Origin: Bacillota bacterium
GTDB lineage: Bacteria > Bacillota > UBA4882 > UBA10575
Length of the DNA: 55,480 bases
NCBI GenBank assembly: GCA_012727425.1
Contig: JAAYHQ010000046.1
Location: forward strand, 1 to 55,480
Direction of reading: 5' to 3'
The position numbers and the translations under genes were made by a program. Shown in pieces: positions 1 to 55,480 of this stretch. Under the pieces are notes generated by a model. That model searched no databases. It was not told the DNA's origin and saw nothing but the letters and a program-made list of their open reading frames with translations. Numbering within the stretch: position 1 is the first letter of the stretch; each line of letters begins with the position of its first letter.

Positions 1-420
1 AAAAAAGTATTCATTGATATTATGGAAGAGTATAATCTCTATAATCCCGACTATGTCTATACTGGCCGGTGCATCTCATATCAGGAAGGCTACAATGTGC
101 TGCGCCAATTGCTTGAGGCGCCGCGGATCCCTACCGCTTTACTGATTGCCAATGACACAATGGCCATCGGAGCTTTGCGGGCTTTACACGAAGCGAAGAT
201 TGATGTTCCCGACCAGATCAGTATCATCGGCTTTAATGATCTTGCGACTTCTAAATTTTTGATCCCGCCGCTGACCACAATCCGGGTCCATATTAATATC
301 ATGGCGCAAACGGCAATCGAACTCCTAAAGGAAAGAATCGAAAAAGACCGGAAGATCCCTAAAAAAGTCCTGATCCCCAGCGAATTAGTGGTTAGAAAAA
401 GCTGTCAAAAACCGCGTTAA
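1..420 (+). CDS. LacI/GalR-family transcriptional regulator, C-terminal part (cut by the window edge)
   Basis: The frame is open to base 1, so this is the C-terminal ~139 residues of a longer protein; the helix-turn-helix lies outside the window. What remains is the end of the periplasmic-binding-protein-like effector domain. It shows the typical run ANDTMAIGALRAL, then VPDQISIIGFND, then PLTTIRV, and ends with LVVRKSC, as in LacI/GalR sugar repressors. Such proteins bind a sugar or sugar phosphate and leave their operator. The target cannot be deduced because the DNA-binding half and the upstream genes are missing. The gene ends in a clear intrinsic terminator. Confidence 0.88.
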   Translation, partial: KKVFIDIMEEYNLYNPDYVYTGRCISYQEGYNVLRQLLEAPRIPTALLIANDTMAIGALRALHEAKIDVPDQISIIGFNDLATSKFLIPPLTTIRVHINIMAQTAIELLKERIEKDRKIPKKVLIPSELVVRKSCQKPR

Positions 421-453
421 AACGCAAGAGCGCTCCGGAGCCCTTCCGTCAAT

Positions 454-479
454 AAAGAAGGCACAACCTTCTTTTTTTT
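454..479 (+). terminator. Intrinsic terminator of the LacI-family gene
   Basis: Stem AAAGAAGG (454-461) pairs with CCTTCTTT (467-474) around a 5-nt loop, and the stem runs into a T-tract to 479. It lies 33 nt after the stop codon. Confidence 0.8.
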
Positions 480-498
480 ATGGAATACCCGTTGCATA

Positions 499-532
499 AA
501 GATGAAGGTATACTTGTATACTTTCGCATCTT
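499..532. promoter_or_regulatory. Inverted/direct repeat just upstream of the aspartate aminotransferase promoter
   Basis: Two copies of the self-complementary hexamer GTATAC (508-513 and 516-521) are separated by TT. They are nested in an imperfect inverted repeat whose outer arms are AAGATG (499-504) and CATCTT (527-532). The element ends 2 nt before the -35 hexamer at 535, a usual place for an operator or activator site. No regulator can be named from the sequence. Confidence 0.4.
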
Positions 533-534
533 TG

Positions 535-563
535 TTGCTTTTCAATCCCGCCTTCCTTATAAT
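535..563 (+). promoter_or_regulatory. Sigma-A type promoter for the aspartate aminotransferase
   Basis: The -35 hexamer TTGCTT (535-540) and a perfect -10 TATAAT (558-563) are separated by 17 nt. The gene starts 40 nt downstream. Confidence 0.65.
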
Positions 564-602
564 TAGAATAATGATTATTCACTTTGGCAGGGGGATTTTT
601 TG

Positions 603-1934
603 ATGGTGGACTTTTTAACGTTAGATACCGATACTTTACGCCATATGCAAAAACAACTGACGCTAAAGTATGAAGAATTTAAACAGCAAAACCTGAAACT
701 CAATATGTCCCGCGGCAAACCTTGCCCCGAGCAGTTGGACCTCTCCGCCGGATTGTTGGAAGGTCTTAACCGAAACTACCTGGCTGCAGATGGAACCGAC
801 TGCCGGAATTACGGCGGCCTCGAAGGGCTGCCGGAAGCCCGTCGTCTTTTTGCCGAGTTATTGGAAGTCCAACCGGATGAGATTATTGTCCACGGCAACT
901 CCAGTTTGGCGTTGATGCACGATCTGATCGCCCGGGCCTTACTTTTCGGCGTGGATGGGCAAAACGCACCCTGGGGACAGCAACCCATTAAATTCCTTTG
1001 CCCGAGCCCGGGTTATGACCGGCATTTTGCCATCTGCGAGTTTTTTAATATAGAAATGATCACGATCCCGCTCCGGGAGGACGGACCCGATATGGATCTC
1101 GTCGAAAAGCTGGTAGCGGAGGATGAAACCATCAAGGGGATCTGGTGCGTGCCTAAACACAGCAATCCCACTGGCATCACCTACTCCGATCAGGTGGTCA
1201 CCCGCCTGGCGACAATGAAGACCAAAGCGTCCGATTTTCGGATCTTTTGGGACAACGCTTATGCCTGGCATGATCTCACCTCCGAACCGGTTCCCCTGAA
1301 AAACATTCTCACCGCTTGCAAAGAAGCCAACCATCCAGACCGGGTCTATATCTTCAGTTCAACCTCGAAGATTACGTACGCCGGAGCCGGACTGGCAATG
1401 GTTGCATCCAGCGTGCAAAATATCAACCGACTGAAAAAACAGATGGCCATTCAGACCATTGGTCCGAACAAACTAAACCAACTGGCGCACGTCCGTTTTT
1501 TCCAAAATGCGCACAATGTCCGGTTGCATATGAAAAAACACGCCGACATCATCCGGCCCAAGTTCAATCTGGTGCTTAATCTTTTACAAACCGAATTGGG
1601 CGGTAAGAAGATCGCCACCTGGAGCCGCCCCCAAGGCGGGTATTTTATCAGTTTCAACACCATGCCGGGTTGCGCCAAAAAAGTCGTGCAAATGGCGGCC
1701 GACGCCGGCGTGGAACTGACTAAAGCCGGGGCGACCTTCCCCTACGGGATCGATCCCAAAGACCAAAACATCCGCATTGCCCCCACTTATCCGTCCTTGG
1801 TCGAGCTGAAAAAGGCAATGGAACTGTTCATCATCTGCGTCCAACTGGTCAGTATCGAAAAAATTCTGTGTAGCCGGGAGCAAAAGCCGGCGGAACTGAT
1901 AACTCCCCTCGGCAACAAAGCACAAATCGTCTAA
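603..1934 (+). CDS. Aspartate aminotransferase, subgroup Ic (AspT type)
   Basis: A pyridoxal-phosphate enzyme interconverting aspartate + 2-oxoglutarate and oxaloacetate + glutamate. It resembles the unusual class Ic aminotransferases typified by the Corynebacterium AspT protein (Pfam Asp_aminotransf, once labelled MocR-like). Shared landmarks are LNMSRGKPCPEQLDLS near residue 35, DGTDCRNYGGLEG, CPSPGYDRHFAICE, VPKHSNPTG, WDNAYAWHDL, and the PLP-lysine motif SSTSKITYAGAG. The C-terminus runs about 20 residues beyond the usual end. I take ATG 603 rather than TTG 600 because the AGGGGG ribosome site (589-594) is then 8 nt away. The gene has its own promoter and terminator and sits close to aspartokinase and an asparagine synthetase, so it probably feeds the aspartate pool. 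Confidence 0.9.
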   Translation: MVDFLTLDTDTLRHMQKQLTLKYEEFKQQNLKLNMSRGKPCPEQLDLSAGLLEGLNRNYLAADGTDCRNYGGLEGLPEARRLFAELLEVQPDEIIVHGNSSLALMHDLIARALLFGVDGQNAPWGQQPIKFLCPSPGYDRHFAICEFFNIEMITIPLREDGPDMDLVEKLVAEDETIKGIWCVPKHSNPTGITYSDQVVTRLATMKTKASDFRIFWDNAYAWHDLTSEPVPLKNILTACKEANHPDRVYIFSSTSKITYAGAGLAMVASSVQNINRLKKQMAIQTIGPNKLNQLAHVRFFQNAHNVRLHMKKHADIIRPKFNLVLNLLQTELGGKKIATWSRPQGGYFISFNTMPGCAKKVVQMAADAGVELTKAGATFPYGIDPKDQNIRIAPTYPSLVELKKAMELFIICVQLVSIEKILCSREQKPAELITPLGNKAQIV

Positions 1935-1963
1935 AACCAGCTTAACCGCTGGTTATTTTTTTT
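1935..1963. terminator. Intrinsic terminator shared by two convergent genes
   Basis: AACCAGC (1935-1941) pairs with GCTGGTT (1948-1954) around a 6-nt loop and is followed by A and a T-run on the + strand. On the minus strand the hairpin is followed by TTTT, so it can serve both genes. It overlaps the last codons of the DUF445 gene. Confidence 0.8.
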
Positions 1964-3071
1964 CAACCGTGCGGCGGTAAAGCGCCCACAAAACAAAACC
2001 AACCAGCAAAAAGACTGGGCGGACCGAAGGGTAAAGGAGCGCCAACCCCACCAGGAAACCGAAAATACCACCGGAAGTCTGGATAAAAACCAGTTCCGCC
2101 GTGATATTACCGGTTAATAAGTGTTCGAGAGCGGCCGGATCCAACTTGGCCAATTGGGCGCGGATCACTTGTTCCAGATCGATCCTTCTGGCCGTATCGG
2201 CAATGACGTCGGCCACCAGCCGTTCGACCGTCTTCTCTCCGGCAATCATTTTAACCGGCAGGGTTTCCAGATAGGCGATGATCCGGGGCAGAAAATAATC
2301 CGCACTCGCCGGCAACTGCGCCAGTAAGCCCATGACTTGTTTACGCACGGCATTGCCCCAAAGCTCTTTCGTCCACCCTAGTACCTTCCCGCCAATGTTT
2401 CCGGTACTCCACTTCTGGATAAGATATTCAAGGTATGCGTCGACCTGCTCCTTGGTCCGCGGGTCTGTACTGATCCGGGTCAACAAATCCACAATGACCG
2501 CCCGTAATTCCTGCTGAAACTCGGGTTCCCGGATCACGCCGTCCACCGCCCGGGCCACCATTGTGGTAAAATTGTTCAGAACACCATGCTCATAAAGGTA
2601 ATTCCGGATAATCTCCGGCGAAATCACCGCCGTTTGGATCCCCGCCACCAAGTTATTAATCAGGTCTTCCCGCCGGGCATGGATCAAGCCCCACCAAACC
2701 GCGTTCTTGCGCTGGGGATGAAAAAGCATCTTAATCGCCAGCCAATTGGTCCAATAACCCACCGCCGCCGGTCCGAAGACCGCTACCAGCGGCCGGCTGT
2801 AAGTTTGGACTTGCGCCCGGACCGCCGAGGGCAGAAAAGGGGCGGATACATATTCGAAAACAAGCCAACAACATAAAATAATCCCGGACCAAAACAGGGG
2901 GTAGTTCAGGAGATTTAAAACCAGGGCAATCCGAATGGAGAGTGGGCGTTTCTCCTCCTGCCCTGCTGGCGGGTTTTGCACCGTGCTGTCCGCCGGCAGA
3001 TGGCGCCGGAGATCGGCTTTAAGTTTACCCAGCCATTTATTGAGAAATGATTTTCCGGTGAAAAAAGTCAT
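1953..3071 (-). CDS. DUF445 family membrane protein (YheB-like)
   Basis: A 372-residue protein of the DUF445 family. After a basic, soluble N-terminus there are two hydrophobic segments (about residues 45-75 and 85-115). The family core follows, recognisable from NWLAIKMLFHP and a helical stretch with regular VVDLL/IIAYLETLP repeats. A pair of hydrophobic helices closes the protein (about 330-370). This hairpin-at-both-ends topology is typical of the family. Its role is not established; the Bacillus homologue YheB has no defined function. Stand-alone here, convergent with the aminotransferase and divergent from aspartokinase. The AAGGAG ribosome site lies about 11 nt before the ATG. Confidence 0.85.
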   Translation of the reverse strand: MTFFTGKSFLNKWLGKLKADLRRHLPADSTVQNPPAGQEEKRPLSIRIALVLNLLNYPLFWSGIILCCWLVFEYVSAPFLPSAVRAQVQTYSRPLVAVFGPAAVGYWTNWLAIKMLFHPQRKNAVWWGLIHARREDLINNLVAGIQTAVISPEIIRNYLYEHGVLNNFTTMVARAVDGVIREPEFQQELRAVIVDLLTRISTDPRTKEQVDAYLEYLIQKWSTGNIGGKVLGWTKELWGNAVRKQVMGLLAQLPASADYFLPRIIAYLETLPVKMIAGEKTVERLVADVIADTARRIDLEQVIRAQLAKLDPAALEHLLTGNITAELVFIQTSGGIFGFLVGLALLYPSVRPVFLLVGFVLWALYRRTVEKK

Positions 3072-3135
3072 GATGCCGTAGTCTCCTTATGGTTAAACGA
3101 TTTGAACCGAAAGTATTAAATATTAGTAAAGAAGA

Positions 3136-3157
3136 AGGCGTTAACTTTTTTACGCCT
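3136..3157. promoter_or_regulatory. Inverted repeat in the aspartokinase upstream region
   Basis: AGGCGT (3136-3141) pairs with ACGCCT (3152-3157), extending inward by AA/TT past one mismatch, 56 nt before the aspartokinase start. It could be a small attenuator-like hairpin or an operator. I see no lysine riboswitch, which would need far more structure. Confidence 0.3.
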
Positions 3158-3212
3158 AATATCTTTTAAAGTTAATATTCGACCGGGTCGGAATTTGTAA
3201 AGGAGGAAACAG

Positions 3213-4550
3213 ATGGGTATCAAGGTTGCAAAGTTTGGTGGTTCATCCCTGGCCGACGCCGCCCAGTTCCGAAAGGTACGGGCTATCATCGAGGCGGATC
3301 CCACGCGTCGGTACATTATTCCTTCCGCCCCCGGCAAAAGAGACAAGGATGATTATAAAATCACCGACCTGCTTTATAAATGTCATGCGCTCGCCCAAGA
3401 ACAGCGTTGTTTCTCTGCTGTTTTCAACCTCATCAAAGAACGGTATCTCACCATCTGTCGCGAGCTGGGCCTGTCCCTTGATCTCGGTCCCGAGTTGGCC
3501 GAGATTGAGGCCCGGATCAAAGCGGGCGCGTCCGCCGATTATACGGCCAGTCGCGGCGAATATCTGAACGGCCAAATCCTTGCCGCGTACTTAGGGTTCG
3601 TCTTCGTAGATGCGGCCAAGGTGATCTGCTTTGACGCGGAAGGACGTTTTGATGCGGAAAAAACCCACGCCATACTTAGCCAGGAGCTCAGCCGGTATCC
3701 ACAAGCGGTCATCCCCGGCTTTTATGGGTCAACCCCCGACGGGCAGATCCGCACGTTCACCCGGGGAGGCTCGGACATTACCGGTGCGATCGTTGCCCGC
3801 GGAGTTAACGCCTCGCTCTACGAGAACTGGACCGATGTCTCCGGGTTTCTGATGGCGGATCCGCGGGTCGTAAAACAACCGAAGCCAATCCGGGAGATCA
3901 CCTACCGGGAACTGCGGGAATTAGCTTATATGGGGGCGTCGGTCCTGCACGAAGAAGCGATCTTCCCGGTCCGTGAGGCCAAGATTCCAATCCACATCAA
4001 AAACACCAACGACCCGGACGCGCCCGGCACCTTAATTGTCAGTGACAACGGAAATTTACGCACCCCCGGATCGATCACGGGCATCGCCGGGTTAAAAGGA
4101 TTCACGATCATCGCCATTGAGAAAACGTTGATGCATTCGGAATTGGGCTTTGGCCGGAAACTATTGTCGGTCATTGAAGACCATGGGATCTCCTTTGAAC
4201 ACATGCCTTCCGGGATCGACACGATTTCCCTGGTGATCGCCGACTCCCAACTCAATAATAAGTTGGATCAGGTGCTGACCGATATTGAGCGCGTCTGCCA
4301 ACCCGACTCCATTGAGGTGTTCCACGATATTGCCCTGATTGCCACGGTCGGTTTGGGCATGGCATACACGCCGGGAATTGCGGCCAAACTCTTTACCGCC
4401 CTCGCCCAGGGCGGGATCAACGTGCGCATGATTGATCAAGGTTCCAGCGAGATCAATATCATTGTCGGCGTTGAAAACAAAGATTTCGAAGAAGCAATGC
4501 GCCGGATCTACTATGCGTTCGTTCCCCCGGAAACCGAACCCGTTTGTTAG
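3213..4550 (+). CDS. Aspartate kinase
   Basis: Phosphorylates aspartate to 4-aspartyl phosphate, the first step towards lysine, threonine, methionine and, in spore formers, dipicolinate. The kinase domain opens with the phosphate-binding VAKFGGSSLA (residues 4-13). It contains RGEYLNGQILA, the TRGGSDITGAI motif near residue 190, and NWTDVSGFLMADPR. Two ACT domains fill the C-terminus (about 300-445), the usual site of feedback inhibition. At 445 residues it is of the long YclM/ThrA-like kind with an insert near residues 45-110, rather than the short LysC type. The ATG is preceded by AAAGGAGG at the right distance. No homoserine dehydrogenase is fused or adjacent. Confidence 0.93.
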   Translation: MGIKVAKFGGSSLADAAQFRKVRAIIEADPTRRYIIPSAPGKRDKDDYKITDLLYKCHALAQEQRCFSAVFNLIKERYLTICRELGLSLDLGPELAEIEARIKAGASADYTASRGEYLNGQILAAYLGFVFVDAAKVICFDAEGRFDAEKTHAILSQELSRYPQAVIPGFYGSTPDGQIRTFTRGGSDITGAIVARGVNASLYENWTDVSGFLMADPRVVKQPKPIREITYRELRELAYMGASVLHEEAIFPVREAKIPIHIKNTNDPDAPGTLIVSDNGNLRTPGSITGIAGLKGFTIIAIEKTLMHSELGFGRKLLSVIEDHGISFEHMPSGIDTISLVIADSQLNNKLDQVLTDIERVCQPDSIEVFHDIALIATVGLGMAYTPGIAAKLFTALAQGGINVRMIDQGSSEINIIVGVENKDFEEAMRRIYYAFVPPETEPVC

Positions 4551-4561
4551 GTCAGAAAAAG

Positions 4562-4648
4562 AAACCCCCTTCCGGTTCGCCGTCTGATGATCGCAACGGT
4601 CATCCCGAAAGAGAGCATCAGACCTCAAAAAAACCAAGGGGGTTTTTT
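4562..4648. terminator. Two-tier terminator hairpin between convergent aspartokinase and asparagine synthetase genes
   Basis: Outer stem AAACCCCCTT (4562-4571) pairs with AAGGGGGTTT (4636-4645) and runs into a T-tract (4643-4648). Inside it, TCTGATG (4583-4589) pairs with CATCAGA (4616-4622). The A-run on the left flank gives a T-run on the minus strand, so it can stop transcription from both sides. Confidence 0.75.
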
Positions 4649-6059
4649 AGTGGCTTTTTGCGGTGGACAGCGGCGCACCGGGTGCACTTGGCGTCCGCCC
4701 CACAAAAGACAAGTCCGTAAGCGAGCCAAAGTGTTCTTTAAAAATACGGTAATAAAACAGCTCTTCTTTGGTTTTGAGGTAAGAACCGTCCGGTAAACGG
4801 CGTTCGTTGCGGAAATCGGCATCGCTGATTTGGGCTTCGGCATAGGCCGCGATCTGATCCTCCACCCCAGCCCCCTCCCAGAACTTAACTTTAGGCCGCC
4901 AAAGAACAGCTTCCGGGAGTAAATCCGCCACCGCTTTGCGGAGAATCCATTTCTCCACCGGTTCTTCATCGGCTTTTTGGTACAGTTTGTACTCGACCGG
5001 AATCCGCACCGCTAGTTTAACCACCGGTGGCGCCAGGAACCCGACATAAGCGTCGGTTCCGTAGGCGGCCGCGGAACGGTCAACCCGCTGCAAAGCCGTA
5101 TTATGCAGGCGGTTAATACTGTTAATTAACTCGCCGTTAAGAGTTTCCGGCTCCAACTTTTTGTAGTAGTCATAACCGGCAAACAGCTCGTCCCCGCCTT
5201 CTCCGGAAAAAGCGGCCGGTACATAATCGGAGACCACTTTGGATACTAAATAATGGGTCACTGCCGAACGAATGAGCAGCGCATCAAAGGACTCCAAATG
5301 GTAAATGACCTCCGGTAAAACCCGCCATAGATCCTCCACCGTATAGACCGCCTCGTGGTGGATGGAGCCGATATAATCCGCAACTTCCCGGGCGTACTCC
5401 AAATCGGAAGCCCCTTCCAGCCCGCACGCAAAGGTGTGTAACCGGTCCACCCGCTGGCGGGCTAACGCCGCCAAAGTACTGGAATCAAGACCGCCCGAAA
5501 GGAGCGAGCCAACCTCCGTTTGGTCTTTTATATAATCAGCCACCGCTTGTTCCAATGCCTCCCGCAAGCGGCGCACTGCTTCTTCCTCCGGCAACGGCCA
5601 GGTGTCAACCGCCTTTAAACAAAAAAACCGTTGGAAACCCTCGCCAGAGATATATTTATAGCCGGGGGGAAATTCCCGTACCTTCGAGACGATCCCCACC
5701 AGCGCTTTTACTTCTGAAGCAAAGACTAAAGTGCCGTCGACCTCACCGTAATAGAGCGGTGAAATCCCGAGCCCGTCCCGGACCAGCATCACTTTTCCGT
5801 CCTGCACGGCGGCTAACGCTAAAGGCGTATCGGTCTCCACCCGGTCCAGATTGCGGGAGAAACGTCCATCCCAGACCGCGCTGCACCGGGGTTTGTTCAT
5901 GTAAGGAGGCCGCCCCCCCTTACGGTAGACCACCCCCAGGACGGCCCCGTTTTTCGCAATCACTTTTTGGCCGCCCGGTCCACGGTGGCGAATCTTCGCC
6001 AGCATCTTTTCCACCAGTTCACATTCGCCTGTCCGGCAAACACCAACAATCCCCGACAT
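4647..6059 (-). CDS. Asparagine synthetase B-like protein lacking the glutaminase cysteine
   Basis: Resembles AsnB, which makes asparagine from aspartate and ATP using glutamine nitrogen. The C-terminal synthetase domain is intact, with the ATP-pyrophosphatase loop SGGLDSS (residues 188-194) and SGEGGDELFAGYDYY. The N-terminal class II amidotransferase domain is degenerate: the start reads MSGIVGV, so the catalytic Cys2 is Ser (codon TCG), and the domain is short (about 150 residues). RHRGPGG and VRDGLGISPLYY remain. The start is firm, with AAGGAGGAG 4 nt before ATG. The likely reaction is ammonia-dependent asparagine synthesis; a partner glutaminase or another acceptor is possible. The neighbouring aspartate genes fit asparagine synthesis. 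The leader carries a TRAP-like triplet array. It lies 107 nt downstream of murD and may share its transcript. Confidence 0.87.
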   Translation of the reverse strand: MSGIVGVCRTGECELVEKMLAKIRHRGPGGQKVIAKNGAVLGVVYRKGGRPPYMNKPRCSAVWDGRFSRNLDRVETDTPLALAAVQDGKVMLVRDGLGISPLYYGEVDGTLVFASEVKALVGIVSKVREFPPGYKYISGEGFQRFFCLKAVDTWPLPEEEAVRRLREALEQAVADYIKDQTEVGSLLSGGLDSSTLAALARQRVDRLHTFACGLEGASDLEYAREVADYIGSIHHEAVYTVEDLWRVLPEVIYHLESFDALLIRSAVTHYLVSKVVSDYVPAAFSGEGGDELFAGYDYYKKLEPETLNGELINSINRLHNTALQRVDRSAAAYGTDAYVGFLAPPVVKLAVRIPVEYKLYQKADEEPVEKWILRKAVADLLPEAVLWRPKVKFWEGAGVEDQIAAYAEAQISDADFRNERRLPDGSYLKTKEELFYYRIFKEHFGSLTDLSFVGRTPSAPGAPLSTAKSH

Positions 6060-6076
6060 TTTCTCCTCCTTAAAAC

Positions 6077-6119
6077 CTGCTCTCCTCGGCTTATTCTTCG
6101 GCTCTCCTCAGCTCCTCTC
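6077..6119 (-). promoter_or_regulatory. Candidate TRAP (MtrB) binding site in the asparagine synthetase leader
   Basis: Read on the minus strand, eight triplets GAG, GAG, GAG, GAG, AAG, AAG, GAG, GAG occur at 6119, 6114, 6109, 6104, 6098, 6092, 6087 and 6082, with spacers of 2, 2, 2, 3, 3, 2 and 2 nt. A CAG follows directly. TRAP is known to bind about 9-11 (G/U)AG repeats spaced by 2-3 nt; AAG is a weaker triplet. The array ends 7 nt before the AAGGAGGAG ribosome site. A purine-rich leader arising by chance is the alternative. Confidence 0.35.
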
Positions 6120-6166
6120 TTTACCTTTCCGCATCGGCTTATGGTTTCCTCTTTAAATTTTTATTT

Positions 6167-7609
6167 CTAAATCGCATCTTTGCGCTTGGCCGCTAAGGCC
6201 AGTACTTCTTGTTTAAAAAGATCGCCCCGCTCCTTATAGTTTTTGAACAAATCAAAACTGGCACAAGCGGGCGAGAGCAAAACCACGTCGCCGGGCCGGG
6301 CAATTTCCTGCGTAACCGCCAGCACCGTAGCCATATTGGTACCTCCCTCCACCAGGAGGGGGACTTTTCCTTTTTCCGCTCCCAGCCCGATGATGAGCTC
6401 TTTTAGAACCGGCCCCATCTTCCCGATTAACACAACGGCCTTGACCGAGCTGGCAATAATCTCTTCGACCAAAGGCCGATAGTCGACCCCCTTATCAACA
6501 CCCCCGGCGATCAGCACTATCGGTTCTTGAAAAGCGCGCAAGGCCACGATTGTCGGTTCCGGTGCCGTCGCAAAGGAATCATCAAAGTATTGGACCCCAT
6601 CCACCGTCGCCACGTATTCCAGCCGGTGTTCCAATCCCTTATAAGTACTGATCGCCCCAACGATGCTCTCCCGGTCGGCGCCGGCCTGCGCGGCCGCCAA
6701 AGCAGCAGCGGCAATATTTAATAGGTTGTGTTCACCTCGGAGTTTAATCCGGTCGCTCCCGATCAATTCTTCCGGCTCCCCGGTCAGGTTCCAAAAAAGC
6801 TTATATTGGCCGCTGGCCGTCGGCTCATACCAGGCCCCGGGCGACAAGGCACTGCTGCCGTAAAGCAGCAGGGTTCCGGGGACCAACTCCCGCAGGGTCC
6901 GGCAGGTCGGATCCTCATTATTCAGAATCGTGACCCCGGAAGGATCCTGATGCCGGAAGAGATTGGTCTTAGCCTGGACATATGCTTCCCGGGATCGGTG
7001 ATAGTTGGGATTGTCAGGATCCGCTGCTGTTAAGTGATCTTCGGTAATATTTGTGACTACCGCAACCGGTACACTCTCGACCATATCCTCCAACTGAAAA
7101 CTGGAGAGCTCCAAAACGACCACATCATCCGCGGAAAGTTGCGGGAAAAAGGAAAAGGGCGCAATCCCGATATTACCCCCCAAATAGGTTTGGCCCCCCC
7201 GCCGGTGCTGACTGGCCACCAACATCCGGTGAATCAGCGCCGCCGTAGTGCCTTTTCCTTTGGTCCCGGTTACCCCAATAATCGGACAGGGACACAACGC
7301 AACAAAAAGCCGCATCGCGCTGGTAATCTCGACACCATGCTGTTTGGCGGCGATCAACTCCGGTTGGAATAGAGGTAAACCGGGCGAACGAAACAGGACC
7401 TGAAAATCATCCAGTCCTTCCAGATAAGACGGGCCAAGCCGGAAATCCACCCCAAAATTACGTAAGGCTGTATAACGTTCACCCAGTTGCCGCGGAGTGC
7501 GCCGGTCACACACCGTCACCTGCGCACCCTTTTGCAATAAAAAATTCGTTAAGGCCAGGTTTTCAATGCCGAGGCCCAATACCGCCACTTTTTTTTTCAA
7601 CTCCACCAT
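6167..7609 (-). CDS. murD: UDP-N-acetylmuramoyl-L-alanine:D-glutamate ligase
   Basis: Cytoplasmic Mur ligase that adds D-glutamate to UDP-MurNAc-L-Ala in peptidoglycan precursor synthesis. The N-terminal Rossmann-like domain starts VAVLGLGIENLALTNFL. The ATP loop is GVTGTKGKGTT, the central domain carries NITEDHLTA, and the C-terminal domain includes the HRLEYV and DDSFATAPE motifs of MurD. I place the start at ATG 7609, which has GGAGGAGAG just upstream, rather than at the TTG eight codons earlier. The gene stands outside a division and cell wall cluster; no other mur or fts gene is in the window. Confidence 0.95.
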   Translation of the reverse strand: MVELKKKVAVLGLGIENLALTNFLLQKGAQVTVCDRRTPRQLGERYTALRNFGVDFRLGPSYLEGLDDFQVLFRSPGLPLFQPELIAAKQHGVEITSAMRLFVALCPCPIIGVTGTKGKGTTAALIHRMLVASQHRRGGQTYLGGNIGIAPFSFFPQLSADDVVVLELSSFQLEDMVESVPVAVVTNITEDHLTAADPDNPNYHRSREAYVQAKTNLFRHQDPSGVTILNNEDPTCRTLRELVPGTLLLYGSSALSPGAWYEPTASGQYKLFWNLTGEPEELIGSDRIKLRGEHNLLNIAAAALAAAQAGADRESIVGAISTYKGLEHRLEYVATVDGVQYFDDSFATAPEPTIVALRAFQEPIVLIAGGVDKGVDYRPLVEEIIASSVKAVVLIGKMGPVLKELIIGLGAEKGKVPLLVEGGTNMATVLAVTQEIARPGDVVLLSPACASFDLFKNYKERGDLFKQEVLALAAKRKDAI

Positions 7610-7687
7610 TATCCTCTCCTCCACTGCCAACAAAACACCGGAATTCCCTTCGTGACCCGGACGTCATCGCAGAAACAACCACCTATT

Positions 7688-7717
7688 ATCTTATTACATC
7701 TAAACTAATTTTGACAA
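7688..7717 (-). promoter_or_regulatory. murD: Possible sigma-A promoter for murD
   Basis: On the minus strand, TTGTCA (7717-7712) and TAAGAT (7693-7688) are 18 nt apart, about 80 nt ahead of the murD start. The -10 is only 4/6 to consensus. Confidence 0.35.
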
Positions 7718-7749
7718 GGGAAACGGCAACGCTCTCTGCTTTCACCCTA

Positions 7750-7884
7750 TTAGTTTTCGGTCTTTTCTTCCTTCTCCTTCTGCGCCGTTTGCCACCACAA
7801 ACGGACCAGCCAAACAAGGATTGCCACCAGGGTCACTTTATGCAGATACCAGAAAAAAAGATCGCAATAATAGAGCAATCTCAT
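7750..7884 (-). CDS. Small membrane protein, 44 residues, unknown
   Basis: A short frame beginning MRLLYYCDLFFWY, with one hydrophobic helix (about residues 10-30) ended by Arg and Trp, and a charged tail KEKEEKTEN. A G-run followed by GCAGG precedes the ATG, and a perfect TATAAT lies on the same strand at 7923-7918, though with a poor -35. I recognise no family. The positive-inside pattern and the helix make it more protein-like than the overlapping frame on the other strand. The rest of the 7634-8101 gap holds only promoter elements. Confidence 0.4.
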   Translation of the reverse strand: MRLLYYCDLFFWYLHKVTLVAILVWLVRLWWQTAQKEKEEKTEN

Positions 7885-7983
7885 CCTGCGCCCCCCCATA
7901 CCGTTTTTGGATTTTTTATTATATCCATTTTTTACCGGAACCATACATCCCCTGGTGTGCGGAGGCAGATGCACCCGCTTTGA

Positions 7984-8012
7984 TTGAAGAAAATGGTGCT
8001 CTCCGGTATAAT
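7984..8012 (+). promoter_or_regulatory. Sigma-A type promoter for the TPR protein
   Basis: TTGAAG (7984-7989), a 17-nt spacer, and a perfect TATAAT (8007-8012) lie about 90 nt before the gene. Confidence 0.7.
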
Positions 8013-8101
8013 AGTATTATTGGTCGCCACCCGAGCTTTTGGGGGCTCTTCAAGTAGGGAGGCAATTTTAAGAAGCAACAATAGATAAGCGGGGGATAAG
8101 A

Positions 8102-8992
8102 ATGTTTAAACGGTTATGGGAAGAAAAAATCCAGTGGGTGCTGGTGGGTTGGTGCGGGTTGGCCTTGTTGACCCGGCCCGGTTGGGTCCCTTTTGGTCTC
8201 GGTGTTGCCGTTTGGGTGCTCCTCCTTTACTTCACGGCCCCGGGTAAATTTTGGAGCTTAATTGCCCTGCTGAATATGGACCGGAATAAAGTCGAAGCAT
8301 ATTTGCGCAAGGCCGTCTCTTTGCAACCGGCAAGTCCAAAGCCTTACGTCAATTTAGCCTTGGTTACCGCACAGAAAAAAAACTGGGCCGAAGCAATTTC
8401 GCTGTTGGAAACAGCCGACCAAAAACCGGGTAAACGCCTTTCGCCAGTACTCCGTAATGTCTTGGCCGTATGCTACCGCGAGCAGGGCGAGCTTGACCAG
8501 GCGCTGAACATCATTAATGAACTTTTGGCCGAGGGTTATGCGGACGGAAAAGTCTATTACAACCTTGCTTACACCAATTATAAAGCTGGCCGCTGGCCAG
8601 AAGCGCTCCACGCCGCCGAAAAGGCGCGGATCTTCAACCTGAATGACCCCGATCCCGTCCTCCTGACCGCCAAAATCTACTTTGAGCAAGGCGATTTCGC
8701 CACCGCGAAAGATAATTATGAATGGTGCCTCAAGCGCCTATCCTGGCCGGTGGAAACCTACTACTGGCTAGGCCGTTGCGAGTTGGAGCTGGGCCTGATC
8801 GACCAAGCCTGCGACCATCTGGCCACCGCCGTCGAAAGAATCACTTCCGATCCGGAACTCTCCGATGTGCCACGGGAAGAAGCCCAAAAGTGGCTTGACG
8901 AAGCGAACCGCCGCCGCCCGGCGGCCGACACCGCCGAACCGGACGATTCTACCCCTGAACCAACCGGCGATACTGATCCCAATCGGATGTAG
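8102..8992 (+). CDS. Membrane-anchored tetratricopeptide-repeat protein
   Basis: 296 residues. The N-terminus has two close hydrophobic segments (about residues 13-32 and 35-52). The body is built of TPR-like helical pairs with repeated patterns such as [39 protein letters not shown] and [20 protein letters not shown] arrays bind other proteins, and the anchor places this one at the membrane, probably facing the cytoplasm. The tail after residue 265 is Pro/Asp/Glu rich and looks disordered. The partner is unknown. Its last 44 bases overlap the end of the convergent YyaL-type gene. Confidence 0.8.
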
Positions 8993-11033
8993 GTAAACTG
9001 CACTGGTGATTCCGGCAAACATAGGCCGTGGTCTTTCCGGCCGGCGCCGTCAGTTCTTTGGTAAAAGGGGCAAGCTTGGTCAGGATTGGGTCTTCTTCCC
9101 CCGCCGGACGGAAAAGATAAATGGTCCGCGGTTGATAAGTGGTTTGGATTAACGCCAACATCCTTTCGGTCATCTCCTCGCCTCTTTGCCCGGCAATGAC
9201 GATCTCCCGGCCGGGACCAAAGGCCAGATCCAAAGCGGAAAGAAACAGGGTGTAATTGACCGGTACGCGTCCAACCCGGTCGCCAAAGAACACACTGTTT
9301 CTTTCCGCTTCTTCTTGTAGGGACAGGTCTCCGGTGAGCCGGGCCAGTCTGAGCAGATTAAGCAGCATTACCGAATTCCCGGAAGGTACGGCTCCATCGT
9401 AGAGCTCTTTCTGGCGCACCAGGACCTGTTCCGCGTTGTCTGCGGTTTGAAAATAGCCGCCATGGGCCGAATCAAAAAAATGACGCCGCAGAAACGCATT
9501 GAGCTCCAACGCCACCGCCAAATAGCTGGTCTTTAAGGTTGCACCGTACAGTTCCAATAAACCCCAGATTAAAAAGGCATAATCCTCAAGAAAACCGGGA
9601 ATCCCAGTTTCTCCCTGGTAATAACGGTGCCATAATCCACCGTCGGGCCGACGCATCACGGTGAGGAGAAAGCGCGCCGCCGCTTCCGCCGTTTGCACCC
9701 ATTCCTTTGCCTGCAGGACCTGTCCCCCCTTGGCCAGCGCCGCCAAGAGCAACCCGTTCCAATCGGTCAGAATTTTCTGGTCTTTTAAAGGCGGTACGCG
9801 CTGTTGCCGGTAGGCCAACAGTTTTGCCTGCGCGGAGGCGAGAAGCGCCTCCGCTTGCTCCGGGTTTATCCCTAAGCGCCGGGCCACCGCAGTCAGCTCC
9901 GTAGTAATGTAAAGGATATTGGCCCCATCCGGCAGTTCCAAACCGCGGCAGTTCCCGTCCGCCTCCAGGTTATAATAGGCGGCCACCAGCCGTCCTTCCT
10001 CCGGATTTAACACTCGAACCACTTCCGCCCACGACCATAAATAAAACTTCCCCTCTACCCCCTCACTATCGGCGTCTTCCGCACTATAAAACCCGCCGCT
10101 TGGGTCACGCATCACTGTGGTAAGATAGGTATACACCGCTTCGGCCGTCTGCCGGAATAAAACCTCCCCTGTAACCTGGTATGCCTCCAAATAAGCCAGA
10201 AGGAGCAGCGCCTGATCGTAGAGCATCTTTTCAAAATGGGGAACACGCCACCGGTCATCGGTGGCGTAGCGATGAAAACCGGAGCCAAGCTGGTCATAGA
10301 TTCCGCCATAACGCATCGCCGTCAGGGTATGGCGGACCATGGACAGGGCCTTTTCCTCTCCGGTCCGATGCCAATAACGGAGCAAGAAAAGAAGATGATG
10401 GGGAGTGGGAAATTTGGGGGCAAAACCGAAACCGCCGTACCGTTCATCATAGGCCTCAACCAATTGGGTAAATCCCCGGTCCAAAATAGCCGGGGACAAC
10501 CGACCGTCGCCCCCCTTTTCCTCCGCCTCCTTTAGTACGGCCAGGTTATGAGCGGCGACAGCAAGCAGTTCTCCCCGGCGGGTCCGCCACAGTTCATGTA
10601 TTTTCTTCGTAAGTTCCAAAAAGCCGATCCGCCTGAAGCTGCTTCTTTTCGGAAAATAGGTACCGGCAAAGAAGGGTTTTTGCTCCGGGGTCATAAAGAT
10701 GGTTAACGGCCAACCTCCGCTCCCGGTCATGGCCTGACAAACCGTCATGTAGATCCCGTCGATGTCCGGTCGTTCTTCCCGGTCTACTTTAATCGCAATA
10801 AAGGTCGCATTGACCGCCGCAGCCACCTCCGGATCGGAAAACGACTCCCGCTCCATCACATGACACCAGTGACAAGTCGAGTAGCCAATACTGAGAAAAA
10901 TTGGCTTATCCGCCGCCTTTGCCGCCGCAAAGGCTTCTTCTCCCCAGGGGTACCAATCAATGGGGTTGGTGGCGTGTTGCCGCAGATAGGGCGACTTTTC
11001 TTTGGCTAAGCGGTTCCGCTGCTGACTGCCGAT
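8949..11033 (-). CDS. YyaL-type thioredoxin-domain protein (DUF255 / spermatogenesis-associated protein 20 family)
   Basis: About 694 residues: an N-terminal thioredoxin-like domain (about 1-170) and a C-terminal six-hairpin-glycosidase-like region. The family hallmarks [20 protein letters not shown] and STCHWCHVM are encoded upstream of 10859, so a start at the GTG/ATG near 10859 would lose the CxxC motif. Reading back, the frame is open to a stop at 11049-11051 but has no ATG, GTG or TTG there. A ribosome site GGAGGG (11048-11043) lies 9 nt before ATC 11033, so a non-standard ATC start fits best; CTG 11042 is too close to the ribosome site. It directly follows a membrane protein gene. The function of the family is unproven. 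Confidence 0.85.
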
Positions 11034-11048
11034 GGAAACCAGCCCTCC

Positions 11049-11480
11049 TCACTGCTGTGCTTTTAAGATGAACTTTTTCAGGAGATAGCCGATGATGATG
11101 CCGCCAAAAGCGGCCGCGGAGGCATGAACATAGTTCCCACTCACCCCTTGGACCAATTCGCCCTGGCCGCCCAGGATCCCATAAATGCTAAAGATCAAGG
11201 CTTGACAGGTCATCAAAATCAGCATTCCTTTAAGGGGTAAATAATCAGTCCCCCAAAATCTTGTGCTATAATAGACCAGCAAAGTCTCCCAGGCACTGAC
11301 GCCCAAAAAAGCTAAAATCCCCAGTACCCAGCTGGGCTCGCGCATCCACATCAAACTCATGGCTTCCAGGGCCGTCAAATTGGTAAACCCAAAATGTTTC
11401 ATGAGCCGGGTATAGCCTTCGGCCAAGGGTAAACCGGGTAACTGATACAAGATTAAAAGAAAAGGCTTCTTAATTCTCAT
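11049..11480 (-). CDS. Integral membrane protein, unknown (faintly YqhR-like)
   Basis: About 143 residues with four hydrophobic segments: near the N-terminus (FLLILYQLPGLPL), WVLGILAFLGVSAWETLLVYY, LILMTCQALIFSIYGILGG, and a final Ala/Gly/Ile-rich helix ending in YLLKKFILKAQQ. The alternating helix and Trp/Gly pattern reminded me of YqhR of Bacillus, but the match is too weak to name it. ATG 11480 is chosen because GGAAGG (11491-11496) is 10 nt upstream; ATG 11507 has AAGGG touching it. It ends right where the YyaL-type gene's ribosome site begins, suggesting co-translation. Confidence 0.6.
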   Translation of the reverse strand: MRIKKPFLLILYQLPGLPLAEGYTRLMKHFGFTNLTALEAMSLMWMREPSWVLGILAFLGVSAWETLLVYYSTRFWGTDYLPLKGMLILMTCQALIFSIYGILGGQGELVQGVSGNYVHASAAAFGGIIIGYLLKKFILKAQQ

Positions 11481-11583
11481 GCGTTCCACACCTTCCGTTA
11501 CTAGCATCCCTTGAAACCTTTTTCTCTATTAGTCCTTTTGATCTTTGACCGGCCCCAGCCACAACAGGGAGGATCCGGAAATT

Positions 11584-11616
11584 AAAAAACCAGGTAAGAT
11601 TGGATCTTCCTGGTTT
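11584..11616 (-). terminator. Intrinsic terminator behind the two small hydrophobic peptide genes
   Basis: Read on the minus strand, AAACCAGG (11616-11609) pairs with CCTGGTTT (11594-11587). The stem extends inward through AGAT/ATCT, and T-residues follow to 11584. It closes the unit formed by the two peptide genes at 11726 and 11882. Confidence 0.75.
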
Positions 11617-11725
11617 GGAACCAACCGTTTTCCCAGCGGCGAACACTCACTCCGCTTTGCTCCAATTCACCTGGTACAATGAAGACAGATTTTTGGACGA
11701 CTTGATAGCCGACGGGCGACTACCG

Positions 11726-11809
11726 TTAGCCAAAACAAAGGATTAGCAAGATCAGGATTAAGAAAAGAATAAAGGGAGAGATGTTCAAACCGGCAAACTT
11801 CAAACTCAT
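11726..11809 (-). CDS. Tiny hydrophobic protein, 27 residues (YjcZ-like sporulation peptide type)
   Basis: Starts MSLKFAGLNISPF and continues as one Leu/Ile helix ending in CFG. GGGAGGAG is placed about 7 nt before the ATG. The layout of a short Gly/Asn head, then Phe and a run of I/L with a Gly near the end, is that of the very small YjcZ/YhfM-like sporulation proteins annotated in Bacillus and Clostridia. I infer this from pattern only. It is a paralogue-like neighbour of the gene at 11882, with the shared core PFxxFLILILL. Confidence 0.65.
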   Translation of the reverse strand: MSLKFAGLNISPFILFLILILLILCFG

Positions 11810-11881
11810 CCTGGATCTCCTCCCGTTCTCGAGGTTTTCTCCTCCCACCGGTAGTAACAGGGGTAAATAAAGCTTAGACAC

Positions 11882-11977
11882 TTAATAGCCGGTACTACCC
11901 AAAAGAAGTAAAATCAGGATCAGAAAAATTAAAAAGGGCATATACCCGGCGTTCTTCCCGTTGGCACCAGCGTTCAT
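11882..11977 (-). CDS. Tiny hydrophobic protein, 31 residues (YjcZ-like sporulation peptide type)
   Basis: Starts MNAGANGKNAGYMPF and continues with a single I/L helix ending LGSTGY. The ribosome site GGGAGGAGGAG lies directly ahead of the ATG. The Asn/Gly-rich head followed by a membrane helix is typical of YjcZ-like spore peptides. A CATATAAT box at 12015-12008 on the same strand could be a -10; it also resembles the -10 of sporulation sigma factors, but no convincing -35 is visible. With the downstream peptide at 11726 and the terminator at 11584 it forms a compact two-gene unit. Confidence 0.65.
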   Translation of the reverse strand: MNAGANGKNAGYMPFLIFLILILLLLGSTGY

Positions 11978-12098
11978 GTCTCCTCCTCCCTCAGCGTGTT
12001 TACGATCATTATATGAAACCAACCGGGCGAGGGCATCTTCACTACCGGTTTTTTTCCTTTGAAAACGGTTACCGCCGAAGACCGCCGGGAGGAAGACC

Positions 12099-12338
12099 CT
12101 AACGTCCCGCTACCATCGGCCCGTGTTTCGTTAAGATTTCTGCTTTCCCGCGGATCTTAATCGCTGATGTATGCTCAGTAAACTGGAAAATCATCACTTC
12201 GCCCTGGTCCAGCTTTTCCGTATGGTGAAATTTGGTTTCTTTACCCCGGGTTAATCCGATAATCGTCACTCCGTCTTCTAAGGCTTTAACCATAATAAAA
12301 TCGCCTAACACTTCTCCACCGCTTAAACCGGTATCCAT
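12099..12338 (-). CDS. mtrB: trp RNA-binding attenuation protein (TRAP)
   Basis: Close to Bacillus MtrB along its length: [33 protein letters not shown], and [13 protein letters not shown]. The tryptophan-binding threonines correspond to Thr30 and Thr35 here. The RNA-binding Lys/Lys/Arg set corresponds to Lys42, Lys61 and Arg63. TRAP forms an 11-subunit ring that, when loaded with tryptophan, wraps RNA with (G/U)AG repeats and causes termination or blocks translation. No trp gene or folE lies nearby, so its targets are elsewhere, except perhaps the asparagine synthetase leader in this window. AAAGGAGGATAAAG precedes the ATG. It is 17 nt downstream of the TrkA-C protein gene and likely co-transcribed. 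Confidence 0.95.
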
Positions 12339-12355
12339 ACTTTATCCTCCTTTCC

Positions 12356-12985
12356 CTAACTACCCTCTTCTTCTGGTCCAAAACCGCCCGGCGGCACCAC
12401 CGGTAGGGTTGCTGTTTTTCCGAAGACCAATAGGCGGTCACCAGCCAAGAGCACCTCGGGGCCCTTCGGGAAAACAACGACCTTTCCGGCACGGGCGATG
12501 GACAACACCAACAACTCCTTGCGCCGCAGATCCAATTCGGCCAGGGTGGTACCAACCCACTCCCGGGCCGGACCGGAAGAACCGAGGACAAGCTCATAAA
12601 CACCGTAATCATCGGCCAAGGGATAGACGCACTGGATCCCATTTTTCCCGTTGCGGAGCATGGCTAAATAATGGAAGGCCCAAATCCCCGTCCCCAGCAG
12701 CAACAGGAATAAAAACACCTCTCCCCACCAGTTCACCCAAAAGAGGCGCAGGAAAAGCACCAAGCCAAGTAGTTCACCGCCTTTAACCAAGAGGAATAAT
12801 TTAACAAGCTGCCGGGATTGGCCCCCGTTAAGGTAAACGGTAAGTGGATAAGCACGAAAGAGCATACGGTACACAAAGTCGGCCGCCCCGGCCGTCCCCC
12901 ATTGCCGGCATAATTGGTAAAAATGATAACAAACACCACCCGCCCACAGGAGAACGAAAAGATAGAAAAGGACCGTGTTTTGCAC
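12356..12985 (-). CDS. Membrane protein with C-terminal TrkA-C (RCK_C) domain
   Basis: 209 residues. Hydrophobic segments lie at about 3-20, 60-85 and 88-110, followed by a soluble domain (about 120-200) with REWVGTTLAELDLR, ELLVLSIARAG, and EVLLAGDRLLVFGK. This is the RCK_C fold used by potassium and other ion channels and transporters to sense ligands such as c-di-AMP. Here it sits on a short membrane stub rather than a full transporter, so it may be a sensor or an accessory subunit. Start GTG 12985 has AGGAGGG about 8 nt upstream. It lies directly upstream of mtrB. Confidence 0.75.
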   Translation of the reverse strand: MQNTVLFYLFVLLWAGGVCYHFYQLCRQWGTAGAADFVYRMLFRAYPLTVYLNGGQSRQLVKLFLLVKGGELLGLVLFLRLFWVNWWGEVFLFLLLLGTGIWAFHYLAMLRNGKNGIQCVYPLADDYGVYELVLGSSGPAREWVGTTLAELDLRRKELLVLSIARAGKVVVFPKGPEVLLAGDRLLVFGKTATLPVVPPGGFGPEEEGS

Positions 12986-13131
12986 TTACAGACCCTCCTC
13001 TTTTGTCCCGATCAGTCTCGGCCCAAACGTCACCAACCACCGCCTAGACCAAAGATCTTTATAAACTATGAACCAAGAGAAGGGTTTATGTCAGTCTTTC
13101 CCGCTCCGCCAACCCAAAACCGCAGGGGGCT

Positions 13132-14358
13132 TTACCAGGGTCCGAACTGTTCCTGAAGGGAGACCCGCAGTTGGTCGGGGGTGATCGCCTTGGCCGCAAC
13201 GCCCGCTCTGAGCGCTTCCGTGCCGACGGCCCAGGCCACCGCCGGCACCACCCGGCGGTCAAAGGGATTGGGGATAATATAATCGGCCGTCAACTCATCC
13301 CGGTTAATCAAATCGGCAATGGCCTGCGCCGCAGCCAACATCATCTCCGTGGTCACTTTCGTGGCTCGCACCGCCAATAGTCCACGGAAGATCCCAGGGA
13401 ACCCCAGAAGATTATTGATCTGATTGGGGTAATCGGAACGACCCGTCCCCACCACCGCCGCACCGTTTCGCTTTGCTTCCTCCGGGCTGATCTCCGGATC
13501 CGGATTGGCCATGGCAAAAATCACCGGCCGGGGAGCCATCGACCGCACCATCGCACCGGTGACCAGATTGGCCGCGGAAACGCCAATAAAAACATCGGCC
13601 CCGCGTAAGGCGGCAGCTAAATCGCCCGCTTCCCCCCACGCGTTGGTCAGCTGCGCCAGAGACGCCTGGTAGGGATTGAGCCCGGGCATCTCCGGATGGA
13701 GAATTCCTTGCCGGTCACAGACGTACAACCGACAGGCACCCGCCCGGTACAACAGGCGGGCAATCGCCTGACCGGCCGCGCCGGCACCGTTAATCACGAT
13801 CTTAACCTGGCTCAACTCTTTACCGACCACCCGTAAGGCGTTGCGCAAGGCAGCCAGGCAGACTACGGCGGTTCCATGCTGGTCATCGTGGAAAACCGGG
13901 ATTGACAACCGCGCCCGCAGTTTCTCCTCAATGGCAAAACAACGGGGGGCGGCAATATCCTCCAGGTTGATCCCGGCAAAATTCGGGGCCAGCCGGACGA
14001 CGGTCTCCACGATCTCCTCCACTTTGGTCGTGGCGAGCGCCAACGGAACCGCGTCCAAGCCGGCAAAACGTTTAAAAAGAATGGCTTTCCCTTCCATGAC
14101 CGGCAGCGCCGCTTCGGGGCCAATATCGCCCAAACCAAGGACCGCGGTGCCGTCGGTGATCACGGCCACTGTATTCCCTTTATTGGTGTAATCATAAACC
14201 AGACGCGCATCCTGCCGGATCGCCCGGCACGGCGCCGCCACACCGGGCGAATAGGCCAAACTCAGATCGGCCGGACTATTAATCGCAACTTTACTGCGGA
14301 TCTCAATCTTGCCCTGTTTTTCCTTATGTAAACGCAACGCTTCCGCGTCAATTCCCAT
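13132..14358 (-). CDS. NAD(P)-dependent malic enzyme (short form)
   Basis: Oxidative decarboxylation of malate to pyruvate with release of CO2. The protein (about 408 residues) is the short bacterial form without a phosphotransacetylase domain. It has LAYSPGVAAPCRAI, NKGNTVAVITDGTAVLGLGDIGP, VPVFHDDQHGTA-type metal and substrate residues (seen as PVFHDDQHGTA), and the nucleotide loop INGAGAAGQAIARLL. ATG 14358 is chosen because GGGAGGCG precedes it; the upstream MRWMVTGGE extension reads through that ribosome site. It follows trmH by 26 nt on the same strand. Cofactor preference cannot be told from sequence alone. Confidence 0.94.
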   Translation of the reverse strand: MGIDAEALRLHKEKQGKIEIRSKVAINSPADLSLAYSPGVAAPCRAIRQDARLVYDYTNKGNTVAVITDGTAVLGLGDIGPEAALPVMEGKAILFKRFAGLDAVPLALATTKVEEIVETVVRLAPNFAGINLEDIAAPRCFAIEEKLRARLSIPVFHDDQHGTAVVCLAALRNALRVVGKELSQVKIVINGAGAAGQAIARLLYRAGACRLYVCDRQGILHPEMPGLNPYQASLAQLTNAWGEAGDLAAALRGADVFIGVSAANLVTGAMVRSMAPRPVIFAMANPDPEISPEEAKRNGAAVVGTGRSDYPNQINNLLGFPGIFRGLLAVRATKVTTEMMLAAAQAIADLINRDELTADYIIPNPFDRRVVPAVAWAVGTEALRAGVAAKAITPDQLRVSLQEQFGPW

Positions 14359-14384
14359 CACTTCGCCTCCCGTTACCATCCATC

Positions 14385-15194
14385 TCATTCCCGGGCCGCA
14401 CCAGTTAGACGCTGGCGCAATGCTTCATAAATCAGGATCGCCGCCGCAATCGATACATTCAACGATTCGGCCCCGCCCGGGACCGGGATACGCAGCCCTT
14501 CCACCCTCCAGTCGGGATCCAGGTTTGTCCAGTCGAAACCACGGGCTTCATTGGCCAGCAAAAAAAGGGTGGGCCCGGTCAAATCCTGTTCAAAATAGAG
14601 TTTTTTGCCCCGCGGATCACCAATCCATACTTTCACCCCGTGGGTAGCGGCCCACGCCAGGATGGACTCCAGCGTTTGGACGTAAAGGTTGAGGTTGAAG
14701 ATCCCTCCTTGACTGGAACGGACCACCTTTCCTCCGTAGGGATCCACGGTCCCGGGCGTAATAAAAAGGTGATTCACCCCGGCCGCCCAGGCCGTACGCA
14801 GGATCGCGCCCAGATTCCCGGGATCTTGAAGCTGATGGAGGATCAAACCGCAGAAATCTGCGCTGGCCGGCGGAAATTCCGCTGCGGCGGAGGGTTGTTC
14901 AACCACCGCCAGTACATCCTGGGGCGTTTGCGTCTCGCTTAAGACCGGAAAAAGGCGGGCGGAAACCTGATAAACGGGAACCCCTTTTTCCTTCACCAGT
15001 TCACACCAGGGGCCGGACCAGGCCGCCCCTTCCTTCACCAGCACCTGCCGGACTTTAAAAGATGAACGTAAAGCTTCCTCCAACAAATGCGGGCCTTCCG
15101 CCAAAAACAGCCGGTGTTTCTTACGCCCTCTCTTTCTTTGCAGGGCGATAACGGTCTTGATGAGCGGATTATCGCGACTGGTCAGTACGGTCAC
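14385..15194 (-). CDS. TrmH-family (SpoU) RNA 2'-O-ribose methyltransferase
   Basis: About 269 residues: an N-terminal substrate-binding domain (LTSRDNPLIKTVIALQ, RKKHRLFLAEGPHLLEEAL) and a C-terminal knotted SPOUT domain. The family motifs are LHQLQDPGNLGAILRTAWAAG, LFLLANEARGFD, and IPVPGGAESLNVSIAAAILIYE. It resembles the TsnR/YsgA group that methylates 23S rRNA; the exact nucleotide cannot be deduced. GTG 15194 fits best, with GAGGAGG 7 nt upstream; a TTG 21 nt earlier overlaps that site. It follows the rplT terminator. Confidence 0.9.
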   Translation of the reverse strand: MTVLTSRDNPLIKTVIALQRKRGRKKHRLFLAEGPHLLEEALRSSFKVRQVLVKEGAAWSGPWCELVKEKGVPVYQVSARLFPVLSETQTPQDVLAVVEQPSAAAEFPPASADFCGLILHQLQDPGNLGAILRTAWAAGVNHLFITPGTVDPYGGKVVRSSQGGIFNLNLYVQTLESILAWAATHGVKVWIGDPRGKKLYFEQDLTGPTLFLLANEARGFDWTNLDPDWRVEGLRIPVPGGAESLNVSIAAAILIYEALRQRLTGAARE

Positions 15195-15218
15195 CACCGC
15201 GCCTCCTCGCTGCAAATT

Positions 15219-15241
15219 AAAAAACGGCCCATGGCCGTTTT
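15219..15241 (-). terminator. Intrinsic terminator of the infC-rpmI-rplT operon
   Basis: On the minus strand AAACGGCC (15240-15233) pairs with GGCCGTTT (15229-15222) around a 3-nt loop, followed by more T. It starts just after the rplT stop codon. Confidence 0.85.
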
Positions 15242-15243
15242 CT

Positions 15244-15597
15244 CTACTGTTGCTCTTTCGCTACAGAAACAAGTTTCGCAAACGCCGCGCCGTCGTTTAC
15301 GGCCAGATCCGCCAGGACCTTACGGTTAATCTGAACACCAGCCTTCTTGAGGCCGTTGATAAACATACTGTAGGACATGCCGTTCATCCGGGCCGCAGCA
15401 TTGATCCGGGCAATCCACAGTCTTCGGAAGTCCCGCTTCTTTGTCCGCCGGTCCCGGTACGCATAGCTCAAAGACCTTAAAACTTGCGGATTGGCCACCC
15501 GGAACAAACGACTCTTCGCTCCGCGGTATCCCTTCGCCAGTTTCAATATTTTTTTATGACGTCGACGTGTGTTTGTACCACGTTTCACCCGTGCCAT
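15244..15597 (-). CDS. rplT: 50S ribosomal protein L20
   Basis: 117 residues, the standard length. It has the basic N-terminal extension [19 protein letters not shown] and the globular end with [15 protein letters not shown] and LADLAVND. It binds 23S rRNA early in 50S assembly, and in Firmicutes also represses its own operon by binding the infC leader. Last gene of infC-rpmI-rplT, 37 nt behind rpmI, with AGGAGGAAT before the ATG. Confidence 0.98.
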
Positions 15598-15634
15598 TGC
15601 TATTCCTCCTATCTATTCGCCATGAAGTCCTGAA

Positions 15635-15832
15635 TTATTGTAAGCCTAACATCCGCTTGACCCGTTTGGCATCGGCCGCCGCTACCAAGTCGGCTTTACG
15701 CAAATTACGTTTGCGGTCGGGCGACTTCTTTTCCAATATATGGCTGTGGTATGCTTTGTTCTTTTTGATCTTGCCCGTGCCAGTCAGCTTAAACCGTTTT
15801 GCTGCGCTACGGTTGGTTTTCATCTTTGCCAT
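15635..15832 (-). CDS. rpmI: 50S ribosomal protein L35
   Basis: 65 residues, typical length: [20 protein letters not shown], followed by the basic [20 protein letters not shown] and ending MLGLQ. Middle gene of the infC operon, 38 nt downstream of infC, with AAGGAGAG before the ATG. Confidence 0.98.
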
Positions 15833-15870
15833 TTGCTTCTCTCCTTGTCATATTATTCCATAACTTTTTA

Positions 15871-16383
15871 TTATTCCTGTTTGGCCGAAAGAATCATGAT
15901 CATGTTTCTTCCTTCCACCTTCGGCTCCCGTTCCAGGGTAGCCTTTTCTTGAACGGCCTCGTAAAGCTGCATAAGGAGTTTTTTCCCCAAGTCGGCGTGG
16001 ACAATCTCCCGGCCCCGGAAGCGGACGGAAACCTTCACTTTGTCACCACTGGCCAAAAACTTTAACGCCTGTTTGATCTTGACTTGTAAATCGTGTGTCT
16101 CAATTTTTGGGGTCAACCTGATTTCCTTGATGTCCACGACTTTCTGACGCTTTCGAGCCTCTCTTTCCCGCCTGCTCTGTTCATAACGGTACTTGCCGTA
16201 ATCCATAATTTTACAGACGGGCGGTCTGGCGGTAGGAGCCACCTCGACCAGATCCAAGTCCTTCTCCCGGGCGAGCCGCAAGGCGTCCTTGATGGGGAGA
16301 ATCCCCAGTTGTTCACCGTCGGCACTTACTACCCTCACTTCTTTCACCCGGATATTCTCATTTACGCGCAGCTCACTATTAAT
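15871..16383 (-). CDS. infC: Translation initiation factor IF-3, with an ATT start codon
   Basis: 170 residues. IF-3 binds the 30S subunit, keeps subunits apart and proofreads the initiator codon-anticodon pair. The N-domain has NENIRVKEVRVVSADGEQLG; the C-domain has EIRLTPKIETHDLQVK and VSVRFRGREI. The first in-frame standard start is GTG 16347, which would remove 12 conserved residues. Upstream, AGGAGG sits 9 nt before an ATT (16383-16381) that gives (M)NSELRVNENIRV, matching the known N-terminus of the family. A rare ATT start is a known hallmark of infC and underlies its own translational feedback. Confidence 0.95.
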   Translation of the reverse strand: MNSELRVNENIRVKEVRVVSADGEQLGILPIKDALRLAREKDLDLVEVAPTARPPVCKIMDYGKYRYEQSRREREARKRQKVVDIKEIRLTPKIETHDLQVKIKQALKFLASGDKVKVSVRFRGREIVHADLGKKLLMQLYEAVQEKATLEREPKVEGRNMIMILSAKQE

Positions 16384-16607
16384 CGGCCGCCACCTCCTGT
16401 TTTGAATATAGATAGTAGATCGATGATGGTTGGATGAATAAGCAAAACATAAAATAAGCGAGTAACCTCTACTCGCTTAATGACCTTATTCACCGGCAGC
16501 AAGTTTTCCCCTTGACCGCCGATGACTATCTTTCGTGTCATAATCGACCCAAGCTGGTTAAGCACCGCTGGGTGAGAAGCAGAGGCTTCTACTTAAAGCT
16601 ATTTTTC
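16384..16607 (-). ncRNA. infC leader (ribosomal protein L20 leader type)
   Basis: A roughly 220-nt untranslated leader between the promoter and infC. It contains an early stem AGAAGC/GCTTCT (about 16594-16580) and ends in an attenuator hairpin (16478-16451). Position before infC-rpmI-rplT and this architecture fit the Firmicutes L20 leader, where L20 binding favours the terminator. I assign it from layout and the hairpin, not from a covariance search. Confidence 0.6.
16451..16478 (-). terminator. Attenuator hairpin in the infC leader
   Basis: On the minus strand AAGCGAGT (16478-16471), loop AGAGGTT, ACTCGCTT (16463-16456), then ATTTT. It lies 68 nt before the infC start codon, so it would stop transcription ahead of the operon. 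Confidence 0.7.
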
Positions 16608-16613
16608 AAAAGA

Positions 16614-16642
16614 AGTATACCACTAATCTGAAAATGGGTCAA
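16614..16642 (-). promoter_or_regulatory. Sigma-A promoter of infC-rpmI-rplT, inside the end of rluD
   Basis: On the minus strand TTGACC (16642-16637), 17 nt, TATACT (16619-16614). The -35 box lies within the last codons of the rluD-type gene. Confidence 0.75.
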
Positions 16643-17582
16643 GTATGATCTCGTTTTTTTTCGGCCCCCAGCGCTCACCACAATAGCGGATCGCCGTTTC
16701 CAGATCGGCCGGGAGGGGCGCCGCAACTCTCATCTCCTGGCCGGTACGGGGATGCGTAAAACCAAGTCCGGCAGCATGAAGCGCTTGACCGTCGAGCATA
16801 AAGGGTTCCTTCCCCCGGCCGTAAACCGGATCCCCCGCCACCGGATGGCCGATGTACTGGAAATGGACCCGGATCTGATGGGTGCGTCCGGTATGAAGCC
16901 GGACCCACACCAAGGTATAGGGTCCGAACACGGCAAGCACCCGGTAGGAAGTATGGGCGGGTTTCCCCCCCGGGACCACGGCCATCTTCTTGCGGTAAAC
17001 CGGATGGCGGCCAATAGGTGCATTAATCTCCCCTTCCGGCGTCGCCAACGTACCATGGACTAAAGCCAGATAAATACGGATCATTTGGCCCGCCTTTAAC
17101 TGAGTAGCCAAACCCAGATGGGTAAAGTCATTTTTCGCCACCACCAACGCGCCAGTCGTATCCTTGTCTAACCGGTGCACGATCCCCGGCCGCAGCACCC
17201 CCCCGATCCCGGACAGATCCTGACAGTGTTTGAGCAGAGCATTGACCAAAGTACCACTGGGGTTGCCCGCCGCCGGATGGACAACCATCCCCCGGGGTTT
17301 GTTCACCACGATTAAATCCCCGTCTTCATAGAGGACCGTCAGCGGCAGATCCTCCGCTTCCACCGCCAGCGGCTGGGGTTCTTCCCAATCGACTTCGATC
17401 ACGTCGCCCGCCTGCAGACGGTAACTGGGCTTAACCGGTAAGGACGCCACTTTGACCTTGCCGTTTTTTAATAATTTTTGCGCAAAAGCCCGCGAAGGAA
17501 TCGGCTCGACCTGAGCCAGAAAGGCATCAACCCTGATTCCCTCCTCCTCCGGACTAACTGTGAAGCGGAGAAGAGGCACCAT
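16623..17582 (-). CDS. RluD-family ribosomal large-subunit pseudouridine synthase
   Basis: An S4 RNA-binding domain (about residues 12-70) is followed by the RluA/RluD catalytic domain. The motif HRLDKDTTG holds the catalytic Asp, with NKPRGMVVHPAAGN before it and RTHQIRVH after it. It converts uridine to pseudouridine in 23S rRNA; Firmicutes carry several of these, so the target is unsure. ATG 17582 has AAGGG 6 nt upstream; ATG 17588 is the alternative. Its start overlaps the end of lgt by 29 bases, and it follows lspA and lgt in an operon-like order. Confidence 0.93.
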   Translation of the reverse strand: MVPLLRFTVSPEEEGIRVDAFLAQVEPIPSRAFAQKLLKNGKVKVASLPVKPSYRLQAGDVIEVDWEEPQPLAVEAEDLPLTVLYEDGDLIVVNKPRGMVVHPAAGNPSGTLVNALLKHCQDLSGIGGVLRPGIVHRLDKDTTGALVVAKNDFTHLGLATQLKAGQMIRIYLALVHGTLATPEGEINAPIGRHPVYRKKMAVVPGGKPAHTSYRVLAVFGPYTLVWVRLHTGRTHQIRVHFQYIGHPVAGDPVYGRGKEPFMLDGQALHAAGLGFTHPRTGQEMRVAAPLPADLETAIRYCGERWGPKKNEIILDPFSD

Positions 17583-18345
17583 GCTCATCCCTTGTCTCTT
17601 TTTTCAAACGGACCAAAATGTAGACCAGGACAACCAGCCCAATGCCCAACGAAAAGACCTGCGTTGTCCGGAGCCAGCCAAAGGCCAGGATCTGACTGTC
17701 GCGAAAGAATTCCACCACGGTCCGGGCCAAGCAATAAAGGCCGACATAGAGGCCAAAAATGAACCCGTCAAAGGACCGGCGCTTCCCCTGCCGTACCCGG
17801 CGGTCGTAAACCAGTAACACGGCAAAGATTAACAGATTAACCAGGATTTCATAGATCTGGGTCGGGTGCCGCAAGGTCGGATCGCCGGCGGCACAGGGCA
17901 AGGCCCACGGCCGATTGGACGCAACCCCGTAACAACACCCGCTCAGCAAACAGCCAATCCGTCCCAGACTATGGCCCAACGGAATATAGAGCGCAATCAC
18001 GTCGGCCAGCCGCCAGGTGGCGATCTGTGCCCGTTTCGTATACCAAACCCCCGCCAGGACACCACCGATGACCGCCCCAAAAAAGGAGCCGGTAAAACCG
18101 GAAAAGATCGCCGCCGGATTATGACGATAGGTTTCGAACTCATAAAGCACGTTCACCAGTTTGGCAAAGATTAAACCGCTGATGATCACATAAAGTGCAA
18201 AATCGGTGATCTGTTCAAAAGTGGCAATCCCACGTTGGCGGGCTAAAGAGCCAACCCACCAAAGCCCGCCGACCAAGGCCAGCGCCACCATCAACCCGTA
18301 AGCATAAATGTTAATCCAGCCCAGAGAGAATAAGACAGGATACAT
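17554..18345 (-). CDS. lgt: Prolipoprotein diacylglyceryl transferase
   Basis: Integral membrane enzyme that transfers diacylglycerol from phosphatidylglycerol to the lipobox cysteine, the first step of lipoprotein maturation. 263 residues with about seven hydrophobic segments. It carries the YGLMVALA region and the Lgt signature HSLGRIGCLLSGCCYG. GGAGGATGG lies before the ATG. It follows lspA, the next enzyme of the same pathway, after a 274-nt gap in which I find no convincing gene. Confidence 0.96.
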   Translation of the reverse strand: MYPVLFSLGWINIYAYGLMVALALVGGLWWVGSLARQRGIATFEQITDFALYVIISGLIFAKLVNVLYEFETYRHNPAAIFSGFTGSFFGAVIGGVLAGVWYTKRAQIATWRLADVIALYIPLGHSLGRIGCLLSGCCYGVASNRPWALPCAAGDPTLRHPTQIYEILVNLLIFAVLLVYDRRVRQGKRRSFDGFIFGLYVGLYCLARTVVEFFRDSQILAFGWLRTTQVFSLGIGLVVLVYILVRLKKETRDEHGASSPLHS

Positions 18346-18619
18346 TTGGCCATCCTCCCCCCTCCGCAGAAACTCCCCACTCGTTATGGGTTACGCATCG
18401 CAATTCCTTTTCGCAAAGCTTTGCCGACAACCAACCAAGAGGAGACAAACCGGACTTCCCACTGATCACGAAACCAAGACCTTCCCAATCCAACCTCGCC
18501 CCAACAAAAGCCGGCCCTTTCCCCCAGGGCGCCGGGGGCATCTGGCCGGTGGCTTCCCGTTTTCCCTACAGTTTCCACACACGGCCTCGGGCGCAAATGG
18601 GACCGGACGCGAGGGTAAT

Positions 18620-19072
18620 CTACTCTTTAAGCCGTGCGATACTGAAAAAGAGAAACAAGGCACCGATAAAGATGACCGTGTCCGCCAGGTTAAAAAGGGG
18701 GAAATTGTCCAACGGCCAAAAATCAAGGTCAATAAAGTCAATGACCTGCCCCCCATTCCATAGCCGGTCGATTAAATTCCCCGCCGCCCCACCCAAACAT
18801 AAAGCCAGACCAAACCGGAAAGGGGTGGGATACTGTGCAATCTCCTTCCGGAACAGATAGACGAGGAAAAAAAGGACCAACGGCAACACCGTCAAAAAAA
18901 AGGTGCGGTGGGACAAGATCCCAAAGGCGGCTCCCGGGTTGTTGATGCGCGTAAAAGAGAGAACCCCGGGGATAACCGTTATGGTCTGGTGGAGAGGCAA
19001 CCCTTGTCGCACCAGTGCCTTGGTCAATTGGTCCACACCGATTATTATGGCAAAAACAATATAATAAAACAA
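18620..19072 (-). CDS. lspA: Lipoprotein signal peptidase (signal peptidase II)
   Basis: 150 residues, four membrane helices. The catalytic aspartates are Asp102 in GNLIDR and Asp131 in FNLADT, with the family motif FTRINNPGAAFGIL upstream. It removes signal peptides from lipid-modified prolipoproteins. Translation starts at TTG 19072 behind GGAGGATG. It lies downstream of polC and upstream of lgt, so both lipoprotein-processing enzymes are together. Confidence 0.96.
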   Translation of the reverse strand: MFYYIVFAIIIGVDQLTKALVRQGLPLHQTITVIPGVLSFTRINNPGAAFGILSHRTFFLTVLPLVLFFLVYLFRKEIAQYPTPFRFGLALCLGGAAGNLIDRLWNGGQVIDFIDLDFWPLDNFPLFNLADTVIFIGALFLFFSIARLKE

Positions 19073-19195
19073 GCTTCATCCTCCAAAACCTGTTCCTTAT
19101 CATTAAACCATAAATCGCGCCACCGGCCAACCATCCGGAAAAATCTCTTGTCGATTTTGGAATACCATTCACCCGCGGCAAAGATTTGCCACGGC

Positions 19196-22100
19196 CTAAA
19201 ACAGGGTCAACTGGTTCGTCGCGGGTAAGCCCTTGAGACACCCTTGCCGCGACAGCACCTCAATCACGGCAGATGACAACCGGGCCCGGGTTTTGAGATC
19301 CTCCACTGAACAGAACTTACCCTCTTCACGGGCTTCCACCAGAGTTCGGGCCGCCGCCTCCCCTAGACCCTGAATCGTGGTCAGCGGCAGCAGTAGGCCG
19401 TGGGGCGTGATTAAAAAGCGGGCCGCATCGGAACGGTACAGATCAACCGGGAGAAAGCGGATACCGCGCAGCATGGCCTCGTGGGCCACTTCCATCGTGG
19501 CGTACAGCCCTTTCTCTTTGGCCGTCATCTCATTGCCCTTTGCCTTCAGTTCCTTCATCTTTTCTTTCACGTGCTCCGGTCCGCCCAACGCCATTTCGGC
19601 ATCGAAATCACTGCAGCGGATGGTGAAAAACGCCGCATAAAAGGCTTCCGGGTAGTGGACCTTGAAATAGGCAATCCGGAACCCCATCATCACATAGGCC
19701 ACCGCATGGGCCTTGGGAAACAGATACCGGATCTTCAAACAAGAGTCGATATACCACTGGGGGACGCCATGCTCCTTCATCAACTGAATGTCGTCCGCAT
19801 CCAAACCGCGCCCTTTCCGTACCTTCTCCATGATCGTAAATGCGGCCTTTGGCGGCAAACCCCGGTAGATCAGATCGTTCATAATCTTATCCCGGGTTGA
19901 AATGACCTCCAACAAAGTGGCTTGTTTGTTTTTGATCAATTCTTGCGCATTCCCCAACCACACATTGGTACCGTGGGAGAGGCCGGAGATATAGACCAAC
20001 TCGGCAAAGGTTTTCGGTTTGGTCTCTTCCAACATTTGCCGGGCAAACTCCGTTCCAAACTCGGGGATCCCCAGGGTGCCCAGGTCAAACCCTAAATCCT
20101 CCGGACTCACCCCCAAAGGTTCCGCCGAAGAGAACAGTTTCATTGTTGCCGGGTCATCAAAGGGCACCGTCTTAGGGTCAACGCCGGTTAAATCCTGGAG
20201 CATCCGGATGACGGTGGGATCGTCATGGCCGAGAATATCCAGCTTAACGAGGCGCCCCTCCAAAGCACCGTGGTAGTCAAAATGGGTGGTGATCCATTCG
20301 GCCGTATGGTCGTTGGCCGGATACTGGACGGGCGTAAAGTTATAAATCTCTTGCCCCGCCGGCACCACAATCATTCCGCCCGGATGTTGTCCGCTGGAAC
20401 GGCGCACACCGGTACACCCCTGGACTAACCGGTTGACCTCGGCCTGTCTTAACTCCAGCCCCTGCTCTTCGATATAACCGCGGACAAATCCGAAGGCTGT
20501 CTTCTCGGCCAACCCGGTGATTGTCCCCGCCCGGAAGACATTGCCTTTGCCGAACAACTCTTCGGTATAACGGAGGACCACCGGCTGGTAATCACCGGAG
20601 AAATTTAGGTCGATATCCGGCTCCTTATCCCCTTCAAACCCCATAAAGGTGGCAAAGGGAATATCCTGCCCGTCCTTGCACAAAGCCGCGCCGCACCGGG
20701 GGCAGGCTTTATCCGGAAGGTCGAAACCCGAACCGATGGCCCCCGTCGCCATAAATTCGGTATGGTAGCACTCGGCACAGCGGTAATGGGCAGGTAAGGG
20801 ATTAACCTCCGTAATCCCGCACATGGTGGCCACAAAGGAGGAACCGACCGAGCCCCGGGAGCCCACCAGATAACCGTCGTCCAACGACTTTTTCACCAGT
20901 TTGGCGGCGATCAGATACAAGCTGGCGTAACCGTGACCAATGATACTTTTCAGTTCCAGTTCGAGACGGTCCACCACCTCCGGCGGCAGCGGGGAGCCGT
21001 AAAGCTCCTCCGCCCGGTGGTAAGCCATGTTTCGGATCGCTTCATCCGCCCCGGGAATTTGCGGGGGGCAAAACTCATCGGGCACCGGTTTAACCGTGTC
21101 GATCTGGGCCGCGACCAGTTGCGGATTGGCGATCACCACCTGCCGGGCCAGTTCCTCGCCCAAATACGCGAATTCGGCCAACATCTCCTCGGTCGTCCGC
21201 AAGTACAAAGGAGGTTGCTGGTCGGCGTCGTCATACCCTTGCCCGGCCAATAAAATACGGCGGAAGATGGCATCATGGGGTCGAAGAAAGTGAACATCAC
21301 CAGTGGCCACCACCGGTTTGTTCAATTCCGCACCCAACCGGCAGATCTGCTCGTTCAAAGCCATCAATTGCTCACGGGTGAGCCGTCCTTCGCGGATTAA
21401 AAAATCATTGTTCGCCAAGGGCTGAATCTCGAAATAATCATAGAAAGAGGCAATCTCCCGGACTTTACGTTCGTCGACACCATTGAGGAGCGCAGAAAAA
21501 AGCTCCCCGGCTTCACAGGCGGAACCCACAAGCAAGCCCTCCCGGTACTTGGACAACAGAGAACGAGGGATCCGGGGGTGGCGGTGAAAATGTTCGAGAT
21601 GGGAAACCGAGACCAACCGGTACAGATTCCGCAGGCCGGTTTGGTTTTTGACCAAAAGCACAATATGATAGGGGTGTAAATTCTCCACCCGCTGTTCATG
21701 GACCAAAGTGTTAAGCTCCGCCCAACCGGTCAGACCGCGCTCTTTGCAAAGTATCAGCGCCTTTTCGAGAATCCGCCAGGTGGTCTGGGCGTCATCCCCC
21801 GCCCGGTGGTGTTGCTCCTGGATAATACCATGTTCCTTCGCGACCGCGTCCAAACGGTGGCTCTTCAGATGGGGCCAGAGCGCCCGGCTGAGGGCCAACG
21901 TATCGACCACCGGCGGGTTAAACTCCGCGCGGAGATGTTTTCTGATCTTTTCCCGGAGAAAACCGTAATCAAACTTGGCATTATGGGCCACAAAAACCGC
22001 ATCACCCACAAAAGTCAAAAACTCAGCCAAGACCTCCGCCGGGGCCGCCGCGTCCTTGACCATCTCATCGGTAATCCCAGTCAGTTGTTGGATCTTGTAT

Positions 22101-23461
22101 GGTACTGGCCGCTGCGGCCGGACCAGCCGGGTGAAGGTGGCCGTCACCACCCCGTTGACAATCTTAACCGCTCCGATCTCTAAAAGTTCATTCCACGCGG
22201 GATTGAAACCGGTGGTTTCAATATCGACCACTACGATCGGCCGCTCTTCAAAAGAAAAAGCGGGCGCCGCAGTGACGATCGGTTCCTGGTCGTTGACCAA
22301 GTAACCTTCCATGCCATAGATAATCTTGATCCCATATTTCTTGCCCAAGCGGGCCGCTTCGGGGAATGCATAAACCACTCCGTGGTCGGTCACGGCCAGT
22401 GCTTCATGGCCCCAGTCAGCGGCCATCTTGATCGCTTTTTCCAGTTCAACGATGCTGTCCATTGCCGACATCTTTGTATGCAGATGCAACTCAATCCGTT
22501 TCTCGGCCGCTTCATCACTCAACTGCGGGCTGGGCGCGACCTGGATACTCCGGGCCAACAAGATCGTTTCTTTGGCATACTCATCATACTGCAGATTCCC
22601 TTTAACCCGCAACCACATTCCCGGCTTCACCTGGTCGGCCGGATCTTGTTTGCTGGTGGCAAAGGCCTTTACCGAGATGGAGTCGGAATAATCGGTTAGA
22701 TCAAAGAGGAGCAGGTTGCGGCCGGATTTCAAAGTCCGGACCTCCGCCTTTAAAACCTCCCCCTCGACCACCACCGTCTCCATCTCGGGTGATACGGTGT
22801 CAATTGGGACCGGCTCTTCGTTAATCTTCCGCCCCAACAGTACCGCACCGGTCCCCGGCGCCTTGGAGGGCGCCGCCGTTTCCAGTTCCGGAATGACCGG
22901 TTCGGAAAAATATTCGGGCGGAGCCGGTGGTTCCACCGGTTCCTCCTCAATCTCATAATTGAGTTTGTAACCCCTACCATCCAGCGGCGGCAAACTGGCC
23001 AGTATTTTATTCTCCCGTGGCCGGATGTAATCCACCGCCAACGGTGAATTGACCCGCAGGGTGAGCCGGTTGGTCTCCCGGTCCAAAAGCAGCGGTGGTG
23101 ATGCCAACCAGGCAAAAACCGACGGAAAGCGCTCTTTCAGTACGGCGCTCAGTACTTCTTCTGTCACTCTTCCCCCGGATGCGGGTTTGTCTTGGGTGGA
23201 CGCCGGAACGATCTCCACGCGGCATTTGGCGTTGAGAAGTCCGGAAAACTGCGCGGCCAAACGGGCTTGGGCCTGCTCGTCCCAACCGCCGGGCGTCTTC
23301 AGACGCACAAACACCTCTTGCGCTTCACAGTCGACAATGATCTGTTCAATTGCGGTCTCCACCAGCCACCGCGGTTCTGGAAAGAAAAGGGAGATCTGAT
23401 CAATCCCCCTTAGCTCCGCTAAAGTCTTTGCTTCCGGTACAATCCGATACTCTTTTGCCAT
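19196..23461 (-). CDS. polC: DNA polymerase III alpha subunit, PolC type
   Basis: About 1421 residues, close to the 1437 of Bacillus PolC. Order: N-terminal domain, OB fold (about 230-310, VEGEVLKAEVRTLKSGR), first part of the PHP domain (IELHLHTKMSAMD, about 323), an inserted DEDD 3'-5' exonuclease (VVDIETTGFNP near 415, VAHNAKFDYGF), the rest of PHP, then a polymerase core. The core has a four-Cys zinc site (CAECYHT...CPRCGAALC) and the catalytic DIDLNFSGDY. This is the leading-strand replicase of Firmicutes, with built-in proofreading. ATG 23461 follows GGAGG; an earlier GTG overlaps that ribosome site. It is the end of the proS-linked run. Confidence 0.97.
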   Translation of the reverse strand: MAKEYRIVPEAKTLAELRGIDQISLFFPEPRWLVETAIEQIIVDCEAQEVFVRLKTPGGWDEQAQARLAAQFSGLLNAKCRVEIVPASTQDKPASGGRVTEEVLSAVLKERFPSVFAWLASPPLLLDRETNRLTLRVNSPLAVDYIRPRENKILASLPPLDGRGYKLNYEIEEEPVEPPAPPEYFSEPVIPELETAAPSKAPGTGAVLLGRKINEEPVPIDTVSPEMETVVVEGEVLKAEVRTLKSGRNLLLFDLTDYSDSISVKAFATSKQDPADQVKPGMWLRVKGNLQYDEYAKETILLARSIQVAPSPQLSDEAAEKRIELHLHTKMSAMDSIVELEKAIKMAADWGHEALAVTDHGVVYAFPEAARLGKKYGIKIIYGMEGYLVNDQEPIVTAAPAFSFEERPIVVVDIETTGFNPAWNELLEIGAVKIVNGVVTATFTRLVRPQRPVPYKIQQLTGITDEMVKDAAAPAEVLAEFLTFVGDAVFVAHNAKFDYGFLREKIRKHLRAEFNPPVVDTLALSRALWPHLKSHRLDAVAKEHGIIQEQHHRAGDDAQTTWRILEKALILCKERGLTGWAELNTLVHEQRVENLHPYHIVLLVKNQTGLRNLYRLVSVSHLEHFHRHPRIPRSLLSKYREGLLVGSACEAGELFSALLNGVDERKVREIASFYDYFEIQPLANNDFLIREGRLTREQLMALNEQICRLGAELNKPVVATGDVHFLRPHDAIFRRILLAGQGYDDADQQPPLYLRTTEEMLAEFAYLGEELARQVVIANPQLVAAQIDTVKPVPDEFCPPQIPGADEAIRNMAYHRAEELYGSPLPPEVVDRLELELKSIIGHGYASLYLIAAKLVKKSLDDGYLVGSRGSVGSSFVATMCGITEVNPLPAHYRCAECYHTEFMATGAIGSGFDLPDKACPRCGAALCKDGQDIPFATFMGFEGDKEPDIDLNFSGDYQPVVLRYTEELFGKGNVFRAGTITGLAEKTAFGFVRGYIEEQGLELRQAEVNRLVQGCTGVRRSSGQHPGGMIVVPAGQEIYNFTPVQYPANDHTAEWITTHFDYHGALEGRLVKLDILGHDDPTVIRMLQDLTGVDPKTVPFDDPATMKLFSSAEPLGVSPEDLGFDLGTLGIPEFGTEFARQMLEETKPKTFAELVYISGLSHGTNVWLGNAQELIKNKQATLLEVISTRDKIMNDLIYRGLPPKAAFTIMEKVRKGRGLDADDIQLMKEHGVPQWYIDSCLKIRYLFPKAHAVAYVMMGFRIAYFKVHYPEAFYAAFFTIRCSDFDAEMALGGPEHVKEKMKELKAKGNEMTAKEKGLYATMEVAHEAMLRGIRFLPVDLYRSDAARFLITPHGLLLPLTTIQGLGEAAARTLVEAREEGKFCSVEDLKTRARLSSAVIEVLSRQGCLKGLPATNQLTLF

Positions 23462-23514
23462 TATAACCTCCACCGGTAATCGTTGATGACTCTTTTCCCC
23501 GCTTTGTTGAGCCA

Positions 23515-23545
23515 GTGGTCGCCCGGCGGGCGACCACCTTTTTTC
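23515..23545 (+). terminator. Strong GC-rich hairpin with T-run only on the + strand
   Basis: GTGGTCGCCC (23515-23524), loop GGC, GGGCGACCAC (23528-23537), then CTTTTTTC. As a terminator it points against the operon. On the coding (minus) strand the hairpin sits between the glycosyltransferase stop and polC without a following T-run, so it could instead be an mRNA processing or stability element. No + strand gene is nearby. Confidence 0.5.
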
Positions 23546-23554
23546 AACGGAAAA

Positions 23555-24193
23555 TTACTGCGGTTTAACCGTAACCATCGCGCGGAGAATCTGCCAGTAC
23601 ATCCGCATCCGCGCAGCCACCCCCCGCGCCAGGCCGAGCTTCTCCTCTTTCATCACTTGGCTTAAGTGCGGCAGATCAACCCAGACCACTTTATACCGGT
23701 TAATCTGGGCCAAACGATTCATCACCACTTCGAAACCATATCCGCTCTGCGCCAATTCGGGATGGGCAACCAGTAACTCCCGCCGGATCGCCCGCTGCCC
23801 ATTGAGCTTTGGAGCCATATGTTGAGACAGATCCGTCGCCAGCCGTCCTTCAGTAAAACAACCAATCGTCATCATCGCCTGTTGGGTAAAGATAGGCGCC
23901 AGCAGACTCTTCACATGCTGAGGGGTTAACCCGATCAGGTCGGCGTCAAGGAGGAGAATCACTTCCGCCGTGGTCGCCGCAACCCCGGCCATGACCGCTG
24001 CCCCTTTCCCCCGGTTCTCCGGAAATTCAATGACCGTGGCCCCCATTCTGCTGGCCACCGCCGCGGTCTGGTCGGTCGAGCCGTCACTAACCACAATCAC
24101 CTGGGACAATCCGGGGCATTCCCGGAGCGGCGTCAAGACCCGGCCAATGTTTTTGGCCTCATTATAGGCGGGAATAACGGCTGCAATCTTCAT
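23555..24193 (-). CDS. Family 2 glycosyltransferase
   Basis: About 212 residues with a GT-A fold: IAAVIPAYNEAKNIGRV at the start, VVSDGSTDQT, the nucleotide-sugar loop ENRGKGAAVMAG, and a DxD-like metal motif in LLLDADLIG. It is similar to dolichyl-phosphate mannose synthases and glucosyl-3-phosphoglycerate synthases, without a membrane domain. Donor and acceptor cannot be named. ATG 24193 has AAGGTG 8 nt upstream; the longer frame upstream overlaps proS and looks spurious. It sits between proS and polC, an unusual guest in that order. Confidence 0.82.
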   Translation of the reverse strand: MKIAAVIPAYNEAKNIGRVLTPLRECPGLSQVIVVSDGSTDQTAAVASRMGATVIEFPENRGKGAAVMAGVAATTAEVILLLDADLIGLTPQHVKSLLAPIFTQQAMMTIGCFTEGRLATDLSQHMAPKLNGQRAIRRELLVAHPELAQSGYGFEVVMNRLAQINRYKVVWVDLPHLSQVMKEEKLGLARGVAARMRMYWQILRAMVTVKPQ

Positions 24194-24240
24194 TCTCATC
24201 ACCTTGGCTTTCCAAACCAGCCGGATTTCATGCTGGTGTG

Positions 24241-25953
24241 CTAAACACCAGCCGGATCCTGCTCTTTTAAGTAGGCTAAAACCCGGGCCGTAACCTCCGC
24301 CAGCGGCCACCGGAAATCTTCTCCGGTCATCCGGACCTTCACTTCCACCTCACCCTGGGCCAAACTCTTCGGCCCAACCGTTAAGCGAAGGGGGATTCCA
24401 ATCAAATCGGCGTCTTTAAATTTAACCCCGGGACGCTCATCACGGTCATCAAAGAGCACTTCCACCCCGGCCGCCATAAGTTCCTGGTAGATCTGTTCCG
24501 CCGCCGCTTTCTGTTCTTCACCCAAGGCCAAAATAATGACCTGGAAAGGAGCGATCGGCAACGGCCACTTGATCCCGTCTTCATCGTTATTCTGTTCAAT
24601 CGCCGCGGCCATCATGCGGGTGATGCCAATCCCATAACAACCCATGATAAAGGGTTTTTCAATACCGTCCTCATCCCGGAAGGTGGCATTCATGGCCGCA
24701 CTATACTTGGTCCCCAGTTTGAAGATGTGACCGACTTCCACTCCTCGGGTCTCCTGTAGCGGCTGCCCGCAATGGACACAGGGATCACCAGCCTTCGCCA
24801 ACCGCAGATCGGCAAAGGTGTCCACGGTAAAATCCCGTTCCAAGTTAACATTAAGCAGATGGAAGTCTTGCGCGTTGGCGCCGCACACCGCGTTCTTCAT
24901 GGCCTTAATCCGGTGGTCGGCCAAGACCTTGACGCCCTTCTCCTTTAACCCGACCGGTCCCACGTAACCAACGGGTAACCCCAACTGCTCAGCGATCTCT
25001 TCCGGTGGAGCCAACCAGTAAGGCTGATTCAGTAAATTCCCCAGTTTGATCTCGTTCAGATCATCGTCCCCCCGGACCAGAACGGCAATGAACTCCGTCT
25101 CGGTCTTGTAAAAGAGGGTTTTGATCAGTTTTTCTGGTGCGACCTGGAGAAAAGCCGTCACTTCCGCCACCGTTGCCTGGCCGGGCGTGGCGACCTTCTC
25201 CACCTCCAGCAGCGGTTCGCCCGCCGTCGCCGGCAAGGCGGCCGTGGCCTTTTCATTATTCGCCGCGTAGTTGCAGGCTTCACAGTAAAGGATCACCGCT
25301 TCCCCCGCCGGAGCGAGCACCATAAACTCATGGCTCACATCGCCGCCGATGGCCCCCGAGTCGGCTTCCACCGCCCGGAACTTCAAGCCGCAGCGGGTAA
25401 GGATCCGTTCGTAAGCCTCATACATCGCCTCATAGCTCCGGTTTAACCCTTCCTCATCCCGGTCGAAAGAGTAGAGATCCTTCATGATAAACTCCCGGGC
25501 CCGCATCACCCCAAAACGCGGCCGGATCTCATCCCGGTATTTGTTTTGGATCTGATAGATCCGCAGGGGCAGATCCCGGTAGGAACGGACCTCGTTCTTC
25601 AGCAAAGTGGTGATCATCTCTTCGTGGGTGGGGCCTAAACAGAAATCCCGTCCATGGCGGTCCCTCAGACGGAACATCTCATCGCCATAAACGTTCCACC
25701 GCCCGGTCTGGTGCCAAATCTCGGCCGGTTGCACAATCGGGAGGAGAACCTGTATCCCTCCCGCCCGGTCCATCTCTTCTTCGACGATCCGGATGATCTT
25801 CTTCAACACCCGGTGGGCCAAGGGTAAAAAGCTGTATATCCCCGCAGCGGCTTTCCGGATCAAGCCGGCCCGCAACATCAATTTGTGGCTGTCCAACTCC
25901 GCTTCGGAAGGAATCTCCCGCAGGGTTGGGATATAGTACTGGGTGTATCTCAT
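24241..25953 (-). CDS. proS: Prolyl-tRNA synthetase (bacterial type with editing domain)
   Basis: 570 residues. The class II catalytic core has [20 protein letters not shown], the motif 2 region with [21 protein letters not shown] (seen in part), and [13 protein letters not shown] near residue 440. An INS/YbaK-like editing domain (about 225-390) lies between motifs 2 and 3 and clears mischarged Ala-tRNAPro. The C-terminal anticodon-binding domain ends the protein. The start codon ATG overlaps the ispG stop by 4 bases (ATGA), so the two are translationally coupled. I saw no T-box leader. Confidence 0.97.
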
Positions 25954-27089
25954 GATTTACCTCCTTCTTCATCCACAATTTCCTCAAGCCGGAAAGTGGC
26001 CCGGTTAAACTTCAAATTCACCCCATATTTTTCTCGGATCAACTGTGCCAGCTCCTCGGCAAAGGCCGGTAGGAGCCGGGCTTGTTTCTCCTTGCGAAGG
26101 ATTTCGCCGTTCCGGAAGATCAATCCTGCTTCTTTACCTCCGGCAATCCCCAAATCCGCCCGGGCCGCTTCCCCCGGACCGTTCACCACACACCCCATCA
26201 CCGCCAAATGCAAGGGGTAAGGCAGATCCCGGACCAGTTCCTCCACTCCTTCGACCAACTGTTCCAAACCAATCTGACAGCGCCCGCAGGTCGGACAGGC
26301 CACCACCACCGGACCGCGTTCCCGTAAACGGAGAGCTTTTAGAATCTCGTAGGCCGCCGTCACTTCATGCCGCGGGTCGCCGGTCAAGGAAACCCGGATC
26401 GTATCACCGATCCCTTGGTTCAGCAAAATCCCCAGTCCGACCGCAGACTTGATCGTCCCCCGCCACCGGATGCCCGCTTCGGTGACTCCCAAATGGAGGG
26501 GAAAATCCCACCGCTCAGCAAAGGCCTGATTAACTTCGATCGTTTCGACAACATCCGATGATTTCAATGAAACCACAATCTGGTCGAAGCCGTCCGCCGT
26601 CACCAGAGCCAATTGGTCCTCCACACTAGCCAACATCGCCTGGACCACATCACCCTGGTAGCGCGCCAAATAGTCCCGGTGTAGTGATCCGGCATTGGCC
26701 CCGATCCGCAAGGCCACACCATTGGCCTTGGCGGCCCGGACCACTGTTCTCACCCGGTCGGGTCCGCCAATATTCCCCGGGTTCAAGCGGATCTTGGCCA
26801 CGCCGGCCTCGATCGCCGCCAACGCCAAACGGTAATCAAAATGAATATCGGCCACCACCGGCAACTTCGCGTGGCGGACGATCTCTTTGAGTTTAACCGC
26901 AGCTTCCTGGTCCGGAACAGCCACCCGAATCAATTCGCAACCGGCCGCCGCCAACGCTTCTATCTGCGCCAAGGTCGCCGCCACCGCCCGGGTGTCGGTG
27001 TTGGTCATCGATTGGACCACAATTGGTGCCCCGCCGCCGATCACCAGGTTGCCCACCCGGACCGGCCGGGTCTTTTTTCTTGCCCTCAT
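25950..27089 (-). CDS. ispG: 4-hydroxy-3-methylbut-2-enyl diphosphate synthase (IspG/GcpE)
   Basis: Penultimate enzyme of the MEP isoprenoid pathway, an iron-sulfur reductase converting MEcPP to HMBPP. The TIM-barrel part has [11 protein letters not shown] and [13 protein letters not shown] (as [12 protein letters not shown]). The C-terminal cluster-binding part has ACPTCGRCQ and [12 protein letters not shown] with the cluster Cys residues. 379 residues, the two-domain bacterial form. Ribosome site AAAAGGGGAA. It is in the same run as dxr and rseP, and its end overlaps proS. Confidence 0.97.
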
Positions 27090-27131
27090 TTGCTTCCCCT
27101 TTTCGTCATTAACACCTATGCAACTAACGTT

Positions 27132-27569
27132 TCAAGGCTTGTCCGCCGTGGCTTCACGCCGGACACAAAGGTCACAAAAGCCCCGGTTCTTTCGGACTTG
27201 GGCCGGCGCTTCCTTCCCACACCGCCGGCAGAAGACCCCGGTGTTTTCAGCACAGACCCGGCATAACCCGAATTTAGGGACCGACGCCGGATCGGGCCGG
27301 CCACAAGCCGGGCACAGGCAACTACGGCAGTAGCCCTTGCCCACTTTCACTTCCGCCGGGGCAAAACGACCGCAACCAAGACAGACCCAGTCCCGCTCTT
27401 TTTTCCGGATCATCTCTTTTACACAGAATTCACATAGGTTATACGCCTTTAGGATCCGGACCTGCCGCACGGTATTTCCGCAACGGGCACAATACCGTTT
27501 CGCCCGCCTCCCCTTGGCGCGGCCTTCCTTATTCGGATCCAACCACGGACTTTTTCGCTTACCGGCCAA
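27132..27569 (-). CDS. Four tandem zinc-ribbon protein, unknown
   Basis: 145 residues with eight CxxC pairs that group into four ribbons: C27/C30 with C46/C49, C63/C66 with C81/C84, C86/C89 with C103/C106, and C114/C117 with C132/C135. The gap inside each ribbon is 13-15 residues. The second and third ribbons are nearly fused (CRSCLCPACG). The head (residues 1-26) is Lys/Arg-rich, suggesting nucleic-acid or ribosome binding. The start is TTG behind AAGGAGG. It lies between rseP and ispG on the same strand, inside an operon that is otherwise highly conserved. I recognise no named family; its function is unknown. Confidence 0.75.
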   Translation of the reverse strand: MAGKRKSPWLDPNKEGRAKGRRAKRYCARCGNTVRQVRILKAYNLCEFCVKEMIRKKERDWVCLGCGRFAPAEVKVGKGYCRSCLCPACGRPDPASVPKFGLCRVCAENTGVFCRRCGKEAPAQVRKNRGFCDLCVRREATADKP

Positions 27570-27592
27570 AACCGAAAACCTCCTTAAGTGGC

Positions 27593-28675
27593 TTAACCCT
27601 TGGGCAGCAATCGCCGGAGAACACTGGCCAAATCGGCCCCAAGCACCGTAAGATAGAAGGTCATGATCAAAACCAATCCGATCGCCTGCGCCACGATTTT
27701 ATGCTCCGCCTTAAACTCCCGGCCTCTTAATCCCTCCAGCAGAAAAATGACGATCCAGCCGCCGTCCAGCAAGGGTAAAGGCAGCGGGAGCAGATTGAAG
27801 ATGCCGAGAAACAGATTGAAACTGGCCACCATGGTGAAAAACAGGTACCAACCGGACTTCAGGGCCTGATCGATCAGCCCCGCCATTCCGATCGGCCCGA
27901 TCAACTGCGGTTGGATCCGGCCGGTGAGCATCCCAACCATGCTAACCGGGATCGCCACCACCTGCCGGGCGGTGAGGGTCACCCCGTACCGGACGGCCGC
28001 CGGCCAAGAAAGTTTTTCCACAACATAGACAGGGTAGATGCCGATCCGGGCCACCGCCATGTTGGCATCGTACACCGGCGTAAGCTCCCGGACAAAATGC
28101 TGTCCGGCCCGTTTAAACTCGATCCTTAACTTTTGGCCGGCCGCCCGGTGGATCAGCCCGGTCAGGTGCGTCCAACCGGTAATGGGCTGCCCGTTGACGG
28201 CGACAATCTCATCTCCGGCGGCCAGCCCGGCTTCGTAAGACGGAGAATTCGGCTCCACAAAACCGACGACAGCGCGATCATTTTGCAGCCGGGCCGGTAA
28301 CCCCAAAACCGCCGCGATGAAAATAAAGGTTAATAGTGCACAGAGGATGTTGTTCAGGGGCCCACTGAGCATCATCAAGATCTTCCGCCCGCAGGAGAGC
28401 GAACTGAAAAGTCTTTCCCCGGGCCGGGGCGGAGTCGCTTCTCCTTCCGGGGCCAGCCCCATTCCGGCCACTTTCACAAAGCCCCCGAAGGGGATCAGGC
28501 GTAGCGCATAAACCGTCCCTTTTCTTTTGGTGCGGACGACAACCGGTCCAAAGCCAATGGCAAACTCATGAACCGTCACTCCGCACAGCCGGGCGCAAAT
28601 AAAGTGGCCTCCTTCGTGAATCAGGACGATAAACCCAAAAACAAGGATAAATACCGGTATGGTCGCCCACGCCAA
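27593..28675 (-). CDS. rseP: RIP metalloprotease of the site-2 protease family (RseP/RasP type)
   Basis: Intramembrane zinc protease, 360 residues. The catalytic HEGGH is at residues 20-24 in the first helix, a PDZ domain spans about 110-185 (VEPNSPSYEAGLAAGDEIVAVNG), and the second metal ligand motif LPLPLLDGG is near residue 295. Such proteases cut anti-sigma factors and signal-peptide remnants within the membrane; Bacillus RasP is the closest studied relative. The start is TTG with AAGGGGG upstream. A 198-nt gap to dxr holds no clear feature. Confidence 0.95.
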   Translation of the reverse strand: MAWATIPVFILVFGFIVLIHEGGHFICARLCGVTVHEFAIGFGPVVVRTKRKGTVYALRLIPFGGFVKVAGMGLAPEGEATPPRPGERLFSSLSCGRKILMMLSGPLNNILCALLTFIFIAAVLGLPARLQNDRAVVGFVEPNSPSYEAGLAAGDEIVAVNGQPITGWTHLTGLIHRAAGQKLRIEFKRAGQHFVRELTPVYDANMAVARIGIYPVYVVEKLSWPAAVRYGVTLTARQVVAIPVSMVGMLTGRIQPQLIGPIGMAGLIDQALKSGWYLFFTMVASFNLFLGIFNLLPLPLPLLDGGWIVIFLLEGLRGREFKAEHKIVAQAIGLVLIMTFYLTVLGADLASVLRRLLPKG

Positions 28676-28873
28676 GCCGACCGTACCCCCTTCTTCAGTA
28701 GTGACGCCCGATTAGCCCCCGCCGGTAACGCCCGCACAAAATACAGGTTTCAATCTCCGCCGGGCCAATGGTATTTGGTCTTTCCTGCCAGGAAATTCAA
28801 GTCGGGGAAGATCATTGGACCCCGGCAAGGAGAAGATTGACCGATGCTGTTATGCCTCACCAGTTAATGTTGT

Positions 28874-30049
28874 CTAACTTGATGCTTTGGTGATAAGCTG
28901 CCGGGTATAGCGGCGAGCCCAAGCATCCACCGCCAATATGGTCTCCAGATCAAGGCTTTGATTACTTCCTTTTGCGTATGCATTCATAGTGCGTTCAACC
29001 AGGTGGGGAATGGCCAAAAAACCAATCCGGCCCGCCAGAAACGCATAGACCGCTTCTTCATTGGCGGCATTTAAGACCGCCGGTAAGGCACCACCCGCCC
29101 GGCCGGCGGCATACGCCAACTCCAAGCAGGGAAACCGCTGAAAATCAGGCGGGTAAAACTGAAGATCACAAAGCTGATTAAGATCAAGGCGGGAATAGGG
29201 GTTGGCTTTCCGCTCCGGAAACGTCAAGGCATATTGAATGGGCAGCCGCATATCGGCCGGTCCCAGTTGGGCCAGGAGACTGCCATCCACCAACTCGATG
29301 AGGGAATGGACAATGCTTTGCGGATGAATGACCACTTTAATCCGGTCATAGGACAGACCGAATAGCCAGTGGGCCTCAATCACTTCCAACCCTTTATTCA
29401 TTAACGTGGCCGAATCGATAGTGATCTTTCCGCCCATCCGCCATGTGGGGTGGGCCAGGGCCGCGGCGGGGGTAACCTTCTTCATTTCTTCCCTGGTCCA
29501 GTCGCGAAACGGCCCCCCCGAGGCGGTAAGGTGGATTTGTTGTAAATCCGGTGCCGCAACGGCCTGCAGGCACTGGAAGACCGCACTGTGTTCACTGTCT
29601 ACCGGGATCAACTGCGCCGGACCGTCCTTCTTCAGCGCGGCCATAATTAATTCCCCGGCCGCCACCAGGCTTTCTTTATTCGCCAAGGCCACTTTTTTTC
29701 CGGCTTGCAGCGCGGCCAGGGTCGGCCGGATCCCGGCAGCCCCCACCAGCGCCGAGACCACCACATCCACCGCTGGGTCGGTCACCAGTTCCAGCAGGCC
29801 GTCCGGGCCGGACAAGAGCTCCCCATCCCAACCGGCCGTTGCGGCTAAAACCCCCTGGTAATGTTGGTCGTTGGTCACCACCGCTTTTGCCGGGCGGTAC
29901 TCGCGGATCAGTTCCGCCAACCGCACCCCTTGGTTATGGGCCGAAAGGCCATAAACCCGGAACTCAGATGCCAAAACCCGGGTGACCACGTCAAGGGTCT
30001 GTTGCCCAATCGACCCGGTTGCGCCCAGAATGACCAGGTTTTTTTTCAT
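28874..30049 (-). CDS. dxr: 1-deoxy-D-xylulose 5-phosphate reductoisomerase
   Basis: Second step of the MEP pathway: DXP to 2-C-methyl-erythritol 4-phosphate with NADPH. The nucleotide-binding start is LVILGATGSIGQQTLDVV. Active-site motifs are ALANKESLVAAGE, PVDSEHSAVFQCL, LTASGGPF and ATLMNKGLEVIEAH. 391 residues, usual length. It follows the YtvI-type gene by 11 nt and precedes rseP and ispG, so two MEP enzymes are in this run. Confidence 0.97.
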   Translation of the reverse strand: MKKNLVILGATGSIGQQTLDVVTRVLASEFRVYGLSAHNQGVRLAELIREYRPAKAVVTNDQHYQGVLAATAGWDGELLSGPDGLLELVTDPAVDVVVSALVGAAGIRPTLAALQAGKKVALANKESLVAAGELIMAALKKDGPAQLIPVDSEHSAVFQCLQAVAAPDLQQIHLTASGGPFRDWTREEMKKVTPAAALAHPTWRMGGKITIDSATLMNKGLEVIEAHWLFGLSYDRIKVVIHPQSIVHSLIELVDGSLLAQLGPADMRLPIQYALTFPERKANPYSRLDLNQLCDLQFYPPDFQRFPCLELAYAAGRAGGALPAVLNAANEEAVYAFLAGRIGFLAIPHLVERTMNAYAKGSNQSLDLETILAVDAWARRYTRQLITKASS

Positions 30050-30060
30050 CTTTAATCACC

Positions 30061-31116
30061 TTAATTCAAGCTAAAACTGTTTTCACGAACAATCAGTCCT
30101 TGATACAAAGAACGTAGCAGTACACAGAAGATGGGCCCGAGGAGAAACCCGCCAATCCCCAGGGTTTTCACCCCAATGTACAATGCGGCCAGCACCAGTA
30201 AGGGATGGAGCCCCAAGGTCGTACCAACCAGCCGTACCTCAAGGAACTGCCGGATGCCCAAAATGAAAAGAAGAAGACAGGTTAAATAACAAGCACGCTG
30301 CAACTGCCCCACGGCCAGTTGCCATCCGATCCAAGGCAGGTAAAGCAGAGCCGGTCCTGTCAGGGGGAGAAAGTCGCAGAGGCCGAGGAGACTCCCGACC
30401 AACCAAGGTTTGGAATAGCCAAGGACCGCCAAACCTACCGTCGACAGTAGTCCGGTAATCAACGCCAACAAAAGCTGTACCTTGAGGAAACGCCATCCGG
30501 TCACTAGGGTTTGCCGATGAAGGGTACGGATGGTCTGTTGCCAGTGGGGAGGAAAAACGGATAAGCACATTTGCCCGATTTTCCGCCGGTCCCGGCTAAG
30601 AAAATACGCCGTAAAACCACTGAGTACAAGGTTGAAGAGAAAAACCGGAAAACTGCGGAACAGGTGCAAAGCCCGGTAAAGGAGGCTGCTGACCGCATTC
30701 CAGAGATTATCCGTCCACAACCGGTCGTAATGCCAAAAATCGGCCGGCCACTGGAACCGCGCAGTCAACTCCGTTTTTAACCGCTCCAAACTCAGACCAA
30801 AACGGTTGATCAGGGCGGGCAGCACCTGCAAGAGCGCTTTGGTTTCCCGGTAAAGACCGGCCAAGAAAAGGGTCAAACCAAGACACAGCAGAAAGAGGGT
30901 AAGTAGCAAAACCATGATCACCGCTGGTTTGCGCGGGAACCCAAACCACCGGCCCAGTAAGCTCACAGGCTTTTCAATTAAGTAGGCAATAAAAAGTCCC
31001 AGGCAAAAGGGACTAACCAAGGGAAAAAAGTACTTCAGCAGTAAGCAAAAGAGGAAGATACTCAGGAAAAAAACGACCTTGAAACGGAGTTGTTTCGGAA
31101 TCGCCACCGCCACCAC
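30061..31116 (-). CDS. AI-2E family permease, sporulation membrane protein YtvI type
   Basis: 351 residues with about eight membrane segments: two near the N-terminus, a long soluble stretch (about 90-150), then a six-helix block. That block carries FLPLTGPALLYLPW and ends GTTLGLHPLLVLAALYIGVKTLGIGGFLLGP (quoted only as its key motif GxxLGLHPLLVL). These are features of the PerM/AI-2E family; the size and context fit the YtvI sporulation branch. Substrate unknown. The start is uncertain: GTG codons at the 5' end lack a good ribosome site. It sits between cdsA and dxr, where many relatives have no such gene. Confidence 0.8.
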   Translation of the reverse strand: MVAVAIPKQLRFKVVFFLSIFLFCLLLKYFFPLVSPFCLGLFIAYLIEKPVSLLGRWFGFPRKPAVIMVLLLTLFLLCLGLTLFLAGLYRETKALLQVLPALINRFGLSLERLKTELTARFQWPADFWHYDRLWTDNLWNAVSSLLYRALHLFRSFPVFLFNLVLSGFTAYFLSRDRRKIGQMCLSVFPPHWQQTIRTLHRQTLVTGWRFLKVQLLLALITGLLSTVGLAVLGYSKPWLVGSLLGLCDFLPLTGPALLYLPWIGWQLAVGQLQRACYLTCLLLFILGIRQFLEVRLVGTTLGLHPLLVLAALYIGVKTLGIGGFLLGPIFCVLLRSLYQGLIVRENSFSLN

Positions 31117-31157
31117 CCGGTTTAAGCATACGTCCGAAACAGGTAAATCATGCGTCT

Positions 31158-31985
31158 TTATCCGGGCAAAAAGAAGGCCAGGTAATAAACGACCGGTAAG
31201 GAAAATAACGCACTGTCAAAGCGATCGAGGACGCCCCCGTGGCCGGGAAGAAAGCGGCCCGAATCCTTAACGCCGGCCAACCGTTTCAGAAACGAGGCAA
31301 ACAAATCTCCCACCTGGCCGAAGAAACTGGTCAAAAACCCGGTTCCAACCAGCCAAAAGAAGGGCAGTTGAAAAACCAGACCAAGCAGAACACCGGCCAG
31401 CGTACCGACGACCAGTCCGCCCAGCGCTCCTTCAACGGTTTTTTTCGGACTGAGCCGGGGAGCCAGGGGCGATTTGCCCACCGCCGAACCGATAAAATAA
31501 GCGCCGGTATCCGTACCCCAGATCACCACAAAGGCAAAGAGCAATAACTGCCAACCGGGCGGGGTGCTGTGCTTCCGGATGAGGAGCGGATAAACAAAGA
31601 GAAAACCGGGATAAAACAGGATCAAAAGATGGCTGATGATCGTAACGAAATTTGCTTGAGAAATCCCCTTGTTCAGCCGCAAAAGGAAGGAAATAAAAAG
31701 TAAAACAAAGGCCGCGGGAGCCAACCAGCCCCCACTCCGTACGAAACCGGTGTTGACCGCCGGTTGTCCCCAGTTTACCGCTTCACCGATGATTAGCGCC
31801 AGGTTGAAAAGGATCACCAGCGGTACTTGAAGATCAACTCCGGTCTTTTTAAAGATCTTGCAGACCTCCGCCGTCGCCAGCACTGAAAGCACCCCGACGG
31901 CAACTGTTAGCAATGTTCCGCCTTGAATAATAAGAAAAAGAAAAAGAACGGCACCAAGTATTCCCCAGATGATACGTGTCTTCAC
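31158..31985 (-). CDS. cdsA: Phosphatidate cytidylyltransferase (CDP-diacylglycerol synthase)
   Basis: Integral membrane enzyme making CDP-diacylglycerol from phosphatidate and CTP, the branch point of phospholipid synthesis. 275 residues with about eight hydrophobic segments and the signature SPKKTVEGALGGLV followed by LKRLAGVKDSGRFLPGHGG and LDRFDS. GTG start behind GGGAGAAG. It follows uppS by 15 nt, the usual order. Confidence 0.96.
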   Translation of the reverse strand: MKTRIIWGILGAVLFLFLIIQGGTLLTVAVGVLSVLATAEVCKIFKKTGVDLQVPLVILFNLALIIGEAVNWGQPAVNTGFVRSGGWLAPAAFVLLFISFLLRLNKGISQANFVTIISHLLILFYPGFLFVYPLLIRKHSTPPGWQLLLFAFVVIWGTDTGAYFIGSAVGKSPLAPRLSPKKTVEGALGGLVVGTLAGVLLGLVFQLPFFWLVGTGFLTSFFGQVGDLFASFLKRLAGVKDSGRFLPGHGGVLDRFDSALFSLPVVYYLAFFLPG

Positions 31986-32000
31986 TTGCTTCTCCCTTCC

Positions 32001-32783
32001 TTAAATTCCCCCAAACCGGCGGGATCGCTTTTTATAGGCCGCCAACGCCGCGCGGAATTCAGCCGGACCGAAATCCGGCCAGAGGGTCGGCGTAAAGTAT
32101 AATTCGGTGTATGCGGTCTGCCAAAGCATAAAATTGCTGATCCGCTGTTCACCGCTGGTCCGGATCAGCAGATCCGGGTCGGGCTGACCCGTGGTAAAAA
32201 GGAAGCGGGCGAATTGTTCTTCCGTGATCGTTTCCGGTTCCAACCCTTGCTCTTGCACCTTTTTGGCGATCGCCTGTACTGCGCGGACAATTTCATAGCG
32301 GCCGCCGTAATTGATGGCCAGATTTAAAGTTACCTTTTGGTTCTGCGCAGTTTGCGCTTCCACTTGTTCAATCATGGCCGTCAATTTCGGTGGTAACTGA
32401 TGGATATGGCCAATAAACCGAATCCGCACTTCTTCATTGTATAATTCGGTGGTTAGCTTCTGCAAACTTTGGTAGAAGAGGTTCATTAAGAATGATACTT
32501 CCTGCTTCGGGCGTTTCCAATTTTCCGTCGAGAAAGCATACAATGTTAGGTATTTAATCCCCAGCCGCACACATTCTTGGGTAATCGCCCGGGCGGCCTG
32601 TAAACCGGCTTCGTGGCCGGCGGTCCGGGGCAGATTCCGTTTTCGCGCCCAACGACCGTTCCCATCCATGATAATCGCCACGTGCCGCGGCAAGCCCGGA
32701 TCACCCGGCTGAATGGTTTGAACCGCCCGCTTAAGCCGGACCCGGTGAAAAAGACCTTTTGGGGAAAGGGAAGATAACTTCAA
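32001..32783 (-). CDS. uppS: Isoprenyl transferase (undecaprenyl diphosphate synthase)
   Basis: cis-Prenyltransferase that builds the C55 lipid carrier for cell wall synthesis. It has the pyrophosphate-binding HVAIIMDGNGRWAR, LTLYAFSTENWKRP, LNLAINYGGRYEI, and PDLLIRTSGEQRISNFMLWQ near the end. 260 residues. Translation likely starts at TTG 32783, whose ribosome site GGAGG lies inside the last codons of frr; only 3 bases separate the genes. Confidence 0.96.
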   Translation of the reverse strand: MKLSSLSPKGLFHRVRLKRAVQTIQPGDPGLPRHVAIIMDGNGRWARKRNLPRTAGHEAGLQAARAITQECVRLGIKYLTLYAFSTENWKRPKQEVSFLMNLFYQSLQKLTTELYNEEVRIRFIGHIHQLPPKLTAMIEQVEAQTAQNQKVTLNLAINYGGRYEIVRAVQAIAKKVQEQGLEPETITEEQFARFLFTTGQPDPDLLIRTSGEQRISNFMLWQTAYTELYFTPTLWPDFGPAEFRAALAAYKKRSRRFGGI

Positions 32784-32786
32784 AAA

Positions 32787-34081
<1,295 letters not shown>

Positions 34082-34130
34082 TTACCCCCAAGTTCAAATT
34101 GATCTTCTCGCTTGCCTTAAAAACTCCTGC

Positions 34131-34156
34131 AAAAAAGGGAACACCAATGGTGTCCC
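34131..34156 (-). terminator. Hairpin with T-run after tsf
   Basis: On the minus strand GGGACACCA, loop, TGGTGTTCCC, then TTTTTT (34136-34131). It starts directly after the tsf stop codon and probably lets only part of the rpsB-tsf transcripts run on into pyrH. Confidence 0.8.
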
Positions 34157-35113
34157 CTAGGCTTTGATCTGGGACATAACCTCAGCTGCAAAATCATCCG
34201 CCTTTTTCTCGATCCCTTCGCCCTTTTCGTAACGGGTAAAGCGGACAATTGTAATCTCGCCGCCAAGTTTTTTCCCGGTCTCCGCCACCAAGGCAGCAAT
34301 CGTCTGATTATTATCTTTGACAAAAGCTTGTTCTTCCAAACAGATCTCCTGGTACATTTTGTTCAACCGGCCGAGGGTAATTTTCTCGGCAATGTGCTCC
34401 GGCTTTCCTTCATTCATCGCCTGAGCCATATAGATCTTTTTCTCCGCTTCAACAAACGACTCCGGTACGTCGGCGCGGCGGACATACTCGGGTTTGGCCG
34501 CAGCCACCTGCATCGCCAAATCCTTCGCCAAAGTGGCCACTTCTTCCTTCTCTTTCAAGCCAGCATCGCTCAGGGCCAATTCGATCAGCACCCCGATCTT
34601 GCCGTTCATATGAATATATTCCTGCACAAAGCCGTTCTCACCCGTCTGATAATGGGCAAAACGCCGGACAGTCACCTTTTCGCCAGTCTTCGCCACCAGC
34701 TCGGCCACATACTCACCTACCGTTTGTTCGCCCTTAAACGGTTGTTCCAGTAAGTAAGGGGCTTCCGCTCCTTCCTCCTCGGCCGAAACGGCCTTCGGTG
34801 CCTGCTGCGTGATATGTTCCGCCAGCTCCTGCACAAAACGGTGAAAATCATCGGTCTTCGCGACAAAGTCGGTTTCACAGTTGACTTCCACCAGGGCGCC
34901 GTTGGTCCGGTCCGCGTTCACAAAAGCGCCTACCAAACCGTCGGCCGCCACCCGTCCCGCCTTCTTCGCCGCGGAGGCCAATCCTTTTTCGCGTAAATAC
35001 GCGACGGCTTTTTCGAGATCACCGTTGTTCTCTTTCAAAGCACGTTTACAATCCATAATCCCAGCCCCGGTTCTTTCCCGAAGCTCTTTAACCATCGAAG
35101 CAGTAATTTCCAT
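34157..35113 (-). CDS. tsf: Translation elongation factor Ts
   Basis: 318 residues. Guanine-nucleotide exchange factor for EF-Tu. The N-terminus carries the UBA-like MVKELRERTGAGIMDCKRAL and the signature ALVEVNCETDFVAK, followed by two core subdomains. ATG 35113 is chosen because AAGGAAGGG precedes it; the longer upstream frame reads through that site and is not conserved. It lies about 150 nt downstream of rpsB with a hairpin between them. Confidence 0.97.
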   Translation of the reverse strand: MEITASMVKELRERTGAGIMDCKRALKENNGDLEKAVAYLREKGLASAAKKAGRVAADGLVGAFVNADRTNGALVEVNCETDFVAKTDDFHRFVQELAEHITQQAPKAVSAEEEGAEAPYLLEQPFKGEQTVGEYVAELVAKTGEKVTVRRFAHYQTGENGFVQEYIHMNGKIGVLIELALSDAGLKEKEEVATLAKDLAMQVAAAKPEYVRRADVPESFVEAEKKIYMAQAMNEGKPEHIAEKITLGRLNKMYQEICLEEQAFVKDNNQTIAALVAETGKKLGGEITIVRFTRYEKGEGIEKKADDFAAEVMSQIKA

Positions 35114-35214
35114 CTTATCCCTTCCTTTCGCCAATTTTGTCGCCGTGCGGTCTTCCCCACTATTATCCCCATTCCGGGTCACCGCTGACGCCGGTGCACG
35201 CGGAAATTAGTTTA

Positions 35215-35257
35215 AAAAAGGGGGAGGGAGGGCTTGATCACCCCGCCGCTCACCCCT
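35215..35257 (-). terminator. Probable terminator or attenuator between rpsB and tsf
   Basis: On the minus strand AAAGGGGTGAG can pair with CTCCCCCTTT across a GC-rich loop, and T-residues follow (35220-35215). It lies just downstream of the rpsB stop and would reduce read-through to tsf. Confidence 0.5.
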
Positions 35258-35263
35258 TTGGTG

Positions 35264-36076
35264 TTAACTTTCAACCGAGACCGGTTTTTCTTCGGTTTCG
35301 GCTTGGACGTCCTCGGCACCGGCTTCCACTGGTGTCTCCTCTCCCGCTGCCGCCTGGGTTTCCGTACCGGCGGGCTCTTCCGGGGAGAGCTGCTCGCCCT
35401 GGCGACCTTCGAGCACCGCGTCGGCGATGGTCGCCGAAAGCAGGCGTACGGCCCGGATGGCATCATCGTTGCCGGGGATCACGTAGTCAATCTCATCCGG
35501 ATCACAGTTGGTGTCCACAATGGCCACGATCGGGATGTTTAATTTTCGTGCCTCCGCCACAGCAATCCGTTCCTTCCGCGGGTCAACCACAAAGAGGGCA
35601 TCCGGCAACCGGTTCATTTCTTTTACCCCGCTCAGGAATTTCTCCAGTCTTTCCCGCTCCCGTTCCAACTGGAGGACTTCCTTCTTCGGCAGGACAGTAA
35701 AGGAACCATCCTCCGCCATCTGTTCAATCTTTTTCAACCGTTCGACCCGCGAACGGATGGTGGCAAAGTTGGTCAGCATACCGCCCAGCCAGCGTTGGGA
35801 GACGTAAAACATCCCACAGCGGGTCGCCTCTTCACGGACGGCGTCCTGGGCCTGTTTTTTCGTCCCCACAAACAAGACGGTACCGCCATTGGCCACAGTC
35901 TCACGGATAAAATGATAGGCCTCTTCCACCATTTTTACGGTTTTCTGGAGATCGATAATATAGATCCCATTCCGTTCCGTAAAAATGTAGGGTGCCATCT
36001 TAGGATTCCAACGTCTTGTCTGGTGACCGAAATGAACACCTGCCTCCAAGAGTTGCTTCATGGTGATCACTGCCAC
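35264..36076 (-). CDS. rpsB: 30S ribosomal protein S2
   Basis: 270 residues: [20 protein letters not shown] near the start, [37 protein letters not shown], and [13 protein letters not shown]. After residue 230 comes an acidic Glu/Ala tail, common in Gram-positive S2. The GTG start at 36076 has AAGGAGG 9 nt upstream. First gene of the long rpsB-tsf-pyrH-frr run, with a strong promoter and an about 110-nt leader. Confidence 0.97.
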
Positions 36077-36134
36077 AACTGGTCACCTCCTTCCCTTCTT
36101 GGTTTTGCCTCCGCTTTCTTCCTCCCCCCACCAA

Positions 36135-36162
36135 ACCCATACTTGGGCACCTTGGTACGGGT
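36135..36162 (-). promoter_or_regulatory. Hairpin in the rpsB leader
   Basis: On the minus strand ACCCGTAC (36162-36155) pairs with GTATGGGT (36142-36135), with one G-T pair, around a 12-nt loop. It lies about midway between the promoter and the rpsB start. Leaders of ribosomal protein operons often carry such a stem for feedback by the encoded protein; here that is inference. Confidence 0.4.
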
Positions 36163-36193
36163 CCAAAAGCGTGTGTATTTTACACCACTCATG

Positions 36194-36222
36194 AGTATAT
36201 CATGGCACTGGCCTTATGGCAA
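36194..36222 (-). promoter_or_regulatory. Sigma-A promoter of the rpsB operon
   Basis: On the minus strand TTGCCA (36222-36217), 17 nt, TATACT (36199-36194). It lies in the gap between the ABC transporter genes and rpsB, about 120 nt from the start codon. Confidence 0.75.
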
Positions 36223-36347
36223 GTATTTCTTTTGTTCATGGCCCCAAATGATTAGTTGAAAGTAAAACCATCCCTTTAAAACTGGATCTGGTAAATATAA
36301 ATATTTTTACAACCTGGAAGCTACTCTTTCTCTTGACCGAAAGACCG

Positions 36348-37148
36348 CTATTGTCCTTGGTTTAAGAAAAAGTAGAGGTACGGCCGGCCGGTAAAAGGTT
36401 CCGCGCCTACTACCGTTTTTACCCCGAAAACCGCATCCACATTGGGACCGGAAAGGACTTCTTCCGGCGCACCCTGGGCATAGATGTAGCCCTCCTTCAA
36501 CATGATCAACTGCTGACAATAACGGGCCGCCAAATTAAGATCATGGAAGACCGCCAGTACGGTCAGGCCTTTGGTCCGGATTAATCTCTCTAACAACGCA
36601 CAGATCTCCAGCGTTTGGTTTACATCCAGATGCGAAGTGGGTTCGTCCAGCAGAAGCAGGCGGGGCGTTTGCGCCAAAGCCTGCGCAATCAGGACCCGCT
36701 GGCGCTCCCCCCCGCTCAACTCCGTAATCAGACGGTCCGCCAATGCCCAGGTGTTCGTCGCCTGCATCGCTTCCCGAACCACCGCACGGTCTGCTTCGCT
36801 CTCACCCGCCCACCGTCGCAAATAGGGAAACCGCCCCATCATCACCACTTCGCGGACGGTAAAGGCAAAGGGCGTCGTCCACTGCTGGGGAACTACCCCC
36901 ATCAAACGGGCCAAAGTACGCAGTTTAATCCGGCTTAAATCCTGACCCATAAAGGTGACCCGCCCGCCCGTGGGGGTCAACGTTTTATTCAGACACTTCA
37001 ACAGGGTGGTTTTCCCGGAACCATTCGGTCCGATAATCCCGGTAATCCCCCCCGTTGGGACCGTAAAATTAAGACCGGCCAAGACTGGTCTTTTCCCGAA
37101 GGAAAAAGAAAGATCCTCCACCACCAGAATTGGTCCCGCCGCCTTCAT
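36348..37148 (-). CDS. ABC transporter ATP-binding protein, BtuD/FecE type
   Basis: 266 residues. Walker A GIIGPNGSGKTTLLK, Q-loop in VVPQQWT, signature ELSGGERQRVLIAQALAQ, Walker B LLLLDEPTSHLD, and the H-switch FHDLNLA. It is the ATPase of an importer for a metal chelate such as vitamin B12, haem or an iron siderophore. It follows the permease by 12 nt. The C-terminal 30 residues extend past the usual end. Confidence 0.93.
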   Translation of the reverse strand: MKAAGPILVVEDLSFSFGKRPVLAGLNFTVPTGGITGIIGPNGSGKTTLLKCLNKTLTPTGGRVTFMGQDLSRIKLRTLARLMGVVPQQWTTPFAFTVREVVMMGRFPYLRRWAGESEADRAVVREAMQATNTWALADRLITELSGGERQRVLIAQALAQTPRLLLLDEPTSHLDVNQTLEICALLERLIRTKGLTVLAVFHDLNLAARYCQQLIMLKEGYIYAQGAPEEVLSGPNVDAVFGVKTVVGAEPFTGRPYLYFFLNQGQ

Positions 37149-37160
37149 CCGCTTCCCTCC

Positions 37161-38141
37161 TTAGTACAAAGCAGATCGGCCCTTATGTAATAAATAAAGA
37201 AAGAACGGCCCGCCAATAAAGGAAGTCAATACACCAACCGGCAATTCAACCGGGGAGAGTAATGTCCGGGCCAGGGTATCGGCGACGAGCAGCAGCAAAC
37301 CACCGGCCAAGGCGGAAGCCGGCAGCAAATAGCGGTGGTCGGGGCCGATCAGCAGGCGCACAATATGGGGAGCCATCATCCCAATGAAACCAATGGCGCC
37401 ACTGACGCTCACCGCCGCCGCTACCAAGACCGAGGCCGTAATGACGATCCGGCGCTGCAAATCTCCCACCGCCAGCCCTAGCTGATGAGCTTTTTCTTCG
37501 CCCAGGAGGAGCAGATTAAGTTGCCGGGCCAGGCTCCAACTGTACAAAAAGGTGCCACCCAGATATGGGAGGACGATTCGGACCTCGGCCCACCGGGCAT
37601 AGGCAAACCCGCCCATCATCCAAAACATTATTTTCCCCAACTCTTCCTGGCGAAAAAAGAGCAACAACGAGGTTACCGCCGAAAAAAAAGCGCCGACGGC
37701 AATCCCGGCCAAAAGCATTACGGTCAGCACCGGGCGTTTGCCCATCCGGCCCAGCGCATAAACCAGGGCGGTGGCCAACAACGCCCCGATAAAAGCCAAG
37801 AGCGGACGGGTACTTAGGCCGAGAAACTGGTAGTTCACGCCGGAAAGAACGGCGATGGTGGCACCGAGGGCGGCCCCGGAAGAAGTCCCCAGGATGTATG
37901 GGTCCGCCAAGGGGTTCCGAAACAAACCCTGAAAAAGAACACCCGCCACCGCCAAAGCCGCTCCCACCATTAAAGCCAGCAGAATCCGGGGTAAGCGGAG
38001 ATCAAAAAGGATCTTGGTTTGGAACGCATCAAGGGGCAACCGTAACTGAACCGGACCCAGACTCAAGGCCACAACCCCAGTGAGGCCAATCCCCAAGATG
38101 AGCCCGGCCATCAGCAACCGGCACTTGGTACGGGTCTTCAT
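37161..38141 (-). CDS. FecCD-family ABC transporter permease (BtuC-like)
   Basis: 326 residues with about nine or ten membrane helices. It carries the family motifs LRLPRILLALMVGAALAVAG, FQGLFRNPLADPYILGTSSGA (key motif NPLADPxILG), and the coupling-helix region SGAIGFIGMMAPHIVRLL. It forms the homodimeric pore of a B12 or siderophore importer. Its start overlaps the binding-protein stop by 4 bases (ATGA). Confidence 0.94.
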   Translation of the reverse strand: MKTRTKCRLLMAGLILGIGLTGVVALSLGPVQLRLPLDAFQTKILFDLRLPRILLALMVGAALAVAGVLFQGLFRNPLADPYILGTSSGAALGATIAVLSGVNYQFLGLSTRPLLAFIGALLATALVYALGRMGKRPVLTVMLLAGIAVGAFFSAVTSLLLFFRQEELGKIMFWMMGGFAYARWAEVRIVLPYLGGTFLYSWSLARQLNLLLLGEEKAHQLGLAVGDLQRRIVITASVLVAAAVSVSGAIGFIGMMAPHIVRLLIGPDHRYLLPASALAGGLLLLVADTLARTLLSPVELPVGVLTSFIGGPFFLYLLHKGRSALY

Positions 38142-39034
38142 TCCTGAACCTGTTCCCCGAGGCGGGCCAGATCTTGTAAAGCCGTCACCAACCGCGGACC
38201 CGGCCGGGAAAAGATATCGATATTAATGCGAAAGACCTGGTCCTGTTTTACGGCCGCCAGTTCCCGGAAGAACGGATCCCGCTTAAAAACTTCCGGTTCC
38301 ATTTCGGTCAGGATCACCGCCGGGTCCTGCGCTAAAATGTACTCCAAGCTGATCTGGCCCCAACTAAATCCCAAGCCCCCGGCAATATTCTCCCAGCCCA
38401 GGGCGGTAACCGCCTCATCCAAAAAAGTACCGGTCCCGGCGGTCCAGAGATCCGTCAACTCCGAACCAATGGCGATAAAAACCTTGGGTTTTGGGCCGGA
38501 ACGCTTTCCTTTCTCCCGCAAATTGTTAAGGGCCGTCTCCAACTCCCGGGCCAATTGTTCCGCCGCGTCCTCCATCGCCGTTAACCGGCCGACTAAACGG
38601 ATCGCCGCGCTTAAGTCCGCAAAAGAAACCGGATTAAGGGCAAAAGTCGGAACCCCCAACGCCGTCAGGGTCTCGACCGGATCTTTCCCGTTTAAATTAC
38701 AGGCCAAAACTAAATCAGGCTGGAGGGCCAGGACTTTTTCCAGGTTCAAGGGGGTAATATTACCAATCTTCGCTTTTGTCTGCGCAGCCGGCGGGTAATC
38801 ACACCAGTCGGTAACGCCCACGATCCGGTCCGCAAGCCCCAACGCAAAAAGGATCTCCGTATTCCCCGGCGAGCCAGAGACAATCCGCACAGGAAGCTTT
38901 TCTAAAGTTATAACCCGTCCAAACTGGTCAGCAAGCTCTAACGGATACTCCCCTGCCCTGATGACTAGGGCAAGTAGGAGACAAAGGCCGGCGACAATTC
39001 CTCTCCGCCATATCGTTTTTTGGCGCACCAACAT
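38138..39034 (-). CDS. Cobalamin/Fe-siderophore ABC transporter substrate-binding protein (BtuF-like)
   Basis: About 298 residues. A basic N-terminus and one hydrophobic segment (about residues 10-30) form a signal or membrane anchor; there is no clear lipobox cysteine at the cleavage region. The mature part is a helical-backbone binding protein: VRIVSGSPGNTEILFALGL, GVTDWCDYPP, LEKVLALQPDLVLA, and WGQISLEYILAQDPAVI. It resembles BtuF and FhuD-type proteins; the ligand cannot be fixed. ATG 39034 follows GGGAGG; the upstream extension overlaps that site. It is co-directional with the gene at 39064, 29 nt away. Confidence 0.9.
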   Translation of the reverse strand: MLVRQKTIWRRGIVAGLCLLLALVIRAGEYPLELADQFGRVITLEKLPVRIVSGSPGNTEILFALGLADRIVGVTDWCDYPPAAQTKAKIGNITPLNLEKVLALQPDLVLACNLNGKDPVETLTALGVPTFALNPVSFADLSAAIRLVGRLTAMEDAAEQLARELETALNNLREKGKRSGPKPKVFIAIGSELTDLWTAGTGTFLDEAVTALGWENIAGGLGFSWGQISLEYILAQDPAVILTEMEPEVFKRDPFFRELAAVKQDQVFRINIDIFSRPGPRLVTALQDLARLGEQVQE

Positions 39035-39063
39035 CTTACCTCCCTGTCCACTGCTCAATCCGG

Positions 39064-39996
39064 CTATTCATGCCCTTCATGAGCAGGATCATTCAAATGT
39101 TCAATCCGGGGCTTAAAGCCCAGTTTTTCAGTGACCGTTATATACTCTTCATCGGTGATGGTCTCCGGACTTTTTCCCAAATAAGCCACAGTCACCGCCT
39201 GAATCAGATTACTGCCGAAGGAACGCCCCCCCAGGTTAGGGGTGGTCGTCACTAGGGTTTTTACCCCCCGCGCCTTTAAATCGGCCACATTCTGCGGGGT
39301 CACCGTATTGGTGATAATAATCTTGCCCCGGAGGTCATCCGGCATAAAGCGCTGAATGTAAAGATAATCGCCGGCAATAATGTCGGCTTCTTGGTAATAG
39401 CGGGCAAACTTTTTGGCGTCCTCCACCATTTCTTCCCGCTTCCCCGTGGGATAAAGCCAGGTAAAGGGAAGCATACAAACGGCAGGGGCTAAAGTCCGGA
39501 TTAACCAGTGAAAGGTAGCAAACCCGCGGATTAAGACGGGGATGCCGAAAGAGAAGACCAGGTCCCCAAAGCTTAAATTGCAGTCCAGTTCCGCAAAGGC
39601 CTGCGCCATGCTATAACGGTCAAAAGCCACCGTTAACAGGGCCTTTTTCCCCCGGAGCGGAAGGATCCCTTCCCGGTCCAGATCGAGGATCACCTGCCGT
39701 TCCAATACTTTTTTCCAACCGGTCCCATCCACCAACGGCGTATAGCGGGTTGTTTTCAGCAACGGCCGGGCGCTCCGGAGCACATAGGTCTTGCCGCCAA
39801 CCGGAAACAAACCGGTGATCCCGCCAAGCCCAATGGCATCGGCCTTGCCATCCAGGCGCCGAATGGTCTCCCGCAATTTGACCATATCACCGTCCATCCC
39901 GATCCGCTCAATCAAGTATTCCTCACCCAACAGTTCCATCCGGACACGATGGTCACGGGTGGAAGAACCAAGGCTTACACTAACGACATATTTCAT
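39064..39996 (-). CDS. Protein of the so-called quinate 5-dehydrogenase family, function unproven
   Basis: 310 residues. It starts MKYVVSVSLGSSTRDHRV and contains DAIGLGGI, the glycine-rich VLRSARPLLK, TPLVDGTGWKKVLER, a region KALLTVAFDRYSMAQAF, IIITNTVTP and TTTPNLGGRSFGSN. Proteins with this pattern in Clostridia are commonly labelled quinate 5-dehydrogenase, but I see no convincing shikimate dehydrogenase signature, so the name should not be trusted. ATG 39996 has AAGGAGG upstream. It heads a unit with the three ABC importer genes, which hints at a link to metal-chelate or corrinoid use. No aromatic-pathway gene is near. Confidence 0.65.
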   Translation of the reverse strand: MKYVVSVSLGSSTRDHRVRMELLGEEYLIERIGMDGDMVKLRETIRRLDGKADAIGLGGITGLFPVGGKTYVLRSARPLLKTTRYTPLVDGTGWKKVLERQVILDLDREGILPLRGKKALLTVAFDRYSMAQAFAELDCNLSFGDLVFSFGIPVLIRGFATFHWLIRTLAPAVCMLPFTWLYPTGKREEMVEDAKKFARYYQEADIIAGDYLYIQRFMPDDLRGKIIITNTVTPQNVADLKARGVKTLVTTTPNLGGRSFGSNLIQAVTVAYLGKSPETITDEEYITVTEKLGFKPRIEHLNDPAHEGHE

Positions 39997-40170
39997 CAGA
40001 AGCCTCCTTGTCACATGACCGGAATAATCATCCTTCCCCGGAACACCGACCACTCGCGCGAAATAACAAAAAGCATTAACCGTAACCGGTCATATTTTTC
40101 CACACGGGAACATATCTTATTGGCAAAGGGCTTGTCCGCCCAGATTTGCTTGGCGACCAAAGGAGGATTG

Positions 40171-40377
40171 ATGATGACCATTCCGATGGCCAGTTTAGTA
40201 CAGCGGACCGATTTTAACCTGACCCGCTTTCTGCACTATACTTTTGACGGAAAGTTACGCACCGCCACCCTCCTTCTTTACCTCGCCTGCCTCAAAGCTT
40301 TTCCCCATTGGGACCGGCAGGAACTCTACGAAAAATGTTATGCCAAAACCGTCTCCATCTATAAATTCCTCTGCTAA
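40171..40377 (+). CDS. Hypothetical protein, 68 residues
   Basis: A short frame with a textbook ribosome site (AAAGGAGG, 40159-40166) before ATG ATG. It begins MMTIPMASLVQRTDFNLTRF and has an Ala/Leu-rich helix (LRTATLLLYLACLKAF) and a Tyr/Lys-rich end SIYKFLC. Moderate hydrophobicity, no signal peptide. I recognise no family. It lies about 95 nt before the NlpC/P60 gene on the same strand and is divergent from the importer unit. Confidence 0.6.
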   Translation: MMTIPMASLVQRTDFNLTRFLHYTFDGKLRTATLLLYLACLKAFPHWDRQELYEKCYAKTVSIYKFLC

Positions 40378-40471
40378 TTTATTCCTGTTTCCCGGTCCAC
40401 CTCCCCACGCGCCGCATATAAATAATATCACCACTACAGCAGCGCAAGGGGCGGCAGAAAGGAAAGAGTCG

Positions 40472-40888
40472 ATGGTTCAGAATAAGTACGAACAGATTGC
40501 CCGGCAGTTTCTGGGGATTCCTTACCGCCATGGGGGGCGCGACCGGAATGGACTGGACTGTTTGGGTCTAGTCCACCTCTTCTACCAAGAGTTGGGGATT
40601 AAGCTTCCGGATAATGACGGCCGGCCTTATACGACCGACTGGTATAAAAAAGATCCGGAACGTCTGCTCCGCGGCCTCCTCCAAGTCGGCAGGGCGGTGG
40701 ACCTGAAGGCCGAACCGTTACAACCGTTAGATTTAGTGTATTTCCGAATGGGAGGCGCCATCACCCATACGGGAATCATGATCAACCAACGGGCGTTCCT
40801 CCATGTTCTTGTGAATAAGACCGTTCAACTTTCCCCCCTGAATCCGGCGTGGAGAAGACGGCTCCGCGGGGCACGGCGGCTGATTTAA
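40472..40888 (+). CDS. NlpC/P60-family cysteine peptidase
   Basis: 138 residues, a single catalytic domain. The nucleophile Cys lies in RNGLDCLGLV near residue 25 and the His in ITHTGIMI near residue 95. FLGIPYRHGG and PLQPLDLVYF are typical of the family, which cuts gamma-D-glutamyl bonds in peptidoglycan stem peptides or works on related amides. There is no signal peptide or cell-wall-binding repeat, so it would act inside the cell or leave by another route. Small, tail-protein-like versions occur in phages, but nothing here is phage-like. ATG 40472 follows AAAGGA. Confidence 0.85.
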   Translation: MVQNKYEQIARQFLGIPYRHGGRDRNGLDCLGLVHLFYQELGIKLPDNDGRPYTTDWYKKDPERLLRGLLQVGRAVDLKAEPLQPLDLVYFRMGGAITHTGIMINQRAFLHVLVNKTVQLSPLNPAWRRRLRGARRLI

Positions 40889-40908
40889 AACTCTCTCTAC
40901 TGATTATG

Positions 40909-40928
40909 CGGGCCTGGCCCGTTTTTTT
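40909..40928 (+). terminator. Intrinsic terminator of the NlpC/P60 gene
   Basis: CGGGC (40909-40913), loop CTG, GCCCG (40917-40921), then seven T. About 20 nt after the stop. Confidence 0.75.
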
Positions 40929-40997
40929 CCGGAAAAACCACGGACGATTGGCGGGTTCTAAGCTATTTTGATGGTGAGTTGTTTGGTCCTTCGGCGA

Positions 40998-42893
40998 TTA
41001 TAAAAGATTCTTTTTGTATTTATTGTAAAGCTGTTTGACCTTTTTCATCAGAGCGTCAATCTCCTGTTGTAAACGGGAGGCCAGCGCGTAATCCTGCACC
41101 GCAATAGCCTGCCGCAACTGAGTAAACAAGGAAGTGTAATCGGGACGATCTTTCAACAACCGGCAGCGCAGATCATGCACCTGTTGCCAGCGTTCTTCGT
41201 CCAGCGCATTATGGACCGCTTGTTCATCCCGGACCAGGCTCCGGATCTCTTCCGCATTTTCCGGAAGGATGCGGTCACACAGTTCGGTCACCCACTGGTT
41301 GAGCATGGCCAGCGAATAAGAGCGGATAATCGGCTCGGTAAACACGCCGCCCGCGGTCAAGACCGCGGTTTTCTCCGGATAGCGCTCCAGGTTGGCCAGG
41401 GTCTCCCAGACAGTAGCCGGCGGTACCCCGAACCAACGGTCTCTTTCTTCTTTGGTGTAGGCTTCAAAAACATCTTCCTCGCTCCGGTAGGCACGTCCGG
41501 TTTCCAGATAAACCGCCGGTTCCCCCGGTTTTTTGGAAAACTCCCGCTCCAGTTCGGCACTGGTCCGTTCACTCGTCAGGGCGTACGTAATGCCGTCTAA
41601 CATCCCCTGGTAGAGGGCGGCCAACGTCAGATAATAATTGGAATGGGGGTTGGGTGAGCGGACCTCAAAACGGGTCGCGGCCGGGTTGTTTTGTTCCCGA
41701 ATCAAACCCACCAGCACGGTACGGTTCCGCGAAGGAAGGGTCACATTATGGCCCACCGAGGCGACAATACAAACCGGCGCTTCAAAACCCGGTTGCAAGC
41801 GGTTAAACGCATCATTGGACGCGGTGATAAAGGCCCCGATGGCCTCATAATTCTTAAGAATTCCCATCAAAGCTCCCCACCCGATCGGACTCAGAAAATC
41901 CTTCTGTCCATCAGCCGGGGTGAATAAGTTTCGGACTGATCCATCCTTAAGTTTGGCCGCCAAACCCACATGGGCGTGACCGCCGCTCCCGGCCACTTGT
42001 TCCATGGGTTTCGCCATAAAAGTAACTTCCAGTCCGTGCCGGCGGAAAGTCTCTTTGATTATGATCCGTGCCAAAAGCTGATTATCGGCGGCTTGCAAAG
42101 CACTGCTGTAGCGCCAGGTCACCTCCAACTGTTCCATCACATGAGTCAGGCCCCCGTCTTCGCCAATCTGCGCCTTAACACCGCCCACTTCCTTATGGCC
42201 CATCTCCGGTTCCAGACCGTAGGCTTCCAACAACAGGAGGGAAGCTTCCAACGCGGTCCGGACCACTCCTTTGGTCCGCTTCCAGTACTGCTCCCGTAAA
42301 ACCTGGGAGACCGTCAGTTGTTCAATATCCGCCTTTTCATTGGGGGTTTTTACCCAAAACTCCAGCTCGGTAGCGGACGTTAAAAGAATCTCCTCGATTT
42401 GGTCGGGACTGATCCCCATCTCCAGAAGGGATGCGGGGTAACGGCGGATCAGTTCCAGCAGTTCCCGGTTGATCCGTTCCTCGATCCGCCGTAAGACCGA
42501 ACGCGAATCAATCCGTTTGGTTCCGTGGATGAGAAAAGAAGGAATCCGTAAAGTACCCACCGGTAAGCGGGTTTGGGGGTCAAGATGCTCGTAGTTGTAG
42601 TCGACAAACCATTTCACCGAGGTATCCGCCTCAAAATCGACTTTACCGTCGTTCAAGGTGGCAATCCCCGGCAAAACCACACTGGAACCGTCGGTATGGA
42701 TCTCGCCCCGGAAAAACTTATCCGTATCTTTCAGAAAAACAGCCGTTGGGATCTTGGCATCGGTATCGTTCCCGCCCAGATCCACCCCGACCATCGACAC
42801 GAATTTAATCTCCGGCCTTTGGTGGAGAATTTCTTTCAAAGTTTCCGGGTTGCACTGGTCAGGAGTGATATAATAAAGTAACTGCGCCGTCAA
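40998..42893 (-). CDS. Glutamine synthetase, unusually long type
   Basis: About 631 residues, versus about 440-470 for GS I and about 700-730 for GS III. Active-site motifs, numbered from GTG 42902: ATELEFW (about 177), KPMEQVAGSGGHAHVGL (298-314), ASNDAFNRLQPG (361), PSRNR (390) and RFEVRSPNPHSNYYL (411-425). It should make glutamine from glutamate, ammonia and ATP. The last about 100 residues form a helical tail; DYALASRLQQEIDALMKK near the end resembles a UvrB/UvrC-type UVR coiled coil. TTG 42893 is favoured (AAGG 8 nt upstream); GTG 42902 would add three residues. It is a stand-alone gene with a TATAAT just ahead. Confidence 0.9.
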   Translation of the reverse strand: MTAQLLYYITPDQCNPETLKEILHQRPEIKFVSMVGVDLGGNDTDAKIPTAVFLKDTDKFFRGEIHTDGSSVVLPGIATLNDGKVDFEADTSVKWFVDYNYEHLDPQTRLPVGTLRIPSFLIHGTKRIDSRSVLRRIEERINRELLELIRRYPASLLEMGISPDQIEEILLTSATELEFWVKTPNEKADIEQLTVSQVLREQYWKRTKGVVRTALEASLLLLEAYGLEPEMGHKEVGGVKAQIGEDGGLTHVMEQLEVTWRYSSALQAADNQLLARIIIKETFRRHGLEVTFMAKPMEQVAGSGGHAHVGLAAKLKDGSVRNLFTPADGQKDFLSPIGWGALMGILKNYEAIGAFITASNDAFNRLQPGFEAPVCIVASVGHNVTLPSRNRTVLVGLIREQNNPAATRFEVRSPNPHSNYYLTLAALYQGMLDGITYALTSERTSAELEREFSKKPGEPAVYLETGRAYRSEEDVFEAYTKEERDRWFGVPPATVWETLANLERYPEKTAVLTAGGVFTEPIIRSYSLAMLNQWVTELCDRILPENAEEIRSLVRDEQAVHNALDEERWQQVHDLRCRLLKDRPDYTSLFTQLRQAIAVQDYALASRLQQEIDALMKKVKQLYNKYKKNLL

Positions 42894-42924
42894 ACTTTTC
42901 ACCTTCTTACTGTTCGGGGTTGAA

Positions 42925-42930
42925 ATTATA
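42925..42930 (-). promoter_or_regulatory. -10 box for glutamine synthetase
   Basis: A perfect TATAAT on the minus strand 32 nt before the likely start. The -35 region (TTATGA, 17 nt upstream) is poor, so an activator may be needed. The transcript leader would be very short. Confidence 0.4.
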
Positions 42931-43124
42931 CCTCTCTTCCGTCTTGATCATAATCTATTAATTTATACCTGTCCCCATTAGGTCTTTCTTCGGTGTTTTG
43001 CGGAAAACCCTGCCTCTAATCGGGTTAAAATTACATTAATTATAGCATGAAGAGAACACCACGTCATTTAGTAAAAAGATAAATGCGGCGTATAAACCGA
43101 ATAATTCTACATATAATAGAAATG

Positions 43125-43191
43125 CCCTCTTCTCACGGGAGCGAGGGCAAATAAAGAAAGAACCTGGTTCTGGTGACCGGGTTCTTTCTTT
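43125..43191. other. Two consecutive hairpins in the divergent glutamine synthetase / CDF gap
   Basis: GCCCTC/GAGGGC (about 43124-43148) is followed by AAAGAAAGAACC (43153-43164) pairing with GGTTCTTTCTTT (43180-43191), then TT on the + strand. Both gene starts face away from it, so an intrinsic terminator here implies a short + strand RNA or an attenuated leader. The remaining 43200-43440 stretch is AT-rich near 43340-43370 and could hold the CDF promoter, but I see no clean -35/-10 pair. Confidence 0.5.
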
Positions 43192-43450
43192 TTCTGCCTC
43201 GCGCTTTCACATCCAGAACAAAAACCAATTTCCCGCCGGAACAACTCCCAAATTTCCTCCGCTGCCCAATGGTGTTCGCCCCAGAAGAGGAAGAAGAAAA
43301 TACCATTCGCCAACCCGACGTAGCCAAAAGCGTCCGGTAATATATTATATTAAATACAAAAAATAAAGGGTTTTCGGCCCGTCTAGCCAATAAAGGGGAT
43401 AAACAAAGAGTGGTAATAGATCGGAAGCGGACCAGTTGGAGGAATGCGTT

Positions 43451-44371
43451 TTGGATCAACGCTTAAAGCAGATCAAAATTGCCTCAACCATCGGGATTGT
43501 CGGTAATATGGCCTTGGCCCTGGTCAAAGTGGTTTTCGGTTTCATCGCCGGCAGTTTGGCGGTGGTTGGCGACGGGGTGGACAGCGCGACCGATGTGTTA
43601 AGTTTTATCATCATTTTTTTCGCCCTTAAGATTATGGCCCAAGAACCCGACGAAAAACACTCCTACGGCCACTACCGGGCGGAAGCCCTCGCCACCCTCT
43701 TTATTGCCTTTATGATTCTCTTTGCTGGACTGCAACTGTTTATTTTCGCCCTGACCAAGATCATTAAAGCCACCGCCAGCCCGGTCCCATCCCCCTTGGC
43801 GGTGATCGTCAGTTTTGTCTCCATCCTCGGTAAGCTGTTGCTCGCCCTTTACCAGTTTAAAACCGGGCGGAAAACAGAGAGTGCCATGTTGATCGCCAAC
43901 GGCCGCAATATGCTAGCCGACCTCTATGTCTCCTTGGGTGTCCTCCTCGGCACTTTTGCCACGATTACTCTGCAGATCCCCTTAATCGATCATTTGGTCG
44001 CCATCCTGATCGCGGTCTGGATTATCTGGACGGCCATCCGGATTTTTCTTGAGGCCAACACCGAATTGATGGACGGCGTCAAAGATACTTCCATTTACCA
44101 AGCGGTGTTTGACGCGGTCGACCAAGTCGAAAACGTCGCCAACCCCCACCGGACCCGCATCAGAAAACTATCCAACCTTTATCTGATCGATCTCCATATC
44201 GAAGTGGACGGGTCACTTACCGTCGCGGAAGGACACCGGCTGGCCATGGAAGTGGAGCACGTTTTGCGGCAGAAGATTGAAAACCTTTATGATGTGGCGG
44301 TTCATGTCGAACCCCTCGGCAACATGGAGAAGGAGAAGTACGGTCTGTCGCCCGCAACGTTAACTGAGTAA
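43451..44371 (+). CDS. Cation diffusion facilitator (CDF) metal transporter
   Basis: 306 residues: six membrane helices and a cytoplasmic C-terminal domain. TM2 carries GDGVDSATDVLS, and the loop has HSYGHYRAEALATL. TM5 carries ANGRNMLADLYVSLG, an N-x3-D instead of the His/Asp-x3-Asp seen in zinc CDFs, which hints at another metal such as Mn, Fe or Co. The C-terminal domain has NPHRTRIRKLSNLYLIDLHIEVD (key motif HRTRxRKLxNLYLIDLHI) and AVHVEPLG. TTG 43451 is favoured because GGAGGA (43438-43443) is 7 nt upstream; an earlier TTG at 43436 contains that site. Metal exported in exchange for protons. Confidence 0.92.
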   Translation: MDQRLKQIKIASTIGIVGNMALALVKVVFGFIAGSLAVVGDGVDSATDVLSFIIIFFALKIMAQEPDEKHSYGHYRAEALATLFIAFMILFAGLQLFIFALTKIIKATASPVPSPLAVIVSFVSILGKLLLALYQFKTGRKTESAMLIANGRNMLADLYVSLGVLLGTFATITLQIPLIDHLVAILIAVWIIWTAIRIFLEANTELMDGVKDTSIYQAVFDAVDQVENVANPHRTRIRKLSNLYLIDLHIEVDGSLTVAEGHRLAMEVEHVLRQKIENLYDVAVHVEPLGNMEKEKYGLSPATLTE

Positions 44372-44380
44372 CCAGCCCCT

Positions 44381-44983
44381 CTAATATAACGACAGCCCTG
44401 GAAAATTAGGGGGACACGGCAGAATACGGCTCTCCTCCACCTCATGATAACCATAAAGCTTGAGCAGCCAGTTCCGCCAGTTGTCTAGACCAACCCCACT
44501 CCGGCAGGAGAGCTTCAGCACAGGAACGCAGGGGTTGACCATCCGCAGCTGCTTCTGGAAGCGCGACACGGAAAAATTGGTAAAGGGCAAAAGATCGATT
44601 TTGTTGAGGACAACCAGCTCCACCTCTTTGAAAAGACGGGGGTACTTTAAAGGCTTTTCGTCGCCCTCGGTCACACTGAACACAAACACCCGGAAAAGAT
44701 CGTCGTGGCTCTTCGGCAGCGAATATCCAGTACGACCGGATAATTCATAAAACACCAGTTCTCGCCGGTCATCCGGGGACGGCGCGACCGGACCCTGCTC
44801 CTTTCCGTTATTCATCACCGCCGATATTCCGGCGGCCTGAAGTCTTTCCAGGTCAAAAATGGAGTGTGGTTGATAGTAAACGGCACGGATCGTTAACCGC
44901 CCCCCGAGCGTTTCATGGGTCCTCCGGATCAATTCCGTCTTCCCCGAGCCGGTATTCCCTAATAAATAAATATTCTTGGCCAT
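44381..44983 (-). CDS. HypB-like P-loop GTPase, orphan
   Basis: 200 residues of the SIMIBI G-protein class, resembling HypB and UreG, which insert nickel into hydrogenase and urease. Walker A is LLGNTGSGKTELIRR (residues 7-21), FVFSVTEGDEKPLKYP is a typical HypB stretch, NKIDLLP is at 127-133, and LSCRSGVGLDNWRNWL ends the domain. The His-rich metal-binding N-terminus and the CxxC motifs of true HypB are absent, and no hyp, hydrogenase or urease gene is near. The enzyme served is unknown. ATG 44983 follows AGAGAGGTGG. The gene is convergent with the CDF exporter; only 9 bases separate the stops. Confidence 0.75.
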   Translation of the reverse strand: MAKNIYLLGNTGSGKTELIRRTHETLGGRLTIRAVYYQPHSIFDLERLQAAGISAVMNNGKEQGPVAPSPDDRRELVFYELSGRTGYSLPKSHDDLFRVFVFSVTEGDEKPLKYPRLFKEVELVVLNKIDLLPFTNFSVSRFQKQLRMVNPCVPVLKLSCRSGVGLDNWRNWLLKLYGYHEVEESRILPCPPNFPGLSLY

Positions 44984-45032
44984 AAAACCACCTCTCTTAC
45001 TTTTATTATTACGCAATTAACCGTTTTTTAAG

Positions 45033-45072
45033 CAAAAAAATGGCTTTCCAGTCAATTAATAACTGGAAAGCC
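45033..45072 (-). terminator. Terminator of the rpmE-yqhQ-prfA-prmC run
   Basis: On the minus strand GGCTTTCCAGT (45072-45062) pairs with ACTGGAAAGCC (45052-45042), followed by ATTTTTTTGC. An 11-bp perfect stem downstream of prmC. Confidence 0.85.
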
Positions 45073-45155
45073 GTTTTCCGTTTTTAAGTTATCGTTGCCC
45101 AAGGCGGAGACTGCATGAAAAACACCATAATAAAGCGGTAACTATAATAACCCCA

Positions 45156-46019
45156 TCAAGAAAGGTTTCTTTGACAAACGGCCACCCGTGGCCAGCCGGA
45201 ATAATCTTGATATGAAAGGACGGTCGTAAAACCGGCCGCCTTCGCCAACTGCTCAACCACGGGGAATTGCTCATGACCGTGTTCCAAAGCCAGAAAACCA
45301 GCAGGCGCCAAATAGTTGGGAGCCTCCGCAATAATCCGGGCGATCACTTCGGTCCCGGTAGGACCGCCATCCAAGGCCGTCCACGGTTCACTTTGGACTT
45401 CCGGCGCCAAATTTGGGATGACCGCGGTCGGGATGTATGGCGGGTTGGTGACAATACCGTTATACACCGGCCGGTCCAGGCCGGCCAGGGCGGCAAAGAG
45501 ATCACCACAGTAAAAGTTGATCCGTCCGGTCAGACCATGTGCTTTGGCATTCGCCGCCGCCACTTGTAAAGCAGCCGGCGACAGATCAACCGCATCAATC
45601 TGGAAAGCAGGTAAGTAATGGGCCAAAGCGATGGCGATCACTCCGCTCCCGGTCCCCAATTCCAAAAGGCGTCCCGCACTCCGGGAACGACAAAGCTCAA
45701 CCACCTTTTCGACCAGGATTTCGGTCTCCGGCCGGGGAACCAAAACGGCGGGGGTGATCTTAAACTCCCAGTTTAAAAAGGACTTTTTTCCCGTAATGTA
45801 AGCCAGCGGCTGGCCGGACAGACGCCGGCGAATCAGCTCTTTATACTCCCTGATCTCATTGGCGTTTAAAGGCCGGTCGCCATCAAGATACAACCGTAAA
45901 CGGTCGGTCGCCAAAAGATGGGCCAGCAAGAGTTCGGCTTCAAGGCGGGGCGTTTCCAAGCCCCGTTTGGCAAAAAAGCGGGCCGTCTCCTTCAGCACTA
46001 CCCCCACGGTCAGGTTCAT
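45156..46019 (-). CDS. prmC: Peptide chain release factor N5-glutamine methyltransferase
   Basis: 287 residues. Methylates the Gln of the GGQ loop in release factors. The N-terminal helical domain is followed by a Rossmann methyltransferase domain with [13 protein letters not shown] (121-133) and NPPYIP (192-197), the substrate motif. It is encoded right after its substrate prfA, overlapping it by 4 bases (ATGA). Confidence 0.96.
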
Positions 46020-47098
46020 GCCACTCCGCCCTCATCCATTGCCTGCAACTTCTCAGTCTGCTCGGAGAGGCGCAGTTTCGAGATTAACTCATCCAAATCA
46101 CCAGCGATGATACTATCCAAGCGGTAGAGCGTTAAATCGATGCGGTGGTCGGTGACCCGGTTCTGCGGGAAATTATACGTCCGGATCCGCTCGCTCCGGT
46201 CCCCGGATTTGACGAGACTACGTCGGGTGGAAGCAATTTTCTCCTGTTGCTCCTGTTGCAGTTTGTCAAGAAGCCGGGCCCGCAAGATTTTTAAGGCTTT
46301 TTCCCGGTTCTTGTGCTGAGATTTCTCATCCTGGCAGGTCACCACCATGCCGGTGGGCAGATGGGTAATCCGGACCGCCGAGTCGGTGGTATTAACACTC
46401 TGTCCTCCGTGACCGGAGGAGCGAAAAACATCAATCCGCAGGTCATTGGGGTCAAGTTCCAGTTCGATCTCTTCCGCCTCCGGCAGCACCACCACCGTGG
46501 CCGCCGACGTGTGGATCCGTCCGCCGGTTTCGGTTTCCGGAATCCGTTGCACCCGGTGGACGCCACTTTCGTATTTCAATTGGCTATAAGCACCCTTGCC
46601 TTCAACCATAAAAACTACTTCTTTAAACCCCCCCAACTCCGTCGGGTTGGAACTCATCAATTCGACCCGCCAGCCCAGCTTCTCCGCATAGCGGTTATAC
46701 ATCCGGAAAAGATCGGCTGCAAATAAAGCGGCCTCATCGCCACCGGTTCCCGCCCGGATCTCAACCAGCACGTTCTTGTCATCATTCGGATCTTTGGGCA
46801 AAAGCGCCACCTTCAACTCGGCTTCCGCCTCCTTCATCTGCGCTTGCAGGGCACTAATCTCCTGCTGAAGCATGGCGGCCTCTTCCGGCGAAAGATCTTC
46901 CTGCAATAACTCTTTCGCCGCCTCCAGATCACTTTCCAACTGGCGATAATGCCGGTAGACCGTAATAATGGGCAGTAATTCGGCATGACTCTTCCCTAAT
47001 TTGCGCATCTCTTCCGGGTCCGACGCAACAGCCGGATCCGCCATACTGCGTTCAAGTTCGTTAAATTTTTCATTTAACGCCGTCAGTTTGTCAAACAT
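46016..47098 (-). CDS. prfA: Peptide chain release factor 1
   Basis: 360 residues. Reads UAA and UAG. The codon-recognition PxT motif is seen as PET in [15 protein letters not shown], and the catalytic GGQ lies in [17 protein letters not shown] (about residue 232). Coiled-coil domain at the N-terminus. ATG 47098 with GGGAGAG upstream is used; TTG 47101 is possible. It precedes prmC and follows yqhQ. Confidence 0.97.
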
Positions 47099-47118
47099 CA
47101 AACAATCTCTCCCACCAC

Positions 47119-48027
47119 TTACGCCTCTTGTTTGTTCAGCGGTAAAACATTACTGCTCCTATTCTCCAAGGCCAAAACTTCTTTTAACGCCATAATGGCC
47201 ACCTCCAGCTGGCCGTCATCGGGTTCACGGGTCGTTAACCGTTGTAGCATCAAACCGGGCCAGCTCAGGGCCTGCCAGAAAAAATTAGACTGGTGTTTGC
47301 TGGAAAACTTTATAATCTCATAAGAAACGCCCGCAATCAAAGGCAACAAAAGAATCCGTGACAGAAAACGCATCAGCACGGTCTGTTCACCAAGAAAGGA
47401 AAAGATCACCGCACTGACCACCACCACATAAAGCAGGAAACTGGTCCCACACCGGGGATGCAACGTCGATTTTTGCCGGGCGTTCGCGATAGTCAGTTCT
47501 TCACCCGCTTCATAGGTGTGGATCACTTTATGCTCCGCACCATGATAAGCAAAGACCCGTTGGATATCGGAAAGGAAAGAGATGATCGTGATATAAAGGA
47601 CGAGAATCACCGCCCGCATCAACCCTTCAAAGAGGTTCCGCCAGAAGGTTCCCGGCAAGAATTTGGCCACCAAACCGCGGAGAAAAAGGGGAAGGGCGAT
47701 AAAGAGCACAATGGTTAAACCAATCGCCAGCAGTACCATTAACGTCATCTCCCCGAAGGAAAGCTCTTCGTCTTCCCCTTCCAGCACTTGGTTGGCTGAA
47801 TACTGTAAAGATTTTAACCCGAGAACCAAAGATTCCCCTAAAGCAACAATCCCGCGGAGAAAAGGCAAACGGAGAACCGGATGTTTTTGGGTATACGAAC
47901 CTAAAGCTTTACTGAAAACACTGGTTTCGTTGTTCTCTTTCCGAACTACAATCGCGTAATGGTGCCGTCCGCGCATCATGACACCTTCAAGGACGGCCTG
48001 CCCACCATATTGGTATTTATCCGCCAC
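47119..48027 (-). CDS. yqhQ: DUF1385 membrane protein (YqhQ family)
   Basis: 302 residues. It begins [23 protein letters not shown], the family signature, then has membrane helices near 90-125, 140-165 and 205-260, and the conserved [15 protein letters not shown] and [10 protein letters not shown], whose His/Glu/Cys residues look metal-binding. Function unproven; it is regularly found between rpmE and prfA/prmC in Firmicutes, as here. GTG start behind AAAGGGGTG. Confidence 0.9.
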
Positions 48028-48067
48028 CAGATCACCCCTTTACGCGCAACCCCCGCCGGTAATTTTT

Positions 48068-48136
48068 GCATGCAGCCGCCGGCATGCGCAACGACATAAG
48101 TTTAAAACAGAGCAGCTCTGCTCTGTTTTAAACTTA
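48068..48136 (-). repeat. Tandem palindromes at the rpmE 3' end, probably the rpmE terminator region
   Basis: A near-perfect 40-nt palindrome spans 48097-48136: a 19-base arm (48097-48115), CT, and its exact complement (48118-48136). It includes the rpmE stop codon. On the minus strand the right arm gives GTTTTAAAC rather than a T-run. A second inverted repeat, GCATGC (48068-48073) and GCATGC (48082-48087), follows towards yqhQ. It may act as a terminator, a processing site or a protein-binding palindrome. Confidence 0.6.
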
Positions 48137-48340
48137 CTTTCCGGCTTTTTCCATCCGTTTTTGGAATTTTTCCACCTGTCCGCCCGAATCAACGATTCTT
48201 TGTTTACCAGTAAAAAAGGGATGACAGTTCGAGCAGATCTCAACCCGGATCTCCTTCTTTGTAGAACCGGTTTCAAAGGTTTCGCCACAGGCACAAGTTA
48301 CGGTTGCTTTACCATACTGCGGATGAATATCTTTTTTCAT
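48134..48340 (-). CDS. rpmE: 50S ribosomal protein L31, zinc-binding type
   Basis: 68 residues: [19 protein letters not shown] and [15 protein letters not shown]. The four zinc ligands Cys16, Cys18, Cys36 and Cys39 are all present, so this is the C+ type that can hold zinc. In many Firmicutes the C+ form is replaced by a Cys-less paralogue under zinc starvation; no such paralogue is in this window. First gene of rpmE-yqhQ-prfA-prmC. Confidence 0.97.
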
Positions 48341-48418
48341 CAGGGTTCACCTTCTTATCGATTTTTAACTATGTCATTATAACACAGGCTTTCGTTTTCC
48401 GCAATAATCTCGCCTCAG

Positions 48419-48453
48419 CAAAGCCGGTTACTCCTAGCAACCGGCTTTTTTTC
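48419..48453. terminator. Hairpin at the metK 3' end
   Basis: AAGCCGGTT (48421-48429) pairs with AACCGGCTT (48439-48447), and a long T-run follows on the + strand. On the minus strand it spans the last metK codons and the stop and is followed by only three T, so as a metK terminator it is moderate. Confidence 0.5.
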
Positions 48454-49618
48454 TTAAAATTGCAACCTTGTCCAGCCTTTCCCAAGGCAGGTCCAGATCC
48501 AGACGGCCAAAATGCCCGTAACTGGCGGTTTGGCGATAGATCGGCCGGCGCAGGTCCAGGTCTTTAATGATCGCCGCTGGGCGCAGATCAAAGACCTCCT
48601 GCACCAGTTCCTCAAGTTTACTGGCGGGTAGCTGCCCGGTCCCAAAAGTATCGACGGTAATCGAAACGGGTTTGGCCACCCCGATCGCATAAGCAACCTG
48701 AATCTCACATTTCCGGGCCAAACCGGCGGCCACAATGTTTTTGGCCACGTAACGGGCGGCGTAGGCACCCGACCGGTCCACTTTCGTCGGATCCTTCCCC
48801 GAAAAAGCACCCCCGCCGTGACGGGCCATACCTCCATATGTATCCACAATAATCTTGCGTCCCGTCAAACCGGCATCGCCTTGGGGACCGCCGACCACAA
48901 AACGGCCGGTCGGATTGATATAATATTTGGTCTTTGCATCCAAGTACTCCGCAGGAATGACGGCTTTAATCACTTCCTCCCGGATCCCTTCCTCCAGGAC
49001 GCTCCGCTCTAAATTCGGATTATGCTGGGCCGAAACCACAATATTTTCGATCCGGAGTGGCCGGTCTCCTTCGTACTCCACCGTCACCTGGGTCTTCCCA
49101 TCAGGACGGAGCATGGGCAGGATCTTATTTTTACGCACATAGGCCAACCGCCGCGCCAGACGGTGGGCCAAAGCGATCGGCATCGGCATAAACTCGGGCG
49201 TTTCATCGGTCGCGTACCCGAAGACCATCCCCTGGTCACCGGCTCCGAGGGTGTTCTCCTCTTCCTTTACCCCGGTTTTCACCTCTAAAGCTTGGTTAAC
49301 ACCCAGCGCAATATCGGGCGACTGTTCGTCGATGGCCGTTAAGACCGAACAAGTATCACCGTCAAAACCATATTTGGCCCTGGTGTAACCAATCTCTTTC
49401 ACCACCTCCCGGGCGATCTTGGGGATCTCAACATAACAGTTGGTGGTGATTTCGCCCATGATCAAGATTAAACCGGTGGTAACTGCTGTTTCACAAGCGA
49501 CACGGGCTTCACGATCCTCGGCCAGAATGGCGTCGAGAATGGCGTCGGAGATCTGATCGCAAATTTTGTCCGGATGACCTTCGGTCACCGATTCCGATGT
49601 AAAGAGACGACGTTCCAA
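48434..49618 (-). CDS. metK: S-adenosylmethionine synthetase
   Basis: 394 residues. Makes SAM from methionine and ATP. Motifs: [20 protein letters not shown] (residues 6-25), [12 protein letters not shown], and the phosphate loop [19 protein letters not shown] start directly behind GGAGGTTG. It is preceded by a SAM-I riboswitch, so product feedback is built in. Confidence 0.97.
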
Positions 49619-49643
49619 TTTTCAACCTCCTTTGCTGGGTGAA

Positions 49644-49671
49644 AGAAAAAACCCTTCGTTTAGGAAGGGTT
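49644..49671 (-). terminator. Riboswitch-controlled terminator of metK
   Basis: On the minus strand AACCCTTC (49671-49664) pairs with GAAGGGTT (49657-49650), followed by TTTTTC. It lies between the SAM aptamer and metK, as expected for the expression platform. Confidence 0.85.
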
Positions 49672-49678
49672 GAGGATA

Positions 49679-49779
49679 CTCATCTTCCATAAACTGGAGG
49701 GATTTAGCACCGTTTGGAAAGCTACTTCCATGGTTGCCGGGTTTCATCGGGCCCTTTCCCTCCACCGCTCTTGATGAGT
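49679..49779 (-). promoter_or_regulatory. SAM-I (S-box) riboswitch
   Basis: On the minus strand: P1 ACTCATC (49779-49773) closing with GATGAGT (49685-49679). Inside are ATCAAGAG, GGTGGAGGGA, GGGCCCGATGAAACCCGGCA (the conserved core), and GGTGCTAAATCC. These are the hallmark S-box elements. High SAM should favour the terminator at 49671-49644 and turn metK down. Confidence 0.93.
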
Positions 49780-49800
49780 AGTTTATTAATTTTTAATTAG

Positions 49801-49829
49801 ATTATAAAACTTTTACGGCGACACGTCAA
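49801..49829 (-). promoter_or_regulatory. Sigma-A promoter of metK
   Basis: On the minus strand TTGACG (49829-49824), 17 nt, TATAAT (49806-49801). A small hairpin GCGTT/AACGC overlaps the -35 side and follows the pfkA stop. Confidence 0.8.
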
Positions 49830-49858
49830 GCGTTCCCAACGCGCTTTGCTCACTAGGA

Positions 49859-50857
49859 TCAGGTGGCTGCCAGAACTTCAATGAGTTGGTATAGTTTGGG
49901 ATCAATCTGCTTTTTACGGGCGATCGCTTCTTCCATCGGTGACACCTTGATCGCATGGTCGACCCAACCCACCATCTTCCCCTTTTCCCCGGCGAGGAGC
50001 AGTTCAACGGCTTTGGCCCCGAACTGCGTCCCAAGCGTACGGTCGAGGGCCGACGGGGACCCGCCCCTTTGAATATGGCCTAAGATGGTGACCCGGGTAT
50101 CTTTTTTGACTTTTAAGTTGATATAGGTGGCCACCTTAAATGCGGCGCTGTCAGAGATGGAAAGACCGGTCAACGGCTGACCAAATACCCCCTCCGCCAC
50201 CAAAACGATACTGTACCGCCGGCCAATTTTTTTCACCTTTTGGATCTGGTCAACCACTTGGTCCAGATCGGGCTGGATCTCCGGGACAAGGACCGCATCG
50301 GCGCCCCCCGCCAGACCGGCATAAAGGGCAATGAAGCCGGAATTTTTGCCCATCACTTCCACCACATAGACCCGGTCGTGGGACAAGGCTGTATCACGGA
50401 TTTTGTTGATCGCATCCAAGACCGTATTCAACGCCGTATCAAAACCGACCGAAAGATCAGTACACTCGATATCATTATCGATCGTCCCCGGGACCCCTAC
50501 CGTGGCAAAGCCCAAACGGGAAAGCTCCTGCGCCCCCCGGAAGGACCCATCCCCTCCAATCACGACAAGGCCTTCAATCCCCAGCTCTTGCAGCTGTTTG
50601 GCGGCCTTTTCCCGCCCTTCTTCCGTTTTGAACTCTTGGGAACGGGCGGAATGCAAAATGGTTCCTCCCCGGTGGAGAATGTCCGAAACCCCCATCGACG
50701 TCAATTGGACGATATCCCCGGTCAATAAACCCTGAAAACCCCGTTTGACCCCGAAAACCTCACATCCGGCTTTGATGGCCGTTAGAGTCGCCGCCCGGAT
50801 CACCGCATTCATCCCGGGCGCATCGCCGCCGCTGGTGATAATCGCTATTCTTTTCAC
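49859..50857 (-). CDS. pfkA: ATP-dependent 6-phosphofructokinase
   Basis: 332 residues. Glycolytic phosphorylation of fructose 6-phosphate. It has ITSGGDAPGMNAVIRA, GGDGSFRGA, VPGTIDNDIECTDLSVGFDTA, and VEVMGKNSGFIALYAG. The Gly in GGDGS points to ATP rather than pyrophosphate as donor. GTG start behind AGGAGG. Last gene of accD-accA-pfkA, the usual Firmicutes grouping of fatty-acid and glycolytic control. Confidence 0.96.
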   Translation of the reverse strand: MKRIAIITSGGDAPGMNAVIRAATLTAIKAGCEVFGVKRGFQGLLTGDIVQLTSMGVSDILHRGGTILHSARSQEFKTEEGREKAAKQLQELGIEGLVVIGGDGSFRGAQELSRLGFATVGVPGTIDNDIECTDLSVGFDTALNTVLDAINKIRDTALSHDRVYVVEVMGKNSGFIALYAGLAGGADAVLVPEIQPDLDQVVDQIQKVKKIGRRYSIVLVAEGVFGQPLTGLSISDSAAFKVATYINLKVKKDTRVTILGHIQRGGSPSALDRTLGTQFGAKAVELLLAGEKGKMVGWVDHAIKVSPMEEAIARKKQIDPKLYQLIEVLAAT

Positions 50858-50902
50858 GTTTCTACCTCCTGTACTTAACAGCTGAACAAATCCCTTTCTT
50901 CC

Positions 50903-51871
50903 TTACTCTTCAACATAACGCCCCAGCCGCCGGAATTTTTGATAACGTTTGGTTAATAACTCGTTAGGATCCAAATCAATAATGGCGTTCAGATTTTCCA
51001 AGATCCGCTCTTTGATGGTCCCCGCCATTTCCTCGGGATTGGTATGCGCTCCCCCCAGGGGCTCAGGGATAATCTCATCAATGACTTCAACCGCCAGGAG
51101 ATCTTCGGCCGTGATCCGTAAAGCTTCGGCTGCTTCGGCCGCGCGTGACGCATCTTTCCAGAGGATGGAGGCGCAGCCTTCAGGGGAGATCACGGAATAA
51201 TAGGCGTTCTCCAACATCAAGATCCGGTCGCCGACCCCGATCGCCAGCGCCCCCCCGCTTCCCCCTTCGCCGGTGATCACGACCACAATTGGCACCTTCA
51301 AAACCGTCATCTCCATAATGGCCTTGGCCACCGCTTCGCCCTGTCCTCTTTCTTCCGCTTCTTTTCCGGGATAAGCCCCCGCCACATCGACAAAGGTAAT
51401 GATCGGCCGCCCGAATTTCTCCGCCTGTTTCATCAGACGGATGGCTTTCCGGTAGCCTTCGGGATGGGGCATACCAAAGTTACGGTAGATATTTTCTTTT
51501 GTATCGCGGCCTTTCTGGTGCCCTAAAATCGTTACAGGGATGTCCGCCAGATAGGCAAGACCCCCAACCAACGCCGGATCATCTCGGTACAACCGGTCAC
51601 CGTGTAATTCGATAAAACCATCAAAAATAAGTTCAATATATTCTAAAAAAGTAGGCCGTTTGGGGTGCCGGGCAATCTGTACTTTTTGCCAGGGGGTCAA
51701 ATTCTTGAAAATCTCCACTTTTAAGCTGCGGGCTTTCTCTTCAATCCGGGCGATCTCCTCCGACATATCGATCTGCTTTTCCTCGGCAAAGAGGCGGATT
51801 TCTTCGATCCTTTTTTCCAGTTCCTTCAGGGGCCGCTCAAAATCCAAACTGTATTTACTCCCGTTTTTCAT
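50903..51871 (-). CDS. accA: Acetyl-CoA carboxylase carboxyltransferase subunit alpha
   Basis: 322 residues. With AccD it transfers the carboxyl group from biotin to acetyl-CoA to give malonyl-CoA. Motifs: LDFERPLKELEKRIEEI at the start, ELHGDRLYRDDPALVGGLA, GHQKGRDTKENIYRNFGMP, FVDVAGAYPGKEAEERGQ, and VITGEGGSGGALAIGVGD. Start overlaps the accD stop by 4 bases (ATGA). Confidence 0.97.
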   Translation of the reverse strand: MKNGSKYSLDFERPLKELEKRIEEIRLFAEEKQIDMSEEIARIEEKARSLKVEIFKNLTPWQKVQIARHPKRPTFLEYIELIFDGFIELHGDRLYRDDPALVGGLAYLADIPVTILGHQKGRDTKENIYRNFGMPHPEGYRKAIRLMKQAEKFGRPIITFVDVAGAYPGKEAEERGQGEAVAKAIMEMTVLKVPIVVVITGEGGSGGALAIGVGDRILMLENAYYSVISPEGCASILWKDASRAAEAAEALRITAEDLLAVEVIDEIIPEPLGGAHTNPEEMAGTIKERILENLNAIIDLDPNELLTKRYQKFRRLGRYVEE

Positions 51872-52767
51872 TGGTTAATCACCCTTTTCCGTCTCTGGTG
51901 GTAACGCAACAGGCGGGCAAGAGTATTCCTTAATTCCTTCCGGTTGACGATCAGATCAATCATTCCGTGCTCCAGTAGGAATTCGGACCTTTGAAAACCG
52001 GGAGGCAGCGTCTGGCGGGTCGTCTGTTGAATGACCCGCGCCCCGGCAAAACCAATCAGCGCCCCCGGCTCGGCAATGATGATATCCCCTTGCGAGGCGA
52101 AACTGGCAAAGACCCCGCCGGTCGTCGGGTCGGTCAAAACCGAGATATAAAGCAATCCTTTCTCGGCGACACGACTTAAGGCTTGACAGGTCGCAGCCAT
52201 CTGCATCAAAGAAAGGATCCCTTCGTGCATCCGAGCACCGCCGGAAACGGCAAAAGTCACCACGGGAAGCTCGTGTTCGGCGGCATACTCGAAGATCCGG
52301 ACCAGCTTCTCACCGACGGCGGACCCCATCGAACCACCAATAAAACGGAAATCCATCACACCTAAAGCGAGGGGAACGCCCCCGATTTTACCGACGCCGG
52401 TAACGACCCCTTCCTTTAATTCCGTTGCCTTCCGAACCTGTTCCAATTTCTCCCGGTAGCCGGGAAAATTAATCGGGTCACCGGAAGTAATATTCGCAAA
52501 TAATTCCTGAAAACTACCCGGATCGAGCAGGTAATTGATTCTTTCCCAGGCCCCAATCCGAAAATGGTATTGACATTTGGGGCAGACTTTGAGGTTCTTC
52601 ACCAGATCTTTATGGTAAATCATTTGGTTACATTTTTCGCATTTTACCCATAAACCATCGGGAAGTTCTTTTTTAACTGTTTCCGTCGCGTGGAGAGCGC
52701 TTTCCGGAACTTCCCGTTGTCTGATCGTTACATATTTTTGTTTCGAACGAAAGAGATCTTTAAACAC
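51868..52767 (-). CDS. accD: Acetyl-CoA carboxylase carboxyltransferase subunit beta
   Basis: 299 residues. The N-terminal four-Cys zinc ribbon is CEKCNQMIYHKDLVKNLKVC (with CPKC as its second pair). The crotonase-like domain has VVTFAVSGGARMHEG and SVLTDPTTGGVFASFA. GTG 52767 gives FKDLFRSKQKYV as the N-terminus, matching the family, with AGGAGG 10 nt upstream; the ATG 51 bases earlier adds an unlikely extension through that site. Confidence 0.96.
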   Translation of the reverse strand: MFKDLFRSKQKYVTIRQREVPESALHATETVKKELPDGLWVKCEKCNQMIYHKDLVKNLKVCPKCQYHFRIGAWERINYLLDPGSFQELFANITSGDPINFPGYREKLEQVRKATELKEGVVTGVGKIGGVPLALGVMDFRFIGGSMGSAVGEKLVRIFEYAAEHELPVVTFAVSGGARMHEGILSLMQMAATCQALSRVAEKGLLYISVLTDPTTGGVFASFASQGDIIIAEPGALIGFAGARVIQQTTRQTLPPGFQRSEFLLEHGMIDLIVNRKELRNTLARLLRYHQRRKRVINQ

Positions 52768-52871
52768 CCAGTTATCGCCTCCTTCTCCATCAGGCTGCAA
52801 CATTGGATTAAAGACCATTTCCGTATAGTTTATCTCTTTTAAGTTATTCTTTATTCCCCATCACTTCTCTC

Positions 52872-53084
52872 TTATTCACGATACAGCCGGACTTGCAAAG
52901 CTTGGTTCAATACTTCTTGGGCCTCTTCAATCTCCGCCTCGGTGACCAAAATCTCATAATTGGTGTAACTCCCCTCCCGTAAGCCAATCGGCCGCAGGCG
53001 GATAAGAATCCCCTCTGCTTCCATGAAGTCTTTAATCCGGTTCGCCATTGTTTGGTTCGGAGCTACGTACAGTACTGTCCACAA
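52872..53084 (-). CDS. DUF2007-type small protein
   Basis: 70 residues: WTVLYVAPNQTMANRIKDF, then a ferredoxin-like pattern LIRLRPIG, NYEILVTEAEIEEAQEVL. This is the DUF2007 (putative signal-transducing) fold, and in Firmicutes it is commonly found just before accD, sometimes mislabelled glutamate decarboxylase. TTG 53084 is chosen, with GGAGG 8 nt upstream; ATG 53099 sits against the ribosome site. Function unknown. Confidence 0.75.
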   Translation of the reverse strand: MWTVLYVAPNQTMANRIKDFMEAEGILIRLRPIGLREGSYTNYEILVTEAEIEEAQEVLNQALQVRLYRE

Positions 53085-53239
53085 CTTCCATACCTCCACA
53101 TATAGTAGAATCTAGAACCAACGGGAAAAGTTGCTATCTTATGTTTGTTCGCCCTATGGTCGTATTTTCCTGCCCCGAAGATAAATTCCTCCTCCGTGCC
53201 CTTCCACCGCATATATCTTTTGCCAGCAGGAAAAAGGGG

Positions 53240-53268
53240 TTGTAAGAAGAAAATAAGATCAATATAAT
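53240..53268 (+). promoter_or_regulatory. Sigma-A promoter of the YbhN-type gene
   Basis: TTGTAA (53240-53245), 17 nt, TATAAT (53263-53268), 80 nt before the gene. Confidence 0.7.
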
Positions 53269-53347
53269 CCCTTTGGGAAGAGACACACTAAAGAGCGGGA
53301 AACCATAAAAATATAGAGGTTCCGACGATTTTGGAGGTTTATCCATA

Positions 53348-54403
53348 TTGATTACGAAAAAATTGTTAACGCCGGGTGTGATCCGGAAAGGAATGGTGAT
53401 TACACTCGCCATCGGTTTGTTCACCATGGCTGGGCTTCTTCTTTCTTCGACCACCCCCGCCACCTGGCGTAGTCTCAGCATGATCCACCCGAAAAACATC
53501 TGCCTAATGCTGGGTGTGGTCTTCCTTTCGTGGTTGGTGGAAGGATGGCGCGTCAAAACCATCGCCTACCTTTTGGGTGAGCATCTTAGCCTGTTTGACA
53601 CGCTCCGCATCAACCTGGCCACCATCTTTTCCGGTAATATCACCCCGCTGTATTCCGGTTCGGTCCCCACCCAAGTTTACCTCCTGCACCAGCAGGGTCT
53701 TTCCATCGGCAAAGCCTCGGCCATTGTCACGATTCGCGTCACCTTCACCAGTCTCCTGGTGTCAATCGGCGGTCCCTTGCTTCTTTTTATTTTTCGGGGA
53801 AAACTCCTCAACGAAATTGGTTTGGCGAGCCTGGCCGGATTTCTCAATTATATCATCCTCGGTGCCCTCATTTTTGCCGGAGTTCTCCTCCTACTTCTCC
53901 TCCGGCCAACCAAGGGCACTTTCCTGATCCGCCGGTTTTTCCGGATGAAACTGGTCCAAAAAATCCTGGGTCCAGCGCGCGCGGAAACCTATTGCCAGAA
54001 ACTCCTCTCCGAAGGGGAAGAGTTCCGGGCCTGTTTAAGCACGCTGTCAACGGATAAAACCATCCCGCTGCTGTTCGTGATCCTTCTGACCTTCTGTTCG
54101 TGGGTGTCAACGCTTTTAATTGCCCCGGCGGTCATGATGGCTTTTGGCGTCAATATTCACGGGAAGATCTTCCGCATCTTGCTCTTGGAGTGTGTCATCT
54201 ATTTCCTCCTCTCTTTCGTCCCCATTCCGGGCGGCAGCGGAGTGGCCGAGATCGGCTTTTTCTCCCTCTTCGCCATTTATCTTCCCAAACACTTGCAGGC
54301 CATCTCGGTGACCATTTGGCGGCTTTTGAGTTATTACCTTAATACCCTGGTCGGCGGGGTCTGTTTTCTCCGCCTGTTCACGGCAAAACAGGAGAAACAT
54401 TAG
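53348..54403 (+). CDS. Lysylphosphatidylglycerol synthase TM region / UPF0104 (YbhN-like) membrane protein
   Basis: 351 residues with about eight hydrophobic helices. Family features are WLVEGWRVKTIAYLLGEHLSL (key motif EGWRVKTI), the conserved NLATIFSGNITPLYSGSVPTQ, and SFVPIPGGSGVAEIGFFSLF. This is the flippase-like part of MprF without the aminoacyl-transfer domain. Such proteins are thought to move or bind lipids; the substrate is unknown. TTG start 10 nt after GGAGG. Own promoter upstream. Its 3' end overlaps the rbgA end by 26 bases on the opposite strand. Confidence 0.88.
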   Translation: MITKKLLTPGVIRKGMVITLAIGLFTMAGLLLSSTTPATWRSLSMIHPKNICLMLGVVFLSWLVEGWRVKTIAYLLGEHLSLFDTLRINLATIFSGNITPLYSGSVPTQVYLLHQQGLSIGKASAIVTIRVTFTSLLVSIGGPLLLFIFRGKLLNEIGLASLAGFLNYIILGALIFAGVLLLLLLRPTKGTFLIRRFFRMKLVQKILGPARAETYCQKLLSEGEEFRACLSTLSTDKTIPLLFVILLTFCSWVSTLLIAPAVMMAFGVNIHGKIFRILLLECVIYFLLSFVPIPGGSGVAEIGFFSLFAIYLPKHLQAISVTIWRLLSYYLNTLVGGVCFLRLFTAKQEKH

Positions 54404-55223
54404 TTGTCTCCAAAGTGATCGCCCCCAGTTTCCCCTGGCGAAAATCGTTGCCGATTAACTCGGCCGTCCGCCGCAAGTCAACTTCGCCGCCCCGGCGAAG
54501 ACAACCGCGTTGTCTTCCGATCGCCACCAGTAACGAATAGGCATCGCCCGCCAACTCCGGCCCGGCGATCCCATAATAGTTTTGTATGCGGTCCGGGTAG
54601 TTCTCCTGAAGCCAACCGAGCAAAGTAAGGGCCAACTCTTCCGGCTCCAGGTTCTCCGGCTTGATGGCACCCACCAGCGCCAACTTCAGACCGGTCTCCA
54701 CATCGCCAATTTTCGGCCACAACAAACCTGGTGTATCCAGGATTTCCCACCGGCCCCGTTTCACCCACTGGCGCCCCCTGGTCACGCCCGGCCTCTCCCC
54801 CACCGGCGCCGCACTCCGCCCCGCTAGACGGTTTAAAATTGAGGACTTGCCACAATTGGGAATGCCAACGACACCCAAACGCCACACCGCCTTCGGGGCC
54901 AAAGTTTCCCGCCCCACCTGTTCGATCAGGTCGGCCAACGCCGGGAGCATTTTCCCAGTCCGGCCATCGAACGGAAGCACTTTTTCCCCCACTGCCCGGT
55001 AGTGGTCAACCCACTGGTTGGTCGCGTTCGGATCGGCCAGGTCAACCTTGTTAAGCAGTAGAATCCGGGGTTTATTCCTGATTAAGTTGATTAAATCCGG
55101 GTTTCGGCCACTCTGGGGAATCCGAGCGTCGGTTACTTCAATGATGATATCCAAAAGCGGTAGGATTGCTTTAAGCTCACGGTTGGCTTTGGCCATGTGT
55201 CCCGGATACCACTGAATCTCCAC
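54378..55223 (-). CDS. rbgA: Ribosome biogenesis GTPase RbgA (YlqF)
   Basis: 281 residues. Circularly permuted GTPase: G4 LLLNKVDLAD (about 57-66) comes before the P-loop GIPNCGKSSILNRL (about 122-135) and G3 DTPGLLWPK (about 164). A C-terminal helical ANTAR-like domain follows. It drives the last steps of 50S assembly. It opens EIQWYPGHMAKANRELK, typical of the family. GTG 55223 is used with AAAGGAG upstream; the TTG 18 bases earlier contains that site. Confidence 0.95.
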   Translation of the reverse strand: MEIQWYPGHMAKANRELKAILPLLDIIIEVTDARIPQSGRNPDLINLIRNKPRILLLNKVDLADPNATNQWVDHYRAVGEKVLPFDGRTGKMLPALADLIEQVGRETLAPKAVWRLGVVGIPNCGKSSILNRLAGRSAAPVGERPGVTRGRQWVKRGRWEILDTPGLLWPKIGDVETGLKLALVGAIKPENLEPEELALTLLGWLQENYPDRIQNYYGIAGPELAGDAYSLLVAIGRQRGCLRRGGEVDLRRTAELIGNDFRQGKLGAITLETTNVSPVLP

Positions 55224-55271
55224 CGCGTTCTCTCCTTTCAACAGTAAATGTTCGTTCGAGCCTTGCCTTCA

Positions 55272-55343
55272 TTAGACGCCATAAATCCAAACTTGTTCCT
55301 TTTGCCTTTTCAGTTTAACCGTATTCCGTTTCGTTGTTTCCAC
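55272..55343 (-). CDS. Possible 23-residue basic peptide
   Basis: GTG start with GGGGGAGG 6 nt upstream, then METTKRNTVKLKRQKEQVWI and a short end YGV. No family known to me. Strong ribosome site, basic composition. It may be a real small gene or a leader peptide ahead of rbgA. Confidence 0.35.
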   Translation of the reverse strand: METTKRNTVKLKRQKEQVWIYGV

Positions 55344-55360
55344 CAGAATTCCTCCCCCGT

Positions 55361-55389
55361 AACATAAAAAGAAACACACCCTTTTTCAA
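55361..55389 (-). promoter_or_regulatory. Possible promoter for rbgA, overlapping a terminator hairpin
   Basis: On the minus strand TTGAAA (55389-55384), 17 nt, TATGTT (55366-55361). It lies inside the hairpin that ends the preceding unit. Confidence 0.4.
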
Positions 55390-55399
55390 AGCGTGTGTT
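55366..55399 (-). terminator. Intrinsic terminator of the unit upstream of rbgA
   Basis: On the minus strand AACACAC (55399-55393) pairs with GTGTGTT (55379-55373), with inner CTTT/AAGG pairs, followed by TCTTTTT. Confidence 0.7.
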
Positions 55400-55441
55400 C
55401 CGTCCATCATCATCTCTCTTTATCTTCGCTTGCTGTTATGG

Positions 55442-55480
55442 TTAAGCACGGGGGTGCGCTTTTTCATAAACGTTCTTTAA
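55442..55480 (-). CDS. Possible C-terminal end of a gene cut by the window edge
   Basis: Twelve codons in an open frame (LKNVYEKAHPRA) ending in TAA at 55444-55442, followed about 40 nt later by a terminator. In many Firmicutes rplS or lepB lies here, but these residues do not match either. Too short to identify. Confidence 0.25.
   Translation of the reverse strand, partial: LKNVYEKAHPRA

Follow-up and report, generated by a model that had tools for sequence, protein, structure and literature searches.

A predicted TRAP operator in the leader of a cysteine-less AsnB-like ligase gene

TRAP loaded with tryptophan binds RNA that carries multiple (G/U)AG repeats separated by spacers of 2 to 3 nt, and at trpG, trpP and ycbK its site lies in the translation initiation region, where it impedes ribosome binding (PMC11255114). 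The TRAP sites of Bacillus subtilis hold 9 to 11 NAG repeats, and a review of 2015 placed all TRAP targets in tryptophan metabolism (PMC4347634). Here we describe an array of NAG triplets in front of an AsnB-like ligase gene, in a 55,480-nt stretch of DNA from a member of the Bacillota (contig JAAYHQ010000046.1; the whole stretch is called the window below). We consider it likely, from the sequence comparisons given here, that this leader is a TRAP operator at which tryptophan-loaded TRAP binds and represses translation of the AsnB-like gene. TRAP and its operators are already known; the AsnB-like leader would be a new target, with its binding by TRAP predicted. We found no papers that link TRAP to an asparagine synthetase in the open-access literature.

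The leader array and its position

Read on the minus strand (6119..6080), the array is GAG ag GAG ct GAG ga GAG ccg AAG aat AAG cc GAG ga GAG. It consists of eight NAG triplets, of which six are GAG and two are AAG, with spacers of 2, 2, 2, 3, 3, 2 and 2 nt (Table 1). A sequence-only reading of the same DNA had described these triplets and spacers, and we reproduced them exactly on the minus strand; the end that it gave for the array, 6077, is really 6080, and the ribosome-binding site follows after 8 nt rather than 7 nt. The array ends 20 nt before the ATG (6059) and adjoins the Shine-Dalgarno sequence without overlapping it, in the translation initiation region. The same reading had proposed a comparison with shuffled leaders, in which equal arrays proved rare: the array score was reached by 4 of 5,000 dinucleotide shuffles of the 110-nt leader and by 0 of 5,000 mononucleotide shuffles. 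Besides the leader array, no NAG chain with a score of at least 4.5 was found on either strand of the window, and the reversed-motif control gave one weaker chain, inside the same leader stretch.

Table 1. Positions of the array and of neighboring features in the window.
Feature	Position	Strand	Remarks
NAG array, GAG part 1	6119-6117, 6114-6112, 6109-6107, 6104-6102	-	proposed TRAP operator
NAG array, AAG part	6098-6096, 6092-6090	-	proposed TRAP operator
NAG array, GAG part 2	6087-6085, 6082-6080	-	proposed TRAP operator
Shine-Dalgarno AAGGAGG	6065..6071	-	8 nt past array; aligned in 8/8 genus leaders
Gap between murD and AsnB-like gene, 107 nt, contains array	6060..6166	-	no Rfam match
Cys-less AsnB-like ligase, 470 aa, proposed to be TRAP regulated	4647..6059	-	PF00733
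murD	6167..7609	-	upstream, same strand as AsnB-like gene
TRAP (MtrB), 79 aa	12099..12338	-	PF02081 and NF009724 matches

The predicted RNA structure of the leader showed no extra stability over shuffles (z of -0.46 and -0.78), and hence we propose no refolding mechanism. An Rfam scan of the window returned nothing at the array leader; its sole match was a SAM riboswitch elsewhere (RF00162, 75 bits, 49677-49780, minus strand). It is possible that murD and the AsnB-like gene are co-transcribed. A search of the minus strand of the gap between them found neither a promoter nor a terminator-like site, and the lack of a terminator-like site on this strand argues for translational rather than transcriptional control. 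We hypothesize that when tryptophan is plentiful, the tryptophan-loaded TRAP ring would wrap the eight triplets just upstream of the ribosome-binding site and bar the 30S subunit from the AsnB-like mRNA; at low tryptophan, TRAP would let go of the leader and the enzyme would be made. We infer the binding, its dependence on tryptophan, the repression of translation and an advantage for the cell, as well as a direct exclusion of the 30S subunit by a ring bound to an array that does not cover the Shine-Dalgarno sequence.

TRAP might also bind here and act mainly on the processing or decay of the mRNA, or on murD if the two genes share a transcript. The array would suit such a role, as it has a gene of the same strand on either side and stops short of the Shine-Dalgarno sequence. 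We regard this as unlikely, however, given that the distance from array to ATG is held at 18 to 21 nt in all five array-bearing species, that the trpB2 arrays of the same genus (see below) extend into the start region, and that the minus strand of the gap is free of terminator-like sites. The kept distance, together with the lack of a terminator-like element, makes repression of translation the most likely outcome of TRAP binding.

Conservation of the array and its linkage to TRAP

We compared 8 genomes of the genus (G000 to G007) and 16 of the family; the AsnB-like gene and TRAP are both present in all eight genus genomes. The spacing 2,2,2,3,3,2,2 precedes the AsnB-like ortholog in G000, G002, G005 and G007, and that of G003 is 2,2,2,2,3,2,2 because one base is absent from a 3-nt spacer, leaving 2. 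Conservation in relatives, a further check named in the sequence-only reading, was thus found in identical form in three relatives and with one spacer 1 nt shorter in a fourth. In G007 the array has nine triplets. When the full-array leaders of four relatives were shuffled by dinucleotides, 8, 1, 0 and 0 of 5,000 shuffles each reached the score.

Among the four arrays of equal length, 12 of the 16 spacer columns vary, but only 2 of the 24 triplet columns do. These two are first positions (G to T and A to G), and no triplet shows any change in its AG. The difference in variability is significant (Fisher test, p=2e-5), but since the test used only leaders that match the array, more weight falls on a control in which the register was slid by 1 to 4 bases, which weakened or reversed the contrast between spacers and triplets. 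Pairwise divergence is 31 to 56% in the spacers and 0 to 8% in the triplets, compared with 27 to 37% at fourfold sites of the AsnB-like gene. Judged by these rates, the spacers change almost as freely as neutral sites would, and selection keeps the triplets in place.

This pattern bears on whether the leader is instead a purine-rich region of the usual kind, serving as a translation enhancer or as a standby site for ribosomes, with the triplet register a by-product of its GA-richness. The leader is indeed GA-rich, a few dinucleotide shuffles do match the array score, and the leaders of G004 and G006 are purine rich with no array. However, conservation tracks the NAG register, in that spacers change, including to C and T, whereas the AG stays; because the spacers hold pyrimidines, a purine run is not the conserved feature. 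Moreover, reversed-motif controls are nearly empty across the genomes, and we consider an enhancer or standby region very unlikely. A TRAP gene does lie about 6 kb from the array in these genomes, but it is hardly credible that the array merely serves as a sponge or decoy for TRAP, or that it is a relic bound with no regulatory consequence: a sponge has no use for constant spacing from a single gene's start codon, and the strong selection on the triplets speaks against a relic.

The strict array, which we read as a TRAP operator, is confined to one clade of five species that is supported in the protein tree. The G001 leader keeps part of the array and the G006 leader only scattered triplets, and yet both genomes still have the linked TRAP. 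No array was found in the G004 leader or in the sister genera.

TRAP is present in all 16 family genomes. The sequence-only reading had placed a TRAP gene at 12099 of the window, which is borne out by the two family matches (Table 1) and by the equivalents of B. subtilis E36, K37, D39, K56 and R58 in the encoded protein, the residues that contact RNA and tryptophan in B. subtilis. The gene order is malic enzyme, TrkA-C gene, TRAP, 152-aa membrane protein, YyaL-like, TPR, murD, AsnB-like and aspartokinase, and most of it is preserved across the genus wherever the available stretches show it. In G004 the block is syntenic, TRAP alone is gone from between its neighbors, and there is no array; the only TRAP of this genome is the one adjoining trpE, roughly 70% identical (L005, L102). 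This fits an array that depends on the linked TRAP, as a single case that is confounded with phylogeny and in which the TRAP on the trpE side is kept. The genus has two TRAP paralogs, about 70% identical, of which one is linked with the AsnB-like gene and the other adjoins trpE; G006 has both (L007, L009).

TRAP-type arrays elsewhere in the genomes

The eight genus genomes were searched with a strict pattern (six triplets, one mismatch allowed) and with a second pattern (six triplets, two 3-nt spacers permitted). In trp genes, the strict pattern matched the trpE leader, another site close to the trpE start and the trpB2 start region, and it also matched two sites after trpE (adjoining trpD in G007); outside trp genes, it matched the AsnB-like leader in G003 and one isolated site in G007, with one mismatch. 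The second pattern matched the AsnB-like leader in all five species, trp genes and one other site (in G001), and its reversed-motif control was empty in seven of the eight genomes. The trpE leader of G000 has a canonical array of nine triplets, one of them AAG, all spaced by 2 nt, and the trpE leader array is followed by a terminator-like stem and a T run. The trpE and trpB2 arrays are positive controls, in the same genomes, for reading such arrays as TRAP sites. No trpE was detected in G001, G002 and G003, which have kept TRAP; two of these genomes are less than 90% complete, and in G003, which is 94% complete, only trpB2 was detected of the two genes.

Past the leader terminator, close to the trpE start, there is another GAG array that is shorter than the leader array (for example, GAG ct GAG tt GAG tt GAG; L064, L065 and L066). 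At trpB2 (TIGR01415), seven genus members have an array of five to eight GAG triplets that extends into the start region (L070-L075, L077), about 100 nt upstream of the TIGR01415 domain match; trpB2 is likely a second translational target of TRAP. The G001 site (G001:C8:16646-16674; L103) is a six-triplet array directly before an alpha/beta-hydrolase-like gene, found in one species, and this gene may be a further TRAP target. We rejected the site as a trpE leader, the gene downstream being the hydrolase-like one.

In all, the TRAP-site reading of the AsnB-like leader came through the comparative tests and has the trpE and trpB2 controls on its side; weaker were the name first given to the gene and the placement of the array, which lies beside and not over the Shine-Dalgarno sequence. 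Several points count against a TRAP operator: the array has eight triplets, two of them AAG, compared with 9 to 11 in B. subtilis sites; it lies 8 nt upstream of the Shine-Dalgarno sequence, unlike that of trpB2 in the same genus; the strict form occurs in one five-species clade only; and a clear metabolic reason is wanting.

The AsnB-like ligase and the known TRAP systems

The AsnB-like protein matches PF00733 at 212 bits and has the SGGLDSS and SGEGxDE motifs of an ATP-pyrophosphatase synthetase domain, but it scores below the family cut-offs (TIGR01536, 227.8 versus 267.1 bits; NF006949, 358.5 versus 499). Its N terminus reads MSGI or MAGI instead of the MCGI of AsnB, and the catalytic Cys of the glutaminase is absent; about 50 residues of the glutaminase domain are missing in all relatives of the protein. 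The missing stretch is the region of Arg-48, Asn-74, Gly-75 and Glu-76, the glutamine-binding residues of human ASNS (PMC6748925). This loss extends to relatives on contigs labeled Bellilinea, Atribacteria and Bacteroidales. The protein has FDALLIRSA where Escherichia coli AsnB has YDVTTIRAS. A separate AsnA is encoded next to AsnRS in G000, for which reason we rejected the AsnB-like protein as the sole source of asparagine. The protein belongs to the AsnB superfamily, but the lack of the glutaminase Cys, the truncated domain and the genome's own AsnA make the label of asparagine synthetase in the sequence-only reading doubtful, and we prefer AsnB-like. The neighbors of the gene include aspartokinase and an aspartate aminotransferase, and the product may be an aspartate ligase that uses ammonia, or its substrate may be a different one.

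The Cys-less subfamily also occurs in other phyla (L014:4210-8344, L015:1458-5590). On contigs of the Bacteroidales type, the AsnB-like gene comes after two others, one of the octopine dehydrogenase family and one with a weak match to a B12-binding domain, a neighborhood that suggests an uncharacterized pathway.

The bearers of the array are a small group of anaerobic bacteria in which tryptophan probably turns the AsnB-like gene off at the ribosome. If so, a TRAP operator before an AsnB-like ligase widens the TRAP regulon, and repression by tryptophan becomes a physiological clue to a widespread subfamily of Cys-less ligases. There is about an even chance that TRAP has been recruited to this gene outside known tryptophan metabolism, with tryptophan as a general signal of amino acid supply or with the ligase in an unrecognized step linked to the metabolism of tryptophan or aspartate. 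The drift of spacers beside triplets that stay provides a bioinformatic test for TRAP targets elsewhere.

Like the B. subtilis sites at trpG (an internal operon gene), trpP and ycbK, the AsnB-like leader has (G/U)AG-type triplets with 2- to 3-nt spacers beside a ribosome-binding site, in a genome that encodes TRAP. It differs in having eight triplets, including two AAG, instead of 9 to 11, in lying upstream of the Shine-Dalgarno sequence and in having an AsnB-like target with no known relation to tryptophan. The count of eight (nine in G007) is below the B. subtilis range, but the trpB2 arrays of the genus have five to eight triplets, and the range is a descriptive one. The attenuation leaders of trpE in this genus and in B. 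subtilis share the triplet rule, but they mix GAG and TAG and continue into a stem and T run, neither of which the AsnB-like leader has. The arrays at the trpB2 start are likewise mostly GAG and near a start codon; unlike the AsnB-like array, they cover the likely Shine-Dalgarno sequence and belong to a tryptophan gene.
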